From an uncultured Flavobacteriales bacterium (GTDB lineage: Bacteria; Bacteroidota; Bacteroidia; Flavobacteriales_G; Salibacteraceae), in the NCBI GenBank assembly GCA_913020435.1, contig CAJVZZ010000014.1, forward strand, positions 1-64,000: 64,000 bases of DNA. Reading direction: 5' to 3'. The notes below the pieces were generated by a model. The model made no database searches. It worked only from the letters and a program-made list of their open reading frames with translations, and had not been told where the DNA came from. This document shows positions 1-64,000 of this stretch, piece after piece. Position 1 is the first letter of the stretch; each line of letters opens with the position of its first letter. A program made the position numbers and the translations under genes.

Positions 1-296
1 CACAAGGAACCTGTTTTTGCAATATTTAGCTTAAAGTTATTACCCGTGAAAATTGCTGTAGAATCAATTGAATAACACAAACTATCGGTTTTCCATGGTC
101 TATAAGAAATCCCAGTTCTATGACTCAAAGGATATAAGATCCTAGGTGGCAAGCTACAATACCTATGTGCACATCGGTCGGTAAAGTTCATCCAGAAATA
201 TCTATTCCAACGAGTTGCTCCAGACCCTTTGAGCCCTGCACAACCGATATTTGTAGCCTTAGCGTTTGTCGAATCAACATAAGTCGCTGTATCTGA
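1..296 (-). other. Open frame running off the left edge, no start codon (gene remnant or partial gene)
   Basis: On the minus strand a frame of about 98 codons stays open from 296 to the window edge. It is preceded by TGA TAA in the same frame and has no plausible start near its beginning; the first ATG in frame lies near 187. The peptide is rich in Cys, Trp and Tyr, and I do not recognise it. It lies directly downstream of rsmI on the same strand. It could be the surviving part of a gene that lost its 5' end, or chance. Sequence to the left of the window would decide. Confidence 0.3.
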
Positions 297-321
297 TTAT
301 CAATTATTGTAAAACAGTATT

Positions 322-987
322 TCAGCTACGACCAGCTACTATCAATACTATTTCGCCTTTTGGAGGGTGTTCTTCATAATGTTTGAGCACTTCAGAGCAT
401 TTTCCTCTTCTATTCTCTTCATAAATCTTTGTCAATTCTCTTGACACGCAAACTTCTCTATCCTCTTCAAAAAACTCAATTAACTGACCCAATGTTTTTA
501 CCAATCGATGCGGCGATTCATATAAAATGATGGTTCGTTCTTCCTGGGCCAAGATTTTAAATTTAGTTTGACGACCTTTTTTATGCGGCAAAAAACCTTC
601 GAATACAAAGCGATCGCAAGGCAATCCGCTATTTACCAAAGCAGGCACAAAGGCAGTTGCTCCTGGTAATGTTTCAACTTTTATATCGTTTAAAAGACAT
701 TCGCGTACCAACAAAAAACCTGGATCTGAAATACCTGGAGTTCCGGCGTCACTAACCATAGCGAGTGTTTCCCCGTTTTTCAATCGCTCAATTACTCGAG
801 CAAGAGCCTTATGCTCATTGTGCTGATGAAAAGCTGCAACTGGTTTAGAAATCTCATAATGCTTGAGCAATTTAGCAGTTTGTCTTGTATCTTCAGCTAA
901 AATTCCATCAACCTCATTCAACAAACGAATCGCTCGGTAAGTGATGTCTTCTAAATTTCCTATCGGTGTGGGTACCAGTATTAGCAT
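322..987 (-). CDS. rsmI: 16S rRNA (cytidine-1402-2'-O)-methyltransferase RsmI
   Basis: Uses S-adenosylmethionine to methylate the ribose 2'-OH of C1402 in the decoding centre of the small ribosomal subunit. The 221-residue product starts with the family signature TPIGNLEDIT (residues 7-16), followed by AEDTRQTAKLL (31-41) and the substrate-pocket motif SDAGTPGISDPG (79-90). It is a tetrapyrrole-methylase fold protein. It lacks the C-terminal extension of the E. coli enzyme and is near the short length usual in Bacteroidota. The ATG start sits 17 bases after a good -7 box. It is probably transcribed alone, because the neighbours upstream and downstream are separated by gaps. Identification is secure. 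Confidence 0.97.
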   Translation of the reverse strand: MLILVPTPIGNLEDITYRAIRLLNEVDGILAEDTRQTAKLLKHYEISKPVAAFHQHNEHKALARVIERLKNGETLAMVSDAGTPGISDPGFLLVRECLLNDIKVETLPGATAFVPALVNSGLPCDRFVFEGFLPHKKGRQTKFKILAQEERTIILYESPHRLVKTLGQLIEFFEEDREVCVSRELTKIYEENRRGKCSEVLKHYEEHPPKGEIVLIVAGRS

Positions 988-1004
988 AAAATTCTAGTTT
1001 CCTG

Positions 1005-1012
1005 CAAATTTA
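1005..1012 (-). promoter_or_regulatory. Candidate -7 box for rsmI
   Basis: On the minus strand the bases read TAAATTTG, an exact match to the Bacteroidota -7 consensus TAnnTTTG, 17 bases before the rsmI ATG. No clear TTTG is present at the -33 spacing. Confidence 0.5.
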
Positions 1013-1140
1013 GATATTGCAATGCAGCTCTAATCTTGTTCTAAACTAAATTTTTATCAAACGAATTGAAATTTGTAAATCGGAATTATGGGTTTGCAGA
1101 TGGAGGTAACCCTAAATTGGAGTAGACTATTAGTAAAAGA

Positions 1141-1758
1141 TTAGCTGTATCTTCTTTTAATAATGGTAATGAATTCCTCGGCAATTTCATTATCCTCTTT
1201 CCAGCCAAATTGTGGAATAAACTTAGCGATAAGAAGTCGCTTTGCATCGTCCAAGGACGAAAGATGATTGAATTCATTGATAGCACGAACAAATTCCTGT
1301 CCATCGCCACCAAATAATTCATTGGTAAAATAAAATCGTTCGTTTAGTCCAAAAGCAGCACGAAGGTCGACAATTGCGTTATTGGCTAACATTTCAGCTA
1401 CTTCGATTCCCGGAGTGTTTTTAGGCGGCACAAGTTGATCTTGATTTTCTTTCACTGGCTCAGGGTCTCTGTCTATTGAAGATTCTTCTTCTATTCCAGT
1501 ATTTTCTAGTGATTCTCTTTCTGGCTGTTCTTCTATTACCTTTTCCTCAACTTCAGGTTCGGTTAGTGTATCAGCGCTTTCTTGCTCAATATTTTGTAAA
1601 ACTTGGAATGCTGCGACAGCCTTTAGCAGTTCTGTGCTGATTCTTAGGTAAGCTTGCAAATCATCAATCTCACTTTTCAGCTCAACGCTTGGCAATGCCA
1701 ATAGCTCCTTTTTCAAGGATTGAATTTGCTGCTTAAGTTCTTCGATTTTGTGTTGCAT
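1141..1758 (-). CDS. Conserved hypothetical protein with N-terminal coiled coil
   Basis: A 205-residue soluble protein with no signal peptide. Residues 1-35 form a heptad-rich coiled coil. An acidic low-complexity linker (roughly 60-105, many Glu and Pro) follows. A compact C-terminal domain (about 118-205) contains LRAAFGLNERFYFTNELF and ends in a basic tail. I recall that C-terminal pattern, with conserved FxFxNELF-like residues, from unnamed Bacteroidota proteins, but I know no function. It is transcribed divergently from tdk across a 114-base gap with candidate promoters on both sides. Coding potential is strong; function unknown. Confidence 0.8.
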   Translation of the reverse strand: MQHKIEELKQQIQSLKKELLALPSVELKSEIDDLQAYLRISTELLKAVAAFQVLQNIEQESADTLTEPEVEEKVIEEQPERESLENTGIEEESSIDRDPEPVKENQDQLVPPKNTPGIEVAEMLANNAIVDLRAAFGLNERFYFTNELFGGDGQEFVRAINEFNHLSSLDDAKRLLIAKFIPQFGWKEDNEIAEEFITIIKRRYS

Positions 1759-1781
1759 AGTTTGTTTAACGCTACAGACAA

Positions 1782-1789
1782 CAAATTTA
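1782..1789 (-). promoter_or_regulatory. Candidate -7 box for the 1141-1758 gene
   Basis: Minus strand reads TAAATTTG, matching TAnnTTTG, 23 bases before the ATG at 1758. No matching -33 TTTG was found. Confidence 0.45.
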
Positions 1790-1854
1790 TTTTAATTATC
1801 ATGATAGTTATAGCTTTATCGTATCAAAAAAGACAAGGAATTTTCTTAGTTGAT

Positions 1855-1862
1855 TAGCTTTG
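1855..1862 (+). promoter_or_regulatory. Candidate -7 box for tdk-alr
   Basis: TAGCTTTG matches TAnnTTTG and lies 10 bases before the tdk ATG, implying a very short leader. The -33 position shows no TTTG. Confidence 0.45.
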
Positions 1863-1872
1863 TCGCAACACT

Positions 1873-2475
1873 ATGTTTTTAGAAAATAAAATAGAAAAAG
1901 AACGCCGGGCAGGTTGGATAGAGGTCATCTCCGGTTCTATGTTCTCAGGAAAAACCGAAGAACTCATCCGAAGAATGAGAAGGGCACAATTCGCAAAGCA
2001 GCGTGTTGAAATCTTTAAACCTCAAATCGATACACGTTATTCTGAAGAGGACGTAGTCTCTCATGATGATAATGCTATCCACTGTACTCCTGTGCCGAGC
2101 TCAAATAATATTCTTTTGCTCGCAGATAATGTCGAAGTTGTTGGAATTGATGAAGCTCAATTCTTCGATGATAACCTTCCAAATGTTTGCAATCAATTAG
2201 CAAATTCTGGAATACGAGTAATTGTTGCGGGCTTAGATATGGATTTTAAGGGTCAGCCTTTCGGGCCTATGCCGCATCTTATGGCAATTGCAGAATACGT
2301 TACCAAGGTGCATGCGATTTGTGTGAAAACTGGAAACTTAGCAAACTATTCTCATAGACTCACCAATAATGATGGATTGGTAGAGTTGGGTGCCATTGAA
2401 AACTATCAGCCTCTCTCTCGCGAGGCATATTTTGCAGCTTTAGAAGAAGATAAAAGGGCTAAAGATCAAAAATAA
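1873..2475 (+). CDS. tdk: Thymidine kinase, type II
   Basis: Phosphorylates thymidine to dTMP with ATP in the salvage pathway. The P-loop GSMFSGKT is at residues 21-28 and the Walker B/lasso region DEAQFF at 93-98. Length (200 residues) fits the type II family. Of the usual four zinc-binding cysteines only Cys150 ([10 protein letters not shown]) is evident; the C-terminal pair is replaced by the [10 protein letters not shown] stretch, a form I recall from other Bacteroidota. The next gene, alr, begins at the base right after the stop codon, so the two are certainly co-transcribed. Confidence 0.96.
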
Positions 2476-3567
2476 ATGGCTGGATTTAGAGATTCGTTGC
2501 TTGAAATTAGTGAAAACGCTCTTTTACATAACTTGAATTATTTCAAGAATCTAATTAATCATTCAGCAAATCTAATTCTAGTTCTAAAAGCGAATTCATA
2601 TGGTGCTGGAGCAATAAATATTGCCCGACTTTTTGAAAATGAAATAAGAATTGAATATTATGCAGTTGCAAGTATCTCGGAAGGAATAGAACTAAGGCAA
2701 GCTGGTGTTAAGAAAAAAATAATAATTCTTAGTCCAAATGCAGATCGTTTTTCTGAACTGACAACGCACAAATTAGAGCCCGTTATTATCAATAACATAA
2801 ATCTAAAAAGGTTCATAACTCAATTAGGCACAAACAAAGATTATCCAGCACATCTAAATTTTGATACAGGAATGCATCGTGTGGGATTTAGAGAAAACGA
2901 AATAGAAGAAGTAAGTCGATTATTGAATGAAACTAATTGTATTAAAATAACGACTATATTTTCTCATTACAGCGGATCGGGTAGTCTTGTATTTGATGAA
3001 TTTACTGCAGAACAATCAGAAAAGTTCAATGCTATGTTTAATCAGTTAAGCTCATTTCTAACTTATCAACCAAAGACACATATGAACAACTCAAGCGGTC
3101 TCGAGCGCTTTAATAAAGACCAAAATACGCTTCACAGATTAGGCCTAGGTCTTTACGGACATTCAGTTGAAAATGAAGCTCTAAACAATGTCTTTGTATG
3201 GAAAACAAAAGTTGCCCACATTCAATGGGTTGAAAAAGGGGAAAGCGTTAGCTATAATCGAAGTTGGATTGCTCCAAAACGCAGTAAAATAGCTACTGTA
3301 TTTGTAGGTTATGCCGATGGACTTAACCGACGGTTGTCGAATGGTAAGTGGTCCTTAAGGATTGGAGATAATTTACTTCCAATAGTAGGAAGTATCTGTA
3401 TGGACTTGTCTATGGTTGACGCAACTAATATCGACCTGCAACCCGGCGACACACTTACCATCCTAAATTCAGTGAAGGACATTAAAGATATGGCAAAAGT
3501 GCTTGGAACTATAAGTTACGAAATACAAACTTCGATTTCATCTAGAATCGAGCGCTTATACGTATAG
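2476..3567 (+). CDS. alr: Alanine racemase
   Basis: A PLP enzyme that interconverts L- and D-alanine, supplying D-Ala for peptidoglycan. The PLP lysine is Lys38 in VLKANSYGAG, and the second catalytic residue is Tyr260 in SVSYNRSW. The active-site segment GSICMDLSMVD lies in the C-terminal beta domain. Its 363 residues are normal for a free-standing Alr; there is no N-terminal MurF fusion, which some Bacteroidota have. The ATG abuts the tdk stop with no gap, so translation is probably coupled. Confidence 0.95.
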   Translation: MAGFRDSLLEISENALLHNLNYFKNLINHSANLILVLKANSYGAGAINIARLFENEIRIEYYAVASISEGIELRQAGVKKKIIILSPNADRFSELTTHKLEPVIINNINLKRFITQLGTNKDYPAHLNFDTGMHRVGFRENEIEEVSRLLNETNCIKITTIFSHYSGSGSLVFDEFTAEQSEKFNAMFNQLSSFLTYQPKTHMNNSSGLERFNKDQNTLHRLGLGLYGHSVENEALNNVFVWKTKVAHIQWVEKGESVSYNRSWIAPKRSKIATVFVGYADGLNRRLSNGKWSLRIGDNLLPIVGSICMDLSMVDATNIDLQPGDTLTILNSVKDIKDMAKVLGTISYEIQTSISSRIERLYV

Positions 3568-3568
3568 C

Positions 3569-4330
3569 CTAGCTTTTACTACCTTCATTTTGAAACTGTT
3601 CATTTAGTTTTTCTTGCTGCTGTTTTGTCAAGACCAGACTCAGACTTTCAATTATCTCTCGCGCAAGCTCTTGTTTGTGCATCCCAACCAATTCTATAGA
3701 AGATGCTCGAGTTAAAAAATAAATGATTTCTTTTTCTTTTTCTAAAAGGTCGCCCCCTTTATCGCTAGGTTCATTGGCTAAATTTTCCAGACCCGCCTCT
3801 ATATTTGCTTTTCCTTCTCTTGTATTTCTCCTAGTAAGCTGTGCCAATCCTAAAATCAGCTGATTTCGAGGATCATCAGGAGCTAATTTGTAAACTTTTT
3901 TAGAGTAATAAGCTGCCTTCCTATACTTACTTTCATGGTAATAATACTCAGCCTCATCAAGGCCAATAAATCTTAGATTTTCAATATCTGGGGAATAGTA
4001 AAGGTCATAATCTCCAGGGTTCTCAGTCTTGTTTTTGTACTTAACGTACTTAGTGCCATACTTTAAAGCATCTTTAAGTAAACGCGGATTATTTTCAGTA
4101 AAATGTCTATCATTAAGTAATTTAACTGAAGATCTCATGGCAAACACATATACTTCTGGGCTAGTTCTGTACTTGTCTTTTTCCATTCGTTTTAGTGACT
4201 GGAAGTAACACTCTTCGTGTTTATCCATTATATATAAATCGAACAGTTTCTGAAAGTCGGAATTAACAACTTGAGCATCTAAGTTGAATAATGTAATTAA
4301 TAATAGAGTAATTGATGAAAAAAATTTCAC
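3569..4330 (-). CDS. Exported protein with TPR-like helices, function unknown
   Basis: A 253-residue protein starting at GTG (4330). A signal peptide covers residues 1-19 (KFFSSITLLLITLFNLDAQ). Helical pairs follow, including a segment near 128-165 (AEYYYHESKYRKAAYYSKK, then LAPDDPRNQLILG) that has the A/Y/A spacing and the DP turn of tetratricopeptide repeats. The C-terminal third is charged and rich in Glu and Gln. It is convergent with alr, with only one base between the two stop codons. I do not recognise a named family; a periplasmic scaffold is only a guess. Confidence 0.75.
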   Translation of the reverse strand: MKFFSSITLLLITLFNLDAQVVNSDFQKLFDLYIMDKHEECYFQSLKRMEKDKYRTSPEVYVFAMRSSVKLLNDRHFTENNPRLLKDALKYGTKYVKYKNKTENPGDYDLYYSPDIENLRFIGLDEAEYYYHESKYRKAAYYSKKVYKLAPDDPRNQLILGLAQLTRRNTREGKANIEAGLENLANEPSDKGGDLLEKEKEIIYFLTRASSIELVGMHKQELAREIIESLSLVLTKQQQEKLNEQFQNEGSKS

Positions 4331-4600
4331 AGGAAATAGATTTTAAAAAATTGAGAAATGAGAAAATTGATCTAGGAATAGATCAAATGTCAAGTGACGC
4401 TATGAAAGTTCATGAAATAGATATCGGCGGATTGCCGTTGCAAGAGACTTAACTTTATGTTTCTTCTGTTGATTATATCCATTCTTTCAAAGGTATAAAA
4501 TTAAATAGATTAAGAAAAATGAGGTGTAACGGAATGGATCTGCAAATTCACAAGTTTGGCACAGTATTAGTTTAAATGTACTCGAACTAAAATTACAGTT

Positions 4601-5437
4601 ATGAAAACACTTAAAAAAACATTAATAGGATTAGCAGTATTGGCGCTTTTTTCTTTTGATAAGAAAATAGTGTTAGAAGAAAAACCTGAAAGCTTTAAGC
4701 ATCAAAAACTGTCTAAAGTGAAACCGTTTCAAGAAGGAGAGAAGCTATCTTACCGTGCACACTATGGCTGGTTAGACGCAGGTACTGCTGACCTAACTAT
4801 TATCAAGCAAGATACTGCCATAGACGGAAATCCAGTTTTTCACGCTTTAGGTGAGGGGAAAACATTAAGCGTTTTTGAATGGTTTTATAAAGTCAGAGAC
4901 GTTTACGAAACTTACATGGACGAAAGTACTTTAGCACCACGAAAATTTAAAAGAAGAGTTAACGAAGGAGGATATATAATTAATAGAGATTATCATTTTG
5001 TTCCAGAACAAGCTCAAGTAAACACTGCTGCTAAAGGAACTATAAAAACTCCCGTTGATGTTCAAGATATGCTGAGTAGCTTTTACTACCTAAGAGCGTT
5101 AGATTTTAGCAACGCCAAACAAGGTCAAATCTTTAGAATTAATGCTTTTATGGATTACGAAATGTGGCCTTTTTATGTGAAATATAGAGGAATTGAAGAG
5201 GTGAATGTTTCTATAGGAACATTCAAATGTCACAAATTCGTGCCAGTAGTTCAAGAAGGCAGAATATTCAAAAGCGAAGAAGACATGAGTGTTTGGGTAA
5301 CTGCAGATGCAAACAAAATTCCAATTCTAATAGAAAGTAAAATTTTGGTAGGAAGCGTAAAGCTGGAAATCAGTGGATATGGTAATTTGATTGATCCGAT
5401 TGCAAAAATAGATAAGAAAAACCGTGGATGGTTTTAA
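4601..5437 (+). CDS. DUF3108 domain-containing exported protein
   Basis: A 278-residue protein with an N-terminal hydrophobic segment (residues 8-19) that looks like a signal peptide. The body begins with FQEGEKLSYRAHYGWLDAG, the usual opening of DUF3108, a periplasmic beta-rich family common in Bacteroidota and Proteobacteria. DUF3108 members are thought to fold as open beta barrels and bind envelope ligands, but no reaction is established. The gene stands alone, with a divergent neighbour upstream and a strong intrinsic terminator 20 bases after its stop. A second protein of similar appearance is encoded at 5856-6485, in the opposite direction. Confidence 0.85.
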   Translation: MKTLKKTLIGLAVLALFSFDKKIVLEEKPESFKHQKLSKVKPFQEGEKLSYRAHYGWLDAGTADLTIIKQDTAIDGNPVFHALGEGKTLSVFEWFYKVRDVYETYMDESTLAPRKFKRRVNEGGYIINRDYHFVPEQAQVNTAAKGTIKTPVDVQDMLSSFYYLRALDFSNAKQGQIFRINAFMDYEMWPFYVKYRGIEEVNVSIGTFKCHKFVPVVQEGRIFKSEEDMSVWVTADANKIPILIESKILVGSVKLEISGYGNLIDPIAKIDKKNRGWF

Positions 5438-5455
5438 TCTTCGACCAACACTTTT

Positions 5456-5492
5456 AAAAAAAAGGCGAGTAAAAATACTCGTCTTTTTTTAT
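5456..5492 (+). terminator. Intrinsic terminator of the DUF3108 gene
   Basis: A hairpin with stem CGAGTA/TACTCG and an AAAA loop, extended by A-T pairs, is followed by a run of seven T. It lies about 20 bases after the stop codon at 5437. Confidence 0.85.
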
Positions 5493-5855
5493 TTCCTTTT
5501 TTGAATACAAATCAATGAATAAAACAATTCACGAGAAACACATCCGAAGACTGATTTTGCGTTTAACGCGTCTATTCAGATTTCTTAGGTTACCTATCAT
5601 AGGCATAAGCCTCAACTTCTTGTACAATTTAATTACGAGCAGTATGAGGGGTTTTTGCAAAAAGCCAAGCTTATAATTCTATTAATCACTCTAAATCTTG
5701 CCAGCTTTTTCACTCAGTTTCCGTTATTCCTATGTTGGGTTCAATTTCAATAAGCGCTTTTCCTCTGGCCATTTCTAACGGCAGATTAAAACGTTTTAGG
5801 CAGGCTTGTTCATTTCAGACATAGAATTTCCTGATAGTTTCTTAGAAATGTATTT
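5493..5855. other. Intergenic stretch without a supported gene
   Basis: About 360 bases between two convergent genes. Short frames exist: a 53-codon ATG frame on the plus strand from 5515, basic then hydrophobic, and a 34-codon startless frame on the minus strand around 5700-5810. Neither resembles a known family. The mix of short, coding-like pieces in different frames suggests old, decayed sequence rather than a functional gene. Confidence 0.4.
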
Positions 5856-6485
5856 CTAATCGCTGACTCTAGTATGTCCAAAAGTCAATATTGGATTATC
5901 AATTTCGGTTGATTCAACAAGCCCCTTTTTATAGTTGTAAGTAGTCTTTCTTCCTGTTTTTTTATTAATTATATCATAAGAACTCTTGTCTGATTTCTCC
6001 ATTTTATTAAAAAATCCAAATAATTCAGCGTAGTTGTGTGAATACTTAATTGGATCTTCCGGTTCAACAAAAAACAACATGGATGAGGTAACAAAAATGG
6101 CAGGAGTATTCAATAATTCATCTCTAACTTTCTTCTCCTCATCAACACGATGAATCCTGTAATTGGATCCCGTGTATTGAGTATGATTAGATTCTCGCAA
6201 TTCTGCATTCACGAATACATCAACGTGGCACACCATTAATGTATCTCGATAAAATGTGGACTTACTAGTAAACTGAACTCGATACTTACTGAATAAGTAT
6301 GAAATTGAAACATCGCTTGTTGCATCGTAAAACGTTGAATCGCCTTTAACTTCTTTGGAAACTTTGTACATTCCAATATCAAAGAAAGCTGCACCAATTG
6401 TAAACTTTAATGTAGTAATTTGAGCCTGACTCGAGCAAGCGTAAAGCATGTATAAAACAAAAGAAAAAATGAGCCGTTTTTGCAT
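5856..6485 (-). CDS. Exported DUF6134/DUF3108-like protein
   Basis: I take the start at 6485 (MQKRLIFSFVLYMLYACSSQ), because it gives a proper signal peptide; the longer frame to 6533 would place 16 residues in front of it. The mature part (about 190 residues) is beta-rich and starts with ITTLKFTIGAAFFDIG. It ends with a KTGRKTTYNYKKGLVES segment typical of the DUF6134 family as I remember it. No catalytic residues are evident. The signal peptide ends in Cys-Ser-Ser-Gln-Ala-Gln, so processing at AQA/Q or as a lipoprotein are both possible. Function unknown. Confidence 0.8.
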   Translation of the reverse strand: MQKRLIFSFVLYMLYACSSQAQITTLKFTIGAAFFDIGMYKVSKEVKGDSTFYDATSDVSISYLFSKYRVQFTSKSTFYRDTLMVCHVDVFVNAELRESNHTQYTGSNYRIHRVDEEKKVRDELLNTPAIFVTSSMLFFVEPEDPIKYSHNYAELFGFFNKMEKSDKSSYDIINKKTGRKTTYNYKKGLVESTEIDNPILTFGHTRVSD

Positions 6486-6566
6486 AAAATAAAAATAAAC
6501 AGATTTCTGTTTACAACAAGCCAAACAAACCAAAATTACTTAGTCTTTAAACAACATTTTTGATAT

Positions 6567-7832
6567 GTGCTAAGATCCCTAAAAATTTTCCTTTTTGCAA
6601 GTCTACTTTCACTACTTGGGACATCTTGCGGTGGTGATGAAAACTTAGCAGATATTTCTATGCCTAATGATTCTATCCCAGAGGTCAAGGTGAATATGGC
6701 CTATGGATTAAATCTTGATTCTTTTATCGTAAAAGAAGGGAAAATCAAGAAAAATCAAATGCTTTCTCACATCCTTCTTATTAATCATATTCCTTGGCCT
6801 GAAATTGATCGTTTGGTCAAAAAATCTAAGGATATTTATGATGTTCGCAAATTGAGAAGTGGTAAAAACTATACAGTCCTTTGTAAAAAAGACAGTACCG
6901 AGAAAGCTGAATATTTTATTTATGAAGCTAATGCAATTGACTATGTGGTCTTTGATTTAAGAGACTCTATGCATGTAACGATCGAGCAAAAGGACGTTAT
7001 TGAAACTCGTCGAGAAGTAGCTGGAGTTATTACTTCCTCATTGTACCAAACTCTTATTGATATTGACTGCAGCGCCGGATTAGCAATGGAAATGAGTGAG
7101 ATTTATGCTTGGAGTATCGACTTTTATAGAATTCAAAAAGGGGACCGTTTCAAGGTGATTTTTACTGAAAAATGGGTGGAAGATACTCGTGTTGGAATTG
7201 GTGCTATTGAAGCTTGTTTTTTTGAACATCACAAAGAAAATTTTTATGCTTTTCCATTTGAACAGGATCAAGTTATTGACTTTTTCGACGAGAATGCAAA
7301 AAGTCTAAGAAAAGCATTTTTAAAATCTCCATTAAAGTTTGGGCGTATCAGTTCTAGCTTTACCATGCGTCGCTATCACCCAGTACAAAAACGCTGGAAA
7401 GCCCACTTAGGAACTGACTATGCTGCTCCAACTGGTACTCCAATTTTAGCCGTTGGAGACGGAAAGGTAATCGAGGCACGCTATAAAAAGTTCAATGGAA
7501 ATTATGTGAAGATTAAACACAACGGAACCTACACCACTCAATATCTGCACATGTCAAAATTTGCCTCAGGAGTTCGGTCTGGTAAGTTTGTAAGGCAAGG
7601 AGACATTATTGGATATGTTGGGTCAACTGGCTTGGCGACAGGACCTCATGTCTGTTTTAGATTTTGGAAAAACGGTAAGCAAGTTAACCACCGAACTCAA
7701 AAATTACCTGCTTCTATTCCGGTAAAAAAAGAACTCCTCCCTCAATTCACCGCTAATATGGATACGCTGAAGTTTCAATTGGATGAAATTCTATTTGAAA
7801 TAAAGGCCGCCGCAAAACTGGCTCAAAAATAA
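6567..7832 (+). CDS. M23-family peptidoglycan metallopeptidase, lipoprotein
   Basis: A 421-residue protein starting at GTG. The lipobox LGTSC places the lipidated Cys at residue 21. A LysM/OapA-like region (about 45-200, with LRSGKNYTVL) precedes a LytM domain (about 255-385). Zinc ligands His280 and Asp284 (HLGTDYAA) are present. The usual HLHFE motif reads GPHVCFRF (His361, Cys363), so the second histidine is replaced by cysteine. I recall this variant from other Bacteroidota, and Cys could still bind zinc. Likely an outer-membrane DD-endopeptidase acting in cell-wall growth. Monocistronic. Confidence 0.9.
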   Translation: MLRSLKIFLFASLLSLLGTSCGGDENLADISMPNDSIPEVKVNMAYGLNLDSFIVKEGKIKKNQMLSHILLINHIPWPEIDRLVKKSKDIYDVRKLRSGKNYTVLCKKDSTEKAEYFIYEANAIDYVVFDLRDSMHVTIEQKDVIETRREVAGVITSSLYQTLIDIDCSAGLAMEMSEIYAWSIDFYRIQKGDRFKVIFTEKWVEDTRVGIGAIEACFFEHHKENFYAFPFEQDQVIDFFDENAKSLRKAFLKSPLKFGRISSSFTMRRYHPVQKRWKAHLGTDYAAPTGTPILAVGDGKVIEARYKKFNGNYVKIKHNGTYTTQYLHMSKFASGVRSGKFVRQGDIIGYVGSTGLATGPHVCFRFWKNGKQVNHRTQKLPASIPVKKELLPQFTANMDTLKFQLDEILFEIKAAAKLAQK

Positions 7833-7863
7833 TTTATCGTAGTACTATTTTAAGCTTTATCTG

Positions 7864-8493
7864 CTATTCTGAATTGAGATGATCGGTAAATAGAATACCG
7901 TTTAAGTGATCAATTTCATGCTGAAAAATCACCGATGTAAATCCCGAAACTTCCTCAATGTGCTTTTTTCCATTAATGTCTAAATATTCAAGAATAATAT
8001 TGATAGGCCTAAATACTTCAGCGCTATAATTTGGTATGGAAAGACAGGCCTCTTCCCCTGATTTCTGCTCTTCAGAGTAACTCCTAATAATCGGATTTAT
8101 GTAAATTTCATACGGTTCATTAGTCTTATCAAATCGTTGAACAAGAATTATTTGCCTTCTTAACCCTACTTGTGGAGCTGCAATTCCAACGCCCATATTT
8201 TTTGGGTCTCGAACAGTCCTGAGTAATCGTTTTGAAAAATAATTTACTTGACTTTTATTCTTTTCTAAATTTACCCTTTTAGCCTTTTTTCTAAGAAAAA
8301 CCGAGTCTTTCTTATTGTCAATTGTAAATATTCTAAAAGACTGATTTGGAAATTTTTCATCGATTAAAGCTAGCTCCTTGCGCTTAAATTTTTTAGCCTT
8401 TTGAGCAAATGAAAAGGTAAATGCACATACTCCAAAAAACACTAAAAAAAATCGGAGCACTTTGAAATAGGTATTAAACTTAAAACAGCCCAA
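7864..8493 (-). CDS. Peptide deformylase family protein with a signal peptide
   Basis: The C-terminal 120 residues carry all three deformylase motifs: GIAAPQVG (103-110), EEACLS (metal ligand Cys150) and QHEIDH (His192, Glu193, His196). Cytoplasmic Def begins about 40 residues before the first motif. Here there are about 100, starting with a clear export signal ending FAFS-AQ type at residue 31. The full frame starts at TTG (8493); GTG at 8460 gives a cleaner signal peptide (MLRFFLVFFGVCAF). Export of a deformylase is odd, since N-formyl groups are normally removed at the ribosome. It follows the coiled-coil gene by three bases, so they form an operon. Confidence 0.85.
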   Translation of the reverse strand: MGCFKFNTYFKVLRFFLVFFGVCAFTFSFAQKAKKFKRKELALIDEKFPNQSFRIFTIDNKKDSVFLRKKAKRVNLEKNKSQVNYFSKRLLRTVRDPKNMGVGIAAPQVGLRRQIILVQRFDKTNEPYEIYINPIIRSYSEEQKSGEEACLSIPNYSAEVFRPINIILEYLDINGKKHIEEVSGFTSVIFQHEIDHLNGILFTDHLNSE

Positions 8494-8496
8494 GAG

Positions 8497-9402
8497 TTAA
8501 TCCAGAATAAATTCTGTACTCCCAATTTCGTGATTATCAGCATAAGTATATACAACATACTTACCTGAAGTAACTGAAGTTTTTACGTCCCAATACAGAC
8601 AAATATCAATTTCCTTGTTTTCGTAATTGATCTCTTTTTTAACCGAATACAATCCTCTAACACCATCAAACTCAAACATGTTAGCCTTATCCTCACTTAG
8701 AGTTAATACTTTTCCAGAAGGACCGATAATTCTAGCGTACACTATTTTCTTGCCTGCTTTTGCCAAATCATTTTCACCAATTGTTACACAGGTTTTAATT
8801 TTCTCGACTGATCTAGCTTTTTCAGTCCGCTTGTGAATATTATTGTTTTTAACCTTTTGACCATAAGACTCAATAAAAACTGCTTGAAGCCTTTCCCCTA
8901 TTTTTACTTTTTCAGCAAGTTTAGTTTTTTCAGATTCTAACAAGGTTGATTTATCTCTTTCTTTTCCTAATTCTCCTTTTATGTTTTTATTCTCTGCCAT
9001 TAATTCAATGTTGGCCGTATTTAATGAATCAATGGTATGAACAAAACCTTTCATTATTGTGCGCAGACTTTCCGTCTCCTTTTTAAGCTTATAGATTGTC
9101 CAGTTTCCGTTCTTAACTTTCTGAATCATTTCTTCTACTCGAGTTCTTTCGCTTGCCAATTGAGCATTTAATGTGTCGTTGTCAGATGATAAACTATCAT
9201 ACTGCAGTAACATACCGTTGAGCTCTAACTCCAAATCATTCTTTTCTACTGTGATTTCAGAGTTCTCACCCATTAGCTGTTCCGTCTTTCCTTTTTCATC
9301 AAACAACATAAACATAAGCCCCGCATTAGCCAATATAGAAAAGGCTAATAAGGCAATAAGAATTTTGTTGGATTTATCTTGATTCTCAGGTACTTCAGAC
9401 AT
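8497..9402 (-). CDS. Single-pass membrane protein with long coiled coil
   Basis: A 301-residue protein. It has a short cytoplasmic N-terminus, one transmembrane helix (about 14-35, ILIALLAFSILANAGLMFML), a heptad-rich coiled coil (about 38-175) and a compact beta-rich C-terminal domain (about 200-301) ending in TEFILD. The topology suggests the coiled coil projects the C-terminal domain into the periplasm. The family is common in Flavobacteriia without a named function. The exported deformylase gene lies three bases downstream in the same operon, so the two may work together in the envelope. Confidence 0.8.
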   Translation of the reverse strand: MSEVPENQDKSNKILIALLAFSILANAGLMFMLFDEKGKTEQLMGENSEITVEKNDLELELNGMLLQYDSLSSDNDTLNAQLASERTRVEEMIQKVKNGNWTIYKLKKETESLRTIMKGFVHTIDSLNTANIELMAENKNIKGELGKERDKSTLLESEKTKLAEKVKIGERLQAVFIESYGQKVKNNNIHKRTEKARSVEKIKTCVTIGENDLAKAGKKIVYARIIGPSGKVLTLSEDKANMFEFDGVRGLYSVKKEINYENKEIDICLYWDVKTSVTSGKYVVYTYADNHEIGSTEFILD

Positions 9403-9434
9403 TTTTTACTTTTAAGTATATTTATAACGCCAAA

Positions 9435-9442
9435 CAAAGCTA
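9435..9442 (-). promoter_or_regulatory. Candidate -7 box for the 9402-7864 operon
   Basis: Minus strand reads TAGCTTTG (TAnnTTTG), 32 bases before the ATG at 9402. No -33 TTTG is visible. Confidence 0.45.
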
Positions 9443-9467
9443 ATTATACTGATAACATCGAAAGCCG

Positions 9468-10148
9468 ATGCTTAAAGAAATTATTTCACTTTTCTATCCA
9501 CAAATCTGTGCGGGCTGTCGAAAGCCAGTTCACAAAAGTCATTGGGCTATTTGCTTGAATTGTAGAATAAAGATGCCTCGAACAAAGTTTCAAGTTTTTG
9601 ATGAAAACCCTGTTCTTAAGCTTCTAGAGGGTAAATGTGACGTTAAACATGCCTTTGCTTTTTATTATTTCAAAACAGATAATACGGTACAGGATTTAAT
9701 GCATGCGCTTAAGTATAAAGGTGTTATTAAAGTAGGAGAAGAGTTTGGTCAAATCGTTGGTCAACATCTTTCAAGAAACAAACGTTACAAAACAATCGAT
9801 TACGTAATTCCCCTTCCTCTACATATAAGCAAACAGAGATTGAGAGGCTTTAATCAATGTGATTCCATTGCACAATCTATTGCTTTAAAACTTAACACAA
9901 AATTTGAAAATAACTTGGTGAAACGGATCACATCAAATGAATCTCAGACAACTAAAACACACTTTGAACGACATGAAAACGTTGATAAAATATTTAAGAT
10001 AAAGAACTCTGAAATCTTTAAAAATAAAAGTATTTTGCTCATCGATGATGTGATAACAACAGGCTCAACACTATCATCATTAGCTAAGGAGTTTAATGAC
10101 ATTCCGAATTGCCGTGTTTACGTTGGAACGATTGCAATGGCTAGCTAA
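9468..10148 (+). CDS. comF: ComF family phosphoribosyltransferase-like protein
   Basis: A 226-residue protein with an N-terminal zinc ribbon (Cys14, Cys17, Cys29, Cys32) and a phosphoribosyltransferase domain whose PRPP-binding loop is LIDDVITTGST (191-201). The RLRGFNQ segment before it is also typical of the ComF/GntX family. In naturally competent bacteria ComF is needed for DNA uptake or integration; in Bacteroidota its role is assumed by similarity. It is divergent from the coiled-coil gene and apparently monocistronic. Confidence 0.92.
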   Translation: MLKEIISLFYPQICAGCRKPVHKSHWAICLNCRIKMPRTKFQVFDENPVLKLLEGKCDVKHAFAFYYFKTDNTVQDLMHALKYKGVIKVGEEFGQIVGQHLSRNKRYKTIDYVIPLPLHISKQRLRGFNQCDSIAQSIALKLNTKFENNLVKRITSNESQTTKTHFERHENVDKIFKIKNSEIFKNKSILLIDDVITTGSTLSSLAKEFNDIPNCRVYVGTIAMAS

Positions 10149-10207
10149 CGAAATTCTAAGTTCCAGTAATATAGAGTTCGTAATTTAGTATCTTTTGATA
10201 AAACCAT

Positions 10208-11973
10208 ATGTTTAAAGATTTCGCAAAAACAAGTCCCGTAACGTTTTTTGCCCTTCCCGTAATAATTATTGGTATGCTCGTACTGAGTTACTTCTTGTAC
10301 AGCACTCTAATAACCAATCAAATTGATTCTCGTCAACACTATATTGAGCGGCAATTAGAACTTACTACAGTACAATTAGAAACTCAAATAATTGAATTTA
10401 GAAAAGATTTTTCCTATTTAGCAGCTATCGATGATTTTGGTGAAGTTTTCGATACGGTAAGCAATCAAAGCGAAAAACTGCGGTTTAGACTCAAGCACAT
10501 AGTAAAAAGATACAACCGTTTTGTAGATACAGTATACATATACAATCAAGAGCAATATTATTTTGTAGGTATCGATCATTTAGGAATAACCCAGGAAGGG
10601 TTTGGACAATTAGAGGATAAACTGTTGCCCCTTCAATTTATTAATAAACCAAAAACACTTCATTTAGAAGGTAGTAAAGCTCTTATAATGAGCCCCTTGA
10701 GCATAGAAAATGAAGATAAGGTGTATTTAGGTGCTGTTATTGATGTTATAGAAATGATAAGTAATGAAGCCGATAAGCAATACACCGGAGAATTCAGCTC
10801 TAAAGTAATCTTCACAGAAAATCTTGGTTTTAGAAGCATTCAACGCGGCCAACAATTCGAAGCCAAGTTTGAACTATACCGACAGAATAAACAAGAAATA
10901 TTAAACAATATCTTGGATAATAAAGCTGGATATTTATTGCATAAATTGCCAAAAACTTCGATTGTCTTTATGACCAGTTATCAGCCATTTCAAATTTTTA
11001 AAGAAAGATTTGGGCTTCTATTTGTGCTCTCAGAAAACGATTTTGTAGCTCCCATCAAAATTAAGCTTCAAATTATATTCCTTTCGTTTTTTGCCATGAT
11101 TGGCCTAGTGATTGTTGTTTTTATTATCAGTCTTAAGGACATTAGTCAAAACAATAAAGAACTTTATCAAAGTAAAAATAATTTATCCCAAACCCTTGCC
11201 CAACGGCATTTTATTCTAGAACATGGAGGCACCTTTTCATTTACCCTCGACAAAAAAGGTGCGCCAATATTCGTAACCGATAACATTGAAAATGTAACTG
11301 GGTATAACAAAACTGAATGGTTTAATAAGCTTCCTAATTTATTAAATCAAAATAAAATAAACCAAAAAGTAGACTCTGATTTCAATAAATTCTCAAACGA
11401 AAAGGGATTTGAATTGAATTATAATTTGGAAATTAAACGAAGCAACGAACGAAATTTGATCCTAGAGTTTAGAGAGCGGCCTTATTTTAATGACAGTGGT
11501 GATTTTGAGGCTATTATTGGAACCGCAAAGGACATTACAGACTCCTATTCAAACGTGAAGAATTAAAGCGGTCACTTCTTATTTAGAAGCACAACAAGAA
11601 GCAGTAAAGGATGCTATTCTATTAACGGACGAACACAACAAAATTATCTCCTGTAATACCAGATTTGTCGGCATGTTTGAAATGAAAAATCAGCCCACAT
11701 TTGATAGCAATGCTCAGGAGACACTTAATGCTATAATTCACTTTACAGCAGAAAAGCCAAAAGTCGAGCAGCTAATTTCAGATGCCATAAAAAACCCGTT
11801 GTCAGAAATCCAAAACACATTATCCATGGTAAAATGATCACTTTTATGATTTCTACTCGGCGTCTATTAGGAACCAACAAGATAAAATACTTGGCCGAAT
11901 TTGGACCTTTAAAGACATTACAACGCAAAAAAAACAGATTAAGGAGCTCATTAAAGTCTGCGAAAAGTGTTAA
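10208..11973 (+). pseudogene. Decayed PAS-domain sensor gene (frameshifted, kinase domain missing)
   Basis: The first 452 codons (10208-11566) read as a membrane sensor: transmembrane helix near residues 15-36, an extracytoplasmic domain to about 280, a second helix near 288-310, and a PAS domain (about 330-450) ending GTAKDITDSY. At that point the frame breaks. The normal continuation, REELKR, is in another frame at 11554-11571. A second PAS domain continues in a third frame from 11577 (SYLEAQQEA, ILLTDEHNKIISC) to a TGA at 11835, and its end (GRIWTFKDITTQKKQ) lies in yet another frame up to 11973. No histidine kinase follows. The intact first part may still make a truncated protein. Confidence 0.85.
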
Positions 11974-12331
11974 AGAAAAGTAGACTTTCTTGAGCATCAC
12001 GAATCAAAAAAATAAAATGGCATTAAACTTAACAACCCATTTTATGGATATATTTAATTAATATAAAATGCATAAAGGTCAAAAGACACTCACAATTCCT
12101 GTGAAACGTTTCTGATATTCAGAATAAGAACTATTTATTTCAATCAAAAAATAGTAGTTAAATACAGCCCCAATACAAAAACACAAGGGATTAAATTATA
12201 GTTTTTTGCGGGCTATCCAAAACTACTATTACATGAATTTGATTTTATACTTATTGGATTCAGATGCTAAGTACGGATGAATATTTATTACAACCAACTG
12301 ACTTATAGACTAACAAAGCAAGCATTTGAAA
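11974..12331. other. Gene-free stretch after the decayed sensor
   Basis: About 360 AT-rich bases with no supported coding frame. The only structure I see is the nested inverted repeat at 12150-12230, listed separately. This is probably where the missing part of the sensor kinase once was. Confidence 0.5.
12150..12230. repeat. Nested inverted repeat, possible structured RNA or MITE-like relic
   Basis: AATAGTAGTT (12150-12159) pairs perfectly with AACTACTATT (12221-12230). Six bases further in on each side, AGCCC (12166-12170) pairs with GGGCT (12210-12214). Inside that, CAAAAAC can pair with GTTTTTTG. The symmetric six-base internal loops make chance less likely. No flanking target duplication was found. 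Confidence 0.4.
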
Positions 12332-12368
12332 CAAAAAAAGCCATTCCGAATAATCGAAATGGCTTTTG
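12332..12368 (-). terminator. Intrinsic terminator of the DUF2795 gene
   Basis: Read on the minus strand, AAAGCCATT pairs with AATGGCTTT around a short loop, followed by a T run. It lies 23 bases after the stop codon at 12391. Confidence 0.85.
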
Positions 12369-12390
12369 ATAAATGTCATTTTTAGAGTAG

Positions 12391-12612
12391 CTAATACTCG
12401 TCTTCATTAAAGAAAAAATCCTCCTTGGAAGGATAGTCAGGCCAGATATCCTCGATTGTATCGTAGGTATCTCCCTCATCTTCAATTTCTTGAAGGTTCT
12501 CAACTACCTCAAGAGGGGCTCCTCTGCGTAATGCGTAATCAATCAATTCTTCCTTGCTTGCTGGCCAAGGAGCATCTTCCATATATGAAGCTAGTTCAAG
12601 TGTCCAATACAT
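12391..12612 (-). CDS. DUF2795 domain-containing small acidic protein
   Basis: A 73-residue protein beginning MYWTLELASYMEDAPWPASK, the almost invariant opening of the Bacteroidota DUF2795 family. The core (about 1-50) carries the ELIDYALRRGAP segment; the tail is very acidic and ends FNEDEY. The family is nearly universal in the phylum, short and single-domain, and has no established function. It is monocistronic, with a candidate promoter about 30 bases upstream and a strong terminator. Confidence 0.93.
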   Translation of the reverse strand: MYWTLELASYMEDAPWPASKEELIDYALRRGAPLEVVENLQEIEDEGDTYDTIEDIWPDYPSKEDFFFNEDEY

Positions 12613-12642
12613 TTTACTAGTGAATTTAGGTTATAATTTTTG

Positions 12643-12650
12643 CAAATGTA
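12643..12650 (-). promoter_or_regulatory. Candidate -7 box for the DUF2795 gene
   Basis: Minus strand reads TACATTTG (TAnnTTTG), 30 bases before the ATG at 12612. Confidence 0.5.
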
Positions 12651-12690
12651 ATTTTTTTACGCTCACTTGCAAATCTATTTTTAAATTGAC

Positions 12691-13239
12691 CTAAACTCGT
12701 GGTTTCCACGGGGTTTCAGGTGCATTTTTATCCAATGTAATCTTTCGCGATAGTACAAACAAATAATCGCTCAATCGATTTAAATATCTAATATCAATTT
12801 CATCTACTTTACTTTCTTCGCTCAACCGGATTACCATCCGCTCTGCTCTGCGACAAACGCAACGTGCAAGGTGACAATAAGAAACAATAGTATTTCCTCC
12901 GGGAAGCACAAAAGACTTCATTTCCGGCAGGTGCGCGTCCATGTCATCCATTTCAGATTCTAAAAATACAATGTCTCGATTTTCCACCAATGGAATATTT
13001 TTTAGTGGTTTCTCTGGATCACTTGCTAACATAGAACCAAGCGTAAACAATCGGTCTTGGATTTCAATAAGTGTTTTAATTTGATCTGAGTCAATGTCTT
13101 GATCTCGAATCAATCCAATCCATGAATTCAACTCGTCAACAGTTCCATAAGATTCAATGCGTAGATCCGATTTAGAGATTCTTTTCCCTCCAAATAATGA
13201 TGTCTGTCCCTTATCCCCTGTTTTTGTATAAACTTTCAT
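12691..13239 (-). CDS. PduO-type cob(I)alamin adenosyltransferase
   Basis: Transfers the adenosyl group of ATP to cob(I)alamin to make coenzyme B12. The 182-residue protein opens with VYTKTGDKGQTSLFGG, the ATP-binding N-terminal motif of the PduO family, and has SYGTVDELNSWIGL and the conserved RYLNRLSDYLFVLSR helix near the C-terminus. It begins at the base next to the stop codon of the upstream T9SS protein gene, so both are on one transcript, although no functional link is obvious. No B12 biosynthesis genes are nearby, so it probably serves salvaged cobalamin. Confidence 0.95.
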   Translation of the reverse strand: MKVYTKTGDKGQTSLFGGKRISKSDLRIESYGTVDELNSWIGLIRDQDIDSDQIKTLIEIQDRLFTLGSMLASDPEKPLKNIPLVENRDIVFLESEMDDMDAHLPEMKSFVLPGGNTIVSYCHLARCVCRRAERMVIRLSEESKVDEIDIRYLNRLSDYLFVLSRKITLDKNAPETPWKPRV

Positions 13240-15900
13240 TTAATCTTGAAATATAAGTTTGTATTTAACTCGAGTTTCATTAGTCTTTAAATCTAATATA
13301 TAAACTCCATTTCTAGGTTTATCTATTACTAGAACACTCCTCTCAATAAATTGTTCTTCATTAATTAAGCTTCCCGTTAAATTATAAATTGCGAATTGAC
13401 CTGAGATACTCGCACCAAAGTCTAAGAACATTGTTTCGCTTGAAGGATTTGGATACAGTTTGTATCCAATTGTTTTCACTCGTTCGGGCTTACCTACAAT
13501 ACCCGCCAATTCTACCATTATTGAATTCTCGCAATCATTTGCATCAATTACTTTTAGAGTATAGTTTCCTCTAATTATTAGATCAGAGAGGTTCTTTGTC
13601 CCGGGATTTCTAAAACCATTTGGCCCCTCCCATTGATATGTTAACGGTTCATCTCCGCCGCTTACTAAAGACTCTATTGAACCAATGTTTATTGTATCCG
13701 AAACTTTAAGAGCTATAACAATTGGGGTTGAACCAGCTACATTAACTGAATCTACTAGTGCGCAATTATTTGCATCGGTTATCGTAATCCTGTATAACCC
13801 TGAGGTTAAACCAGTATTTACATTCATATTTTTAGAAGTATCAGCCCAAGCGAATTTATAAGTTGGAACTCCACCGTTTGCATTTACTCTTATTGAACCC
13901 ATGGTATCATTAAAACAGATATTATTCTCTACCACAAAGTCAACGGATAACGGAGATTTTGGACCCGAAATCGCATAGCTAACGATGGTTTTACAGCCAC
14001 CGACTGAACTATCTGTAAGTGTAACAGTGTATGCACCGCTGCCTAAGTTTTGAATGGTAGAATCCGATTGTCCATTACTCCATATAAAAGTAAATGGTGC
14101 TATTCCAGAACTTGCAGAAACCGCCAGACTTCCTGATAAATCTCCAAAGCAAGTTTCATTTATACTATTTTTAATAATAATAGATGGGCCGTTTGTGTCT
14201 GAAACTGCAACAGATAAGGCAGTATTGCATCCTAATGAATCGGATATAGTGACAGTATACACTCCTGATTTTAAGCCTGTAACTGAATTTAAAGTACTGC
14301 TTCCAGCATTTTCAGTCCATTGATATCGATAGGGCGCTAAACCTCCTAAAACCATAACTGAAGCGGATCCAGTGGATAAGTTACAACTCGATTTTTTTGT
14401 AGAACTGTTTGTACTTATTGCACAACTGCGTTCCTTAACGTTTAACTTAACACTGGGCAAATAATTACTTGAAGCATAACCCGTTCCAATATTTACGAAT
14501 GACACACCAAGTTGTGCTTCAGACTCAGAAACACCAACTAAAACTTTACCGTTATAAGTGCGAATTCCAACATGATACTTTCCTGTTTTCAAATAGGTAG
14601 TTGGGATTTTAAACGTATTCCATTTCCCCAAATGATTTGTAGTAACCTCAATCTGAGTTCCGACAGGTGGGAAAACTTGAGGCACAACATTATCTTGAAA
14701 AAACTCATTCAGAATAATTAGATCGAAAGTGTCTCCAATCATTGAATTTTCATTAATAAAAACTGAAATCGAATTGGCGCTATCGGGTGTTGTTATCTCT
14801 ACCAAACTTGATAAATCATAAGGAATTTTTGGTCCAAACCAAAAGCCTGAAGTCGGCTTTTCTTTGCCTACCCTTGAAATAATTGTATCGGTAATATTCA
14901 AATTAAACGTCAATGAATCTGTGGACGTTTCAGATTCTACTGAATCCGATTTAGCAATGAACAGCAGCTCATAATTACCTATTCCTTTTGCTGGAATATA
15001 GTTTGGGTAAATAGAAACTAACGCGTTTGAATTGGCTGATAGAGAAAAGGGTATTGACGATTGGTTTGAAAAGCCAACACCACGAATTTCGACATCAACA
15101 TGAGTATTTGTAGCAGTATTTTTTCCTAAATTAATAAGACTCGATTCAATTTTAAAAGGCATTTTAGCCGCTTGATGTGCGGGATAATCTTTATACGAAT
15201 TTGCCCGATTGAATCCGTTAAACAAAACCGATTCTAATCCTAGGTTAACCGATTCGTTTGGTTCACAAATAGAAATGTCATCAAGAGCCAATCCTGAGCT
15301 CCATAGGCCCCCATCGGTATAAGAAAAAACAATTTGTGTGTTTCCCGTCAAACCAAAAAGAGGGATAATATAATCCATCCATCCATCAACATTTTTTATT
15401 ACTGAAAGTAATATTGTATTCCCTCCATTTTTCGCAAAAACAAAAGCCTGTTCTTTATTACTTATGTCATTAAAATAGGCGCTAAACCTTAGCTGATAAA
15501 CTACAGAACCCAATAAGTTTTGAACCGGAATTACTAAACTATCTGCTGATTTATTGCAATTACAAACATCATCATTGGTGTATACAAATTTGGTGTTTAA
15601 TGGAACTTTCCATACCTGTCCTAAACTAGCCGCAGCAGAAGCACCTATTTTAAACCCTCCATCAGAAGCTTTTGTTTTTACCGATATTCCAGCCGCTGAA
15701 AGTGAAGTCACTGATTCAAAGTCCTGGGTATAAATTACATTGGAAGCCGCTAATCTTCCAGAGAATTGATTGATTGAATGTGTTGGGCTAATGGATTTAG
15801 TTAAATGCTGTTTATCTTTTACAATAATGGGTCGGGGAGACTGTTGACCAAAAATCAATTGTATTGTAAACAAAAAAATTAAGGTTAGTATATGTTTCAT
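13240..15900 (-). CDS. Secreted protein with SprB repeats and T9SS type A sorting domain
   Basis: An 886-residue protein with a signal peptide (ILTLIFLFTIQLIFGQ). The N-terminal half (about 55-470) holds beta-sandwich regions with a Cys pair motif CNCNKS near residue 113. Four SprB-type repeats (about 510-800) follow, each with a pattern like PYRYQWTENAG and YTVTISDSLGC. The C-terminus (about 815-886, YKLYPNPSSETM to KYKLIFQD) is a type A sorting signal that directs secretion through the T9SS and surface anchoring. SprB repeats are found in gliding-motility adhesins. It shares a transcript with the adenosyltransferase gene downstream. Confidence 0.93.
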   Translation of the reverse strand: MKHILTLIFLFTIQLIFGQQSPRPIIVKDKQHLTKSISPTHSINQFSGRLAASNVIYTQDFESVTSLSAAGISVKTKASDGGFKIGASAAASLGQVWKVPLNTKFVYTNDDVCNCNKSADSLVIPVQNLLGSVVYQLRFSAYFNDISNKEQAFVFAKNGGNTILLSVIKNVDGWMDYIIPLFGLTGNTQIVFSYTDGGLWSSGLALDDISICEPNESVNLGLESVLFNGFNRANSYKDYPAHQAAKMPFKIESSLINLGKNTATNTHVDVEIRGVGFSNQSSIPFSLSANSNALVSIYPNYIPAKGIGNYELLFIAKSDSVESETSTDSLTFNLNITDTIISRVGKEKPTSGFWFGPKIPYDLSSLVEITTPDSANSISVFINENSMIGDTFDLIILNEFFQDNVVPQVFPPVGTQIEVTTNHLGKWNTFKIPTTYLKTGKYHVGIRTYNGKVLVGVSESEAQLGVSFVNIGTGYASSNYLPSVKLNVKERSCAISTNSSTKKSSCNLSTGSASVMVLGGLAPYRYQWTENAGSSTLNSVTGLKSGVYTVTISDSLGCNTALSVAVSDTNGPSIIIKNSINETCFGDLSGSLAVSASSGIAPFTFIWSNGQSDSTIQNLGSGAYTVTLTDSSVGGCKTIVSYAISGPKSPLSVDFVVENNICFNDTMGSIRVNANGGVPTYKFAWADTSKNMNVNTGLTSGLYRITITDANNCALVDSVNVAGSTPIVIALKVSDTINIGSIESLVSGGDEPLTYQWEGPNGFRNPGTKNLSDLIIRGNYTLKVIDANDCENSIMVELAGIVGKPERVKTIGYKLYPNPSSETMFLDFGASISGQFAIYNLTGSLINEEQFIERSVLVIDKPRNGVYILDLKTNETRVKYKLIFQD

Positions 15901-15916
15901 AGGGTGAATTTAAGCA

Positions 15917-15948
15917 AATAAAAAGGGAACGCGAACGTTCCCTTTTTA
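15917..15948 (-). terminator. Intrinsic terminator of gcvP
   Basis: A perfect 12-bp stem (AAAAAGGGAACG with its complement, 15920-15931 and 15936-15947) encloses a four-base loop that reads TTCG on the minus strand, followed by T residues. It lies 18 bases after the gcvP stop and works in principle in both directions. Confidence 0.9.
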
Positions 15949-15964
15949 TTTCCCAAACAGTGTA

Positions 15965-18814
15965 TTAGTCTTCTTGACTTTCATATTCCTCCATTGGAGG
16001 GCAAGCACAAATTAGATTTCTATCTCCAAATGCATCATCAATCCTAGCAACTGGTACCCAATATTTACTCGTCAAAAGGTGTGGCATCGGATATGCCGCT
16101 TGCTCTCTAGAATAAGGTTTGTCCCAGTTTGAACTAATTATTTCCTGAGCTCTATGCGGTGCATTTTTAACCACATTATTGTCATGATCAGCCTCACCGT
16201 TTTCAATATCAGCAATCTCTTTTCTGATACTAATCATCGCATCACAAAAACGATCTAGCTCTGCTTTATTTTCACTTTCTGTTGGCTCAATCATCAATGT
16301 CCCTGCAACAGGAAAACTTACTGTTGGAGCGTGAAATCCATAATCAATCAATCGCTTAGCAATATCAACAACTTCAATTCCTGCAGTTTTCTTGAAATTC
16401 CTACAATCCAGAATCATTTCGTGAGCAACTCTTCCACTTGCACCCAAATACAATACTGGATAGTGTTTTTCCAGTCTGTTTTTGATATAATTGGCATTCA
16501 GAATCGCATATTCTGTTGATTCTTTCAATCCTGTTTTTCCTAGCATCATACAATAAGCATAAGAAATCAATAGGATTGAAGCACTTCCATAAGGAGCTCC
16601 ACTTACAGCAGAAACTGCATCAGGATTGTTATTTAATCTGAAAGAATGGCCTGGCAAAAACTTCGCTAAATGCGCTGCTACACCAATTGGGCCTACACCT
16701 GGACCACCTCCACCGTGGGGAATAGCAAAGGTTTTATGCAAATTGAGGTGACAAACATCTGCTCCAATATTACCGGGACTGGTAAGTCCAACTTGAGCAT
16801 TCATATTAGCACCATCCATATAAACTTGACCACCATTTGCATGAATAATATCCGTCATTTCAATAATGGACTCCTCAAATACTCCGTGAGTAGAAGGATA
16901 AGTTACCATTAAAACAGAAAGGGTGTCTTTATACTTTTCAGCTTTTTCTCTAAGATCGTCAACATCAATATTGCCGTTTTCGATACTCTTTACTACCACC
17001 ACTTCCATGCCAGCCATAACCGCCGAAGCAGGATTAGTTCCGTGTGCTGAAGAAGGAATCAAGGCAATCTTTCTTTGTTCATCTCCATTAGAATGGTGAT
17101 AAGCTCTAATGGTTAACAAGCCAGCATACTCTCCTTGAGCACCAGAATTTGGCTGAAAAGATACTGCTGCAAAACCAGTAATTTCACATAGCCATTTCTC
17201 CAAATCTTGGATAACTTGATCGTAGCCCGAAGTTTGATCTGCAGGTGCAAATGGATGCATCGTTGAAAACTCTGGTTTTGAAACTGGATACATTTGAGTA
17301 GCCGCATTCAATTTCATGGTACAAGAACCTAAAGAAATCATAGAGTGCGTTAATGAAATATCTTTATTCTCAAGCGCCTTCAAATAACGCATCATTTCAC
17401 TTTCTGAATGATAGCTATTGAAAGTAGGGTGGGTTAAGAACTCAGAAGTCCTTACCATATGTGTTGGTATTCCTAAACTACAGTTAGCAATGACAACCTC
17501 TTTACCTTTTACTTTAGCAAAACCAGTTACTAAATCTGCTAAATCTTGGTTCATCACAGTTTCGTCTAAACTTATTGTGACTGTTCCGTCTTCATACCAG
17601 AGGTTAATTCCCTTATCTTCAAAAATTCGTTTTACATGGCCTTCCTCAGCCCTTATTGTGAGTGTGTCAAACCAAGTATCATTCACCAATTCGTATCCCA
17701 AATTAGTAATTGCACATGCTAATCTATTTGTATGCTCATGAATTCTAGAAGCAATTTCTTTCAACCCTTCTGGACCGTGATATACGGCATATGCACCAGC
17801 CATATTAGCCAATAAAGCTTGAGCAGTGCAAATATTTGAAGTTGCTCTATCTCTTTTAATGTGTTGTTCTCTAGTTTGGAGAGCCATTCGCAAGGCACGG
17901 TTTCCATTTCTGTCCTGAGAAACACCAATAATTCTTCCTGGAATAAACCGTTTAAAGTCTTCTTTTGTAGCAAAGAAGGCTGCATGCGGACCACCAAAGC
18001 CTAGTGGTACTCCAAAGCGTTGTGAATTTCCAATTACAACATCAGCACCCCACTCACCTGGAGGCGTTAATTTTAAAAGAGCCATCAAATCAGAAGCAAC
18101 TGCCACTTTAGCGCCAATAAGATTGGCTGACTCTACAAAACCAGAATAATCTTCAACTGAACCAACTTTATTTGGGTATTGCAAAAGAGCACCAAAAGTA
18201 GATGCGGAGAAATGGAAAGATTTCCAATCGCCAACCACCAAATCAATTCCCAATGGGTTTGCTCTAGTTTTTAATACTTCAATGGTTTGAGTAAAACAAT
18301 TTTCATCAACAAAAAACTGAACTTTTCCTGCTTTCTGATCAGCTCTACTTCTTGCGTGATACAATAAAATCATTGCCTCTGCAGCTGCAGTTGATTCATC
18401 CAATAAGGAGGCATTTGCCAATTCCATTCCTGTAAGTTCAGAACATACCGTTTGGAAGTTAAGTAACGCTTCTAATCTGCCTTGAGAAATCTCCGCTTGG
18501 TAGGGCGTGTATGCCGTATACCAACCTGGATTTTCAAACATATTCCGTTTGACCACTGAAGGAGTTATTGTTCCGTAATACCCTTGACCAATATAAGATC
18601 TGAAAACTTTGTTTTTTGCTCCTACTTTGTCAATGTGTTTTAAGTACTCGAACTCACTTATTCCTTCAGGAATATCTAAGTCGGATTTCAACCGAATTTG
18701 AGCGGGGATGGTTTCATCTATTAAACTGTCAATTGAATCTGCACCAATGACTTCAAGCATTTCTGAAACATTATTGCCTCTTGGGCCAATATGTCTTCCT
18801 TTAAAATTTTCCAT
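15965..18814 (-). CDS. gcvP: Glycine dehydrogenase (aminomethyl-transferring), P-protein
   Basis: The PLP-dependent subunit of the glycine cleavage system, which decarboxylates glycine and passes the aminomethyl group to the lipoyl H-protein. The 949 residues represent the fused single-chain form. The N-terminal half starts with the typical RHIGP motif (residues 6-10). The PLP lysine is in [21 protein letters not shown] at about residue 693, and [12 protein letters not shown] precedes it. No gcvT or gcvH is in the window. Monocistronic, with its own promoter candidate and terminator. Confidence 0.98.
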
Positions 18815-18848
18815 TTATGTAAAGGTTTTATCTACTAAAAAAAGACAG

Positions 18849-18856
18849 CAAATATA
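18849..18856 (-). promoter_or_regulatory. Candidate -7 box for gcvP
   Basis: Minus strand reads TATATTTG (TAnnTTTG), 34 bases before the gcvP ATG. The leader is too short for a glycine riboswitch, and none was seen. Confidence 0.5.
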
Positions 18857-18916
18857 GGTCTAATCTCAGAGTACATCGTAAAGCCTTAAGACCAGAAAGT
18901 CGGCATTTTGTTTACT

Positions 18917-18924
18917 TACTTTTG
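18917..18924 (+). promoter_or_regulatory. Candidate -7 box for the 18947 gene
   Basis: TACTTTTG matches TAnnTTTG, 22 bases before the ATG at 18947. Confidence 0.45.
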
Positions 18925-18946
18925 AAAATTCAAAAAAGAAAGTAAA

Positions 18947-19579
18947 ATGACTCAAAAAATTTCTTCGATTCTACTTCTTTTACTTTTATCGATTGGAGGA
19001 TTTACCCAGATAAACCAAACCTTTCTAATGATAGGTGGGCAAGAGCTGATTGGCGTTCAACTGGATCAGTCACCTGAAGAAATTGTGGTTGAAACCACTA
19101 AGAAAAATGGGAAAATAAAAATTATTCTAGTTGATAAGAGTAGTGTTTTTTCGATTACACAAAATGACGAAGAAACTATTTGGTATAATCCCGATAGCAA
19201 TGAGATGGGATATTCTGTAAAGGAAATGCGACTTTATCTAAAAGGACAACAAGACGGTAGACTTGAACATAAAACTACGATACCGCTTATAGCTTCATTC
19301 ACTGTAAGTGGCCTATTGGCTGCGCTCGTAGGAAGTCAAGAATTAGCAATTGTTATTCTTACTCCAATTCCTGGGGCCCTTATTGGAAGTTTGACCAAAG
19401 GAAATATGCCCGCCAACGCAAAGGCAAATGGTGGTGAACCAATGAATCAAGCTGCTTACATATCGGGTTATAAAAAATCAGCTAGAATGAAAAAAATATT
19501 ACACTGTATATTGGGATCTGTTGCGGGAACCGCAGTTGGAGGAGTAATAGGATTAACTATAGCAGCGAGCGATTCGTGA
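18947..19579 (+). CDS. Exported/membrane protein of unknown function
   Basis: A 210-residue protein with a signal peptide (about 1-20). A small beta-rich domain follows (about 25-95, with the phrase MIGGQELIGVQLDQSPEEIV). There are two hydrophobic, glycine-rich stretches (about 108-150 and 185-207; the second, GSVAGTAVGGVIGL, looks like a glycine zipper). I do not recognise the family. The TGA stop overlaps the GTG start of the next gene in GTGA, so the two genes are translationally coupled. Confidence 0.75.
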   Translation: MTQKISSILLLLLLSIGGFTQINQTFLMIGGQELIGVQLDQSPEEIVVETTKKNGKIKIILVDKSSVFSITQNDEETIWYNPDSNEMGYSVKEMRLYLKGQQDGRLEHKTTIPLIASFTVSGLLAALVGSQELAIVILTPIPGALIGSLTKGNMPANAKANGGEPMNQAAYISGYKKSARMKKILHCILGSVAGTAVGGVIGLTIAASDS

Positions 19580-20439
19580 AAAGCCTTTTAAAAAACGTAA
19601 CAGATTTTCTTTTGTACAGCAACTTATACGTTGCTGCTCCCGTAAGTGCTATAAGTATTATTACCTACCTCCTTTTTGACCTTCCAGTAAATTATAAACT
19701 GGTATTATTTATTTATTGTAGTACCCTGTTTATCTATAATTTACACCGGATAGTTGGGTTATCACAAATCGATAATTCTAGTTTATCAGCACGGCATATT
19801 TGGGCAAAAAAACACAAGACCTTTTTGTTTTTTCTTATTGTGCTTTCCGGCAGTTGCGGGCTAGTTTTAGCGCTGCTATTAGGCACGATATTTATTGCGC
19901 CTATCTGTATTCCCGCATTAATTGCTTTGGGTTATAGTATGCCTATCATTAAAAGAAAAGGTAAGTATTGGAGACTCCGAGACGTTCCTTTTGCAAAAGT
20001 ATTTCTGATCAGTATCACAGTAAGTTATGTAAGTGTCTACTTGCCTTTATACGAGTCTTTTGAATTATATACTCAACCCGAATTATTCTATTATTTTCTG
20101 AGTCGCTGTTTCTTCATTTTTGCGATTACCATCCCCTTCGATATTCGAGATTTAGAATTTGACAAAGGCAGTACATTAAACACAATCCCTATGATGCTTG
20201 GAATTGACAAAGCAAAGCAAGTTTCCTTGTTATGCTTGGCCTGTTTCTCTTTTATTGTCTTGGTATTGTTTAGCCAGAGCGCCTACATGAGTGTGGCTCA
20301 TTTAGTTTCGGCAATCTTTGCAGGCTGGGTAATTACTTTATGCAAAAAAGACAGCTCGGAGTATTATTATTCTTTACTAGTAGAGGGAACCATGCTGGTG
20401 TTATTTGGATTGGTTTGGTGGCTGGTTAAACCTTCATAG
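19576..20439 (+). CDS. UbiA-like polytopic membrane protein
   Basis: A 287-residue protein with about seven or eight transmembrane helices, starting at GTG inside the preceding gene's end. The segment FAITIPFDIRDLEFDKGS near residue 185 resembles the second Asp-rich motif of UbiA prenyltransferases. The first motif, normally NDxxDxxxD, is reduced to YNLHRIVGLSQID (about 54-66), with only a single Asp left. It may be a divergent prenyltransferase or a non-catalytic relative. Its last 14 bases overlap the convergent mfd gene. Confidence 0.75.
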   Translation: MKSLLKNVTDFLLYSNLYVAAPVSAISIITYLLFDLPVNYKLVLFIYCSTLFIYNLHRIVGLSQIDNSSLSARHIWAKKHKTFLFFLIVLSGSCGLVLALLLGTIFIAPICIPALIALGYSMPIIKRKGKYWRLRDVPFAKVFLISITVSYVSVYLPLYESFELYTQPELFYYFLSRCFFIFAITIPFDIRDLEFDKGSTLNTIPMMLGIDKAKQVSLLCLACFSFIVLVLFSQSAYMSVAHLVSAIFAGWVITLCKKDSSEYYYSLLVEGTMLVLFGLVWWLVKPS

Positions 20440-23400
20440 GCTCAATAATCCCTAACACATCCTCTAAAGTTTCTACTCCTTCAAAAACAATGTACAAGCG
20501 TTCTTTACGCTCTTTCATTTGCGTTTTTGCAGGGTTCTTTTGAACGTACTGAACAATAAAATGAAACTGGTTAGATTGGTAAAATCGTGACTTTTGATTA
20601 GATACTAAGTAGCACAGCAATTTTTTGTTTTTCAAAACAATCTTTTCAATCCCGAGCTTTTCAGCCAACCATTGCAATCGAACACCGCTGATGAGTTGGT
20701 GTGTTTCTTCAGGAATTGGCCCAAACCTATCGACCATGTCATTCTCGAATTTTGCCAATTGATTTTCAGTTTTTGCATCTGAAAGTTCACGATACAATTG
20801 CAAACGCTCGTTTACATTTCGCACATAACTGTTAGGAATCAAAATCTCTAAGTCAGTATCTAACTGACAGTCCATTACAAAGTTTTGCAACTCCGCTTCC
20901 TCTTCCTTAAACAAGTTCTTGAACTCGTTTTCTTTCAATTCATGAATGGCTTCATCCAATATCTTCTGATAGGTTTCAAAACCGATATCAGACATAAACC
21001 CACTTTGCTCTCCGCCTAATAGGTTTCCAGCTCCTCGAATATCTAAATCGCGCATAGAAATATTGAATCCTGACCCTAAATCGGAAAACTGCTCAATAGC
21101 CGTCATTCTTTTTCGCGCTTCAGGAGTCAATGAACTCATTGGTGGGGATAGCAAATAACAAAATGCTTTTCGATTACTTCGCCCAACTCTACCTCGCATT
21201 TGGTGCAAATCACTCAATCCAAAATTATGGGCGTTATTTATAATTATCGTGTTGGCATTTGAAATATCTAAGCCTGACTCAATAATAGTTGTCGCAATCA
21301 ACACATCGAACTCGTGCTCCATAAAACCATACATGGTTTTTTCCAATTCGCGCCCATCCAACTGGCCGTGTGCAATTCCAATACGCACCTCAGGAACCAA
21401 TCGCTGAATCATTCCTGCAACTTCTTTAATGTTCTCTACTCTATTATGCACCACAAAAGCTTGCCCACCTCTGCTCACTTCATAGTAAATGGCATCACGA
21501 ATGGTTTCTTCATTAAATGGCTTCAAAATCGTTTCTACTGGTTGGCGATTTGGTGGTGGCGTATTAATAACACTCAAATCCCTAGCTTTCATCAATGAGA
21601 ACTGTAAGGTTCTTGGTATTGGTGTTGCAGTCAATGTTAGTGTGTCAACGTTTTCTTTGATGGTTTTCAACTTGTCTTTAACACCTACTCCAAACTTCTG
21701 TTCTTCATCGATAATCATTAAACCCAAATCCTTGAACTTGACATCCTTTCCAACGATTCGGTGGGTTCCAATTATGATATCAATTTTACCTTCCGCTAGG
21801 TTTTTTAAAGTCTCTTTTTGCTCTTTAGCAGTTTTAAATCGATTGATATAATCGACATTACAAGGCAATTCTCCCAAACGCTCTGTAAAGGTTTTCCAAT
21901 GCTGGTATGTCAATACAGTAGTTGGTGCCAATACTGCAACTTGCTTGCTGTCATTAACTGCTTTAAACGCTGCTCGAATAGCAATTTCTGTTTTTCCAAA
22001 GCCTACATCTCCACAAATCAATCGATCCATTGGATGCGGCTTTTCCATATCCTTCTTTACATCAATCGTAGCGCTTTCTTGGTCAGGAGTGTCTTCGTAA
22101 ATGAATGAACTCTCCAATTCGTGTTGTAAATAATTGTCAGGAGAATAGGTGAAGCCTGGAGCAGATTTACGTTTTGCATATAATTTTATAAGATCGTAAG
22201 CAATCTCTTTAACCTTCTTTTTAGTCTTTTGTTTTAAGACTTTCCACGTTTGAGTCCCCAACTTATTCATGGTTGGAGCAGTACCATCTTTGCCAGAAAA
22301 TCGAGCAATTCGATGCAAAGAATGAATGCTTACATACAGGATATCTCCGTCCTTATACAAGAGCCGAATAGCTTCTTGCTCCTTGCCATCATTCTCAATT
22401 TTTTGCAGTCCATCAAATTGACCAACGCCATAATCAATATGCGTAACGTAGTCGCCTTTTTGAAGGCTCGTCAACTCTTTTAAAGTAATGGCTTGTTTGG
22501 CTTTATTAAAGCCCTCTTTTAATCTAAATCTATGGTAACGCTCAAAGATCTGGTGGTCGGTATAACAAGCAATTTTTAAGTCCGTATCGATAAAGCCTTC
22601 ATGGGCAGTTTGAAGAATTGGCGAGAATTCTACCTCAGCATCAATGTCTTCAAAAATGGCATGCAGGCGCACCATTTGTTTTGGCTGACTGGATAAAATA
22701 AAGTTGGTAAACCGGTCCTTTTTGTTGGCGTGTAAATCCTTCGCCAACAAATCAAATTTCTTATTGAAGGTGGGCTGTGGTTTTTGATGGAATTCTACTG
22801 TTTTAGTAGCTGCAGTTTCAAAAGTTCCACCATACTCCAATACTTTGTGTTTCTCCAATCCTAAATCGAAAAATTCAGGTTTTATATAAAGCGCTTCAGG
22901 ATTAGACTGCACTGCATCTTTTGAGAGTTTGCTGTAGGCTTCGGTCGCAATATCAAACGACTTCTTTACCTGCTCTTTTGAAACTTCCCGTTCCTTAAGC
23001 CATAAGTATGAATTAGCTGGAAGAAAATCCAAAAATCCTTCCCTCGATTCCATTAAATCGTTGTCTTGAATATTGGGTAAAATGTGGATCTTCTTGTAAT
23101 TCTTTTTCGACAATTGACTCGCTGGATCGAAGGTTCGAATGGAATCAATATCATCTCCAAAAAACTCTACTCGATAAGGATCATCATTCGCAAAGGAAAA
23201 AATATCTACAATACCTCCACGAATTGAAAATTGGCCGGGTCCGGTTACAAAATCAACGCGTTCAAAGTGGTATTCGTAAAGCAGTTCATTGATAAAGTCA
23301 ATCGTTATTTCATCACCAACTTTTAATTCAAGGATGTTCTTTTTAAGCTCCTTTTTCGTGACTACTTTTTCGCTTAGTGCCTCGCCATAAGTCACCACCA

Positions 23401-23767
23401 CCAACCAAGACGGTTTTTTGACAATCATGTCCAGCGTTTCAGCACGCATCAACACATTGGTATTGTCCACCGATTCTTGTTTGTACGGGTACTTAAACGG
23501 AGAAGGGAAAAAAAGCACTTTACCTTTACCCAATTGATCTTGTAAATCATTCAGAGCATAAGCTGCATTCTCTTTATCATTAAGCACAACTACATGAATT
23601 CCATTTACTTGCTTTGCTAATGCAGCAACAAAAAATTGAGATGCACTCCCTCTAAATCCCTTTAAATGGACAAGTGGATATTCAATCTTTTTGCAATGGT
23701 TTTGAACCTCAGCCAGTTGAGGCCAAGTGGTAAAACTGGTGTTGAATTCTTCTTTGGTAATTGACAT
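20426..23767 (-). CDS. mfd: Transcription-repair coupling factor Mfd
   Basis: A DNA translocase that removes RNA polymerase stalled at lesions and recruits UvrA. The 1113 residues hold an N-terminal UvrB-like region, a CarD-like polymerase interaction domain (about 430-500, with KGDYVTHIDYGVGQFDGL), and an ATPase motor. Walker A is in CGDVGFGKTEIA (about 582-593) and Walker B in IIDEEQKFGV (about 688). Helicase motif V-VI residues include GLDISNANTII and QMRGRVGRSNR. The C-terminal D7 domain is present. Full length, apparently monocistronic. Confidence 0.98.
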   Translation of the reverse strand: MSITKEEFNTSFTTWPQLAEVQNHCKKIEYPLVHLKGFRGSASQFFVAALAKQVNGIHVVVLNDKENAAYALNDLQDQLGKGKVLFFPSPFKYPYKQESVDNTNVLMRAETLDMIVKKPSWLVVVTYGEALSEKVVTKKELKKNILELKVGDEITIDFINELLYEYHFERVDFVTGPGQFSIRGGIVDIFSFANDDPYRVEFFGDDIDSIRTFDPASQLSKKNYKKIHILPNIQDNDLMESREGFLDFLPANSYLWLKEREVSKEQVKKSFDIATEAYSKLSKDAVQSNPEALYIKPEFFDLGLEKHKVLEYGGTFETAATKTVEFHQKPQPTFNKKFDLLAKDLHANKKDRFTNFILSSQPKQMVRLHAIFEDIDAEVEFSPILQTAHEGFIDTDLKIACYTDHQIFERYHRFRLKEGFNKAKQAITLKELTSLQKGDYVTHIDYGVGQFDGLQKIENDGKEQEAIRLLYKDGDILYVSIHSLHRIARFSGKDGTAPTMNKLGTQTWKVLKQKTKKKVKEIAYDLIKLYAKRKSAPGFTYSPDNYLQHELESSFIYEDTPDQESATIDVKKDMEKPHPMDRLICGDVGFGKTEIAIRAAFKAVNDSKQVAVLAPTTVLTYQHWKTFTERLGELPCNVDYINRFKTAKEQKETLKNLAEGKIDIIIGTHRIVGKDVKFKDLGLMIIDEEQKFGVGVKDKLKTIKENVDTLTLTATPIPRTLQFSLMKARDLSVINTPPPNRQPVETILKPFNEETIRDAIYYEVSRGGQAFVVHNRVENIKEVAGMIQRLVPEVRIGIAHGQLDGRELEKTMYGFMEHEFDVLIATTIIESGLDISNANTIIINNAHNFGLSDLHQMRGRVGRSNRKAFCYLLSPPMSSLTPEARKRMTAIEQFSDLGSGFNISMRDLDIRGAGNLLGGEQSGFMSDIGFETYQKILDEAIHELKENEFKNLFKEEEAELQNFVMDCQLDTDLEILIPNSYVRNVNERLQLYRELSDAKTENQLAKFENDMVDRFGPIPEETHQLISGVRLQWLAEKLGIEKIVLKNKKLLCYLVSNQKSRFYQSNQFHFIVQYVQKNPAKTQMKERKERLYIVFEGVETLEDVLGIIEPMKV

Positions 23768-23792
23768 GTGCTCTTAATACAATCGAGGACGG

Positions 23793-23800
23793 CAAATGTA
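23793..23800 (-). promoter_or_regulatory. Candidate -7 box for mfd
   Basis: Minus strand reads TACATTTG (TAnnTTTG), 25 bases before the mfd ATG at 23767. Confidence 0.5.
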
Positions 23801-23864
23801 ATTAAGCCAGCTGTGGTCTCTTAATTTTTAGCGTGAATTAGCTAAACGAATTACTTTAAGTCAG

Positions 23865-24917
23865 CTAGCAGCAATCTTCGTCAGCTACGCTTCCATTAGT
23901 CGCAAAAGGCATCGCACCGCCACAACCTTCAAAAATCCCGTAATGGGTGTCCCAAGTTCCATAAAAAGTAAAGTAGGATTTGAATCGGGTATCGTGTGTC
24001 ATTTTATAAGTATTTCCACAAACCGACATCACTTTTCCCTTTGGAAAATAATGGTGATCATCTAATTCAAAACCGTGCTCTTGACCAGTAATTCCTCCGT
24101 TGTAAGTAAGTGCCTGGCCGTAATCTTCACAATCAGATTCTAGCCCATTTAATTTAAACAACCTATAAGTTACTGAGAAGAACTTAAGGTCTCCCACTTT
24201 TTCTTCTAACTCTTTGTTCTCAATTGTAATGGCTTTGTTTTCTAAAGCTCTTGGATCAGTAAATCCAGCTTTTTTAGCAAAATTCAGAAAGTCGTTCCAG
24301 TATAATGCTCCACTCAAACACTCTCCCCAAAGGATAGGATCATTTTGTAATTCTTGAGAAACTCTGCGATCGCTATAAACATCTGAGAAGTACATTTCTC
24401 CTCCTGGTTTCAATAGATCAAAAGCATCATCCAATACTTTTTGTTTGTCTTTGGCAAGGTTTACCACGCAATTGGAAATAATTAAATCGAAACTTCTTTT
24501 TTCCAGTCCAAGCTTGTCCAGCTCTTCAATGTTGCCTTTTACAAACTCAATATTTGGTTTTGAATATCCAAACTTTTCAGTATGATAATCAATGTGTCGA
24601 TTCGCAACATCCAATTGCTCATCGGTCATATCAACTCCTACAACATATCCGTTTGGACCAACTAGCTTACTTGCTATATAACAGTCTCTTCCGCTTCCAG
24701 AACCTAAGTCCAAAATTCTCAACCCTTCTATATCAAAAGGAATAGTGAGTCCACAACCGTAATACTTAGCCTGAACTTCATCGTGAACTTCTCGCAATGC
24801 ATTCATTATATATTTTGGAGGTGCAGTGAGTGTGCAACAGGCATTGGTTTTCAAATCTTCTGTAGATTCTAATTCCTTTCCGTAATAATCTTGAACTTCT
24901 TCATGTAAGGTTTCCAT
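23865..24917 (-). CDS. arsM: ArsM-like arsenite S-adenosylmethionine methyltransferase
   Basis: A 350-residue class I methyltransferase. The SAM site is LDLGSGSGRDCYIAS (about 70-84) with VVGVDMT as the acidic strand. The arsenite-binding cysteines of ArsM have counterparts here: NACCTL near residue 26, SNCVVNL near 148 and GECLSGALYW near 198. The C-terminal domain ends in a vicinal Cys pair (DEDCC). ArsM methylates As(III) to volatile or less retained species. No arsR, arsB or arsC gene is adjacent, so the role as an arsenic defence gene rests on the motifs only. Confidence 0.85.
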   Translation of the reverse strand: METLHEEVQDYYGKELESTEDLKTNACCTLTAPPKYIMNALREVHDEVQAKYYGCGLTIPFDIEGLRILDLGSGSGRDCYIASKLVGPNGYVVGVDMTDEQLDVANRHIDYHTEKFGYSKPNIEFVKGNIEELDKLGLEKRSFDLIISNCVVNLAKDKQKVLDDAFDLLKPGGEMYFSDVYSDRRVSQELQNDPILWGECLSGALYWNDFLNFAKKAGFTDPRALENKAITIENKELEEKVGDLKFFSVTYRLFKLNGLESDCEDYGQALTYNGGITGQEHGFELDDHHYFPKGKVMSVCGNTYKMTHDTRFKSYFTFYGTWDTHYGIFEGCGGAMPFATNGSVADEDCC

Positions 24918-25034
24918 AAAAATAAATTTTGCGATCGTGCAAAGGAAGCTAAAGTCTAACCTGCTTTAGTTTTAGGAATACTATAAAGTGTGAATTGTCT
25001 CTTTAAAGACCTATAAATTCAGTGAACCAGATTG

Positions 25035-26015
25035 TTATTTCAACAATCCTTCAATCTCTTCAACCATATTCGTAGATCCTGCATAATATGCACACCGTTG
25101 GTGCAATTCTGTTGGCTCAATTTCCATAGTTCTGGTGTAACCATCAGAAGCCTTGCCACCAGCTTGCTCAGCAATAAAGGCAAGTGGGTTGCATTCGTAC
25201 AACAACCTCAATTTCCCGTTTGGCGCTTTAGTCGTTGAAGGGTATAAGTAAACTCCGCCTTTTATTAAATTTCGGTGAAAATCAGCTACTAAAGAACCAA
25301 TGTATCGGCCTGTTTTTTCTTCTAATTTACACTTGTCTAAATAAGTCTGAATTCCTTTGTGAGAAAGGTGATAATTCCCTTCATTCATTGAGTAAATCTT
25401 ACCGTCTTTCGATGTTTTCATATTAGCATGCGATAAACAGAACTCCCCAATTGAAGTGTCCAAAGTGAATCCATTTACGCCATTGCCAGTTGTATATACC
25501 AACATTGAAGAAGAACCATACAACACATAACCTGCAGCAACTTGTTCCGTTCCAGCTTGAAGAAAATCTTCCATGACTGCTTTAGTTCCTGGAGCTGTTT
25601 TTCTTCGATAAATTGAAAAAATAGTTCCTATAGAGACGTTTACATCAATATTTGATGAGCCATCCAAAGGATCCATTGCTAAGATATATTTACCTTGAAT
25701 AGACTTTTCATTTTCAAAGGCAATGAAATCGTCGTTTTCTTCTGAAGCAATTCCACAAACTTCACCACCATACTTTAGTGCTTTTATGAAAACCTCATCA
25801 GCAAAAACATCTAGTTTCTGTTGCTCTTCTCCTTGGATATTCTCAGAACCAAGTGCTCCGGTAATATCAACAAGACCCGCCATGTTTACTTCTCGATGAA
25901 CAATTTTTGCTGCAAAACCGATGTCTCTGAGCAATCTAGAAAGGTCTCCAGTTGCAAATGGAAAATCATCTTGTCTGTCAATAATAAAATCGTTGAGGGT
26001 AGTAACTCCAATCAT
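25035..26015 (-). CDS. fbp: Fructose-1,6-bisphosphatase, class I
   Basis: Hydrolyses fructose-1,6-bisphosphate in gluconeogenesis. I place the start at 26015 ([15 protein letters not shown]), not at the upstream in-frame ATG at 26102. The family begins here, and a promoter box at 26034-26041 lies inside the longer version. Metal-binding [10 protein letters not shown] is near residue 113, and the substrate-binding end [20 protein letters not shown] is intact. The 326-residue product is normal in length. Monocistronic. Confidence 0.97.
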
Positions 26016-26033
26016 AGCTTTTGTTTCGGTGTG

Positions 26034-26041
26034 CAAATATA
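26034..26041 (-). promoter_or_regulatory. Candidate -7 box for fbp
   Basis: Minus strand reads TATATTTG (TAnnTTTG), 18 bases before the ATG at 26015. Its position supports the shorter start. Confidence 0.5.
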
Positions 26042-26111
26042 ATTGGGTTAAATGAATTAAACCTACACAACTAAGGTATTGCTCCTGTCTTACTTTTATC
26101 ATATTTGTGGA

Positions 26112-26567
26112 ATGAATAACATTCTCCTCCGGAAAGGAACCCCTTCAGATATTCCAGAATTACTGGCCCTTATAAAAGAATTAGCGGCCTATGAAAAAGA
26201 ACCAGAAGCAGTAATTGTTACGGAAAAACTCTTATTAGAAGACGGCTTTGGAGACAACGCTATTTTTGATTTTCTAGTTTTAGAAAAAGACGGTATCGTT
26301 GCGGGAATCGCCTTGTATTACACTAAATATTCTACCTGGAAAGGACGCTGTTTATACCTCGAAGATATTATCGTAAAAGAGAGCGAGCGTATGAATGGCT
26401 TTGGAAGTATGCTGCTAAAAGAACTAGTTTCTATCGCTGAAAAAACCGGTGTTAAACGTCTGGAATGGCAAGTGTTGGACTGGAACGAGCCAGCTATCAA
26501 TTTCTATAAAAAACACAAAGCAATAATTGACGGTGATTGGTTGAATTGTAAAGTTGAATTTGAATAA
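26112..26567 (+). CDS. GNAT-family N-acetyltransferase, spermidine/diamine acetyltransferase-like
   Basis: A 151-residue acetyltransferase. The start at 26112 ([17 protein letters not shown]) fits the fold better than the in-frame ATG at 26079. The acceptor region [12 protein letters not shown] and the pattern [19 protein letters not shown] (beta-4 and the acetyl-CoA loop) resemble the SSAT family, which acetylates polyamines or related primary amines. The C-terminal [18 protein letters not shown] is standard for GNAT proteins. The substrate cannot be fixed from sequence. Confidence 0.88.
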
Positions 26568-26581
26568 AGTGAATTCCCTTT

Positions 26582-26653
26582 GTCATGCTGAATTTAATTC
26601 AGCATCTCACTATATCCTTCTATGTTGAGATTTTGAAACGAGTTCAGAATGAC
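26582..26653. repeat. Dispersed palindromic repeat (REP-like), copy 1
   Basis: Arms at 26582-26609 and 26626-26653 are inverted copies that match at 21 of 28 positions. The left arm also contains its own perfect 8-bp palindrome, TGCTGAAT/ATTCAGCA. It lies between the GNAT gene and rfbA. The left arm matches the element at 48330-48357 at 25 of 28 positions. Similar GTCATnCTGAA elements are familiar from Bacteroidota intergenic regions. Confidence 0.8.
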
Positions 26654-26668
26654 CCTAAAAATATCAAT

Positions 26669-26676
26669 TACCTTTG
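26669..26676 (+). promoter_or_regulatory. Candidate -7 box for rfbA
   Basis: TACCTTTG matches TAnnTTTG, 20 bases before the ATG at 26697. It lies just outside the palindromic repeat. Confidence 0.5.
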
Positions 26677-26696
26677 TCGTCATTAAAAAATTTACC

Positions 26697-27560
26697 ATGA
26701 AAGGAATTATTCTAGCCGGAGGTTCTGGCACACGCCTTCACCCACTTACGTTGGCAATTAGCAAGCAGCTTATGCCAATTTACGATAAGCCGATGATTTA
26801 TTATCCACTTTCGTTATTAATGCTAGCTGGGATTAGAGACATTCTTATTATTTCTACTCCACACGATTTACCCTTGTTTGAAAAGCTTTTGGGAGATGGA
26901 AAAAGTCTTGGTTGCAATTTTGAATACGCAATTCAGGAAATCCCTAATGGACTTGCTCAAGCTTTTGTAATAGGTGAAGACTTCATTGGTGATGATGAGG
27001 TTGCATTGATTTTAGGTGATAATATTTTCTATGGCACTGGTTTACCAACAAAATTAAGAGCATGCAACAAGCCTGATGGTGGAGTTATTTTTGCATACCG
27101 AGTATCCGACCCTGAACGGTATGGTGTAGTTGATTTCGATGAAAATAATATCGCCCTTTCTATTGAAGAGAAACCAGAAAAGCCGAAGTCTCATTATGCG
27201 GTTCCAGGGCTCTATTTCTATGACAATACCGTTGTAGATATTGCCAAAAAATTAAAACCATCTCCGCGCGGAGAATATGAAATAACAGACGTAAACAAGG
27301 CCTATTTAGAGCAGGGTAAACTGCAAGTGAGCATTCTTGATAGAGGCACCGCTTGGTTAGATACTGGAACTATTGATTCATTGAATCAAGCGAGCCAGTA
27401 TGTTGAGGTTATTGAGAAAAGACAAGGGACGAAGATTTCTTGTATTGAAGAAATTGCTTGGCGAATGAAGTTCATTAATAGTGAACAACTTGAACAAATT
27501 GCAAAGCCACTGGTTAAGAGTGGTTACGGAAAATACCTACTAACACTGCTCGACGACTAA
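26697..27560 (+). CDS. rfbA: Glucose-1-phosphate thymidylyltransferase
   Basis: Makes dTDP-glucose from dTTP and glucose-1-phosphate, the first step toward dTDP-rhamnose and related sugars. I choose the ATG at 26697, because the product then starts directly with [17 protein letters not shown], the nucleotide-binding motif. An upstream in-frame ATG at 26649 lies within the repeat. [12 protein letters not shown], the EEKPEKPKS metal/lysine region and [12 protein letters not shown] are as expected. Its 287 residues are normal for RmlA. rfbB, C and D are not in the window. The next gene starts at the base after the stop. Confidence 0.96.
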
Positions 27561-28556
27561 ATGGCAAACGATTTAACAATGCAACAATCTATTGAAGAAT
27601 TAAGGAATTTTTTCGAAGAAAAGATTCAACTTACTGAATTTACCAACCAACCGGAACGGCTCTATGAGCCCATTCACTATATCATGCAATTGGGTGGTAA
27701 GCGGGTGCGACCAGTCTGCACTCTAGCCGCTGCTGAACTTTTTGGTAAATCACCAGGCGATGCAATAAACCAGGCTATTGCAGTTGAAGTTTTTCATAAT
27801 TTTTCCTTAGTTCATGACGATATAATGGATGAGGCTCCTCTAAGAAGAGGCCATGCAACTGTCCATAAAAAATGGGACGAAAACACAGGTATTTTATCTG
27901 GAGATGCCATGATGATTTTGGCTTATCAATATTTGAGTAAAAATGCCGGAACTCGCTTAAATGTTCTGTTTTCTAATTTCAGTAGAACGGCAATTCAGGT
28001 CTGTGAAGGTCAACAATATGACATGGATTTTGAGCAAAAGCCTACCGTTAGCTTGGACGAATATCTTGGGATGATTGAGCTCAAAACAGCAGTTTTATTA
28101 GGAGAAAGTCTTAGACTAGGTGCAACAATAGCTGGTGCTTCCGATATTGACTTAGATCTGATATTTGAATTTGGGAAAAACTTTGGAATTGCCTTCCAAC
28201 TTCAAGACGATATATTAGACTTGTACGGAGATCCAGAAAAATTCGGAAAACAGGTTGGCGGAGATGTAATGGCCTGTAAAAAGACTTATTTATTTGCTAA
28301 GGCTCATGCTATTGCAAATGAAAGCCAGAAAAATGAATTGGTGGATACCTACAATAAGACCAATATCGAGAACGCTGAAAAAATCGAACAAGTAAAAGCC
28401 ATTTTTGACAATTTGGATATAAGAAATCGAGCAAAGGCAGATATGAATACTTTCTACGTTAACGCGGGTATTGCACTCAATAGCATCTCAGTAGAAGATA
28501 GTCGCAAGAAAATCTTAAAAAATTTCGCAGAAAGCTTAATGGTTAGAGAGTTATAA
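27561..28556 (+). CDS. Polyprenyl (farnesyl/geranylgeranyl-type) diphosphate synthase
   Basis: A trans-prenyltransferase that condenses isopentenyl diphosphate onto allylic diphosphates. The 331 residues contain the first Asp-rich motif DDIMD (86-90) followed by RRG, and the second, DDILD (216-220). Both are needed for magnesium-diphosphate binding. GGKRVRP near residue 45 is typical. The residue class before the first motif cannot fix the product chain length. The gene abuts rfbA, so they are co-transcribed, and its 3' end overlaps the convergent epimerase by six bases. Confidence 0.94.
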   Translation: MANDLTMQQSIEELRNFFEEKIQLTEFTNQPERLYEPIHYIMQLGGKRVRPVCTLAAAELFGKSPGDAINQAIAVEVFHNFSLVHDDIMDEAPLRRGHATVHKKWDENTGILSGDAMMILAYQYLSKNAGTRLNVLFSNFSRTAIQVCEGQQYDMDFEQKPTVSLDEYLGMIELKTAVLLGESLRLGATIAGASDIDLDLIFEFGKNFGIAFQLQDDILDLYGDPEKFGKQVGGDVMACKKTYLFAKAHAIANESQKNELVDTYNKTNIENAEKIEQVKAIFDNLDIRNRAKADMNTFYVNAGIALNSISVEDSRKKILKNFAESLMVREL

Positions 28557-29462
28557 TAAACTCCTGAACGCTGAACTTAAATTGGGATATTGGAACTTAA
28601 ATCCTGCTTCCTCTAACTTCTTTGAAGAAACATGAGCTCCATTCAACAATATTTCACCGGCTTTTTCTTTTCCTAAAATTATCCTTAAAACACCAGAGGG
28701 AATATTTGGAGCCCAAAACGGACACTTCATTTCTTGAGCAAGCGTTTTTGAAAACTCCTGATTTGTAGCCTTTTGAGGAGCCACAGCGTTGTATGTCCCA
28801 GATACTTCTTTCTTCTCAATTGCCAAAAGCAGTCCACCAGTCAAATCATCAATATGTATCCATGGAAAAGGTTGTTTTCCTGTTCCCATTGCCGAACCAA
28901 TACCGAATTGAAAAGGGATTTTAATTGGTTTTAACGCTCCGCCTTTATCACTTAGCACTACTCCAATTCTAAATACGACTCTTCGAACGTCATACTTTTC
29001 AAATCCTTCTGATGCTTCTTCCCACTTTTCAGATACTTCTGTCAGAAAACCTTTGCCAGCTTCAGCACTTTCAACATAACTCTTATCAGAATTGTCAAAG
29101 CCGTAATATGCTGTTCCGGAAGCGGATACTATAGACTTTGGAAAAGACTTCAGTTCTTTACACTTATTCAATAGCAACTGAATAGTATCTACTCTGCTAT
29201 CAATGATTTCCTTTTTATAACTGTCACTCCAAGCGCCATCAGCAACCCCGGCACCTGCTAAATGAACAATACTATCAATACCCAAAAGTGCATTTTCGTC
29301 TATTTCATTGTGCTTTACATCCCAACGATAATAGTCGACTCCGTTTTTAGACTGTTTTACACTTCTACTAAGAACCCTGACCTTGTGGCCTTTTTCAATC
29401 AGTTTTTTAGTCAAATCATTTCCTACAAGACCAGTGCCCCCAGTGATAAGTATAGTAGCCAT
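28551..29462 (-). CDS. TIGR01777-family NAD(P)-dependent epimerase/oxidoreductase
   Basis: A 303-residue extended short-chain dehydrogenase of the YfcH/TIGR01777 type. The nucleotide-binding motif is ILITGGTGLVGNDL near the N-terminus. SASGTAYYG provides the active-site region, and PFPWIHIDDLTGGLL and GTYNAVAPQ are hallmarks of the family. The C-terminus carries the DUF1731 domain (about 255-303). The substrate is unknown throughout the family. The gene is convergent with the prenyl synthase and divergent from the LytS operon. Confidence 0.93.
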   Translation of the reverse strand: MATILITGGTGLVGNDLTKKLIEKGHKVRVLSRSVKQSKNGVDYYRWDVKHNEIDENALLGIDSIVHLAGAGVADGAWSDSYKKEIIDSRVDTIQLLLNKCKELKSFPKSIVSASGTAYYGFDNSDKSYVESAEAGKGFLTEVSEKWEEASEGFEKYDVRRVVFRIGVVLSDKGGALKPIKIPFQFGIGSAMGTGKQPFPWIHIDDLTGGLLLAIEKKEVSGTYNAVAPQKATNQEFSKTLAQEMKCPFWAPNIPSGVLRIILGKEKAGEILLNGAHVSSKKLEEAGFKFQYPNLSSAFRSLL

Positions 29463-29510
29463 AACTTTATAACTTCGTTTTGTTTAGAGAACAATTAGTA
29501 AATATAAAAG

Positions 29511-29885
29511 TTGAAAGCTACAACAACAGATAAAATTGACCTTAATGGGTACAAAACTCGTAAAGAAGTTTTGGAAAAACTGATTCAACAAATCAATAAA
29601 GATTTGGAGCTTCAAGTTGATATTGAATGGGATATTCACGGAAATAACCTTTATCAAGCCATTTTAGATAAGGTGGCACCAGTCGTCGAGCAACTAATAA
29701 GACAGGGAAACGGTGGAGTCGAACAGCTTCTTTACAAAATTGATGTGTCAGAAATAAAAGTTAAAGAGGCAATTGATTCCGCCATAGAAACTGATCCAGC
29801 TATTATATTTACGGACTTAATTTTAGAACGAGAATTACAAAAAGTGGTATTTAGAATGATGTATAGTAAATCAATTTCTAAATGA
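29511..29885 (+). CDS. Small conserved protein upstream of the sensor kinase
   Basis: A 124-residue soluble protein whose start appears to be TTG (29511), preceded by an A-rich stretch. It looks all-helical and amphipathic, with DLNGYKTRKEVLEKLIQQI near the start and TDPAIIFTDLILERELQK near the end. I recall similar unnamed proteins in Flavobacteriia but no function. Its TGA overlaps the ATG of the kinase gene (ATGA), so the two are translationally coupled and the protein may act with the kinase or be an unrelated operon member. Confidence 0.75.
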   Translation: MKATTTDKIDLNGYKTRKEVLEKLIQQINKDLELQVDIEWDIHGNNLYQAILDKVAPVVEQLIRQGNGGVEQLLYKIDVSEIKVKEAIDSAIETDPAIIFTDLILERELQKVVFRMMYSKSISK

Positions 29886-32638
29886 AGATTTTCATAATTC
29901 TTCTTTTTTTCTTGGTATCGTTTTCCGGAAATGCGCAAAATTTCTTCTTAACCAACTACGGAATCGATAAAGGGTTGCCTAGCAGTCAAGTGTATGATGT
30001 AGTTCAAGACCACCAAGGCTTTATCTGGATTGCCACTGATGCTGGTGTTTCGCGTTTTGATGGAGCCCAAATGGTTTCCTTTAAAGAAAGCGATGGGCTT
30101 TCTGATAATGCCATTGTTCAAATGCACGTAGCCTCCGATGGAACCATTTGGTTTTTAGGATTCAATAAAACTTTTACACTTTACAAAGACTCTTTTTATC
30201 ATTACCCTTATAATCAAAAACTCAACGAAGCCCTACAAAAAAGACTCATCACTTCTTTTTATCCAATGGAGAACGATACACTTCTATTGGGCTTAAACAC
30301 TTCTTGCGATGATCCATATTCGGGAATTCAAATTATTAATGGTGAAGTCTCTTCCATTCGAGCAGCAAACAAAAATTGGATTGATCCAGCAACAGGCCTT
30401 TTTCAAGTAGCAAACTGCTCCGATAACTCCTCTTCACTACCCAATCAAATTCGAGCTTTAAGCAATCTAAACGATAAAGTGGTTGTTTCAGGCAACAAGG
30501 AAATCGTCGTTCTGCTTGATCAACAATTGGCAACTAAAATCACCTTAAACACTCGAGTTACAAAAGCACTATTACTCGATTCTGAGCAAAATATTTGGGT
30601 CGGTACCTATCAAGGATTGAAATACTTTTCAAAAGGAGTTTTAACTGACACACCATTAAATATTGAAAGCAAACAAGCGGTTTCATGTATTCTAGAGGAT
30701 AAAGATGGTAGTATCTGGTTTGGAACGTTCTCCAATGGACTGTACCAAATCCCCTCCTCAAAAATTCAATATTATTCAAACCTAACGGCTGATGGGAACA
30801 ATGATTTTAGAGGTTTATTAATCCGAAACAACGACCTCTTTTCGTACAATAGAAATAACAGTATTGTCAATTTCTCTGTTTTGAAAACTTTGAAAAAAAA
30901 ATGGGAAATAAATGTTAACGACAATATTAGCCAACTTCTTTTTACAAAAAATAGCTTCAAAGTGCTTACAGAAAATCAGTTTGACGAAAGTGATTTTATT
31001 GCCTCGTTTAAAGGAATTGCATTTTCTAAAAGCAAAGAAGAAAATACATATTGGATCGGCGGATTATACTATTTCAGTAAAATCCAGAACGATATAGAAA
31101 TATTTAATTCAGTCCAAATTGACTTTCAAGAACGGGTAAACTGCTTGCTTGAGGTCGCTGATAATCACCTGTGGCTAGGGACTGTAAACGGATTGTATGA
31201 ATATAAAAATGATAAGATAAGGTTGATTGATTCTACTTTAAACAAAAGTATTTCGTGCATATCTGCATTCAATAATTCCATTGTTTTTGGAACTAGCGGA
31301 AACGGTTTGGGGATTTTAGAGAACGACCATGTCTCATGGAAAAATGAATCCAATGGATTGAGCAATAATTTTATTAATAGTTTATTTACGGAAATGTCCT
31401 CGATTTGGGTGGGAACGAAATCTGGTCTAAATCAAATTAAAGCTGATTCCATTATTCAATTTAACAGATACAAAGGACTCAATTTTGAAGATATTACTGC
31501 AATTGAATCAACAACTGCTCAACTAATTATTGCAACTTCTAAAGGCATTTTAACTATCGAAAAAGAATGCCTCAAACAGCTAATTCCTACTATTGAACCC
31601 GAAATTAAACTGAATGGAAAAACAGTTTCAATAAAAGCAGAATACACTTTCAATTACGATCAACAAAATATTCAAATCGAGCTTTTAGCCTTTGATTATT
31701 TTCAAAAAAATAAACTAAATTTTCGTTATCGATTAAACTCCGATACTTCATGGTCTTATACCCAACAGAGGATTATTCGTTATGAAAGCTTACCACCAGA
31801 CACTTATTTCTTTGAAGTTCAGGCCCAAAACAGGAACCAAGAATGGACAAATCAAAGCGCTTCATTTCTATTTACGATTAGACCTCCGTTTTACCAAACC
31901 ACCTGGTTTTATGCACTTATAGCTTTATTGATTGCAGTTCTATTTTATGCTGTTTTAAGATGGCAACTGGACAAGTCTAGAAAAAGAATGGAAGTTGAAA
32001 ACGAACTCTCTGGCCTTAAAATTAAGGCGTTGAGCGCTCAAATGAATCCTCACTTTATTTTTAACAGCCTTAACTCAATTCAGAACTTCTTGATTGATAG
32101 CGACATTCGAAAATCGAATAAATACCTAACCAAATTTGCCAAACTAATGCGTTTGGTACTTAATAACTCCGATAAAACCTTTGTTCCTATTAAGGATGTG
32201 TTATCCAGCTTAGATCTATACTTAGAACTTGAAAAAATGAGATTTAATGATCGATTTGAATACCAATTCAATATCGATCTGAAAATTGAATTAGAAACTA
32301 CGCATATTCCTTCTATGCTGATTCAACCTTTTGTAGAAAATGCTATTCTACATGGTATTTTACCTAGAGAAGGAAAAGGAAATATTACAGTTTCACTAGA
32401 ATTTCTTTCAAATAATTCTTTGCTATGCTGTATTGAGGACGATGGGGTGGGTCGCGAATTTCATGCTGGGAAACTGGGAACAAAGCACAAATCGCAAGGA
32501 CTAAGAATTACGCAAGAACGTTTGGCCGTATTCAAACAACTGTTCAAAAACGATTTCCAATTTGAATTTCACGACCTGAAAGATGAGTTTGGCAAACCGA
32601 AAGGAACCAAAGTTGAATTAAGAATACCCCGCCGTTAG
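29882..32638 (+). CDS. Propeller-containing LytS-type sensor histidine kinase
   Basis: A 918-residue membrane kinase. A signal peptide (1-18) precedes a long periplasmic region of two-component-propeller repeats (about 20-600; repeated units such as DHQGFIWIATDAGVSRFDG and EDKDGSIWFGT). A Y_Y_Y domain (about 610-670) and one transmembrane helix (about 676-694) follow. The cytoplasmic part is a His_kinase domain with the phospho-acceptor His724 in NPHFIFNSLNSIQ, and an ATP-binding domain (ILHGILPREGKG, CCIEDDGVGRE). It should phosphorylate the LytTR regulators encoded just downstream. Confidence 0.95.
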   Translation: MKIFIILLFFLVSFSGNAQNFFLTNYGIDKGLPSSQVYDVVQDHQGFIWIATDAGVSRFDGAQMVSFKESDGLSDNAIVQMHVASDGTIWFLGFNKTFTLYKDSFYHYPYNQKLNEALQKRLITSFYPMENDTLLLGLNTSCDDPYSGIQIINGEVSSIRAANKNWIDPATGLFQVANCSDNSSSLPNQIRALSNLNDKVVVSGNKEIVVLLDQQLATKITLNTRVTKALLLDSEQNIWVGTYQGLKYFSKGVLTDTPLNIESKQAVSCILEDKDGSIWFGTFSNGLYQIPSSKIQYYSNLTADGNNDFRGLLIRNNDLFSYNRNNSIVNFSVLKTLKKKWEINVNDNISQLLFTKNSFKVLTENQFDESDFIASFKGIAFSKSKEENTYWIGGLYYFSKIQNDIEIFNSVQIDFQERVNCLLEVADNHLWLGTVNGLYEYKNDKIRLIDSTLNKSISCISAFNNSIVFGTSGNGLGILENDHVSWKNESNGLSNNFINSLFTEMSSIWVGTKSGLNQIKADSIIQFNRYKGLNFEDITAIESTTAQLIIATSKGILTIEKECLKQLIPTIEPEIKLNGKTVSIKAEYTFNYDQQNIQIELLAFDYFQKNKLNFRYRLNSDTSWSYTQQRIIRYESLPPDTYFFEVQAQNRNQEWTNQSASFLFTIRPPFYQTTWFYALIALLIAVLFYAVLRWQLDKSRKRMEVENELSGLKIKALSAQMNPHFIFNSLNSIQNFLIDSDIRKSNKYLTKFAKLMRLVLNNSDKTFVPIKDVLSSLDLYLELEKMRFNDRFEYQFNIDLKIELETTHIPSMLIQPFVENAILHGILPREGKGNITVSLEFLSNNSLLCCIEDDGVGREFHAGKLGTKHKSQGLRITQERLAVFKQLFKNDFQFEFHDLKDEFGKPKGTKVELRIPRR

Positions 32639-32654
32639 TCTAGCTCTGGCGGGG
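32627..32654 (+). promoter_or_regulatory. GC-rich hairpin at the kinase-regulator junction
   Basis: CCCCGCC (32627-32633) pairs with GGCGGGG (32648-32654), with the kinase stop codon in the loop. There is no strong T run after it, so it may act as a weak attenuator or an mRNA-stability element rather than a full terminator. Confidence 0.55.
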
Positions 32655-32668
32655 CCTAGTTTATTATC

Positions 32669-32676
32669 TACATTTG
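32669..32676 (+). promoter_or_regulatory. Candidate internal -7 box before the first LytTR regulator
   Basis: TACATTTG matches TAnnTTTG, 22 bases before the ATG at 32699 and 14 bases after the hairpin. It would allow the regulators to be expressed without the kinase. Confidence 0.4.
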
Positions 32677-32698
32677 AGAAAAGCATATATTCAGGGTT

Positions 32699-33457
32699 AT
32701 GAGCAGTTCTCAAATTACGTGTGTATTGGTTGACGATGAAGAAAACGCCACCAAAGTGATGTCCAAGTTTCTAGAGTCGTATTGTCCAAATGTTGATGTG
32801 CTTGCAATAGCGCACAACATGGAAAATGGTATAAAGGCTATAGAAGAGAATAATCCACAATTAGTTTTCTTAGATATAGAAATGCCAAATGGAACTGGTT
32901 TTGATTTGCTGGAAAGGATGGGAGATAAAAGATTCCATGTTGTTTTTGTAACAGCCTATGATCATTATGCAATCCAAGCAATAAAAAATCAAGCAATTGA
33001 TTACATCCTAAAGCCAATTGATATTGATGACTTAGTAGCTGCTGTAGAAAAAGTTAAAAAGAAAATTAAAGAACCAACATCAGTTAAAGACGTTCTGAAT
33101 AGAGTAAAAATTGAAGAAAAGGCAAAACTAGCAGTACCTACTCTATACGGGCATAAGTTTATAGACCCCAAGCACATTGTACATGTACGAGCTGAAGGAA
33201 GTTATTCGGTTATTTACACCGAAAATGAAGGACAAATAATGATTTCAAAGAACTTAAAGAGCATAGAGAATGCGCTAAAACAAGACAATTTTTTACGTGT
33301 ACATCGTTCGCATATAGTAAATCTTGATAAGGTAACTGAGTTTCATAAAAATGATGGTGGATATTTGGTTATGGAAACTGATGAGCGTGTTGAAATTGGT
33401 TCTTCTAATCGAGCTCAAATCGTAGAAACTTTAAATTCAAGATTAAACTTTATTTAG
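32699..33457 (+). CDS. LytTR-family response regulator, first of a tandem pair
   Basis: A 252-residue regulator. The receiver domain (about 6-120) has the acidic pair DDEEN, the phospho-acceptor Asp59 (VFLDIEMPNG) and the lysine in YILKPID. The LytTR DNA-binding domain (about 150-250) has the typical HIVHVRAEGSYSVIYT and LRVHRSHIVNLDKV. It is the likely partner of the upstream LytS-type kinase. A second regulator of the same architecture follows 21 bases downstream. Confidence 0.95.
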   Translation: MSSSQITCVLVDDEENATKVMSKFLESYCPNVDVLAIAHNMENGIKAIEENNPQLVFLDIEMPNGTGFDLLERMGDKRFHVVFVTAYDHYAIQAIKNQAIDYILKPIDIDDLVAAVEKVKKKIKEPTSVKDVLNRVKIEEKAKLAVPTLYGHKFIDPKHIVHVRAEGSYSVIYTENEGQIMISKNLKSIENALKQDNFLRVHRSHIVNLDKVTEFHKNDGGYLVMETDERVEIGSSNRAQIVETLNSRLNFI

Positions 33458-33478
33458 AGTATTCCAAATTCAAAAAGG

Positions 33479-34273
33479 TTGATAAACGCTTACATTTTAG
33501 ACAACGAACAACATGCACATGTTGTAATAAAAACTCTACTTCGAAGATATTTTGAAACAGAAATTGAAGTAGTGGGAAGTGCTCAAACAGCCGAAATGGC
33601 GCTCTTAGAAATTTCTATTTTAAAACCAGAACTACTCTTTTTAGACATTAAAATTCGGCATACTAATGGCCTAGAAGTGATTTCTAAGGTGAATTGTAAA
33701 GAATGCTCTGTAATTTTCGTTACTGCTTATGACAACTTTGCCTTAGATGCTTTTAATAAATGTGCTAGAGGTTATTTATTAAAGCCCGTCGATAAAGAAA
33801 AGTTTAAGCATACTGTATCTGACGTTATCCGAAAAATAAGACTTGAAAAAAAAGCCAAAAACAATTCAAATTCGTTAGTTGATTCGATTTCAAACATTCC
33901 CTTGCCTCATAACGGAGGTTTTGTACTAGTTGATCCTAAAATAGTTCTTTATTTACAAGCTGATGGGAGCTATACTAAAGTCATTACTGAAAAGGAAAAA
34001 TACCACATCTCCAAAAACCTTAAAACCGTTTCTGAACAATTCAATCAAGATCTCTTTATTCGCGTTAGCCGTTCTTTTATGGTCAACAAAAATCATATAA
34101 TTAGCTTCTCTAAAAAGAATGGTGGAATCCTTTATTTAACCACTGGTTTTGAAATTTCTATCAGTGCAACCTACCATAATTTAGTATTTGAACTACTAAA
34201 TTCTGATCTAGAAAGCTTAAAAGAAGCCGTTCACAAAAAAAAAGGGGGCATTCACAAAAAACTTGGATCATAG
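33479..34273 (+). CDS. LytTR-family response regulator, second of a tandem pair
   Basis: A 264-residue protein starting at TTG. The receiver phospho-acceptor is Asp56 (LFLDIKIRHTNG) and the conserved lysine is in YLLKPVD. The LytTR domain shows IVLYLQADGSYTKVIT and IRVSRSFMVNKNHI. It has the same domain order as the previous gene and clear similarity, so it probably arose by duplication, but it has diverged a good deal. The C-terminus is a short Lys/Gly-rich tail not present in the first copy. Both receivers look functional. Confidence 0.93.
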   Translation: MINAYILDNEQHAHVVIKTLLRRYFETEIEVVGSAQTAEMALLEISILKPELLFLDIKIRHTNGLEVISKVNCKECSVIFVTAYDNFALDAFNKCARGYLLKPVDKEKFKHTVSDVIRKIRLEKKAKNNSNSLVDSISNIPLPHNGGFVLVDPKIVLYLQADGSYTKVITEKEKYHISKNLKTVSEQFNQDLFIRVSRSFMVNKNHIISFSKKNGGILYLTTGFEISISATYHNLVFELLNSDLESLKEAVHKKKGGIHKKLGS

Positions 34274-34347
34274 GCAACTGTAAAAGTATTTCTTCGTCTT
34301 TCTAATTATTGAGCACAATGTCCCAACTGACCTGAACCTTCCTTTTT

Positions 34348-34797
34348 CTATTTCCTTTTTAGTTTAAAAAACTCCTTAAGAAGCATAGCTGCCTCCGCAG
34401 CTTTGACTCCTGATACCACTTTCGTTTTTTTATGTAAAACCTCCTTTTCAAGCATGGAAAATCCTCTTTTTGTATCAGAAGCTCCAAAAACAATTTTATC
34501 TATTTGCGACCAAGCTAGCGCTCCTGCACACATAACGCAGGGCTCTAAAGTAACATACATCGTGCACCCTGTCAAGTACTTGCCTCCTATATAGTCCGCC
34601 GCAGCGGTAATGGCTTGCATCTCAGCATGAGCGGTTACATCATTCAACCGTTGAGTTAAATTGTGCGCCCTTGCTATTATTCTATCATTTGCCACTACAA
34701 TTGCTCCAACCGGAATCTCGCCCAAATGAGCCGCTTTTTCAGCTTCCATAAGTGCCATTTCCATGAAGCGTTCGTGTTGTTTATTAATATCCTCCAT
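34348..34797 (-). CDS. tadA: tRNA-specific adenosine deaminase TadA
   Basis: Converts the wobble adenosine of tRNA-Arg(ACG) to inosine. The zinc-binding and catalytic HAEMQAI and the PCVMCAGAL motif are intact in the 149-residue protein, and MALMEAEKAAHLGEIPVGA is the usual N-terminal start of the fold. It is divergent from aspS, and both have a candidate -7 box in the 79-base gap. Confidence 0.95.
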   Translation of the reverse strand: MEDINKQHERFMEMALMEAEKAAHLGEIPVGAIVVANDRIIARAHNLTQRLNDVTAHAEMQAITAAADYIGGKYLTGCTMYVTLEPCVMCAGALAWSQIDKIVFGASDTKRGFSMLEKEVLHKKTKVVSGVKAAEAAMLLKEFFKLKRK

Positions 34798-34805
34798 ATT
34801 GGCGT

Positions 34806-34813
34806 CAAATATA
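34806..34813 (-). promoter_or_regulatory. Candidate -7 box for tadA
   Basis: Minus strand reads TATATTTG (TAnnTTTG), only eight bases before the tadA ATG, implying an almost leaderless mRNA. Confidence 0.45.
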
Positions 34814-34845
34814 GACTTGAAGCAGTAAACTCACTAAAGAAATCC

Positions 34846-34853
34846 TAATTTTG
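34846..34853 (+). promoter_or_regulatory. Candidate -7 box for aspS
   Basis: TAATTTTG matches TAnnTTTG, 23 bases before the aspS ATG at 34877. Confidence 0.45.
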
Positions 34854-34876
34854 CAACTCATTAATTTGCTTGAAAA

Positions 34877-36625
34877 ATGTACAGATCACACACTTGCGGA
34901 CAGCTACGAATAGAAGATAAGGGTACCCAAACAAAACTTGCTGGATGGGTTCAAAAATCACGCGATTTGGGTGGAATGACGTTTATTGATTTACGTGACC
35001 GATATGGCTTAACTCAGCTGGCTTTCAATATGGAAGTAAATAAAGAGTTGTGTGCAAAGGCGCGTGGGCTAGGGCGTGAATTTGTTGTTCAAATTGAAGG
35101 CGAAGTGGTTGAGCGCGAAAGTAAAAACAAGAAAATACCTACCGGTGAAATTGAAATTAATGTTTCTGCAATAACGATTCTAAACGCTGCTAAAACACCT
35201 CCCTTCACCATTGAAAATAAAACTGACGGTGGTGAAGATATTCGCATGAAGTATCGTTATTTAGATTTGAGAAGAAACCCACTTCAAGATAAAATCAGAT
35301 TGCGTCATCAAGTAGGAATTCAAACTAGAAGTTATTTAAATGATATTGGGTTTTACGAAATTGAAACTCCTTATTTAATTAAATCTACTCCAGAAGGAGC
35401 CCGGGATTTTGTTGTGCCTTCTCGTATGAACGAAAACGAATTTTATGCACTTCCTCAATCACCCCAGACCTTTAAGCAGCTGCTTATGATAAGTGGTTTT
35501 GATAAATACTTTCAGATCGTAAAATGCTTTAGAGATGAAGACCTCAGAGCGGACAGACAGCCTGAATTTACTCAAATCGATTGCGAAATGAGTTTTGTCG
35601 ATAGAGAGGATGTACTCAATACTTTCGAAGGATTGACCAAGCATTTATTCTCAAAAATCAGAAATGTAGAATTACCTATTTTTCCAAGAATGGACTATGA
35701 TGATGCCATAGAGAATTACGGAATTGATAAACCAGATGTCCGGTTCGAAATGACTATCAAAAATCTAAATGACGTAGCGCAAAATAAAGGATTTCAAGTA
35801 TTTGATTCTTCCGAATTTGTTGGTGGGATTTGTGCTACTGGATCTGCTAATTACACTCGGAAACAATTAGATGCACTTACCGAATGGGTGAAACGACCTC
35901 AAATTGGAGCTAAAGGATTAGTTTACGTAAAGTGTAATGAAGACGGAACTTTCAAGTCTTCAGTAGATAAATTCTTCGATCAAGACGCACTAAAAACATG
36001 GGCAGAATCCATGAATGCAAAGCCTGGAGATTTATTATTGGTATTAAGCGGAAATAAAGATGCTGCACTAAAACAATTGGGTGAATTGAGACTGGAAATG
36101 GGCAATCGATTGGAATTGAGAGATTCTAATGTATTCAAGCCGTTATGGGTAGTCAATTTTCCATTGGTTGAAAAAGTTGAAGAAACAGGCCATTGGCATG
36201 CAATGCACCATCCTTTTACTTCTCCAAATCCAGAAGATGAACATTTAATGGAAACGGATCCAGGGGCAGTAAGGGCAAATGCCTATGATCTGGTTATCAA
36301 TGGCGTAGAAGTAGGTGGCGGTTCTATTAGAATACACGATAAAAACCTGCAACAGAAAATGTTTGACCTCTTAGGTTTTACTCCTGAAGAAGCCAATGAT
36401 CAATTTGGGTTCTTAATGAACGCTTTTGAATATGGTGCACCTCCTCATGGTGGGGTTGCTTTTGGTTTTGACAGACTATGTGCTCTTATGGGCGGAACTG
36501 ATTCGATAAGAGATTATATCGCTTTCCCAAAAAACAACTCTGGTAGAGATGTTATGATCGACGCTCCCTCTTTATTAGCAGCTGAACAGTTGGATGAACT
36601 AAAAATATCGATGTTAAAAGGTTAA
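34877..36625 (+). CDS. aspS: Aspartate-tRNA ligase
   Basis: Charges tRNA-Asp. The 582-residue protein is the bacterial type. It has an N-terminal anticodon-binding OB domain (about 1-105), class II motif 2 ([18 protein letters not shown]) and an inserted GAD domain (about 285-400). Motif 3 is [15 protein letters not shown] near the C-terminus. The flipping-loop segment [11 protein letters not shown] is also present. The two main active-site halves are complete. It is monocistronic; downstream lies a region of gene debris. Confidence 0.98.
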
Positions 36626-37160
36626 GCAGCTTACGAGTGGTTCTTCAAAGAAACCTTCAATTTTAGTTTCGTTAAAATTTTGGGCATATTTTTTTACTTT
36701 CCACCTGTTTATTCGGGTGATCGCGAAGTAAATTTAGTCTGGGGGAGATGCAGCTCCGAGTATAAATGACATCCAAACTATGCAAATTTATTATCAACTA
36801 TTAAAGGGGTTGGTGAATATTCTCAGCTTAAAAAAGCTCAAGATTTCAAGAGTATGGCCATGGGCTATAATAGTCCTGAAATCATTTTTAAAACTACTTC
36901 AGACTGCGATAAAGCAATAATATACTATCGCCTTTCGAATGTTGAATGTACTAAACCTAAATACCCAAATGGGATGAGAGTGGGGAATGAAAACAATTGT
37001 GAAGACGCCTTTTTTTATTACAATCACCATCAAAAACAACTGATTCAAGGAGAGATACAGTTTTAACAGATATTTACCCGCCCATTATGAATGTCTTTTG
37101 GAAGTAAATACAAATAAAGAAAAATTTTGAAAAGCGTTTCCTTACTTTATCCAGACACTA
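36626..37160 (+). pseudogene. Debris region with a TPR-like remnant
   Basis: No intact gene is visible. From about 36770 to 37066 one plus-strand frame is open after a TGA. It starts with HPNYANLLSTIKGVGEYSQL, which has the spacing of a tetratricopeptide repeat (HPxYAxxLxxL...GxYxxAxxx). The rest (70 codons from an ATG at 36854) is unlike any family I know. Adjacent frames upstream are also partly coding-like. Because a NarL-type regulator remnant follows at once, I infer the remains of a TPR-containing sensor gene, but that assignment is weak. Confidence 0.4.
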
Positions 37161-37419
37161 ATGGGTACTGGTACTAGTGTTTATATTATTAAAAATCATG
37201 TAAATAAGAGCTGAAAAAGGACATTCGAACAGCATGCCAAATAGCACCTCTTCTCTCAACTGATGCAACCCTGAGCATACTTAATCGAAGCAGTGAACAC
37301 AAATCAAGTGGTGAATTAACAGAATAAGACCTAACCGAAAGAGAGCCTGAAATTTTAAAATTGGTTGCCGAAGAATATTCGAACAAAGAAATTGGCCATA
37401 GGCAGAAAGTTAACTGCAA
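37161..37419 (+). pseudogene. NarL/FixJ-type response regulator remnant
   Basis: The end of a receiver domain (TSVYIIKNHVNKS) is read in one frame to a TGA. It continues in the next frame as ELKKDIRTACQ and a linker ending SILNR. After an in-frame TAA comes the start of a LuxR-type helix-turn-helix: LTEREPEILKLVAEEYSNKE. The recognition helix is lost and the sequence runs into the frr terminator. At least one frameshift, one nonsense codon and truncations at both ends show this is not functional. Confidence 0.8.
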
Positions 37420-37442
37420 AAAAAAAGGCCTTTAGGCCCTTT
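37417..37442 (-). terminator. Intrinsic terminator of the rplM-frr operon
   Basis: On the minus strand AGGGCCT pairs with AGGCCTT around a short loop, followed by a run of nine or ten T. It lies about 10 bases after the frr stop codon. Confidence 0.85.
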
Positions 37443-37450
37443 CTATATTA

Positions 37451-38014
37451 TTACACTGTAAGTATCTCTTTTTCTTTTTCATTGAGCACATCCTCCACTT
37501 TCTTGGAGTGTGCGTCAGTCAGTTTTTGAATCTGATCTTCACCGTCTTTCGCGATATCCTCAGGAAGACCATCGCCTTTCAGTTTCTTTATTTCATCGTT
37601 AGCATCCTTTCGAGCATTTCGGATTGAAATCTTAGCGTGCTCGCCTTCTCCTTTAGTTTGTTTTACCAAACTCATTCTACGTTCTTCTGTTAACGCAGGA
37701 AGATTTATAATAATTACCTCTCCATTATTGTGAGGTGTCAATCCCATATTAGAATTGACAATTGCTCTTTCTATATGCTGAAGCATTGGCTTTTCCCATG
37801 GTTGAATCGAGATCATCCTTGCATCCGGTGTATTCACGTTAGAAACCTGATTCAATGGAGTCATAGTGCCATAATAGTCTACCATGATTCCATCCATCAT
37901 CCTAGGAGTTGCCTTACCAGCACGAATCTTACTCAATTCTTTTACTAAGTGAGATATGGACTCATCCATTGACTCCTTAGCCATATCGAAAACCATTTCT
38001 AATTCTTCTTCCAT
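37451..38014 (-). CDS. frr: Ribosome recycling factor
   Basis: Splits post-termination ribosomes together with EF-G. The 187-residue protein has the conserved LSKIRAGKATPRMMDGIMVDYYG segment and the central PLNQVSNVNTPDARMISIQPW region of domain II. The C-terminal helix contains RNARKDANDEIKKLKGDG. It is the last gene of the translation operon, 9 bases after pyrH, and is followed by a strong terminator. Confidence 0.97.
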   Translation of the reverse strand: MEEELEMVFDMAKESMDESISHLVKELSKIRAGKATPRMMDGIMVDYYGTMTPLNQVSNVNTPDARMISIQPWEKPMLQHIERAIVNSNMGLTPHNNGEVIIINLPALTEERRMSLVKQTKGEGEHAKISIRNARKDANDEIKKLKGDGLPEDIAKDGEDQIQKLTDAHSKKVEDVLNEKEKEILTV

Positions 38015-38023
38015 CTTCTTCTC

Positions 38024-38731
38024 TTAACCTTCTACAATAGTACCTATTTCTTCACCTACAACTACTTTACGCAAGTTACCTGGCTCATTCATGTCAAATA
38101 CAATAATCGGTAAATCGTTTTCATGGCAGAGCGTAAATGCTGTCATATCCATAACGTCTAACCCTTTTGCCATTACCTCTTTAAAAGTAACGGAATCAAA
38201 CTTCTCAGCGTTGGGGTCTTTCTCAGGATCTGCAGTGTAAATTCCATCTACTCGAGTTCCCTTTAAAATCACTTCAGCATTAATTTCTACTGCTCTCAGA
38301 GCAGCTGCAGTATCTGTTGTAAAATATGGATTGCCAGTTCCTGCTCCAAAAATTACCACTCGTCCTTTTTCCAAGTGACGAACAGCTCTTCTCTTAATGA
38401 AGGGCTCCGCTATTTGTTCCATTTTAATAGCAGACAACAATCTAGTTTTAACACCTGCCCCTTCCAGCGCACTTTGCAATGCCATCGAATTGATTACAGT
38501 CGCTAGCATTCCCATGTAGTCGCCTTGCACCCTATCAATTGCACCATTAACGTCCTGAACACCTCTAAAAATATTACCGCCACCAATTACGATAGCGACT
38601 TCAATTCCTGCTTCTTGAATTTCCTTAATGTCTTGAGCATACTTATACAATCGACTGTGATCAATACCAAAATCTTTTGCTCCCATAAGGGCCTCGCCGC
38701 TCAACTTTAATAAAATTCTTTTGTACTTCAT
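38024..38731 (-). CDS. pyrH: Uridylate kinase
   Basis: Phosphorylates UMP to UDP. The 235-residue amino-acid-kinase fold protein has the N-terminal [14 protein letters not shown], the glycine-rich [11 protein letters not shown] and the ATP-site segment [20 protein letters not shown]. It sits between tsf and frr, an order widely conserved in bacteria. A perfect hairpin followed by T residues lies in the 74-base gap between tsf and pyrH, so pyrH and frr may be expressed at a lower level than the ribosomal genes. Confidence 0.97.
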
Positions 38732-38761
38732 TTGTTGTATTTGAAAGCGAAAATTAGGACA

Positions 38762-38795
38762 AAAAAAAAGAGAATTTTTAAAATTCTCTTTTCTT
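38762..38795 (-). terminator. Hairpin with T-run between tsf and pyrH (terminator or attenuator)
   Basis: Two perfect 13-base arms (38766-38778 and 38780-38792) form an AT-rich hairpin with a GAG/CTC core, followed on the minus strand by a T run. It lies shortly after the tsf stop and about 30 bases before the pyrH start. Confidence 0.75.
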
Positions 38796-38805
38796 ATTTG
38801 TTGTT

Positions 38806-39624
38806 TTATGAAAGGGTTATTAACTTAAACCCTGTTACGTGAAGATCGCTGTCGACCTCATTGAGATATTGCTTAACTGATTTCTTAGAAGTTTTTATAA
38901 ACTCCTGATTCATCAATGTCCGTTCTTTTAAGAACTTACCTAGTTTACCTTGAGCAATTTTTCCAGCCATTTCAGCAGGTTTACCTTCAGCAAGAGCCAA
39001 CTCAGTTCCGATTTCAATTTCCTTAGCTTTAACTTCTTCTGATACTTCAGATTCGTCAAGAGCAATAGGACTCATCGCTGCAACTTGCATTGCTAAATCT
39101 CGTCCAACTTCTGCATTGTCTTTAGTTAAAGCAACGATAGCAGCAGTTCTATTACCTGGGTGATTGTATGCTACTACTTTTTCAGCAGACAACAAACCAT
39201 AATCAGAAACTTCAAGCTTCTCGCCAATTTTACCCATCTGCTCTTCAATTACATCAGAAACAGTTCTACCGTTCCAGTCAGCATTGTATAATTCAACTTT
39301 AGAAGCTGGTAATTTAGACAATGCTAAATCCGCTAATCCTTCAACGAAATCAACAAACTGTTGGTTCTTAGCGACGAAGTCAGTTTCACAATTCAATACT
39401 AAATTGATTCCTGTTTTTCCGTCTTCAGTAGTTTTTGCAATCACATACCCTTCAGAAGCATCATTATCTCCACGCTTAGCGGCAATTTTCTGACCCTTCT
39501 TTCTAAGTAAATCAATTGCTTTTTCAAAGTCACCGTCAGCTTCGACTAGTGCTTTTTTGCAATCCATCAAACCTAATCCGGTTTGTTTTCTCAATTTATT
39601 AACGTCTGCTGCTGTAATAGCCAT
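38806..39624 (-). CDS. tsf: Translation elongation factor Ts
   Basis: Exchanges GDP for GTP on EF-Tu. The 272-residue protein has the N-terminal UBA-like domain with [16 protein letters not shown] and the core motif [10 protein letters not shown]. The dimerisation region contains [12 protein letters not shown] and the C-terminal module is present. It lies 21 bases downstream of rpsB in the translation operon. Confidence 0.98.
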
Positions 39625-39645
39625 CTTAGAAATTCGTTAAGGTTT

Positions 39646-40479
39646 TTATTTTGCTTCTTCTTTTTTTTCCACTGCAACTGCTTCAGTCTTCACTTCAGCT
39701 TTCGCCTCTGGTTTTGATTCTGCTTTTGATTCTGCTTTTACTTCAGTCTCAGCTTTTGGCTTTTCAACAGTTTTCTTAACTTCTTTAGAAGCTTTTCTTT
39801 CTGACAGACCTTCGTTGACAGCTTCAACAACTATATCCATAATCTTAGTTATAGATTTTGCAGCATCATCATTTGCAGGGATAGGGAAATCAATCAACTT
39901 AGGATCAGAATTCGTATCAACAATTGCAAAAGTTGGGATATTTAAACGCTTTGCTTCTTTTACAGCAATATGTTCTTTTTTCACATCAACAATAAAAAGA
40001 GCAGCTGGTAGACGGTTCAATTCAGAAATAGAACCTAAATTCTTCTCTAATTTCTCTTTTTGACGTTTCAGTAAAAGTCTTTCTTTTTTGTTTACTCCAG
40101 TAGCTTCTGGATCACTCAATATTTTTTCGATTTGACTCATCTTACGAATTGCCTTTCGAATTGTAACGAAATTGGTTAACATTCCGCCTGTCCATCTTTC
40201 AGTAACAAATGGCATATCCATTGCTTCAGCTGCACTTGAAATTGCTTCTCTAGCTTGCTTTTTGGTAGCAACAAACATCACTTTCTTTCCAGAAGCAGCT
40301 ATTTGTTTTAAGGCGTTACAAGCCTCATCTAATTTTGCAACGGTTTTGTGTAAATCAATTACGTGAATTCCATTACGCTCCATAAAAATGTAAGGAGCCA
40401 TATTTGGATTCCACTTTCTTTTTAGGTGACCAAAGTGTACACCTGCCTCAAGGAGGTCTTGATAATTAGTTCTCGCCAT
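39646..40479 (-). CDS. rpsB: Ribosomal protein uS2
   Basis: A small-subunit protein of the 30S head-body junction. Residues 1-230 are a standard uS2, with GVHFGHLKRKWNPNMAPYI and the ERWTGGMLTNF motif. The last 45 residues are a low-complexity tail of alternating Lys, Glu, Ala and Val repeats, common in Bacteroidota S2 proteins. A 121-base spacer separates it from rpsI upstream, long for this operon; I saw no clear riboswitch or promoter box in it. Confidence 0.97.
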   Translation of the reverse strand: MARTNYQDLLEAGVHFGHLKRKWNPNMAPYIFMERNGIHVIDLHKTVAKLDEACNALKQIAASGKKVMFVATKKQAREAISSAAEAMDMPFVTERWTGGMLTNFVTIRKAIRKMSQIEKILSDPEATGVNKKERLLLKRQKEKLEKNLGSISELNRLPAALFIVDVKKEHIAVKEAKRLNIPTFAIVDTNSDPKLIDFPIPANDDAAKSITKIMDIVVEAVNEGLSERKASKEVKKTVEKPKAETEVKAESKAESKPEAKAEVKTEAVAVEKKEEAK

Positions 40480-40600
40480 TTCGACTGAATTTTAAAACAC
40501 CTAGAATCTGCTAGGCCAGGTTATCGCTCACTTTCCGTCGACTCCACTAATTAGGAGCATCCTGAATAAACAGGATTGGATACTAAGCTTTAAAAAAATA

Positions 40601-40987
40601 TTAACGCTTGCTAAATTGGAATTTCTTCCGTGCTTTTTTCTGTCCTGGCTTCTTACGTTCAACCATTCTAGGGTCACGAGTCATAAGTCCTTCTCCACGG
40701 AGTATAGTCTTATGTTCCTCATTAATTTCAACCAAAGCTCTAGATATACCTAACGCAATTGCGTCAGCTTGACCAGAAATACCACCACCATGGGCGTTTA
40801 CTTTAACATCGTATTTACCAGTGTTCTCTGTAGCAACAAATGGTCTGTTAATTACTTGAACTAACATATCTGATGAAAAATAATCTTTCACATCACGTTT
40901 GTTAATGGTAATTTTTCCTTTTCCTTCAGACAGGTAAACTCTCGCTACCGATTTTTTTCTTCTGCCTAACGTATTAATAACGGCCAT
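40601..40987 (-). CDS. rpsI: Ribosomal protein uS9
   Basis: A 128-residue small-subunit protein with NTLGRRKKSVARVYL at the N-terminus, GGGISGQADAIALGISRAL in the middle and the usual basic C-terminal tail ending KKFQFSKR, which reaches the P-site tRNA. It follows rplM by five bases, the standard pairing. Confidence 0.98.
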   Translation of the reverse strand: MAVINTLGRRKKSVARVYLSEGKGKITINKRDVKDYFSSDMLVQVINRPFVATENTGKYDVKVNAHGGGISGQADAIALGISRALVEINEEHKTILRGEGLMTRDPRMVERKKPGQKKARKKFQFSKR

Positions 40988-40992
40988 ATAAA

Positions 40993-41454
40993 TTACTTAA
41001 TGCTGTTGATATCAAATGTTGCAGGCTTTTGAGCTTCCTGATTGTGCTCTGTACCAGCATATACTTTCAAGTTTCTAAAAAGAGCGCTTCCTAATTTGTT
41101 TTTAGGTAACATTCCTTTAATAGACTTTTCTAATACACGGTGTGGGTGTTTTTCTAACATCACCTTTACCGAAGTACTTCTTTGTCCACCTGGATAACCA
41201 GTGTGGCGCAAATACTCTTTTGTGTCCATTTTATTCCCACTCAGTACAATTTTCTCTGCATTGATAACTATTACGTTATCGCCACAGTCTGCATGCGGTG
41301 AGAATGAAGGTTTATGTTTTCCTCTTAAAAGTTGTGCAACTCTTGATGAAAATCTTCCTAATGTCTGTCCTTCTGCGTCAACTAACAACCAGTTTTTATC
41401 TGCTGTCTCTTTGTTAACGTATGTTGTTTTATAGCTTACTGTATCCAATTTCAT
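40993..41454 (-). CDS. rplM: Ribosomal protein uL13
   Basis: A 153-residue large-subunit protein needed early in 50S assembly. It has WLLVDAEGQTLGRFSSRVA at the N-terminus and the GMLPKNKLG motif. It is the first gene of the rplM-rpsI-rpsB-tsf-pyrH-frr operon, with the best promoter in the window (41504-41535) and a perfect GC-rich hairpin in the leader region. Confidence 0.98.
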   Translation of the reverse strand: MKLDTVSYKTTYVNKETADKNWLLVDAEGQTLGRFSSRVAQLLRGKHKPSFSPHADCGDNVIVINAEKIVLSGNKMDTKEYLRHTGYPGGQRSTSVKVMLEKHPHRVLEKSIKGMLPKNKLGSALFRNLKVYAGTEHNQEAQKPATFDINSIK

Positions 41455-41483
41455 TCAGTTTAAGCGTAATCAATAAATAAATA

Positions 41484-41503
41484 CACCCCCAAAAACGGGG
41501 GTG
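41484..41503 (-). promoter_or_regulatory. GC-rich hairpin at the 5' end of the rplM transcript
   Basis: CACCCCC and GGGGGTG form a perfect 7-bp stem with a six-base loop. The hairpin begins one base after the -7 box and ends 29 bases before the rplM ATG, so it covers the expected transcription start. It could be a 5' stabiliser, a protein-binding leader for L13, or part of the terminator of a plus-strand transcript (no T run supports the last). Confidence 0.5.
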
Positions 41504-41535
41504 CAAATTTAGAATTTATTTTCTTTCAAAACAAA
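41504..41535 (-). promoter_or_regulatory. Bacteroidota-type promoter of the rplM operon
   Basis: On the minus strand TTTG (41535-41532) is followed by 20 bases and then TAAATTTG (41511-41504). Both elements and the spacing fit the TTTG-N19/20-TAnnTTTG consensus of the primary sigma factor in Bacteroidota. This is the only promoter in the window where I found both boxes exact. Confidence 0.75.
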
Positions 41536-41615
41536 ACTTTATTCGGTATAAAATCCACCTATTTGTTTTGACATATTTTTAGCGCAAATAATCAATTTAA
41601 GATTCTTAAAATCAA

Positions 41616-42272
41616 CTAGTTGCAATCGCTGCTTAATAAAGCTACTATAGAGATATCAACAGTTGGCCACAACTTAGAAATACCATCCTCGCCTTTGTGC
41701 ACGTCATCACAAACTTTATTTAAAGCCGCAATTGCCGCGTTTCCATCCCAATTTCCAACATCGATAGTTCCCATTAAACTTACTTGGGCTCCTTCAATTT
41801 TATAATTCACTTCTTGTTGAAATGTTGAATCATTCATAGAAAGACTCACCATAGCAGTTCCTTCTTCACTGTTTCCTTTCGTGCTCATTATGCTTCCAGA
41901 AATCATTTCTGTATTGACCAGAGTACCAAAAAACGACTCAATAATTTTCATGTCTCTGCCAGAGTTATTAGTATTTGTCGAATTAATTGGTATGTTGAAT
42001 GTTAATCCACCCAACATCTTTTCCGGAGAATCGACTGAACCCATAGTGGTAACGATTACTGAGTCAAATTTACCGCCAACACCTGCTTTCTCTGTAAATT
42101 TAAACGCTGTCCATGATGCGGTAACTCCATCAGCATTATACGAATAGTTACAAGCCTGTTCGGCTAACTTAACTTCCTTCTTTTCTGTTTTCGTTTCTTC
42201 TTTTCCACCTTCAGAACCACAAGCTGCTAGAGCAAGTGCTGAAACGAATAAAATTCCTTTATTAAATTTCAT
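41616..42272 (-). CDS. YceI-like lipoprotein
   Basis: A 218-residue lipoprotein with lipobox LAAC (Cys19) and a Lys/Glu-rich linker to about residue 37. The beta-rich domain resembles YceI: VTASWTAFKFTEKAGVGGKF, FNIPINSTNTNNSGRDMKI and a C-terminal DVSIVALLSSDCN. YceI proteins form lipocalin-like barrels and bind isoprenoid lipids. The middle of the protein departs from the canonical family, so ligand binding is not assured. Monocistronic. Confidence 0.82.
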   Translation of the reverse strand: MKFNKGILFVSALALAACGSEGGKEETKTEKKEVKLAEQACNYSYNADGVTASWTAFKFTEKAGVGGKFDSVIVTTMGSVDSPEKMLGGLTFNIPINSTNTNNSGRDMKIIESFFGTLVNTEMISGSIMSTKGNSEEGTAMVSLSMNDSTFQQEVNYKIEGAQVSLMGTIDVGNWDGNAAIAALNKVCDDVHKGEDGISKLWPTVDISIVALLSSDCN

Positions 42273-42292
42273 AATTGTGTTTTTTTGAAATA

Positions 42293-42300
42293 CAAAAATA
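42293..42300 (-). promoter_or_regulatory. Candidate -7 box for the YceI-like gene
   Basis: Minus strand reads TATTTTTG (TAnnTTTG), 20 bases before the ATG at 42272. Confidence 0.45.
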
Positions 42301-42399
42301 AGATAGTTAAGCCCTAAGTTAAACTGTCCTAAGTAATTTAGTAATACTTGTTTTCCTGAATTTTTACAAGCACATTTGATTTTAAATTTTTAAAGTACC

Positions 42400-42807
42400 A
42401 TGCAATCCATTCGCACATGCATTTTTTTACTTTTTCTGTTAGTTGGGCAAACAGCTAAAAGTCAGGATGTTATTGATGTAACACTCAAGTTTGATCATCT
42501 AGAGTCCAACAATGGTTACGTAATGTTATTAATTCAGGATGAGGGTGAAAAAGATGTTGCTAAAGTAGTACTACCAATTCTTAACAAAATAGCCGAGAAA
42601 ACGATAAAAATGGCCGCGGGTAACTACGGGTTTTCGGCTTATCACGATGTCAATGCAAATGAAAAACTCGATTTGAATTTGTTTGGTGCTCCAACCGAAG
42701 CTTATGGTTTTTCGAATAATGCTCGTAGCACCTTCAGTAAACCAAGCTTCTCAGAAACTCTTGTTGATGTTTCTAAAAACAGAATAATTAAATTTAAATT
42801 AGAATGA
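42400..42807 (+). CDS. DUF2141 domain-containing exported protein
   Basis: A 135-residue protein with a signal peptide (about 1-21). The mature part is a small beta-sandwich with the family pattern GNYGFSAYHDVNANEKLDLNLFG, in which several Asp and Asn residues suggest calcium binding, and GAPTEAYGFSNNAR. DUF2141 is widespread in Gram-negatives with no assigned role. Its TGA overlaps the ATG of moeA (ATGA), so the two are translated together, which is surprising for an exported protein and a cytoplasmic cofactor enzyme. Confidence 0.92.
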   Translation: MQSIRTCIFLLFLLVGQTAKSQDVIDVTLKFDHLESNNGYVMLLIQDEGEKDVAKVVLPILNKIAEKTIKMAAGNYGFSAYHDVNANEKLDLNLFGAPTEAYGFSNNARSTFSKPSFSETLVDVSKNRIIKFKLE

Positions 42808-43994
42808 ATTTAATTTCAATAAAAGACGCTCTAGAAAAGGTAATTAAACATGTTGGATCAGGAAAGGTATCTTCAAATGATCTTTTAAATTCGGTCAATC
42901 ATTATTTAGCTGAGGATGTTATTTCCTCCATCGATTTACCGGGCTTCAATAATTCAGCGATGGATGGCTATGTTTTTAGAATGGAAGATTACGAAAAAGG
43001 TAACCGAACATTTTCTCAAACATTTGAAGTAAAAGCTGGAGATCAAATTCCGCAAAATATTTCTACAAATAACTGCTATCGAATTTTCACAGGCGCCCCT
43101 GTTCCTGAAAATGGAACATTAGTTATCATGCAGGAACATATATCTGTAAATGGCAATCAAGTTACCATCGAAGAAGAAGATTCAAACTACTTTCAGAATA
43201 TACGAAGTCAAGGCGAACAAATAAAAAAGGAGGAAATAGCCCTCCAAAAAGGTACTAAACTCTCCCCAGCAGCTATTGGTTATTTAGCATCTTTAGGGTT
43301 TTCCAAAATTAAAACTTTCGCGCATCCAAGGACTTCAATTCTGACTACTGGTGATGAATTAATTGAACCAGGAAAGCCGCTTGAATCAGGTAAAATCTAC
43401 GAATCAAACTCTTATGCATTAGCCTCTGCCTTTAAAAATGAAGGAATTAATCCTGCAATAATTAGTGGGATTCCTGATAATTATTCGGAAACATTAGCTT
43501 GTATTAAAGAGCAAATAGAAAAAAACGATTTCATTATTCTTACTGGCGGAATTTCAGTTGGAGATTATGATTTTGTAGGTAAGGCGCTTAAAGAACTTGG
43601 AGTTGAAACTCATTTCTACAAAGTGAACCAAAAGCCTGGAAAACCTTTCTTTTTTGGAAAAAAAGGAAGTTGCAGCATCTTTGCTTTGCCAGGGAATCCT
43701 GCAGCAGCAATGACCTGTTTCTATTATTACGTAAGATCAGCAATTCGAGCGTTTATGGGAGACAAAGATCCAAAAGCAAAATCATTACTGCTTCCTTTGA
43801 ATAAGGATTTTAAAGTTAAAGGATCAAGAGATTTATTGCTAAAATCAAGTATTAACCATAGTAAAGTTGAAATACTAGACGGACAAAGCAGTAACATGAT
43901 GCACACTTTTGCTTTAGCCAATGCAATAACTGAAATTTCAGCCGATAAAAAACTTTATAAAGTTGGAGACCTCGTCCCGGTTTTCCCATTCTAA
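42804..43994 (+). CDS. moeA: Molybdopterin molybdenumtransferase MoeA
   Basis: Inserts molybdate into adenylylated molybdopterin. The 396-residue protein has the four expected domains: NSAMDGYVFR (about 50-60), the TGDELIEPGKPLESG segment of the MoCF domain, GGISVGDYDF, and FALPGNPAAAMTCF. The C-terminal beta-barrel domain is present. No other molybdenum cofactor gene is in the window, so the enzyme must work with partners encoded elsewhere. Confidence 0.95.
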   Translation: MNLISIKDALEKVIKHVGSGKVSSNDLLNSVNHYLAEDVISSIDLPGFNNSAMDGYVFRMEDYEKGNRTFSQTFEVKAGDQIPQNISTNNCYRIFTGAPVPENGTLVIMQEHISVNGNQVTIEEEDSNYFQNIRSQGEQIKKEEIALQKGTKLSPAAIGYLASLGFSKIKTFAHPRTSILTTGDELIEPGKPLESGKIYESNSYALASAFKNEGINPAIISGIPDNYSETLACIKEQIEKNDFIILTGGISVGDYDFVGKALKELGVETHFYKVNQKPGKPFFFGKKGSCSIFALPGNPAAAMTCFYYYVRSAIRAFMGDKDPKAKSLLLPLNKDFKVKGSRDLLLKSSINHSKVEILDGQSSNMMHTFALANAITEISADKKLYKVGDLVPVFPF

Positions 43995-44009
43995 TTCACC
44001 AAATTACAG

Positions 44010-44138
44010 ATGTTAAAAAAACCTAGTGAAGCAACAAATTTGGCGCTTCTACTTTTACACCTTTGAATTAGTGTTGGTGTTGGTCTCTGGTTAGTAAATA
44101 ATCGACTCCAAAATAAAAAATTAGGTTGGCAGGAATAA
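44010..44138 (+). pseudogene. Small membrane-protein reading frame interrupted by TGA
   Basis: From ATG 44010 the frame reads MLKKPSEATNLALLLLHL, then TGA, then continues without further stops as [20 protein letters not shown] to TAA at 44136. The joined peptide would be a 42-residue single-span membrane protein with a basic tail; changing TGA to TGG would restore it. The overlap with the flippase TTG start at 44126 is operon-like. I do not recognise it. It may be a recently broken small gene or chance. Confidence 0.3.
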
Positions 44139-45622
44139 TTAAAAAATTAGCTGGACAAACAGCATTGTATGGATTGAGCAGCATTCTGCCGCGCTTTCTT
44201 AACTATGCCTTGGTCCCTTTGCATACCGCGTTATACTCCACCAATCAATACGGGATTATCACTGAAATGTACGCATATGTCGCGTTTTTGGTAATCCTAT
44301 TGACCTACGGAATGGAGACCGCCTATTTTAGATTTACAAATAAAGAAGGCAACGAGGAGTCCCTGGTTTTTGGGACTGTACTGCGATCTGTTCTTACCAC
44401 AAGTTTTGTTTTTATTATCACCGCCATCTTCTTTCAACAAGGTATCGCTGATTGGTTAAAGTACCCAAATCACTCTGAATACGTAGTTTGGTTTGCAATC
44501 ATTATTGGTTTAGATGCCATTTCTGCTATTCCTTTAGCTAGGCTCAGACACCAAAACAAACCCATCCGATTTGCTAGTATTAACCTCAGCTCCGTAATTG
44601 TGAATGTTGCCTTGAATTTCTTTTTCTTAGGCTATTGTATGACCAATTATCAAGATGGGAACACTAATGTTATCATTGACACCCTTTACAGTCCAGAAAT
44701 TGGAGTGGGGTATGTTTTTATTTCAAATTTAGCGGCAAGTATTTTTAAAATCTTGATGAGTATCCCAACTTTCTATAGGGTAAAGCTGACCTTCGACCTT
44801 TCCTTATTAAAGAAGTTGTTGATCTACGGTTCTCCTCTATTAATAGCAGGGTTGGCCGGAATTGTAAACGAAACTCTGGATCGAATTTTATTAAAGCATC
44901 TACTTTACGATACTCTTGGCGAAGTTAAAGCTATGAGCCAATTAGGGGTTTACGGTGCCTGTTATAAGTTATCGATAATAATTACCCTTTTTATTCAAGC
45001 ATTTAGATACGCAGCCGAGCCGTTTTTCTTTGCTCAAGCAAAAAATAAAAATGCTCCTGAGGTTTATGCAAATGTGATGAACTACTTCGTTGCAGTATGT
45101 GGCCTCATCTTTCTGGGAGTCACGCTATACCTAGATATTATCAAATACTTTATTCCCAATTCTGATTATTGGGAAGGGCTCAAAGTCGTTCCAATTCTTT
45201 TATTGGCGAACATTTGTTTAGGTATTTACTTCAATCAATCCATTTGGTATAAAATGACCGATAAAACGAAGTACGGCGCTTACATAGCCATTGGCGGCGC
45301 ACTTATTACAATTGCCTTAAATCTTCTTTTAATTCCTACCATGGGCTATATGGGATCTGCTTGGACAACTTTAGTGGTTTATGCACTTATGGTAATTAGC
45401 TCTTATTTCTTAGGCCAAAAACATTTTCCTGTTCCTTATAATCTGAAAAAAGTCGGAAGCTATTTGGGAATGTCTTTAATCCTGTTTTTTGGAGGAACTT
45501 GGCTGCAAAACGAGTACGGATTTGAATATTTAATTGCCACCATTGCTATTCTACTTTTCTTGGGAATGGTGTATTGGTCCGAAGTAAAAATGACTAAAAC
45601 AACAATTACAAATGAATCTTGA
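44126..45622 (+). CDS. Polysaccharide/lipid-linked oligosaccharide flippase (MATE/Wzx superfamily)
   Basis: A 498-residue membrane protein with about 12-14 transmembrane helices and the family's N-terminal pattern [20 protein letters not shown]. The start appears to be TTG at 44126. Such proteins move undecaprenyl-linked glycan units across the inner membrane. It overlaps dut by 11 bases. In several Flavobacteriia, as I recall, flippase and dut are followed directly by the nucleotidyltransferase, TPR, DUF4292 and EnvC-like genes, which here lie at 54-59 kb on the opposite strand. Confidence 0.9.
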
Positions 45623-46046
45623 GGTTATAAATAAGAGCAAACATGCTCTTCCAGAATATGCTACCAGTCAATCTGCGGGGTTAGATTTAAGGGCAAATAT
45701 TGATGAACCAATAACCTTAAAACCTTTGGAAAGAACGATTATTCCAACAGGGTTGCACATTGCTTTAGAGCCTGGGTTTGAGGCACAAGTTCGCCCAAGA
45801 AGTGGGCTGGCGGCTAAGCATGGCATCACCGTTTTAAACTCTCCAGGAACAATAGACGCGGATTATCGTGGAGATATTGGTGTAATTTTATGCAACTGTT
45901 CTAATCAAGATTTTATTGTTGAAGATGGCGAGCGCATCGCCCAGCTAGTTGTTGCAAAACATGAAACTGTAGAATGGACCGCCGTTGACGTTCTTTCTGA
46001 TACCGATAGAGGAGCCGGCGGATTTGGTCATACTGGAAAAAAATAA
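45612..46046 (+). CDS. dut: dUTP diphosphatase
   Basis: Hydrolyses dUTP to dUMP, keeping uracil out of DNA and feeding dTMP synthesis. The trimeric dUTPase motifs are all present in 144 residues: SAGLDLRAN (motif 1), [12 protein letters not shown] (motif 2), [15 protein letters not shown] (motif 3), GERIAQLVV (motif 4) and the C-terminal [10 protein letters not shown] (motif 5). It overlaps the flippase gene and is followed five bases later by a lipoprotein gene. Confidence 0.98.
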
Positions 46047-46050
46047 AAAC

Positions 46051-46584
46051 ATGAAAAGACTATTTAATCTCGGAATTATCGCGTTGATTGTAGTGCTTTC
46101 GAGTGCTTGTAATAAATGCAAAAAATTAGATTGTAAAAACGACGCTACTTGCGAAAAACGAGAAGGTATTTGCAATTGCAATTACTTGTTTTCTGGTGAA
46201 TTGTGCGAAGAAGAAATTCGGACAAATTACGTTGGGATTTATGAAGGAGCAATTTCTTTTCAAAACCCTACCCCATCGAACCCTTTTAACACTGAACAAG
46301 TCGACTTGTCTATCAGCGTGTTTATTCAAGGAAGTAATGCTGAAGGATTAGGTATAAACTTTGTTTTCTTGGGCACTAATTATGAATTGACCGCTAACCT
46401 GACAGCAGAAGATACATTTACTTTTAATGCTCAAAAAATGTCTGTGGATGTTTTTGGTGATATCACTATTCTCTCAACTAGCACTGGAAAATTTAGCGGA
46501 GATGCTTTAAATTATACTATCAACATTCGATTAGAAGATGCTCCACAGTTTCCATTAAGCCTAACCTTTGCAGGATCAAAATAA
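46051..46584 (+). CDS. Lipoprotein with an EGF-like cysteine module
   Basis: I choose the ATG at 46051 (MKRLFNLGIIALIVVLSSAC), which gives a perfect lipobox (LSSAC); a longer frame overlaps dut. Directly after the lipidated Cys comes a six-cysteine segment (CKKLDCKNDATCEKREG, then CNCNYLFSGELC), the spacing of an EGF-like module. The remaining 130 residues form a beta-rich domain of lipocalin-like appearance, as in other small Bacteroidota lipoproteins. Function unknown; it is probably outer-membrane anchored. Confidence 0.85.
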   Translation: MKRLFNLGIIALIVVLSSACNKCKKLDCKNDATCEKREGICNCNYLFSGELCEEEIRTNYVGIYEGAISFQNPTPSNPFNTEQVDLSISVFIQGSNAEGLGINFVFLGTNYELTANLTAEDTFTFNAQKMSVDVFGDITILSTSTGKFSGDALNYTINIRLEDAPQFPLSLTFAGSK

Positions 46585-46592
46585 ATGCACTC

Positions 46593-47531
46593 ATGATTTC
46601 TAAGAAGCATATTGAAAATGCGCATCTACGCATTCAGTCACACATTCACAATACTCCGATTCTAACGAGCTCTAAACTGAATGCTTTAGCTGGTGCCGAG
46701 CTTTTTTTTAAATGCGAAAACTTCCAGAAAGTTGGAGCTTTCAAGCCACGAGGGGCAATAAACTTTGCCTTGCAATTAACCCAAGAAGAACTGAAGAATG
46801 GCCTTTGCACACATTCTAGCGGAAACCACGCTCAGGCGGTTAGTTTGGCGGCTCAATTGCTAAATACGAGCGCATATATAGTAATGCCAGAAACGGCTCC
46901 AGAAGTGAAGGTATTAGCAACTAAAGGATATGGAGCAATCGTTACTTTTTGCGCACCAAATCTTCAAGCAAGAGAAGAGACCTTAGCGCAGGTTCAACAA
47001 AAAACTAATGCTGTATTTATACCGCCTTACAACCACGAATGGATAATTGAAGGCCAAGCAACTTGTGCTAAAGAGATTTTTGAAGAAGTAAATCATCTTG
47101 ATTATTTACTAACGCCTGTTGGTGGCGGTGGATTACTCGCGGGCAGCGCCTTAGCTGCTAATTACTTTTCGCCGAAAACAACTGTAGTTGCTGCTGAACC
47201 CGAAGGTGCTGACGATGCCTATCGATCCTTTCTATCTGGTATTTTAGTTCCTTCCGAAAATCCAAAAACTATCGCAGACGGATTGCTAACCTCTTTAGGA
47301 CCCATCAATTTTGAGCTAATAAAAAAGCACGTTTCAGAAATTAACTTGGTAACGGATGAAGAAATCATACACGCAATGAAACTCATCTATCTACATTTGA
47401 AAGTTGTAATAGAACCCAGCTCAGCAACAGTGTTTGCAATGGTTCTCAAACGCAAAGAAATTTTTAAAGGAAAACGAGTTGCCCTAATTCTTAGTGGTGG
47501 TAATGTCGATTTAGCGAAATTGCCTTTTTAG
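46593..47531 (+). CDS. Threonine/serine dehydratase-like PLP enzyme
   Basis: A 312-residue fold-type II PLP enzyme. The PLP lysine is in FQKVGAFKPRGA near residue 49, the phosphate-binding loop is VGGGGLLAGSAL, and SSGNHAQAV forms the Asn/substrate loop. There is no ACT regulatory domain, so it is not a biosynthetic IlvA. The size and motifs fit catabolic threonine ammonia-lyase, serine dehydratase or serine racemase, and the sequence alone does not separate these. It lies eight bases after the EGF lipoprotein gene. Confidence 0.9.
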   Translation: MISKKHIENAHLRIQSHIHNTPILTSSKLNALAGAELFFKCENFQKVGAFKPRGAINFALQLTQEELKNGLCTHSSGNHAQAVSLAAQLLNTSAYIVMPETAPEVKVLATKGYGAIVTFCAPNLQAREETLAQVQQKTNAVFIPPYNHEWIIEGQATCAKEIFEEVNHLDYLLTPVGGGGLLAGSALAANYFSPKTTVVAAEPEGADDAYRSFLSGILVPSENPKTIADGLLTSLGPINFELIKKHVSEINLVTDEEIIHAMKLIYLHLKVVIEPSSATVFAMVLKRKEIFKGKRVALILSGGNVDLAKLPF

Positions 47532-47583
47532 GAATCCTAGACCTAACTATTCTAATAGCCCGAAGCCCTTATCATTCCTAAAG

Positions 47584-47650
47584 AGGAGCCTGTCCCGTGT
47601 TTTAGAGAGGGTGTTCCGACTTTGGCGAAACGGAAGGGGTTTGCCCTCCT
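47584..47650. repeat. GC-rich intergenic palindromic element
   Basis: A GC-rich island in AT-rich surroundings. AGGAG (47584-47588) and CTCCT (47646-47650) form the outer arms, and TTCCG (near 47614) and CGGAA (near 47631) the inner ones around a 12-base loop. It resembles small palindromic elements common in Bacteroidota intergenic DNA. No second copy was found in this window. Confidence 0.35.
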
Positions 47651-47659
47651 AATAAAACA

Positions 47660-48007
47660 TTAACCCAATACCCGTTTGACAACTGGCCCAAACACTGGAA
47701 GCTTATCTGAAGGTTGCCCTAGATCTACGTAAGCATAATCATCATTTCCCTTATAGGTTAATTTAAAATATCCATTTTCATTTGTTGAACCAGAGGAAAC
47801 TTGTTCGGTGGTACTTGAGCTAAAATTGTGTTGAACTTCAGCTAATAATGTAATTGGATAATTAGGTAGAGGTGTCTTGCCATCTTTATCGTACATAGTG
47901 CCTTCTATGGTGTAGCTCTCGTTCTTGAGAATTTCTGGTTCTAACAGGTTCTTCTTGCAACTTATCAGGCTAAAAAAAGCAATAAAAATTATAAGTGAAG
48001 TTCTCAT
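47660..48007 (-). CDS. Small lipoprotein with a transthyretin-like/CarboxypepD_reg fold
   Basis: A 115-residue lipoprotein with lipobox SLISC (Cys17). The segment YTIEGTMYDKDGKTPLPNYP and STNENGYFKLTYKGND are the characteristic strands of carboxypeptidase-regulatory-like beta domains found in Bacteroidota surface proteins. It stops early for this family (ending VVKRVLG), so it may be shortened. It starts two bases after the end of the T9SS tail fragment at 48010, as if it were the second gene of an operon whose first gene has been destroyed. Confidence 0.75.
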   Translation of the reverse strand: MRTSLIIFIAFFSLISCKKNLLEPEILKNESYTIEGTMYDKDGKTPLPNYPITLLAEVQHNFSSSTTEQVSSGSTNENGYFKLTYKGNDDYAYVDLGQPSDKLPVFGPVVKRVLG

Positions 48008-48009
48008 AA

Positions 48010-48145
48010 TTAATGAATTACTAATTTATATTGCTCGCGTATTCCGTTGTGTTGCACTTCAACAAAATACAACCCTTTTGTAAATGGTTTTACTGATAAT
48101 TGCTGTTCATTGTTTCCTGCTTGACCAACAAAAGACAAACAACAT
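48010..48145 (-). pseudogene. Orphan C-terminal fragment of a T9SS-secreted protein
   Basis: About 40 codons on the minus strand, ending in a normal stop at 48010. They read LSFVGQAGNNEQQLSVKPF then TKGLYFVEVQHNGIREQYKL, the last two thirds of a type A sorting domain. Upstream the sequence turns into unrelated DNA with no start and no protein body. The gene was therefore cut, leaving its 3' tail. Confidence 0.75.
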
Positions 48146-48552
48146 TGCCAAACTACGGGAGGCTGGCTGTTGACTCAAATTGAAAAATCGGTACACTTAA
48201 GTTCCACTAGAGAGAAAGAACGCAACCAGTTTTTTGCAAAAATTGTGGTGGAAATAGGAGCCCTTATGGATAAGGTTGTGAAGGAGCAATAGAGGTGTAA
48301 TTCAAATCCAAGAATTTTTGTATTCGGCAGTCATTCTGAATTTATTTCAGAATCTCAAACACCACTATAATAGTAAAATGCTAGAGCAACCAAATGATCA
48401 ACAACATTATCGCGGAGAAAATACTAAGTTAAGTTACTTAATAATAAGGAGACTCTGAACAGCTAATTCTCAGAATCATCTTTCGGCGGACTGGTTCATT
48501 TACGCTTTCAAGATGAGGGTGGCAACTGGATGACGTCTAAAAATAAATACTT
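48146..48552. other. Debris region with one coding-like frame and a palindromic repeat
   Basis: On the plus strand a startless frame of about 55 codons (48125-48292) ends with RNQFFAKIVVEIGALMDKVV and a TAG. It overlaps the T9SS fragment on the other strand and I do not recognise it. The rest holds the second palindromic repeat copy and no supported gene. The mixture suggests past recombination or deletion between the dehydratase and PurF-like genes. Confidence 0.45.
48330..48357. repeat. Dispersed palindromic repeat (REP-like), copy 2
   Basis: Matches the left arm of the 26582 element at 25 of 28 bases and keeps the internal palindrome TTCTGAA/TTCAGAA. A degenerate candidate for its right arm lies at 48448-48479, giving a longer loop of about 90 bases. 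Confidence 0.75.
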
Positions 48553-50454
48553 CTAATAAGCCCTATCGTTATTTCCTTCGTAATAATATTGGTAAGATTT
48601 ATTCACCACTCGGTTGCCACCTGGAGTAGGATAATTACCTGAAAAATACCAGTCTCCCGAATGATTTGGACATGCAATGTGCAATCCTTCAATAGACTGA
48701 AAAATAACATCCACAGCAGTTTTACAATCGGGTGGTGTGACTAATTCAGCAACTTTAGCAGAAATTTCTTCCATTTTAAAAGCTGAATAAATCTCTTTCA
48801 CTACATTGATTTGCTGATCCATTGGCAAAGCCAATTGTTCCTTAGCCTTTATGTAAACCTGTTTCATTATTTTTTCATTGCCACGTTCTTTGTGGAGCTC
48901 AACGGCAGCTCTAAAAGCAATAAAATCACCCATTCGCGCCATGTCTATTCCATAACAATCTGGGTATCGAATTTGAGGGGCTGAAGATACGATAACAATC
49001 TTTCTTGGCTCCAAACGGTCTAACATTCGTATGATGCTTTTCTCAAGAGTAGTGCCACGAACAATGGAATCATCAATCATTACCAAAGCATCTTTCTTTG
49101 GAATAATAGACCCATAAGTAATGTCGTACACATGTGCTACTAGATCATCTCGACCGTCATCTTGAGTAATGAAGGTTCTAAGTTTCGCATCTTTTATAGC
49201 AACCTTTTCAACTCGAATTTGCTGGTTTAGAATATCCTCAATTTCCTTTTGAGTAATTGAGTTTCCGAGCTTTATCAATTTCTCGGCTTTTTGCTTATTC
49301 AACAAGGTATTCATTCCTTCTACCAAACCTAAAAATGAAGTCTCAGCTGTATTTGGAATAAACGAAAAAACAGCGTTTTTGTGGTCGCTTTCTATAGCCT
49401 TCATTACCTGAGGAACTAATGATCGACCTAAGTTTTTACGCTCTTTGTAAATGTCTAAATCACTTCCACGAGAAAAATAAATACGTTCGAAAGTACAAGC
49501 CGTTTTCGACGTGCTTTCTATGATATTCTCCTCAGTAATAGTTCCATTTTTCTTAAGAATCAAAGCATTTCCCGGACCCAATTCTTGAACGTCTTCTGCC
49601 TTAATATTTAATGCAGTTTGAATAGCTGGCCGCTCAGAAGCAACTACCGCAATTTCGTCATCTTGGTAATAAAAAGCTGGTCGAATTCCGTTAGGATCTC
49701 TAAACACAAATGCATCTCCATGACCAATCATTCCAGACATTACATAACCACCATCAAAATCTTCTGCAGAATTTTTCAGGATTTGGACCACGTCCAAATT
49801 CTCAGAAATCTTCTCTGTTATCTCTTGGTTGGAGTAACCTAATGCCTTGTACTTATCGAATAATTCTTCATTTTCGACATCTAAAAAGTGCCCAATTTTC
49901 TCCAAAACTGTTACCGTATCTGCTTTCTCTTTTGGGTGTTGGCCCAACTTCACCAATAGATCAAATTGCTCGTCAACATTAGTCATATTGAAGTTTCCAG
50001 CTATAACTAAGTTCCTGGTCTTCCAATTGTTTTGTCTTAAAAAAGGATGGCAAGCTTCTATAGCGTTGTTGCCATAAGTGCCATAACGTAAATGTCCTAA
50101 GAAAAGCTCACCACTAAAAGGTGCATTTTCTTTTAACCAATAAGGATCTTTTCCTAACTCATGGTTTTCTCCAATACGTTCTTCAAATCGCTTATAAATG
50201 TGTTCGAAAACGTCTTGAATGGGTTTGTTAGAAATAGATCGCTGACGCGAAATATATCGTTTACCTGGGGCAACATCGAGTTTAATGTTTGCCACTCCTA
50301 CTCCATCTTGACCGCGATTGTGCTGCTTTTCCATTAGCAAGTACAATTTGTTGAGGCCGTAGTGAGCAGTTCCGTATTTTTTCTGGTAGTAGTCTAGTGG
50401 TTTGAGTAATCGAATGAGGGCGATACCGCATTCGTGTTTGATGAAATCACTCAT
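48553..50454 (-). CDS. PurF-like amidophosphoribosyltransferase, long Bacteroidota form
   Basis: An N-terminal glutamine amidotransferase domain with the nucleophile Cys9 (MSDFIKHECGIAL) precedes a phosphoribosyltransferase domain with the PRPP loop VMIDDSIVRGTT. A C-terminal extension ends GGNRVVNKSYQYYYEGNND. The start at 50454 leaves a short propeptide before Cys9; the frame also extends to 50493. About 633 residues compares with about 500 for classical PurF. I recall Bacteroidota genomes carrying this form in addition to a classical PurF. It probably makes phosphoribosylamine, but a specialised role cannot be excluded. Confidence 0.9.
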   Translation of the reverse strand: MSDFIKHECGIALIRLLKPLDYYQKKYGTAHYGLNKLYLLMEKQHNRGQDGVGVANIKLDVAPGKRYISRQRSISNKPIQDVFEHIYKRFEERIGENHELGKDPYWLKENAPFSGELFLGHLRYGTYGNNAIEACHPFLRQNNWKTRNLVIAGNFNMTNVDEQFDLLVKLGQHPKEKADTVTVLEKIGHFLDVENEELFDKYKALGYSNQEITEKISENLDVVQILKNSAEDFDGGYVMSGMIGHGDAFVFRDPNGIRPAFYYQDDEIAVVASERPAIQTALNIKAEDVQELGPGNALILKKNGTITEENIIESTSKTACTFERIYFSRGSDLDIYKERKNLGRSLVPQVMKAIESDHKNAVFSFIPNTAETSFLGLVEGMNTLLNKQKAEKLIKLGNSITQKEIEDILNQQIRVEKVAIKDAKLRTFITQDDGRDDLVAHVYDITYGSIIPKKDALVMIDDSIVRGTTLEKSIIRMLDRLEPRKIVIVSSAPQIRYPDCYGIDMARMGDFIAFRAAVELHKERGNEKIMKQVYIKAKEQLALPMDQQINVVKEIYSAFKMEEISAKVAELVTPPDCKTAVDVIFQSIEGLHIACPNHSGDWYFSGNYPTPGGNRVVNKSYQYYYEGNNDRAY

Positions 50455-50490
50455 AAATTTATTGTGGCAATGTTTATAATTGTTGCTCCA

Positions 50491-50498
50491 CAAATTTA
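50491..50498 (-). promoter_or_regulatory. Candidate -7 box for the PurF-like gene
   Basis: Minus strand reads TAAATTTG (TAnnTTTG), 36 bases before the ATG at 50454. It supports the shorter start, since the upstream ATG at 50493 overlaps the box. Confidence 0.5.
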
Positions 50499-50599
50499 GG
50501 CTTTATTCTAGGTTAGCTTGGTGTATTATCAGGTCATTATTTTTTGCAAAAAACCTAATTGTTTCGTGCCGTTTTCTGCTATTTTTTGCCTTTAAAACC

Positions 50600-51769
50600 T
50601 TAGTCCACAACAACCAACTTCTTTTTGGTGTGAAGTCCTTCAACATCTACCATATGCAGCACATACAAGCCAATGGCAAAATCTGAAATATCAATTTCTA
50701 AACTAATATTTGTATTTCTTTCACTTGCATACACGTGTTGCCCTCGAAGGTTGGAAATATGGAGTGAGTTTAAAGTTTTATCGCTTCCTATTTCTAAAGT
50801 AACCGAACCCATACTCCTGCTTACTGGGTTGGGATACAACTGCAAGTGAGAAATGCCTTTTTTCTCGGCTACCGTGGTAAACGTATCTGCCATCCAAGAA
50901 CAGTCGGTGGCCATCATTTCTTCATAAGTACTTGCTCCTTTACCGTTCTGTTTAAGGTCAGATGTATTGAAGTTGTCTTTATCTCTCTGGTTAAGGTTTT
51001 GATAATAAGCATCGATTCCATCGCGTAAAACACAAAGGTCTTTTAGAATAGGGTTATCATATATTGCAGGTACAATCCATAAATTTTTCATTTGACCTCG
51101 AATACTATCTAATAATATATTATCCTTAAGGTCTAAACTTTGGTACTTACTAGATAAATTTAAATCCAGATACCTCAAACTGCTATCATTTACTATTGAC
51201 AAATCACCTGCCGCTCCATTTGGATCATTAATTATGAGACGTTTTATTTTGTTGTCGTAAAAGTAAACTCTATTGGAAAATCTACCTCCCCTAGGATTTT
51301 CACTCACGTCTTTAAAGTTTAATTCGAATTGTTCCATATCTTGGTTTGAAATCCATAATTCGGAGTTATACTGAAAAAAACCAGATGGAGGAAATGATTT
51401 TAAGGAAGGACAGTTATTAATTCCAACAAGACTTCTATTTATATTTTTTAAACCCGAAAAAGTTTTTAGACTGGGCATATTTACAAAGTGGATTTGACCT
51501 TGATGGAAGGATTTAAACCAAGGTATATCTGCAATTTCAAAATAAAATAATTTGATGTACATCCACCCATCTTCATCGAAGCCCGATAAGTCTGTAATTC
51601 GCTCCGATTCGGGTAATAAATCATCGTAGTAAAAGTGATAGTAATTGTTTATTGATGTATCCATTACCACTACAAAAGAATCTACCTGTTGTTGTGTTTC
51701 AAATATGATTTGAGTTTTTCCAGTTAAACTCAAAATACTAATAATCAGTATAATAAAATATTTTTTCAT
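50600..51769 (-). CDS. T9SS type A sorting-domain protein, second gene of the secreted operon
   Basis: A 389-residue secreted protein from the ATG at 51769 (MKKYFIILIISILSLTGKTQ, a signal peptide). The middle section has short leucine-spaced strands (LKTFSGLKNINRSLVGI, LRYLDLNLSSKYQSLDL) that resemble irregular leucine-rich repeats. The C-terminus (LQLYPNPVSRSMGSVTLEI to KKLVVVD) is a complete type A sorting signal. It lies 19 bases after the preceding gene and presumably uses its promoter. LRR proteins exported by T9SS are often surface adhesins, but no binding partner is known here. Confidence 0.88.
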   Translation of the reverse strand: MKKYFIILIISILSLTGKTQIIFETQQQVDSFVVVMDTSINNYYHFYYDDLLPESERITDLSGFDEDGWMYIKLFYFEIADIPWFKSFHQGQIHFVNMPSLKTFSGLKNINRSLVGINNCPSLKSFPPSGFFQYNSELWISNQDMEQFELNFKDVSENPRGGRFSNRVYFYDNKIKRLIINDPNGAAGDLSIVNDSSLRYLDLNLSSKYQSLDLKDNILLDSIRGQMKNLWIVPAIYDNPILKDLCVLRDGIDAYYQNLNQRDKDNFNTSDLKQNGKGASTYEEMMATDCSWMADTFTTVAEKKGISHLQLYPNPVSRSMGSVTLEIGSDKTLNSLHISNLRGQHVYASERNTNISLEIDISDFAIGLYVLHMVDVEGLHTKKKLVVVD

Positions 51770-51788
51770 ATTACAATCTTTTTGGTTA

Positions 51789-53711
51789 TTAGTATTCTGA
51801 TAAAGGACAGTCAAACGGTATGGCTTGTTGTAAAAACACTTCAAAGCCTTCGCCACATTCTTCTGGCATGCAGAATGTTTTGTTCAAATGTAGAGTAATG
51901 TTATTGTAATTATAGGTATTGTCGGGTATCGTTGTGCAAAAGGTATTACCCTGGAATTGAACGGCTTGCATTGTGCCTCCTGCATCTTGGTAGCTAAATG
52001 ACCAAATAACATCGCAAGCAGCAGGTACATCAGTAGTGCAGGTTTTTCCACATACTACCAAACTCCAAGTAGAAGGATCGTTAGGATCAGGTCTCAAGCA
52101 GTTTAATGAGTCCTCTAAAGGATCGGCACAAAGCATTTCTGTACCCGGCTCTGCGCAACATTTAATAATTACCGTTTCTTCACAAGAAGAATTTTCGCTT
52201 GTTTTAATAGTGATAATAGCAGGTCCATCAAGAAATACTTGACTACCATACCCAGAAATGTAAATAGTGGTATCGTTAGGGTCTAGAGAAACTGTAGAGA
52301 TGTAATATGTACCCAATAAATCTAAAACATAAGGAAAGTCGCAATTGTAAATTACATCAGGAAAAAGGTCCAACTCTTCAGACCCCCATACCGAATAGTC
52401 TTCTCCATCAATTTGATCAGGCAACAAATAAAGGTACATAGCACCCTTGTCTTTGTATCCAGTTGGGTCGATATATTGAGATCCATAAGTTAAATTATTA
52501 TTTACTGTAACAGCATTTGGTGTAAAAGTAGAACTGGGGTCGTTGCTGTCGTCTAAGGTTCCCAAACGGCCATTTCCCGCAAAATAGATTTTACCATCTA
52601 GGCCCCGCTCTATTTGTCCATGACCAAAATCTTTTGTTGCACTTCCAGATTGCAGTACGTTAAAGTAGAAAAAGTTGGATCCCAAACCAGTTCTTCTGCA
52701 ATGAATAATGTTCTTGTCATTTTCAAAGGTAACGGGGTTAATGGTGTAATACGCAATGGAGGCATAAACAATAAGGCCATCTTCTGAAAATTCTATTCCA
52801 TTGACAGATTGATTATCGTGCGTTATAGATGAATTTTTTGGAATGGGCACCTGATAACTGTTTGTGAAACTAACTGCGGTACCATTGATGGAAACATCAA
52901 AAAAATGTAGTGCTCCTCCGTCATTGTTAATTAAGTCAGGAGCTGAAAAATAGCTGGTAGCCAAGGTATATTTTTCATCTTGTCCTACTTTTTCGTATTC
53001 AAAAATTTCCAATTCAGAACGATTGTTATCTTGAAACATCTCAAATTGAGACAAAGAGGTGTTATTTCCAATAAAATGAATGTCGTCATTTTTTATTTCA
53101 AAAACACCAATACATTTAGGATGCGACATGAACAAAAAGCGAGTTCCGTTTAAATTTTCTTTGGTAACCGCAATGTGGTTGTGATAGTGGGGATGAGGTG
53201 GCTCTTGAGTACCTTCTCCACCATCGCTTCGTGTAAAGTCACACCCTTGGTTTTCATAATGTTCCATAAGTGTCCCGTTGGGCATAATTTGCGCCTGCCA
53301 AGTATTATTTATCTTCTTTATTCGACTGTAAATAAGATAGTTTTCAATGTAATGGTCGCCAATACTAAAGGTTGAAATGGCATAATATTCTCCGCAACCA
53401 AACGGTACAGGCACAAAAGTAAATTCAGAAAACCCCTTGGCCTTTTGTAATGAAACCTTTGGATTAAAATGCTGTACCAATAAATTCCCAGTGGCGTCAT
53501 ATACTGCACCATCAGCGGCATACAATTCCAAAACACCCTGGTCATTGTGCACCGAATTTTGAGTATGGTCGGGTGAGTTTGTTGTGGGCAATGCTGTACT
53601 TGTTCCTGCCTGATAATCAACTAAATGGTTATTAATGGCCCATTTTGTTTGTTGTGCGTTTGCCGTTAAATAAAAAAAGGCCAGAAGAATTGAGAAAGTT
53701 GCTGTTTTCAT
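51789..53711 (-). CDS. Large secreted cysteine-rich protein, first gene of the operon
   Basis: A 640-residue protein from the ATG at 53711 (MKTATFSILLAFFYLTANAQ, signal peptide). Residues about 30-450 look like a beta-propeller region: phrases such as GIEFSEDGLIVYASIAYYTI and GHGQIERGLDGKIYFAGNGR recur at blade-like intervals. The last 150 residues hold about a dozen cysteines (CEETVIIKCCAEPG, CGKTCTTDVPAACD) and end without a recognisable T9SS signal. Such propeller-Cys modules occur in large gliding-type surface proteins, so this may be a truncated relative. It is divergent from the XRE regulator across the operator array. Confidence 0.85.
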   Translation of the reverse strand: MKTATFSILLAFFYLTANAQQTKWAINNHLVDYQAGTSTALPTTNSPDHTQNSVHNDQGVLELYAADGAVYDATGNLLVQHFNPKVSLQKAKGFSEFTFVPVPFGCGEYYAISTFSIGDHYIENYLIYSRIKKINNTWQAQIMPNGTLMEHYENQGCDFTRSDGGEGTQEPPHPHYHNHIAVTKENLNGTRFLFMSHPKCIGVFEIKNDDIHFIGNNTSLSQFEMFQDNNRSELEIFEYEKVGQDEKYTLATSYFSAPDLINNDGGALHFFDVSINGTAVSFTNSYQVPIPKNSSITHDNQSVNGIEFSEDGLIVYASIAYYTINPVTFENDKNIIHCRRTGLGSNFFYFNVLQSGSATKDFGHGQIERGLDGKIYFAGNGRLGTLDDSNDPSSTFTPNAVTVNNNLTYGSQYIDPTGYKDKGAMYLYLLPDQIDGEDYSVWGSEELDLFPDVIYNCDFPYVLDLLGTYYISTVSLDPNDTTIYISGYGSQVFLDGPAIITIKTSENSSCEETVIIKCCAEPGTEMLCADPLEDSLNCLRPDPNDPSTWSLVVCGKTCTTDVPAACDVIWSFSYQDAGGTMQAVQFQGNTFCTTIPDNTYNYNNITLHLNKTFCMPEECGEGFEVFLQQAIPFDCPLSEY

Positions 53712-53735
53712 TTTGATTAAATTAGATTTGGAATG

Positions 53736-53766
53736 CAAAGAGCGTTTGAAATCAATTGAATGTCAA
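53736..53766 (-). promoter_or_regulatory. Possible weak promoter of the secreted-protein operon
   Basis: On the minus strand TTG (53766-53764, within TTGACA) and TTTG (53739-53736) are 24 bases apart, the same spacing as in the rplM promoter, but the TA of the -7 box is missing. The upstream element touches operator 1, so a protein bound there would meet RNA polymerase. Confidence 0.35.
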
Positions 53767-53820
53767 GAAGCTGCGCTTCTATTTTAGAAGCATAGCTTCT
53801 AATTAAGTAGCATCACTTCT
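53766..53820. promoter_or_regulatory. Array of three palindromic operators, 20-bp period
   Basis: Site 1 is AGAAGCTGCGCTTCT (53766-53780) and site 2 AGAAGCATAGCTTCT (53786-53800), both perfect palindromes around three bases. Site 3 is AGTAGCATCACTTCT (53806-53820), a weaker copy. The start-to-start distance is exactly 20 bp each time, about two helical turns, so bound dimers would line up on one face. The array fills the gap between the XRE gene (start 53832) and the divergent secreted operon (start 53711). Confidence 0.8.
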
Positions 53821-53831
53821 AAAACCAACTT

Positions 53832-54274
<443 letters not shown>

Positions 54275-54287
<13 letters not shown>

Positions 54288-55489
54288 TATAACCACTGCG
54301 CTGGATTCATGGTAGTTTGGCCTTTCCAAAGCTCGAAATGAACATGCGTTTGACCCTTTTGTTGATTGGTTTTGGCCTTACCAATTTCTTGTTTGGTGGT
54401 CAGCTTATCTCCTTTTTGTACAAAAACATCTACCAAGTTAGCGTATACACTTATATAAGCACCATGCCTTACCATAACCGCTTTTCCACTACCTGGTAGC
54501 ACAATAACTCCTGACACTTCTCCTTCAAACACGGCTCTAGCTTTACCGTCACCATTTGTGCTTATATCCACACCATTATTATAAATTTTGATTCCTTTAA
54601 GAACAGGATGCCAGTGTTCGCCATAGTATGCAGTAACCACTCCTTTTGAAGTTGGCCAAGGTAACTTACCTTTATTATTCTCGAAATTGCTAGACAAAGC
54701 TTTGGCTTCAGGCGTAAGTACATATTTTCCTTTGCCTTTTCTCCCTTTGTTGGTTTTTTCTATTTCTATTTGGATTATTCTTTGAATTGCTTTTTGAAGT
54801 TTTCGAGATTCTTTTTCATTTTTCTTTATCTCATCCTTAAGCTCTTTTTCTTTAGAGTTTAAATCATTGAATAATTTTTGTTTCTCTCCTATGTCCTCAG
54901 AGAGCGAATTCCGTTCTTGCTTAGTATTCACAATCAACAGTTCCTTTTCTACTTTCTTTTCTTCTAACCTAGTAATCTGTGTGTCCAACTGTATTTTAGT
55001 CAAAGTAATCTGTTCGGCCTGAGCTTGCCTGAACTGGCTGTATTGCTGTAAATACTTCAGTCGTTTATACGCCTGGTTAAAATCTTCACTTGCAAAAACG
55101 AACATAATTTTATCATAGGAACTACGCGTTTTGTAGGCGTGATAAATCATTTTAGCGTACTCATCTTTAAGTGCTTTTAATTCATCTTCTTTTCTGTAAA
55201 TTTCGTTTTTGGTTGCATCAATCTCTCCTTCAATCAACTGCATTTCAGATCTCAATGTAGAAATCAAATTCTCGCGATTCTTGATTTTCATCCGAACCAA
55301 TACCAATTGATTTAAGCTCTTTTTCTTTGTTTTTTTGGTTTCCTTAAGCAACTCATTTTTATAATCGATCTCTTTACGGATTTTCGATTTTTCTTTTTCT
55401 AACGCAGTCCTAGATTTTTGAGCATAAGTACATGGGGTGCTAAAAACAAGCACCAAGCCAAACATAAGTAGCCTAAAAAAGTGACTCAT
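54275..55489 (-). CDS. EnvC-like murein hydrolase activator
   Basis: A 404-residue protein with a signal peptide (about 1-23), a long coiled coil (about 25-250) and a degenerate LytM domain (about 280-404). Of the zinc ligands, the first His is replaced by Asn (IYNNGVDIST), while Asp and the HVHFEL motif remain. It is therefore most likely an activator of cell-wall amidases rather than an enzyme, like EnvC and NlpD. It overlaps the DUF4292 gene by 17 bases upstream and runs convergent into the XRE gene downstream. Confidence 0.92.
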
Positions 55490-56279
55490 ACTTCAAGGAT
55501 ATTGATAATGGATAGGATTGCGTTTCTGGTTGCGTAATTTTCAAATTCTCTGCTTCAAATGACATTCTTTCAGCTCCTATAATCACATAATTTGCCTTGA
55601 CAGGAATGGGTATTCCATTGGTAGTTTTACGCTCCAATATTTGAGAAGTAAAACTCTTCTTAGTTTTTGATTCTGATATTTTACTCTTAGCAATTAAGAA
55701 CTCTTCACCCGCGTACCACTCAGTATATATCTGCTGTTGAGTTTTTATTTCTCCTTTGGGTTTTTTAAACTCTAATTCACTTAGTCCTGCAACTATGTAA
55801 TTCCCTTTTGAGGTATAGGAGCGTACTTTCTTGTATTTACTTTGATCATAAGGTTCTCCTAAAATTGTTGCTTGTAACGAAGAAAAATTGAACGGCACAT
55901 TGTATAAATTTTGAATAAATGTATAGCCTCCTAGGTAGTATTTTTCATTTTTTCGGTCTATCATTTTCACGCTATCCTGTGTAAAAACAAAGCGCGCAAC
56001 CTCAACCTTATAATACGTAGCAGATATCCAAATAATACTATCTCGTTTCATTCGGATATGCATTTTGAAAGAATCAGAAAGCTTGGGTGTTTTAAAATAA
56101 ACTTTGGATTTTATAGCCAAAAGGCCCTTCATTTTTGGGTTAGTACTGTTCTTTACTAAGATCTCTTGAGGCGTTAGTTTATCAAGGTTACTGCGCTTTC
56201 TATTAATTTCTTGCGTCGTCTTACATGAAAATAATACCGTGCTAAAAAGCATTAAAAAAAGAAATCCTAATTGTTTCAT
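55473..56279 (-). CDS. DUF4292 lipoprotein
   Basis: A 268-residue lipoprotein with lipobox LFSC (Cys19). The beta-rich body has the family pattern KGLLAIKSKVYFKTPKLSDSF and RMKRDSIIWISAT, reminiscent of LolA/LolB-type half-barrels. DUF4292 is confined to Bacteroidota, and its fixed neighbours are a TPR protein and an EnvC-like factor, so a role in outer-membrane or division-site maintenance is plausible but unproven. It overlaps the EnvC-like gene and follows the TPR gene by three bases. Confidence 0.92.
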   Translation of the reverse strand: MKQLGFLFLMLFSTVLFSCKTTQEINRKRSNLDKLTPQEILVKNSTNPKMKGLLAIKSKVYFKTPKLSDSFKMHIRMKRDSIIWISATYYKVEVARFVFTQDSVKMIDRKNEKYYLGGYTFIQNLYNVPFNFSSLQATILGEPYDQSKYKKVRSYTSKGNYIVAGLSELEFKKPKGEIKTQQQIYTEWYAGEEFLIAKSKISESKTKKSFTSQILERKTTNGIPIPVKANYVIIGAERMSFEAENLKITQPETQSYPLSISLKYESLF

Positions 56280-56282
56280 ATT

Positions 56283-58034
56283 CTAGGGAATGTAGGTTTT
56301 CTTTTTAATTTTTTCATCAATCTTGTCTGAAGCATCGCCCATTTCCTTGGCCATGCTCCAATGCTTTAAAGCTCCTTCAATATCATTTAGATGAAAGAGA
56401 ATGTCACCATAATGCTCCACCAAAACCCCTTGTGTATTTCCGCCATTGTTCAGCGCAACTTCCATGTACTTCTTTGCTTCCTCATATTCTTGATTCATAA
56501 ACAATATCCAAGCATAAGTATCCAAATAAATTGCTGAATTAGGTTCTTGTTCAATTGTTTTTTTAGACATGGTTTTGGCCTGCTCCAGTTTCTCACCTCT
56601 TAGCGATAAATAATAGCTGTAGTTGTTAAGCACTAATATATTATTGGGTTCTAATTCCAAACTCTTATCGAAATTAGCGTCGGAATTTTTATAGTTCTTC
56701 AAATTATGGTAAGCCTCGCCTAATGTCGAATACAGTTGCACCAAAAGCTGATTATTGTCCATAATAAAATCCTTTCCCGTTTCGAGAACATCAATAGCTT
56801 CCTTGTAATTCTTCATTTGGTTGGCTCCAATTCCTACTAGGTAATACAGGGTTCCTTGGCTAGGAAATAATTCAATAGCCGCTTTGCCATCGGTATACAT
56901 CGCCAACCAATTTTCTTGATCGGAGTGAATAAATAAGACACGATTCCAAATCAGAAATTGATTTGAATCGATAGCCAGACTTCTCTTGTAAGCAGCTAAA
57001 CTTTTATCTTCTTGTTTATTTTGAAATAGAAGATCAGCCTCGATTGCATGGATCTGAGCATTCAGTGGATGAGCAATCTTCATAGAATCGATTAACTCAA
57101 ATGTAAATTCATCAACCTTTCCCGTGCTTTTATCTTGCTTCATCACATTGTTCAATAAGATTCTGCCCTTACTTTCAAAATCTAAACCTGGATTTCTGAA
57201 AGCTTTTCTTAATAATTCTTGACCTTTTTCAGTATTGCCATCTTCCATATAATATGTGGCCATTGAAAGCTGAACAAGGGCATTGTTAGGGTCCAATTCA
57301 AGCAGTTTCTTATAGGTCTCAGTTGCTTTTTCTTTTTGACCTGCTTTACGATAAACATCCGCTAAATTGTTATAGTATTTCGGCGTTCCTGGAGCAGAAT
57401 CAACCAATTTCTGAGCTTCGACAATAGCCAAATCGTATTTTTTGACACCAAGGAGTACTTGTTGTCTTTGCATAACTACTAGTTCTAATATTCCAAATTT
57501 TCCTTCAATCTTATCGTAAACCTTCATGGCTTTTTTGAGGTCGTTTTGGTACAGATACATTCTCGCTTCACCTTCATAGTAAGCCAATTCCTTTGAATTT
57601 ACAGCAATAAGAGCAGCATAGGTTTTTGACCCTTTTTCGTATTGTTTGGTTTGCTCGTATAATATAGCTTGTGACTGCAAATACCATTTATTATTTGGTT
57701 CAAGCGTAGTCGCTTTTTCTATAAATAACACGGCATCAGAAAACCTCGATTGTGTTTGATAAATACTTGACAACTCAAAAAGACTTGCACTGTGGTTGGG
57801 GTCTACGGCTAAACATTGCTCATAATACTTTTGAGCAGCGGCATAATTACTCAGAGCCTTCTCTCTACTGGCTTCAAAGAAGAGATTCTTTAATTGAATT
57901 TCATCTTTTTGGGACAGTGTTGATCTGTTCTTAATCGCTGTTCCATCTTGTTTTATTTTCTTAGAACTCGAACAGGAGCCCAACAAAAAAACCAATCCGG
58001 TTAACGCAAAAAATAATTGAATGCTTTTTTTCAA
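56283..58034 (-). CDS. Tetratricopeptide-repeat lipoprotein
   Basis: A 583-residue lipoprotein with lipobox LLGSC (Cys21) and about a dozen TPR units from residue 50 on (for example ALSNYAAAQKYYEQCLAVDP, DANFDKSLELEPNNILVLNN). The array probably forms a superhelical scaffold at the outer membrane's inner face. It is the second gene of the nucleotidyltransferase-TPR-DUF4292-EnvC operon, with gaps of nine and three bases to its neighbours. No catalytic domain. Confidence 0.93.
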   Translation of the reverse strand: MKKSIQLFFALTGLVFLLGSCSSSKKIKQDGTAIKNRSTLSQKDEIQLKNLFFEASREKALSNYAAAQKYYEQCLAVDPNHSASLFELSSIYQTQSRFSDAVLFIEKATTLEPNNKWYLQSQAILYEQTKQYEKGSKTYAALIAVNSKELAYYEGEARMYLYQNDLKKAMKVYDKIEGKFGILELVVMQRQQVLLGVKKYDLAIVEAQKLVDSAPGTPKYYNNLADVYRKAGQKEKATETYKKLLELDPNNALVQLSMATYYMEDGNTEKGQELLRKAFRNPGLDFESKGRILLNNVMKQDKSTGKVDEFTFELIDSMKIAHPLNAQIHAIEADLLFQNKQEDKSLAAYKRSLAIDSNQFLIWNRVLFIHSDQENWLAMYTDGKAAIELFPSQGTLYYLVGIGANQMKNYKEAIDVLETGKDFIMDNNQLLVQLYSTLGEAYHNLKNYKNSDANFDKSLELEPNNILVLNNYSYYLSLRGEKLEQAKTMSKKTIEQEPNSAIYLDTYAWILFMNQEYEEAKKYMEVALNNGGNTQGVLVEHYGDILFHLNDIEGALKHWSMAKEMGDASDKIDEKIKKKTYIP

Positions 58035-58043
58035 ACTTGTTAT

Positions 58044-59048
58044 TTAACTATTAATTGTACTGTAATCTCCAATACTTAAGTCGTCAAAACTTCGACAATA
58101 TTTTGCAAAATGTCCAATCATTGAATTATCAACAACCGCCTGTTTTACCTCAGAATTTGATTGAATAATAGAGTTTTTAATAACGCTATTTTCAATAATC
58201 GTTCCGCTACCAATACTTACGTGCGGTCCTACAACTGAAGATTTAATAGTCGCCCCTTCTCCAATATAACAAGGTTGAATAATTGTGGAATTTTCAATAG
58301 TAACGTTGGTTGGAATCGACAAACTATCCGCTATAAAACCCAATACACGCTGGTTGCTATCTACCGTCGCATTTTTGTTTCCGCAATCTAGCCAATCCTT
58401 AACCTTGCCGGGATTAAATTGCATGCCTTTGGCCGTCATGTTTCTTAAAGCATCAGGCAATTGATATTCACCATCATTTATAATTGCGTTGTCAATTAAA
58501 TATTGACACTCATCACGCAACGTTTCTCCCGATTTAAAATAGTAGATTCCAATCATAGCCAGATCTGAAACAAAATCTTTTGGCTTCTCTACAAAGTCAG
58601 TAATTACATTCGACTCATTCACTTTCACAACTCCGAATGCACTGGGATCATCAATTTGAGAAACCCACAGCACTCCATCAGAACTTGTATTCATACTAAA
58701 GTCGGCACGGAACAGTGTATCTGCAAAAGCAACTATTGAAGGACCCTTTAAACTTTCTTTAGCACAAAGTATAGCATGCGCTGTTCCAAGAGCTTCCGTT
58801 TGATAATAAATTTTACCCTTAGCACCTAAGCTTTTAGCGATATCTAATAACTGATTTTCAACTGCTTGGCCAAAATCGCCAATGATAAATCCAACTTCAT
58901 CAATTTTTGAACCTGCAACTGCAGCAATATCCTCAACTAACCGCTGAACGATAGGCTTGCCTGCAATTGGAATCAATGGTTTTGGAACTGTTAGGGTGTG
59001 GGGTCTCATTCGTTTACCCATACCTGCCATTGGAACGATTATGTTCAT
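58044..59048 (-). CDS. Sugar-phosphate nucleotidyltransferase with left-handed beta-helix tail
   Basis: A 334-residue protein. The N-terminal nucleotidyltransferase domain has VPMAGMGKRMRPHTLTVPKP with the conserved signature lysine, the FADTLFRADF metal-binding loop and FVEKPKDF. The C-terminal region (about 240-325) consists of hexapeptide repeats (TIENSTIIQPCYIGEGATIK). It should activate a hexose-1-phosphate with dTTP, UTP or GTP; the repeats often carry an acetyltransferase or serve trimerisation. The substrate is not clear from sequence. First gene of its operon. Confidence 0.93.
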   Translation of the reverse strand: MNIIVPMAGMGKRMRPHTLTVPKPLIPIAGKPIVQRLVEDIAAVAGSKIDEVGFIIGDFGQAVENQLLDIAKSLGAKGKIYYQTEALGTAHAILCAKESLKGPSIVAFADTLFRADFSMNTSSDGVLWVSQIDDPSAFGVVKVNESNVITDFVEKPKDFVSDLAMIGIYYFKSGETLRDECQYLIDNAIINDGEYQLPDALRNMTAKGMQFNPGKVKDWLDCGNKNATVDSNQRVLGFIADSLSIPTNVTIENSTIIQPCYIGEGATIKSSVVGPHVSIGSGTIIENSVIKNSIIQSNSEVKQAVVDNSMIGHFAKYCRSFDDLSIGDYSTINS

Positions 59049-59065
59049 TGTTTAAATTTAACTTA

Positions 59066-59073
59066 CAAAAATA
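59066..59073 (-). promoter_or_regulatory. Candidate -7 box for the 59048-54275 operon
   Basis: Minus strand reads TATTTTTG (TAnnTTTG), 17 bases before the ATG at 59048. Confidence 0.45.
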
Positions 59074-59804
59074 GAATAATTGATTGGGCGGGTTTTAACG
59101 ATAGTGTAAAGCTTTCTAAAAATAGAATGTTTAGAATTATATATAATATTCTATTAAAAGAATCCGTTTTGCTTGCTGAGGGTCAGCAGATAGATTTACA
59201 ATGCAAGTAAATCTCCAAATATTGAAATAACCGATTCCCTGTTTTAGTTTTCTATTTCCGGTCTACTGATTGTATACCCCACATTGGTTTCTTAGGGCAA
59301 GAAAAAACATACACCTCCCAAAGGCTCTGTTTTTGACTCCAATGACAAGTCATCGAACACTAGTGAATAGCGGAACTACAGCTACAAGAAGCTACTCAAC
59401 TTAATATTACCAGTGTTGCTAGTGGCCGGAAATATTAAAGTGTTTCAATCTGTAATTAAAAACGCGTTAATCGGTTTTATGTTTAATGAAGAGCACTAAG
59501 GGTTTAGCAACAACCTTGATTAAATCGGATTGTTTTGGGACGGTAAGTTCAATGGCTATTTTGGTGAGATCTTTGATAAAACCTTCATCTCATTTGGGAT
59601 CCGCAATTTTAGTTGTATTCTAAAATGAACTCCAAGCAGTTATCCTACTTAATCTAATATAGATTTAACTACTTTTTCAAAGTTATTTAAAGCATCTAAT
59701 CGTAATTTATATTTTAGCTATGGTGCATTATTTGTGATTAACGCTAATCATTATAAACGAATTCTCTATTAGCTTAGAAATAAGAAGAATAAAAAACCTC
59801 AACT
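59074..59804. other. Long gene-free stretch with decayed frames
   Basis: About 730 bases with no supported gene. On the minus strand 59467-59589 is a 40-codon startless frame with coding-like content (DEGFIKDLTKIAIELTVPKQ, then IKVVAKPLVLF) that I cannot place. On the plus strand there are two shorter ones near 59390-59500 and 59540-59625. The scattered, frame-switching pieces suggest old pseudogene sequence. Confidence 0.4.
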
Positions 59805-61571
59805 ATGTTTTTAAAACAACTTATCACCCTTCTGCTTTTTTGCTCACTTTACACTGGTTTTTCACAAACCGACCCTAAGGTGATTACATCTCCTATATAC
59901 GAGCATAAAAATCCTAGAATTTATGTGCAAGAAATGCTTGGTGAAGAAAATGGTATTTACTACGTATTGTATTCTACTCAACCAGTAAAAACTTCAACCT
60001 TACCTTCTTTATACATCGGCATGTATGCTAATGAAGACATGCATTTGATAAGGTCTCAAAAACTTATTCCTGATAATCCAGATGACCAAAAACGGTATAA
60101 AAACTTTCTTTTAGAAAAATATTTGTTAACCAAAAATGGGCTAATTTTCTTTTTTGAAAACAAAATAGATAAAGTAACAAGAGATGTTTACCTAGGAACA
60201 TTCGACCTAAATCTTAATTCAAAAAAAGATTTTGAAAAGGTTCTGACATATGATCCTTCTCAAAGAGAGTTTATTGGTTTAGCAAACAGTAATTATTCAA
60301 ATACTGTTTTAGCCACAATAAATTACGTTGGTAAGGATGAATCACAGTTTCTTGAATTTAAAGAAATAGATGAAAACTTTGATCTTATAAGTTCAGGAAA
60401 AATTGACATTGAAATAGAATCTACTACTTCAGGCTTTTCGCGCTGGTTTTATGGTGAAAGTACTTTATTGAGTAACGTGTCATTATCCGATCTTGGGATG
60501 ATAACGGGGAGGATTAGTATCCGTCAAGTAGTTACCACGACTAATAAAAGAGGAAAGGAGAAGGTTGATAAAAACGCTGATAAATGGGTTAACACGATTT
60601 ATGTAATGGATATGAAGTCTAAAACCTACACAGAAATCCCAATTAAACTTGATGATCAAAAGAATCTTGATGAAATTATGACAAACACCGACGGCAAAAC
60701 CATCTATGCTGCTGGATTTTATTCTGACTTAACAAAGGCAAAAAAAGGAGGGAATATACATGGTGTTTTTTATATGCGTATAGATGCTAATTCTGGTAAA
60801 TTAAAGTTTAAAAAAGCTACTGATTTTCCTGATGAATTTCTATTTAGAATTAACACCCAAAATACACTGGTTGGGTTGTTTGGAAAGAAAAAAGCAGCTA
60901 CCAGAGAAAACATCTCAAACAACACTCAAATAAGCGAACTTATTATTAATGATGCTACACAAGAAATTACCGCTTACTGTCAGCCAATTAATAATTCTGT
61001 TATCACCACAACTGATCCGAATGGAAATACATCAACTACTTATACCTCGGAAAGAGGGAGCGTCTTCTTTTTCAATATGACAGAGGATGGTGAGTTTAAC
61101 TATTTTAATACAATAAGAAAGTATACTAAATGGTCCAGTAGTAGCTCTGCTATTTGGGACCTAAAATCAATCTATTTAGATCGATCTAAAAATGGAAAAA
61201 AGGATAATCTACTCTTTTCTACACAGCGTATTTACAATGAATATGATAAGTCTGATATTCGAGGAAAGAAAGCGAAGTGGAAGAAAACAAAAAGAGATTT
61301 TTCCATTGCTGCTATCAACAATAAAAATGGTAATTATCAACTGAATCATCCTCAAGAATATATCTCAAAGGACAAAACTAATCTGGGTTTATATCTAAAT
61401 AATATTTCACAGAGTAAAGGCAACCTATACTCATATGGTATAAAGCGAAAGATGAGAACTAGCAGGATAATTACAGCTTTTGCATTATTTCCATTAGCTT
61501 ATATTATCGTAAGCAGCCCTAAATCATATTACCAAAAAGTACAACTTAACCGCATAGAAATAAAGGAATAA
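59805..61571 (+). CDS. Large exported protein of unknown function
   Basis: A 588-residue protein with a signal peptide (MFLKQLITLLLFCSLYTGFS). The body is beta-strand rich with repeated patterns of aromatic and Asp/Gly turns (TNTDGKTIYAAGFYSD, NGNYQLNHPQEYIS), consistent with a beta-propeller. A hydrophobic stretch near residue 552-570 (IITAFALFPLAYIIVSS) is followed by a short basic tail, so it could be membrane-anchored at the C-terminus. No T9SS signal and no family I recognise. It is followed closely by a bidirectional terminator. Confidence 0.8.
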   Translation: MFLKQLITLLLFCSLYTGFSQTDPKVITSPIYEHKNPRIYVQEMLGEENGIYYVLYSTQPVKTSTLPSLYIGMYANEDMHLIRSQKLIPDNPDDQKRYKNFLLEKYLLTKNGLIFFFENKIDKVTRDVYLGTFDLNLNSKKDFEKVLTYDPSQREFIGLANSNYSNTVLATINYVGKDESQFLEFKEIDENFDLISSGKIDIEIESTTSGFSRWFYGESTLLSNVSLSDLGMITGRISIRQVVTTTNKRGKEKVDKNADKWVNTIYVMDMKSKTYTEIPIKLDDQKNLDEIMTNTDGKTIYAAGFYSDLTKAKKGGNIHGVFYMRIDANSGKLKFKKATDFPDEFLFRINTQNTLVGLFGKKKAATRENISNNTQISELIINDATQEITAYCQPINNSVITTTDPNGNTSTTYTSERGSVFFFNMTEDGEFNYFNTIRKYTKWSSSSSAIWDLKSIYLDRSKNGKKDNLLFSTQRIYNEYDKSDIRGKKAKWKKTKRDFSIAAINNKNGNYQLNHPQEYISKDKTNLGLYLNNISQSKGNLYSYGIKRKMRTSRIITAFALFPLAYIIVSSPKSYYQKVQLNRIEIKE

Positions 61572-61608
61572 AAAAAATGCGCCCCGTAAATTGGAGCACA
61601 TTTTTCTA
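61570..61608. terminator. Bidirectional terminator between the unknown gene and hsp20
   Basis: AAAAATG pairs with CATTTTT (61573-61579 and 61599-61605), extended inward by GC/GC and CC/GG with two mismatches. T runs flank it on both strands. It begins at the end of one gene and lies shortly after the other. Confidence 0.75.
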
Positions 61609-61634
61609 TTCTGACTTTTAACTGTCTGTCAAGT

Positions 61635-62063
61635 TTAACCAATCTCTATTTGCTTTGACTTTTGGATTTTAGCCTCTGAATTTGGAATCCTAATTTTTAG
61701 AATTCCTTCTTCATATTTAGCTTCTATTTTCTCTTCATCAACTTCCTTAGGAAGCGTAAAGCTTCTGGAAAATGAATTGTAAGAAAACTCTTTCCTTGTA
61801 TAATTCAGTTCGAGTTTCTTTTCTTCTCTTTCAGACTTTGATTCGGATGAAATCATTAAGATCCCTTCCTTAATTTCAATATTAAAATCGGACTTTTTCA
61901 TTCCCGGTGCTGCCAGCTCAAGCTCGAAACCAACTTCCGATTTAATGATGTTGATTGCTGGAAAACTAGACCCTCCTTTCCAACTATCGTTTCTCACAAT
62001 AGCGTGATCAAATAGGTCGTCAAAAATTGAATTTACTGCAAATGGTTTTCTAATTAGTGTCAT
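61635..62063 (-). CDS. Hsp20/alpha-crystallin family small heat-shock protein
   Basis: A 142-residue chaperone that holds unfolding proteins until ATP-dependent chaperones take over. The alpha-crystallin domain spans about residues 32-135: GFELELAAPGMKKSDFNIE at its start, SYNSFSRSFTLPKEVDEEKI in the middle, and AKYEEGILKIRIPN as the conserved closing strand. The N-terminal arm is short. A single gene with a terminator behind it; no heat-shock operator was evident in the short upstream region. Confidence 0.96.
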   Translation of the reverse strand: MTLIRKPFAVNSIFDDLFDHAIVRNDSWKGGSSFPAINIIKSEVGFELELAAPGMKKSDFNIEIKEGILMISSESKSEREEKKLELNYTRKEFSYNSFSRSFTLPKEVDEEKIEAKYEEGILKIRIPNSEAKIQKSKQIEIG

Positions 62064-62199
62064 GATATATAAGTTTTAAATTGTTTCTGTTTGGCTGCTA
62101 TAGAACAAGAGCATTGCCAATTTCACTTATACTGAAATTATGACCGAATTAACTTTTATTAGCTGCTATATTGTCATGTAATCCGCTGATTTACAGACA

Positions 62200-64000
62200 T
62201 TATGACTTAAAAATCATCAAACGCAAACCTGCATAAAATGATCTTCCGAATATTGGGCCCCAAATCATAGATGCATCAAAATCAGAATCAAAAGGTTTAT
62301 CTGCAGATATGATGGCATCTGGCTGACGGTAGTCGCCTAAATTTTCTGATCCAGCATAAACTTCTATATGTCTAAATCTTCGAGTAAGCTGAGTATTCAT
62401 CAGAAAATAAGGGCTGCTTTTTTCATTTCTAATGTTTTCAGGAGCATTTCCGATTGTGCTAGGAATTCTGCTTTCACCAACGAATTGAGTAGTAAAATCT
62501 GCCTGCCACTTCTTATTTAGAGTCTGATAACCGAGAGTTACCATTCCTCTCCAATTTGGAACCAAAGGCATTTGCTTTTGAACTCCAGCATAGGTACTTT
62601 GAACGTCTAGGTATTTAATAGCTGTTCTTATTTCAAAAACCTTCCATGGTTCATATGCGACCTCAACCTGAATTGCATTTGAATACGAACTTCCTATCAA
62701 ATTGTAGAAACTCAGTGCACCAGGCGTCTCCCTGTCGACAACTACCTGGTTTTCAAATTGAGTATAGAAATATTCTGCATGCAAAGTAAGGTCACGTTCA
62801 GCAATTTCTACCTTCTGTGTTGCGCTTATTCCAGTATTCCAAGCCACCTCTGGCAGTAAATTATTTTGAATAGAAATTACTCGTTGACTAACAAAGGTGG
62901 AGTTATTATCTACAAATATATTAGCAACTCTAAAGCCTCTGCCCATAGAAACACGAGCTGCTCCTCTCTTACTAAACTCATATTTAAAATTGGCCTTAGG
63001 ACTAACTTGAGTACCATACAAATTATGAAAATCTGAACGAGCTCCTAATATCGTTTGAATCTTATCTCTTGCAAAAGTATATTCACCATAAATCCCAGGT
63101 ACATGTTCAGTTCTGACATAATTCTTCCCATTAAATGTTTCATTGTAATCATCAAAAACATAGCTAGCGCCCAACTTATATTTGTGTTCGGTAGTTTTGA
63201 TAATATCCGAGAAAATGAAGTTTGAATAAAAATAAGTTTCATTTCCTTTATAATTCATTAGCCCAGCGAAAAGGGTTTGGTCGTGATAACTTCCACGTGT
63301 AATGATTGCTAAACTTCGCCAAGGCCTGTTATCGAAGACAATCCCACTCTTATAAAAACCCTCTATGTGATTTCCGTTAGCTCCAACACCATAAAGGCTG
63401 GTCGTGCCAAAATCTGTTTCTGGATTGAAATTCATTTCTCCGCCCGTTTTTTCTTCTACTATGCCTCTTACACCAAACTGAGCACGGTAGTGTTCCCCTT
63501 TATACTTCCATCTACTGAATAGGTTAAGTTGCTTTTTTAGGGTTACATCCATGAAACCATCGTTATTATTATCTAGCGGAATCTGATTCATATTTGCATG
63601 CGCAAGAAATAGGGTGCTCCATTTTTCATTCAGTTTATCTCCAATGTGGGCGTTTATTTCAGACCTGCCCATTACGTTTCCATACAAATTAATGAACACC
63701 TTTTCCTTCAAATCATCAGGTTTTAAAAACTCTAAATTGATTTGACCCGTCATTCCCTCGTAGCCATTAACTACCGAACCCGAACCCTTGGAGATTTGTA
63801 TGCTCTGCACCCAGCTTCCTGGGATATGAGCTAATCCATCCAAATTGGCAAGACCTCGAACTAATGGAATGTTTTCAAATTGCAGGCTTGTATAAATTCC
63901 GTCCAAACCGAGCATCTGAATTTTCTTAGCTCCAGTTACTCCATCACTAGAAACCACATCTACCGATGCATTAGTTTCAAATGCCTCCGAAATATTGCAA
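62200..64000 (-). CDS. TonB-dependent receptor, 5' end outside the window
   Basis: The frame is open to the window edge (64000), so the signal peptide, any carboxypeptidase-like domain and part of the plug are missing. What remains begins in the plug: SEAFETNASVDVVSSDGVTG, then KKIQMLGLDG and GSWVQSIQISKGSGSVVNG. The beta-barrel with alternating aromatic strands and a C-terminal FYAGLRLMIFKS follows. This plug type is common in Bacteroidota receptors for metals or siderophore-like ligands, but the substrate cannot be read from sequence. No partner gene (SusD-like) is visible. Confidence 0.92.
   Translation of the reverse strand, partial: CNISEAFETNASVDVVSSDGVTGAKKIQMLGLDGIYTSLQFENIPLVRGLANLDGLAHIPGSWVQSIQISKGSGSVVNGYEGMTGQINLEFLKPDDLKEKVFINLYGNVMGRSEINAHIGDKLNEKWSTLFLAHANMNQIPLDNNNDGFMDVTLKKQLNLFSRWKYKGEHYRAQFGVRGIVEEKTGGEMNFNPETDFGTTSLYGVGANGNHIEGFYKSGIVFDNRPWRSLAIITRGSYHDQTLFAGLMNYKGNETYFYSNFIFSDIIKTTEHKYKLGASYVFDDYNETFNGKNYVRTEHVPGIYGEYTFARDKIQTILGARSDFHNLYGTQVSPKANFKYEFSKRGAARVSMGRGFRVANIFVDNNSTFVSQRVISIQNNLLPEVAWNTGISATQKVEIAERDLTLHAEYFYTQFENQVVVDRETPGALSFYNLIGSSYSNAIQVEVAYEPWKVFEIRTAIKYLDVQSTYAGVQKQMPLVPNWRGMVTLGYQTLNKKWQADFTTQFVGESRIPSTIGNAPENIRNEKSSPYFLMNTQLTRRFRHIEVYAGSENLGDYRQPDAIISADKPFDSDFDASMIWGPIFGRSFYAGLRLMIFKS

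Follow-up and report, generated by a model that had tools for sequence, protein, structure and literature searches.

Deformylation is regarded as taking place in the cytoplasm, beside the ribosome, which raises the question of what a peptide deformylase (PDF) with an export signal would do. Such a gene lies on the minus strand of the window, a stretch of 64,000 nucleotides from an uncultured Flavobacteriales bacterium, where the open reading frame at 7864-8493 was confirmed. This frame can start at TTG 8493, giving 209 aa, or at GTG 8460. Since the relative L104 has an ATG at the same place, preceding the same signal region (compared by eye), GTG 8460 is the preferred and likeliest start, and TTG 8493 is probably not the true one. 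In L104 itself (genome G165), the signal region is split over two frames at a poly-T tract, reflecting either an assembly error or a phase-variable tract. The predicted N-terminus of the window PDF reads MLRFFLVFFGVCAFTFSFA followed by QKAKK, with a signal of 19 aa. The predicted cleavage, just ahead of Gln, agrees with the Bacteroidetes Q-rule, by which signal peptidase I cuts before this residue (as given in an excerpt of PMC5837995). The window PDF has no lipobox Cys: the cleavage site reads SFA/Q, and Cys12 (FGVC) is part of the hydrophobic core.

The product matched the Pfam Pep_deformylase profile (PF01327) at 139.2 bits (E 1e-40; cut-off 22.8) and TIGR00079 at 115.8 bits, over its cut-off of 103.95, and scored slightly below the cut-off of NF001159 (121.2 bits for 125). 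Its AF2 model (mean pLDDT 92.6) was compared by VIA-align with solved PDFs, yielding Z 24.5 to 6jf3 (rmsd 0.9, 144 residues) and Z 23.3 to the E. coli chain 1xen. The solved PDFs align with the model from residue 39-40 of 198 through to its end, and the N-terminal addition therefore consists of the 19-aa signal and about 20 further residues. The original prediction had placed about 100 residues, starting with a clear signal peptide, ahead of the motifs; the signal stands, and the addition shrinks to about 39 residues. An extra 100-residue domain ahead of the enzyme is ruled out by the structure alignment, in which the PDF fold begins around residue 40.

The active site had likewise been described as intact in all three motifs and in its metal ligands. 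This is so for the ligands and for motifs 1 and 3, but motif 2 reads EACLS instead of the usual EGCLS. In an alignment of the window PDF with 52 of the 80 homologous loci described below (alignment A1, 53 rows), no variation is seen at the motif 1 Gln, at four positions of motif 2 (Glu, Cys, Leu, Ser) or at three of motif 3 (both His and Glu); outside the three motifs, R109 and D111 are invariant as well. Among the homologues compared, the Ala of motif 2 is shared by L066 alone, ruling it out as a family trait; because L103 and L104, of the window's genus, and L107, of its family, read EGCLS, we treat it as a local substitution. L100, a second PDF of genome G012 that is also exported, reads EGDLS, its Cys metal ligand being replaced by Asp. 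With EACLS in the window and EGDLS in L100, some exported copies may be altered.

Table 1. Features of the exported PDF locus in the window.
Feature	Position	Strand	Description	Basis
Exported PDF, coding sequence	7864..8460	-	198 aa; preferred start GTG 8460	Start chosen by comparison with relative L104
Signal peptide MLRFFLVFFGVCAFTFSFA	8404..8460	-	Predicted cut before Gln20; signal peptidase I type, Q-rule	Rule-based, without SignalP
PDF fold	7867..8346	-	About residues 39-198	AF2 model and VIA-align
Motif 1, GVGIAAPQ	8170..8193	-	Gln97	Sequence alignment
Motif 2, EACLS	8038..8052	-	Cys139, metal ligand; Ala replaces Gly	Sequence alignment
Motif 3, HEIDH	7906..7920	-	His181, Glu182, His185	Sequence alignment
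Membrane coiled-coil protein	8497..9402	-	301 aa; upstream neighbour; core gene of the order	
M23 peptidase with Csd3_N2 domain	6567-7832	+	Convergent neighbour of the exported PDF	Domain match

The original prediction depended on a normal def gene lying elsewhere in the genome, and one was found. The genome (2.95 Mb, 98% complete) holds a second PF01327 gene at C6:51427-51933, a normal def of 196 aa that directly follows a gene taken by eye for ruvX/yqgF, and also encodes methionyl-tRNA formyltransferase (fmt; 225.7 bits, cut-off 201.5). The exported copy is thus not the only def gene of its genome. Another PDF is likewise present in 19 of the 21 genomes chosen from exported-PDF loci. In the other two (G132 and G138), which are MAGs of 1.3 and 1.6 Mb, another PDF was not found; as RuvX is missing too, these MAGs may be incomplete.

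Exported and canonical PDFs differ at both ends. After the HExDH motif, exported proteins have 11-29 residues (median 20, median charge -1; n = 80, window included) versus 39-46 residues (median 42, charge +9; n = 19) in canonical ones, counts that omit four canonical rows (L111, L116, L117, L120) and two other second copies (L085, L094) not caught by the motif pattern, a row at a contig end (L025) and the DUF1684 fusions discussed below. The longest uncharged run within the first 32 residues spans 12-26 residues in exported and 4-13 in canonical proteins, with a slight overlap. The window PDF, with its signal and 13 residues after HEIDH, departs from housekeeping Def, which has a long basic tail and no signal. 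According to an excerpt of PMC9099147, PDF attaches to ribosomal protein uL22 through a C-terminal helix; as judged from its sequences, the exported clade is without the stretch that would hold this helix.

A scan of the genome collection returned at least 592 stretches and at least 573 relatives, of which the best 80 were analyzed. All 80 carry an N-terminal signal, as called by simple sequence rules and inspection by eye rather than by SignalP, so that the export signal first recognized in the window, where it is clear by sequence, proves to be a property of the whole clade. It is of the lipoprotein type in 78 (75 by rule; L012, L062 and L082 by eye) and, in the remaining two (L003, L004), of the signal peptidase I type with Gln, like that of the window. 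By eye, the latter type was also seen in L103, L107 and L108 from the window's family and in L100 and L131 from elsewhere. In the lipobox-rule set of 72, in which the window was wrongly counted, positions +2 to +7 lack acidic residues in 70 proteins and contain one in the other two. For the comparison with L104, dN/dS of the window PDF is about 0.11, dS being saturated for those with L103 and L107. The exported PDF gene is under purifying selection and, with a signal in every one of the best 80 homologues, represents more than a chance event.

Nearly all of these best 80 of at least 573 relatives come from Bacteroidota, with one from Ignavibacteriaceae and one from Neomarinimicrobiota. A tree of 88 rows, which also includes housekeeping and other PDFs, puts the 50 exported rows chosen on one side of a branch (100/99) that recurs in 100% of 200 bootstrap trees, with a stem of 1.45; the tree is without E. 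coli, other distant PDFs and those of most other phyla, and omits L104 (frame break), L111, L116, L117, L120, L085 and L094. The sequences thus place the window PDF in one well-supported clade, which has the fold, the three motifs and the metal ligands in common with cytoplasmic, ribosome-associated Def (PF01327, TIGR00079), and differs from it by its signal, the absence of the 39-46 residue basic tail and its separate position in the tree. Within the order, the exported PDF occurs in 7 of 29 genomes, each scoring at least 239 bits; the match in an eighth, G154, reaches 107 bits and is the canonical gene. A class sample yielded at least 6 of 247 genomes at an E-value of 1e-42 or below, the count being a minimum because mostly 12 candidates were scored per genome, and in the family of genome G360 the gene was found in 17 of 101 genomes and 2 of 22 genera. 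In a sample of 118 genomes, in which the second copies of 20 genomes were fetched (G006, G011, G013 and G111 left out), an exported PDF was identified for the window's gene and G012 only, and second copies were mostly other, cytosol-like PDFs. An exported PDF common across the phylum is therefore rejected; in Bacteroidota its distribution is patchy.

Gene neighborhoods offered a further line of evidence. A partnership with the membrane coiled-coil protein, whose gene was thought to lie three bases upstream, is unsupported. The gap becomes 36 bases once GTG 8460 is preferred over TTG 8493, and the coiled-coil gene is near-universal in the order with or without the exported PDF (27 of 29 genomes versus 7 of 29). 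In G000, G165, G166 and G150 the two genes are adjacent, in G149 and G162 some 6 kb lies between them, and in G163 they are on separate contigs, which rules out an obligate partner. By eye, the order phosphoribosyltransferase, coiled coil, PDF, M23 peptidase is conserved in G166 and G150; G165 shows it too, with an additional gene ahead of the M23 gene. Scans of the window for promoters and terminators gave no more than in shuffles, and a repeat search gave nothing of note.

A different context recurs among the relatives. In 29 of the 80 loci, of Flavobacteriaceae type (L007 and L009, for example), the exported PDF comes directly after rodA, at the end of a same-strand run of four genes, the mreC/pbp2/rodA cluster, with a rodA-to-PDF gap of -7 to 126 nt. 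Three of these genes match MreC, penicillin-binding protein 2 and RodA in L007; the fourth, between MreC and penicillin-binding protein 2, has no NCBIfam match there, and from its position our guess would be MreD. In 19 loci, the opposite strand downstream carries GldC- and GldB-like genes (names from L009). Outside the rodA group, contexts vary among the neighborhoods read. The linkage in 29 of 80 loci hints at a housekeeping role in the envelope.

Another association is a fusion. Among members of G360's family, the PDF frequently occupies the C-terminal half of a longer protein that is itself exported, with DUF1684 forming the N-terminal half, an arrangement confirmed by Pfam in one protein and recognized by motif in 10 of 16 proteins from 17 loci (L144 left out). 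It is recurrent, being seen in L132/L139 (G360) and L138-L153, and one such fusion, seen at full length, has a longer C-terminal tail. In the window's genome, DUF1684 is a separate predicted lipoprotein (signal by eye). The solved relatives of DUF1684 are labelled uncharacterized. An archaeal DUF1684 protein is placed in a thiol-relay group in an excerpt of PMC9426492.

What, then, might this enzyme act on? From the sequence, we infer its location, activity, metal and substrate. Most likely, with a probability that we put at roughly 40%, the Sec-exported PDF deformylates N-termini that escaped cytoplasmic PDF, such as those of N-out inner-membrane proteins. Excerpts of Ranjan et al. 2017 (PMC5454389) report that deformylation on the ribosome is blocked by SRP, and argue that N-out membrane proteins, being out of reach of PDF, tend to retain the formyl group; PMC9099147 likewise supports the view that such proteins stay formylated. 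In the same portions of PMC5454389, the bacterial function of this retained formyl group is said not to be known. These N-termini would be accessible to a periplasmic PDF. Sec would export the window PDF to the periplasm, where signal peptidase I would free it, most relatives being lipid-anchored instead. There it would hydrolytically remove formyl from N-formyl-Met wherever an N-terminus had arrived ahead of the action of cytoplasmic PDF, its substrates being inner-membrane proteins of N-out topology, along with peptides set free from these. Such an enzyme would be a "second-chance" deformylase for which the ribosome is not needed. A precedent is the Bacteroidota glutaminyl cyclase (PgQC), an exported enzyme, mostly a lipoprotein, that modifies protein N-termini in the periplasm (excerpt of PMC5837995); it works in a similar way, and is an unrelated enzyme with unrelated chemistry. 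Because of this precedent and of the linkage to elongation genes, we favor deformylation of self-made N-termini. The patchy distribution (7/29 in the order, 6/247 in the class sample) argues against a generally needed maturation step, and the varied neighborhoods outside the rodA group and the motif 2 variants EACLS and EGDLS likewise count against this reading. More tentatively, part of the Bacteroidota may run periplasmic deformylation as a system, in which a ribosome-independent PDF clade would mature inserted N-out proteins in parallel to glutaminyl cyclase.

Of two serious competitors, scavenging and a changed substrate, the stronger, which we nonetheless regard as unlikely, is that the exported PDF uncaps N-formyl peptides from other bacteria or debris for degradation by periplasmic aminopeptidases. 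Export and a full active site fit such scavenging equally well, and a patchy distribution would suit an accessory nutritional role; however, the neighborhoods read showed no conspicuous gene for a peptidase or a transporter, and the association with elongation genes (29 of 80 loci) speaks against it. That same linkage to rodA and pbp2, the DUF1684 fusion, the long stem of the clade and its invariant R109 and D111 could instead signal a changed substrate, the PDF site cleaving another envelope amide, for instance one linked to the cell wall or to glycans. We consider this rather improbable, since the catalytic residues and the surroundings of the motifs all match those of ordinary PDFs. A decoy that soaks up competitors' PDF inhibitors short of the cytoplasm would require the fold and the metal site alone, and motif 2 does vary in some copies, but the site as a whole is strongly conserved in the clade, and the neighborhoods read show no resistance-gene context, which makes the decoy very improbable. 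Finally, that the protein stays in the cytoplasm, its hydrophobic stretch being untranslated or no signal, is hardly credible despite the GTG or TTG start and the split frame of L104, given a signal in 80 of 80 homologues, a lipobox-type Cys in 78, and later starts before motif 1 confined to a GTG at residue 7 and an ATG at residue 89.

Known PDFs provide partial likenesses to the favored periplasmic deformylase. The closest solved chains, those of Leptospira interrogans PDF (1szz, 1sv2) and Vibrio cholerae Def2 (3qu1), at 132.8 bits with a profile and 84.4 bits with a single sequence, are presumably ordinary PDFs; an exported relative was not found by name in the solved-structure match lists. 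The window PDF also matches plant PDF1B and Plasmodium PDF, organelle-targeted enzymes with a likewise added targeting sequence; these go to sites of translation, whereas the periplasm, its predicted destination, has none. Databases would label the exported PDF simply as peptide deformylase. A limited search of the open-access literature, with subscription papers and preprints mostly outside it, found no account of an exported PDF, and exact phrases such as "periplasmic peptide deformylase" returned 0 open-access papers. If the reading is true, bacteria would deformylate proteins at a second site, the periplasm, and the patchy presence of the enzyme would provide natural plus/minus comparisons for the effect of the retained formyl group, making its function on N-out proteins testable. 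In these bacteria, the exported PDF would also be a second target of PDF inhibitors, outside the inner membrane.

A further set of PDF relatives came to light in the tree. In L090, L093, L095-L099, L101, L102, L129 and L133, WDDC replaces the EGC of motif 2; these proteins form a separate well-supported group, carry no signal and occur in several families of the phylum.

Follow-up and report, generated by a model that had tools for sequence, protein, structure and literature searches.

What acts on three short palindromes that lie between the gene for a small XRE-family regulator and a divergent pair of secreted-protein genes? The stretch of Flavobacteriales DNA analyzed here, 64,000 nucleotides in length, is referred to as the window. 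The evidence points to the regulator itself. With a probability of about 0.8, dimers of the XRE protein bind at these palindromes, and the protein would be a dedicated local regulator that controls itself and maybe also the divergent operon.

The motif AGAAGCnnnGCTTCT occurs in the window in two perfect copies and one copy with two mismatches, at starts exactly 20 bp apart that leave 5-bp gaps between the sites (Table 1), just as the original prediction had it. The array occupies the 120-bp gap between the ORF1 ATG (53711, minus strand) and the XRE ATG (53832, plus strand), and the end of site 3 (53820) does lie 11 bases before the regulator's start codon. When the window was searched for three palindromes with 6-nt arms at equal spacing, allowing up to two mismatches in each of the two further copies, this array was the only one found, and it had no counterpart in 300 order-2 Markov windows. 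The motif has no other copy in the window at 0 or 1 mismatch, the level at which an earlier statement to this effect holds; three scattered copies (5660, 34379, and 39944) appear at two mismatches, and matches with up to three mismatches number 44 versus 29.2 +/- 5.6 in shuffles. Over the whole genome (2.95 Mb), no perfect site was found elsewhere. Five single-mismatch sites were detected, approximately the chance number (6.5 by a uniform-base estimate). Four of these five fall within open frames of at least 100 codons, and none has a partner with up to three mismatches within about 60 bp. The reversed pattern, searched as a control, gave one match. The genome-wide search that had been proposed as a check therefore shows that the motif is not widespread.

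Table 1. Coordinates of the features discussed, in positions of the window
Feature	Position	Strand	Description
Operator-like site 1	53766..53780	.	AGAAGCTGCGCTTCT, perfect palindrome, 6-nt arms, 3-nt center
Operator-like site 2	53786..53800	.	AGAAGCATAGCTTCT
Operator-like site 3	53806..53820	.	AGTAGCATCACTTCT, two mismatches
XRE-family regulator gene	53832..54287	+	151 aa, HTH_3 at residues 8-61, predicted long helical C-terminal tail
(GACA)n simple repeat	54197..54246	+	12.5 copies, encodes QTDR repeats at the XRE C terminus
Candidate -7 box P1, XRE gene	53723..53730	+	TAGATTTG, TTG 21 bp upstream
Alternative -7 box P2, XRE gene	53780..53787	+	TATTTTAG, 5/6 match, inside the array
Weak candidate -7 box, divergent operon	53736..53743	-	GCTCTTTG, preceded at 20 bp by a TTG (53766-53764, minus) that abuts site 1
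ORF1	51789..53711	-	640 aa, signal-like N terminus (by eye); start set at ATG 53711 (listed ORF begins at TTG 53738)
ORF2	50600..51769	-	389 aa, type IX secretion sorting domain (Por_Secre_tail) at the C terminus; start moved to an ATG within the listed ORF

The array and the regulator gene have the same distribution. Among 35 genomes of the family, the array is present in three, those of the window, G001, and G002, and these are the very three that hold a close XRE ortholog (at least 75% identity); G003, from the same genus, has neither. Comparison of the gap in relatives that carry the XRE gene, as the original prediction had suggested, thus found the array in the genomes of the two close orthologs. 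In a sample of 395 genomes of the class, drawn without G001 to G003, the array is absent from the 394 others, and a 151-bp gap fragment gave, besides the window, short matches only (21 to 50 bp). The XRE protein itself matches 39 of 100 genomes at an E value of ≤1e-3 (the window's own genome included), and besides its own genome only G001 (98%) and G002 (75%) exceed 38% identity. Twenty-seven further relatives (23 to 38% identity) have no AGAAGC palindrome with perfect 6-nt arms in the 200 bp upstream. A plasmid search with the protein returned no match, and a viral-contig search returned one relative (32%). In G001, the XRE gene and the array are at another chromosomal place with other flanking genes, indicating that the two stay together when their neighbors change.

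The gap is also more conserved than the gene that it precedes. Between the window and G002, the gap is 93.3% identical (119 columns) versus 76.0% for XRE coding DNA (342 columns, with 20 gap columns set aside), a difference with a Fisher p of 1.4e-5; the first 276 nt of ORF1 are 80.1% identical. In an alignment of three sequences, those of the three species that carry the array, 11 gap columns vary: 2/36 in the arms, 2/9 in the site centers, 2/10 in the spacers, and 5/65 elsewhere. Conservation is not clearly higher in the arms than elsewhere in the gap, so that constraint extends over the gap as a whole and beyond the arms. Site 2 is perfect in each of the three species, with no change at all. 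The arms of site 3 are the same throughout, always with two changes, and its center has one change in G002. The left arm of site 1 is invariant and its right arm decays (AGAAGCTGCACTTCT in G001, AGAAGCTGTAC-TCT in G002). As a whole, the site is perfect in the window and has one change in G001; in G002, having lost a base and the right arm, it is degenerate. The equal spacing claimed for the array accordingly persists only in part: sites 2 and 3 keep the 20-bp period in all three species, but sites 1 and 2 are 19 bp apart in G002. The proposal that graded site quality encodes an ordered occupancy finds no support as a fixed design, since site 1 varies by species, site 2 is always perfect, and site 3 always carries two changes.

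The XRE protein belongs to the HTH_3 family (Pfam E value of 1e-8; 35.5 bits against a gathering score of 23). It falls below the cut-off of every listed NCBIfam model and has generic HTH matches among PHROGs (phrog_8 and phrog_3, E value of about 1e-10). The nearest solved sequences are the 434 repressor (E value of 1.6e-4), C.Csp231I (0.044), C.AhdI (0.052), and SinR. An AlphaFold model has low global confidence (pTM of 0.32) with a confident helix at residues ~90 to 120, and a fold search gave weak matches, none at an E value of ≤0.001, to SinR, HipB, 434, and C proteins, with the first three ranked highest. The protein may dimerize through its helical tail. The recognition-helix stretch QKAYSN is unchanged in G002. 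The 3' end of the gene contains GACA units, 11 to 12.5 of them in the window and 7 and 5 in the two orthologs; among the 35 family genomes, five tandem GACA units were found only at the XRE gene. A repeat unit of four bases breaks the triplet frame, so slippage would alter the C-terminal tail (137 to 151 aa here). Across the three species, the gene has the repeat expected of a phase-variable gene, a non-triplet unit within the reading frame that varies in copy number.

The array, its exclusive co-occurrence with one protein, the conserved intergenic DNA, the uniqueness of the site in the genome, and the HTH family of the protein together give good, though indirect, support to the original prediction that the sites are operators of the adjacent XRE protein. 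From these observations we infer binding, dimers, cooperativity, autorepression, and an effect of either sign on the operon. XRE dimers, made from a gene 11 bp downstream, would occupy the three palindromes; site 2 would be bound best, and sites 1 and 3 would be filled at higher XRE concentrations. The protein would cover its own promoter or leader and so limit its own synthesis. As site 1 abuts a weak candidate promoter of the divergent operon, occupancy may also set operon output, either by exclusion or with the protein as an upstream activator. The most probable target of the regulator is its own gene, with the operon as a possible second target, and a cooperative array on one face of the DNA is possible. 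Points against the operator reading are that conservation is judged from three sequences, that the arms do not clearly exceed the rest of the gap in conservation, that site 1 decays in G002, and that the protein model has low global confidence.

Candidate promoters fit this arrangement to different degrees. The available text of two studies gives TAnnTTTG as the Bacteroidota -7 consensus (PMC6847099, PMC9723704). P1 matches it at 6/6 positions in all three species and varies among them at the two n positions alone (TAGTTTTG in G001, TAAATTTG in G002). Its predicted start near 53735 would place all three sites in a leader of ~97 nt. A G at -10 is disfavored in Flavobacterium johnsoniae (PMC6847099). 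Transcription from P1 would leave the sites downstream of the promoter, where they would act as a roadblock, a less usual arrangement that counts against operators as the best explanation. P2 has a TTG spacer of 21 (20 in G002); judged from the sequence, P2 would have site 1 as its spacer and site 2 over its start point. A sigma-70 and terminator scan of the gap found nothing. In the opposite direction, no -7 box with at least a 5/6 match lies close ahead of ORF1. The box listed there, GCTCTTTG, has only a 4/6 match and yet is conserved in three species. Site 1 had been said to touch a promoter element of the divergent operon, and the minus-strand TTGACA at 53766-53761 indeed has one base in common with it.

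The secreted-protein genes have fared differently from the regulator. ORF1 has no Pfam, NCBIfam, PHROG, or PADLOC match, and ORF2 has no PHROG match. In G001, ORF1 is frameshifted, with five in-frame stops along the match. In G002, it is cut to about 91 residues and followed by an out-of-frame sorting-domain remnant, and the rest of ORF2 is missing. Both genomes are apparently MAGs, and assembly error may lie behind the broken ORFs in each. Neither genome shows damage to the regulator or the sites, except for the decay of site 1 in G002. Between the window and G001, ORF1 and ORF2 form a mosaic, in which most 150-bp steps are 67 to 98% identical and identity is around 50% toward the ORF2 end, and the gap and XRE gene are about 97% identical. 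Because the sites and regulator persist in G001 and G002, where the secreted-protein genes are damaged or lost, autoregulation is the better supported role, and the secreted operon was lowered as a candidate for the main conserved target.

The position of the locus also differs between genomes. The ORF2-ORF1-sites-XRE block (50551-54274) is found in G001 at another locus, beside what we take to be an M48-like peptidase gene, and the homology of the block between the window and G001 ends inside the GACA tract. In the window, the block is flanked by presumably purF-like and EnvC-like genes, named by us from sequence and an M23 domain; this site is empty in G001 and G003. At the place of the G001 block, the window genome has a 44-codon remnant like the ORF2 T9SS sorting domain (G000:C6:98244-98375, L080), hinting at the loss of a second copy or at recombination between sorting domains. 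Inspection of both sites by eye revealed neither a target duplication nor a terminal inverted repeat of a convincing kind, and no transposase was seen in the block. We do not claim transposition, since, given this remnant, differential loss of two paralogous copies plus gene conversion fits as well as movement. ORF1 homologs adjoin ORF2-like genes in G008 and G022. At one G008 locus (L083 1-5327), three ORF2-like genes come in tandem after the homolog, and their C-terminal ends are nearly identical; the third gene runs off the contig end. At another (L084 1119-1655, 1738-3681), a different XRE gene is divergent to an ORF1 homolog across an 82-bp gap, in which no array of palindromes was found.

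One alternative is that the XRE protein is purely a repressor in both directions and that the secreted operon is the target under selection. The base shared by site 1 and the TTG of the candidate ORF1 promoter, the divergent regulator-target layout, and the divergent XRE gene of G008 are consistent with this. However, ORF1 and ORF2 are broken or missing in G001 and G002 while the sites and XRE gene remain, and the G008 gap lacks the array, so that the parallel does not reach the sites; we regard this alternative as doubtful. A sharper form of the preferred explanation, not exclusive of it, is that the protein activates the divergent operon and represses its own gene, similarly to restriction-modification (R-M) controllers. 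The ORF1 direction, having only the conserved 4/6 box whose TTG abuts site 1, would suit activation, and with an ORF1 start predicted near 53731, the site centers would fall at about -42, -62, and -82. C proteins, in the available text of one study, activate from the left site and repress from the right (PMC4321490). On the other hand, the ORF1 start is only a prediction, Bacteroidota promoters can be without a clear -33 box according to the available part of another study (PMC6847099), and the gap is conserved though two of the three species have a broken ORF1. An activator-repressor switch is rather improbable.

Action of the palindromes as hairpins in an RNA leader appears very unlikely. 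Use of P1 would put all three sites in the leader, and the leader of the window has a better fold than its shuffled versions (z of -3.0). This advantage fades to z values of -1.95 and -1.17 in the orthologs, changes in site 1 break the stem with no compensating change seen, no Rfam match was found at an E value of ≤0.1, and DNA binding explains the co-occurrence of protein and sites more simply. Chance or a functionless tandem-repeat expansion, although the spacing can be read as a 20-bp repeat of 2.4 copies, is hardly credible given the dyads, the conservation above coding DNA in three species, and the 0/300 simulations.

The preferred reading, operators of the adjacent XRE protein, pairs a site sequence with one protein by comparative evidence alone and so offers a ready binding test. 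To our knowledge, operator sites are rarely known for the many small XRE regulators of Bacteroidota, and no description of this family and site was found in the open PMC literature (XRE operators, T9SS, repeat-tailed HTH, UBA6770). A core that outlives its cargo, with a repeat in its tail, might serve as a model for a drifting switch of surface proteins in marine bacteria. It is quite unlikely, but conceivable, that the operators, the XRE gene, and the frame-shifting (GACA)n tail are together the core of a small portable cassette. In such a cassette, a self-limiting regulator would move to a different chromosomal site from one sister species to another and carry exchangeable surface-protein cargo, often broken or recombined; slippage in the repeat would switch its C-terminal tail, and cargo expression would vary from cell to cell as a result.

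Several known systems resemble this arrangement. SinR is the top structural match (1b0n_A, E value of 4.7e-3) and shares an HTH with a helical tail; its DNA site differs from that of the array, and no SinI-like partner was noted here. HipB, an autoregulator of its own operon with multiple operators, has an HTH fold among the top structural matches, but no HipA toxin partner accompanies the XRE gene, the NCBIfam HipB model scores 25.3 bits against a cut-off of 79, and neither ORF1 nor ORF2 matched a toxin family; the protein was not assigned to HipB or the type II antitoxins. The repressor and Cro operators of lambdoid phages (lambda, 434, and P22) are, as here, three short dyads between divergent genes, and 434 repressor is the nearest solved sequence. 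Unlike those systems, the XRE gene has no phage genes noted beside it, its product has no peptidase domain, and its sites have equal 20-bp spacing. The R-M controller proteins C.Csp231I and C.Esp1396I are, like the XRE protein, small dimers of the HTH_3 type with palindromic sites ahead of their own genes. No restriction or methylation gene was found among the neighboring ORFs inspected (48000-60000), and the XRE neighbors are the secreted ORFs and the purF-like and EnvC-like genes. C proteins also differ in the gaps between sites (18 versus 5 bp here), the XRE tail is longer and helical, and the sequence match is weak. In the available text, the C.Csp231I sites are CTAAGN5CTTAG, 15 bp as here (PMC4321490), and C.Esp1396I binds three operators (PMC3758141). 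The array thus has tandem palindromes of the C-box type ahead of its own gene in layout only, as the sequence differs. By analogy with the lambdoid, HipB, and R-M C-protein operators, which the array resembles, the switch proposed here would be of an ordinary and familiar kind.
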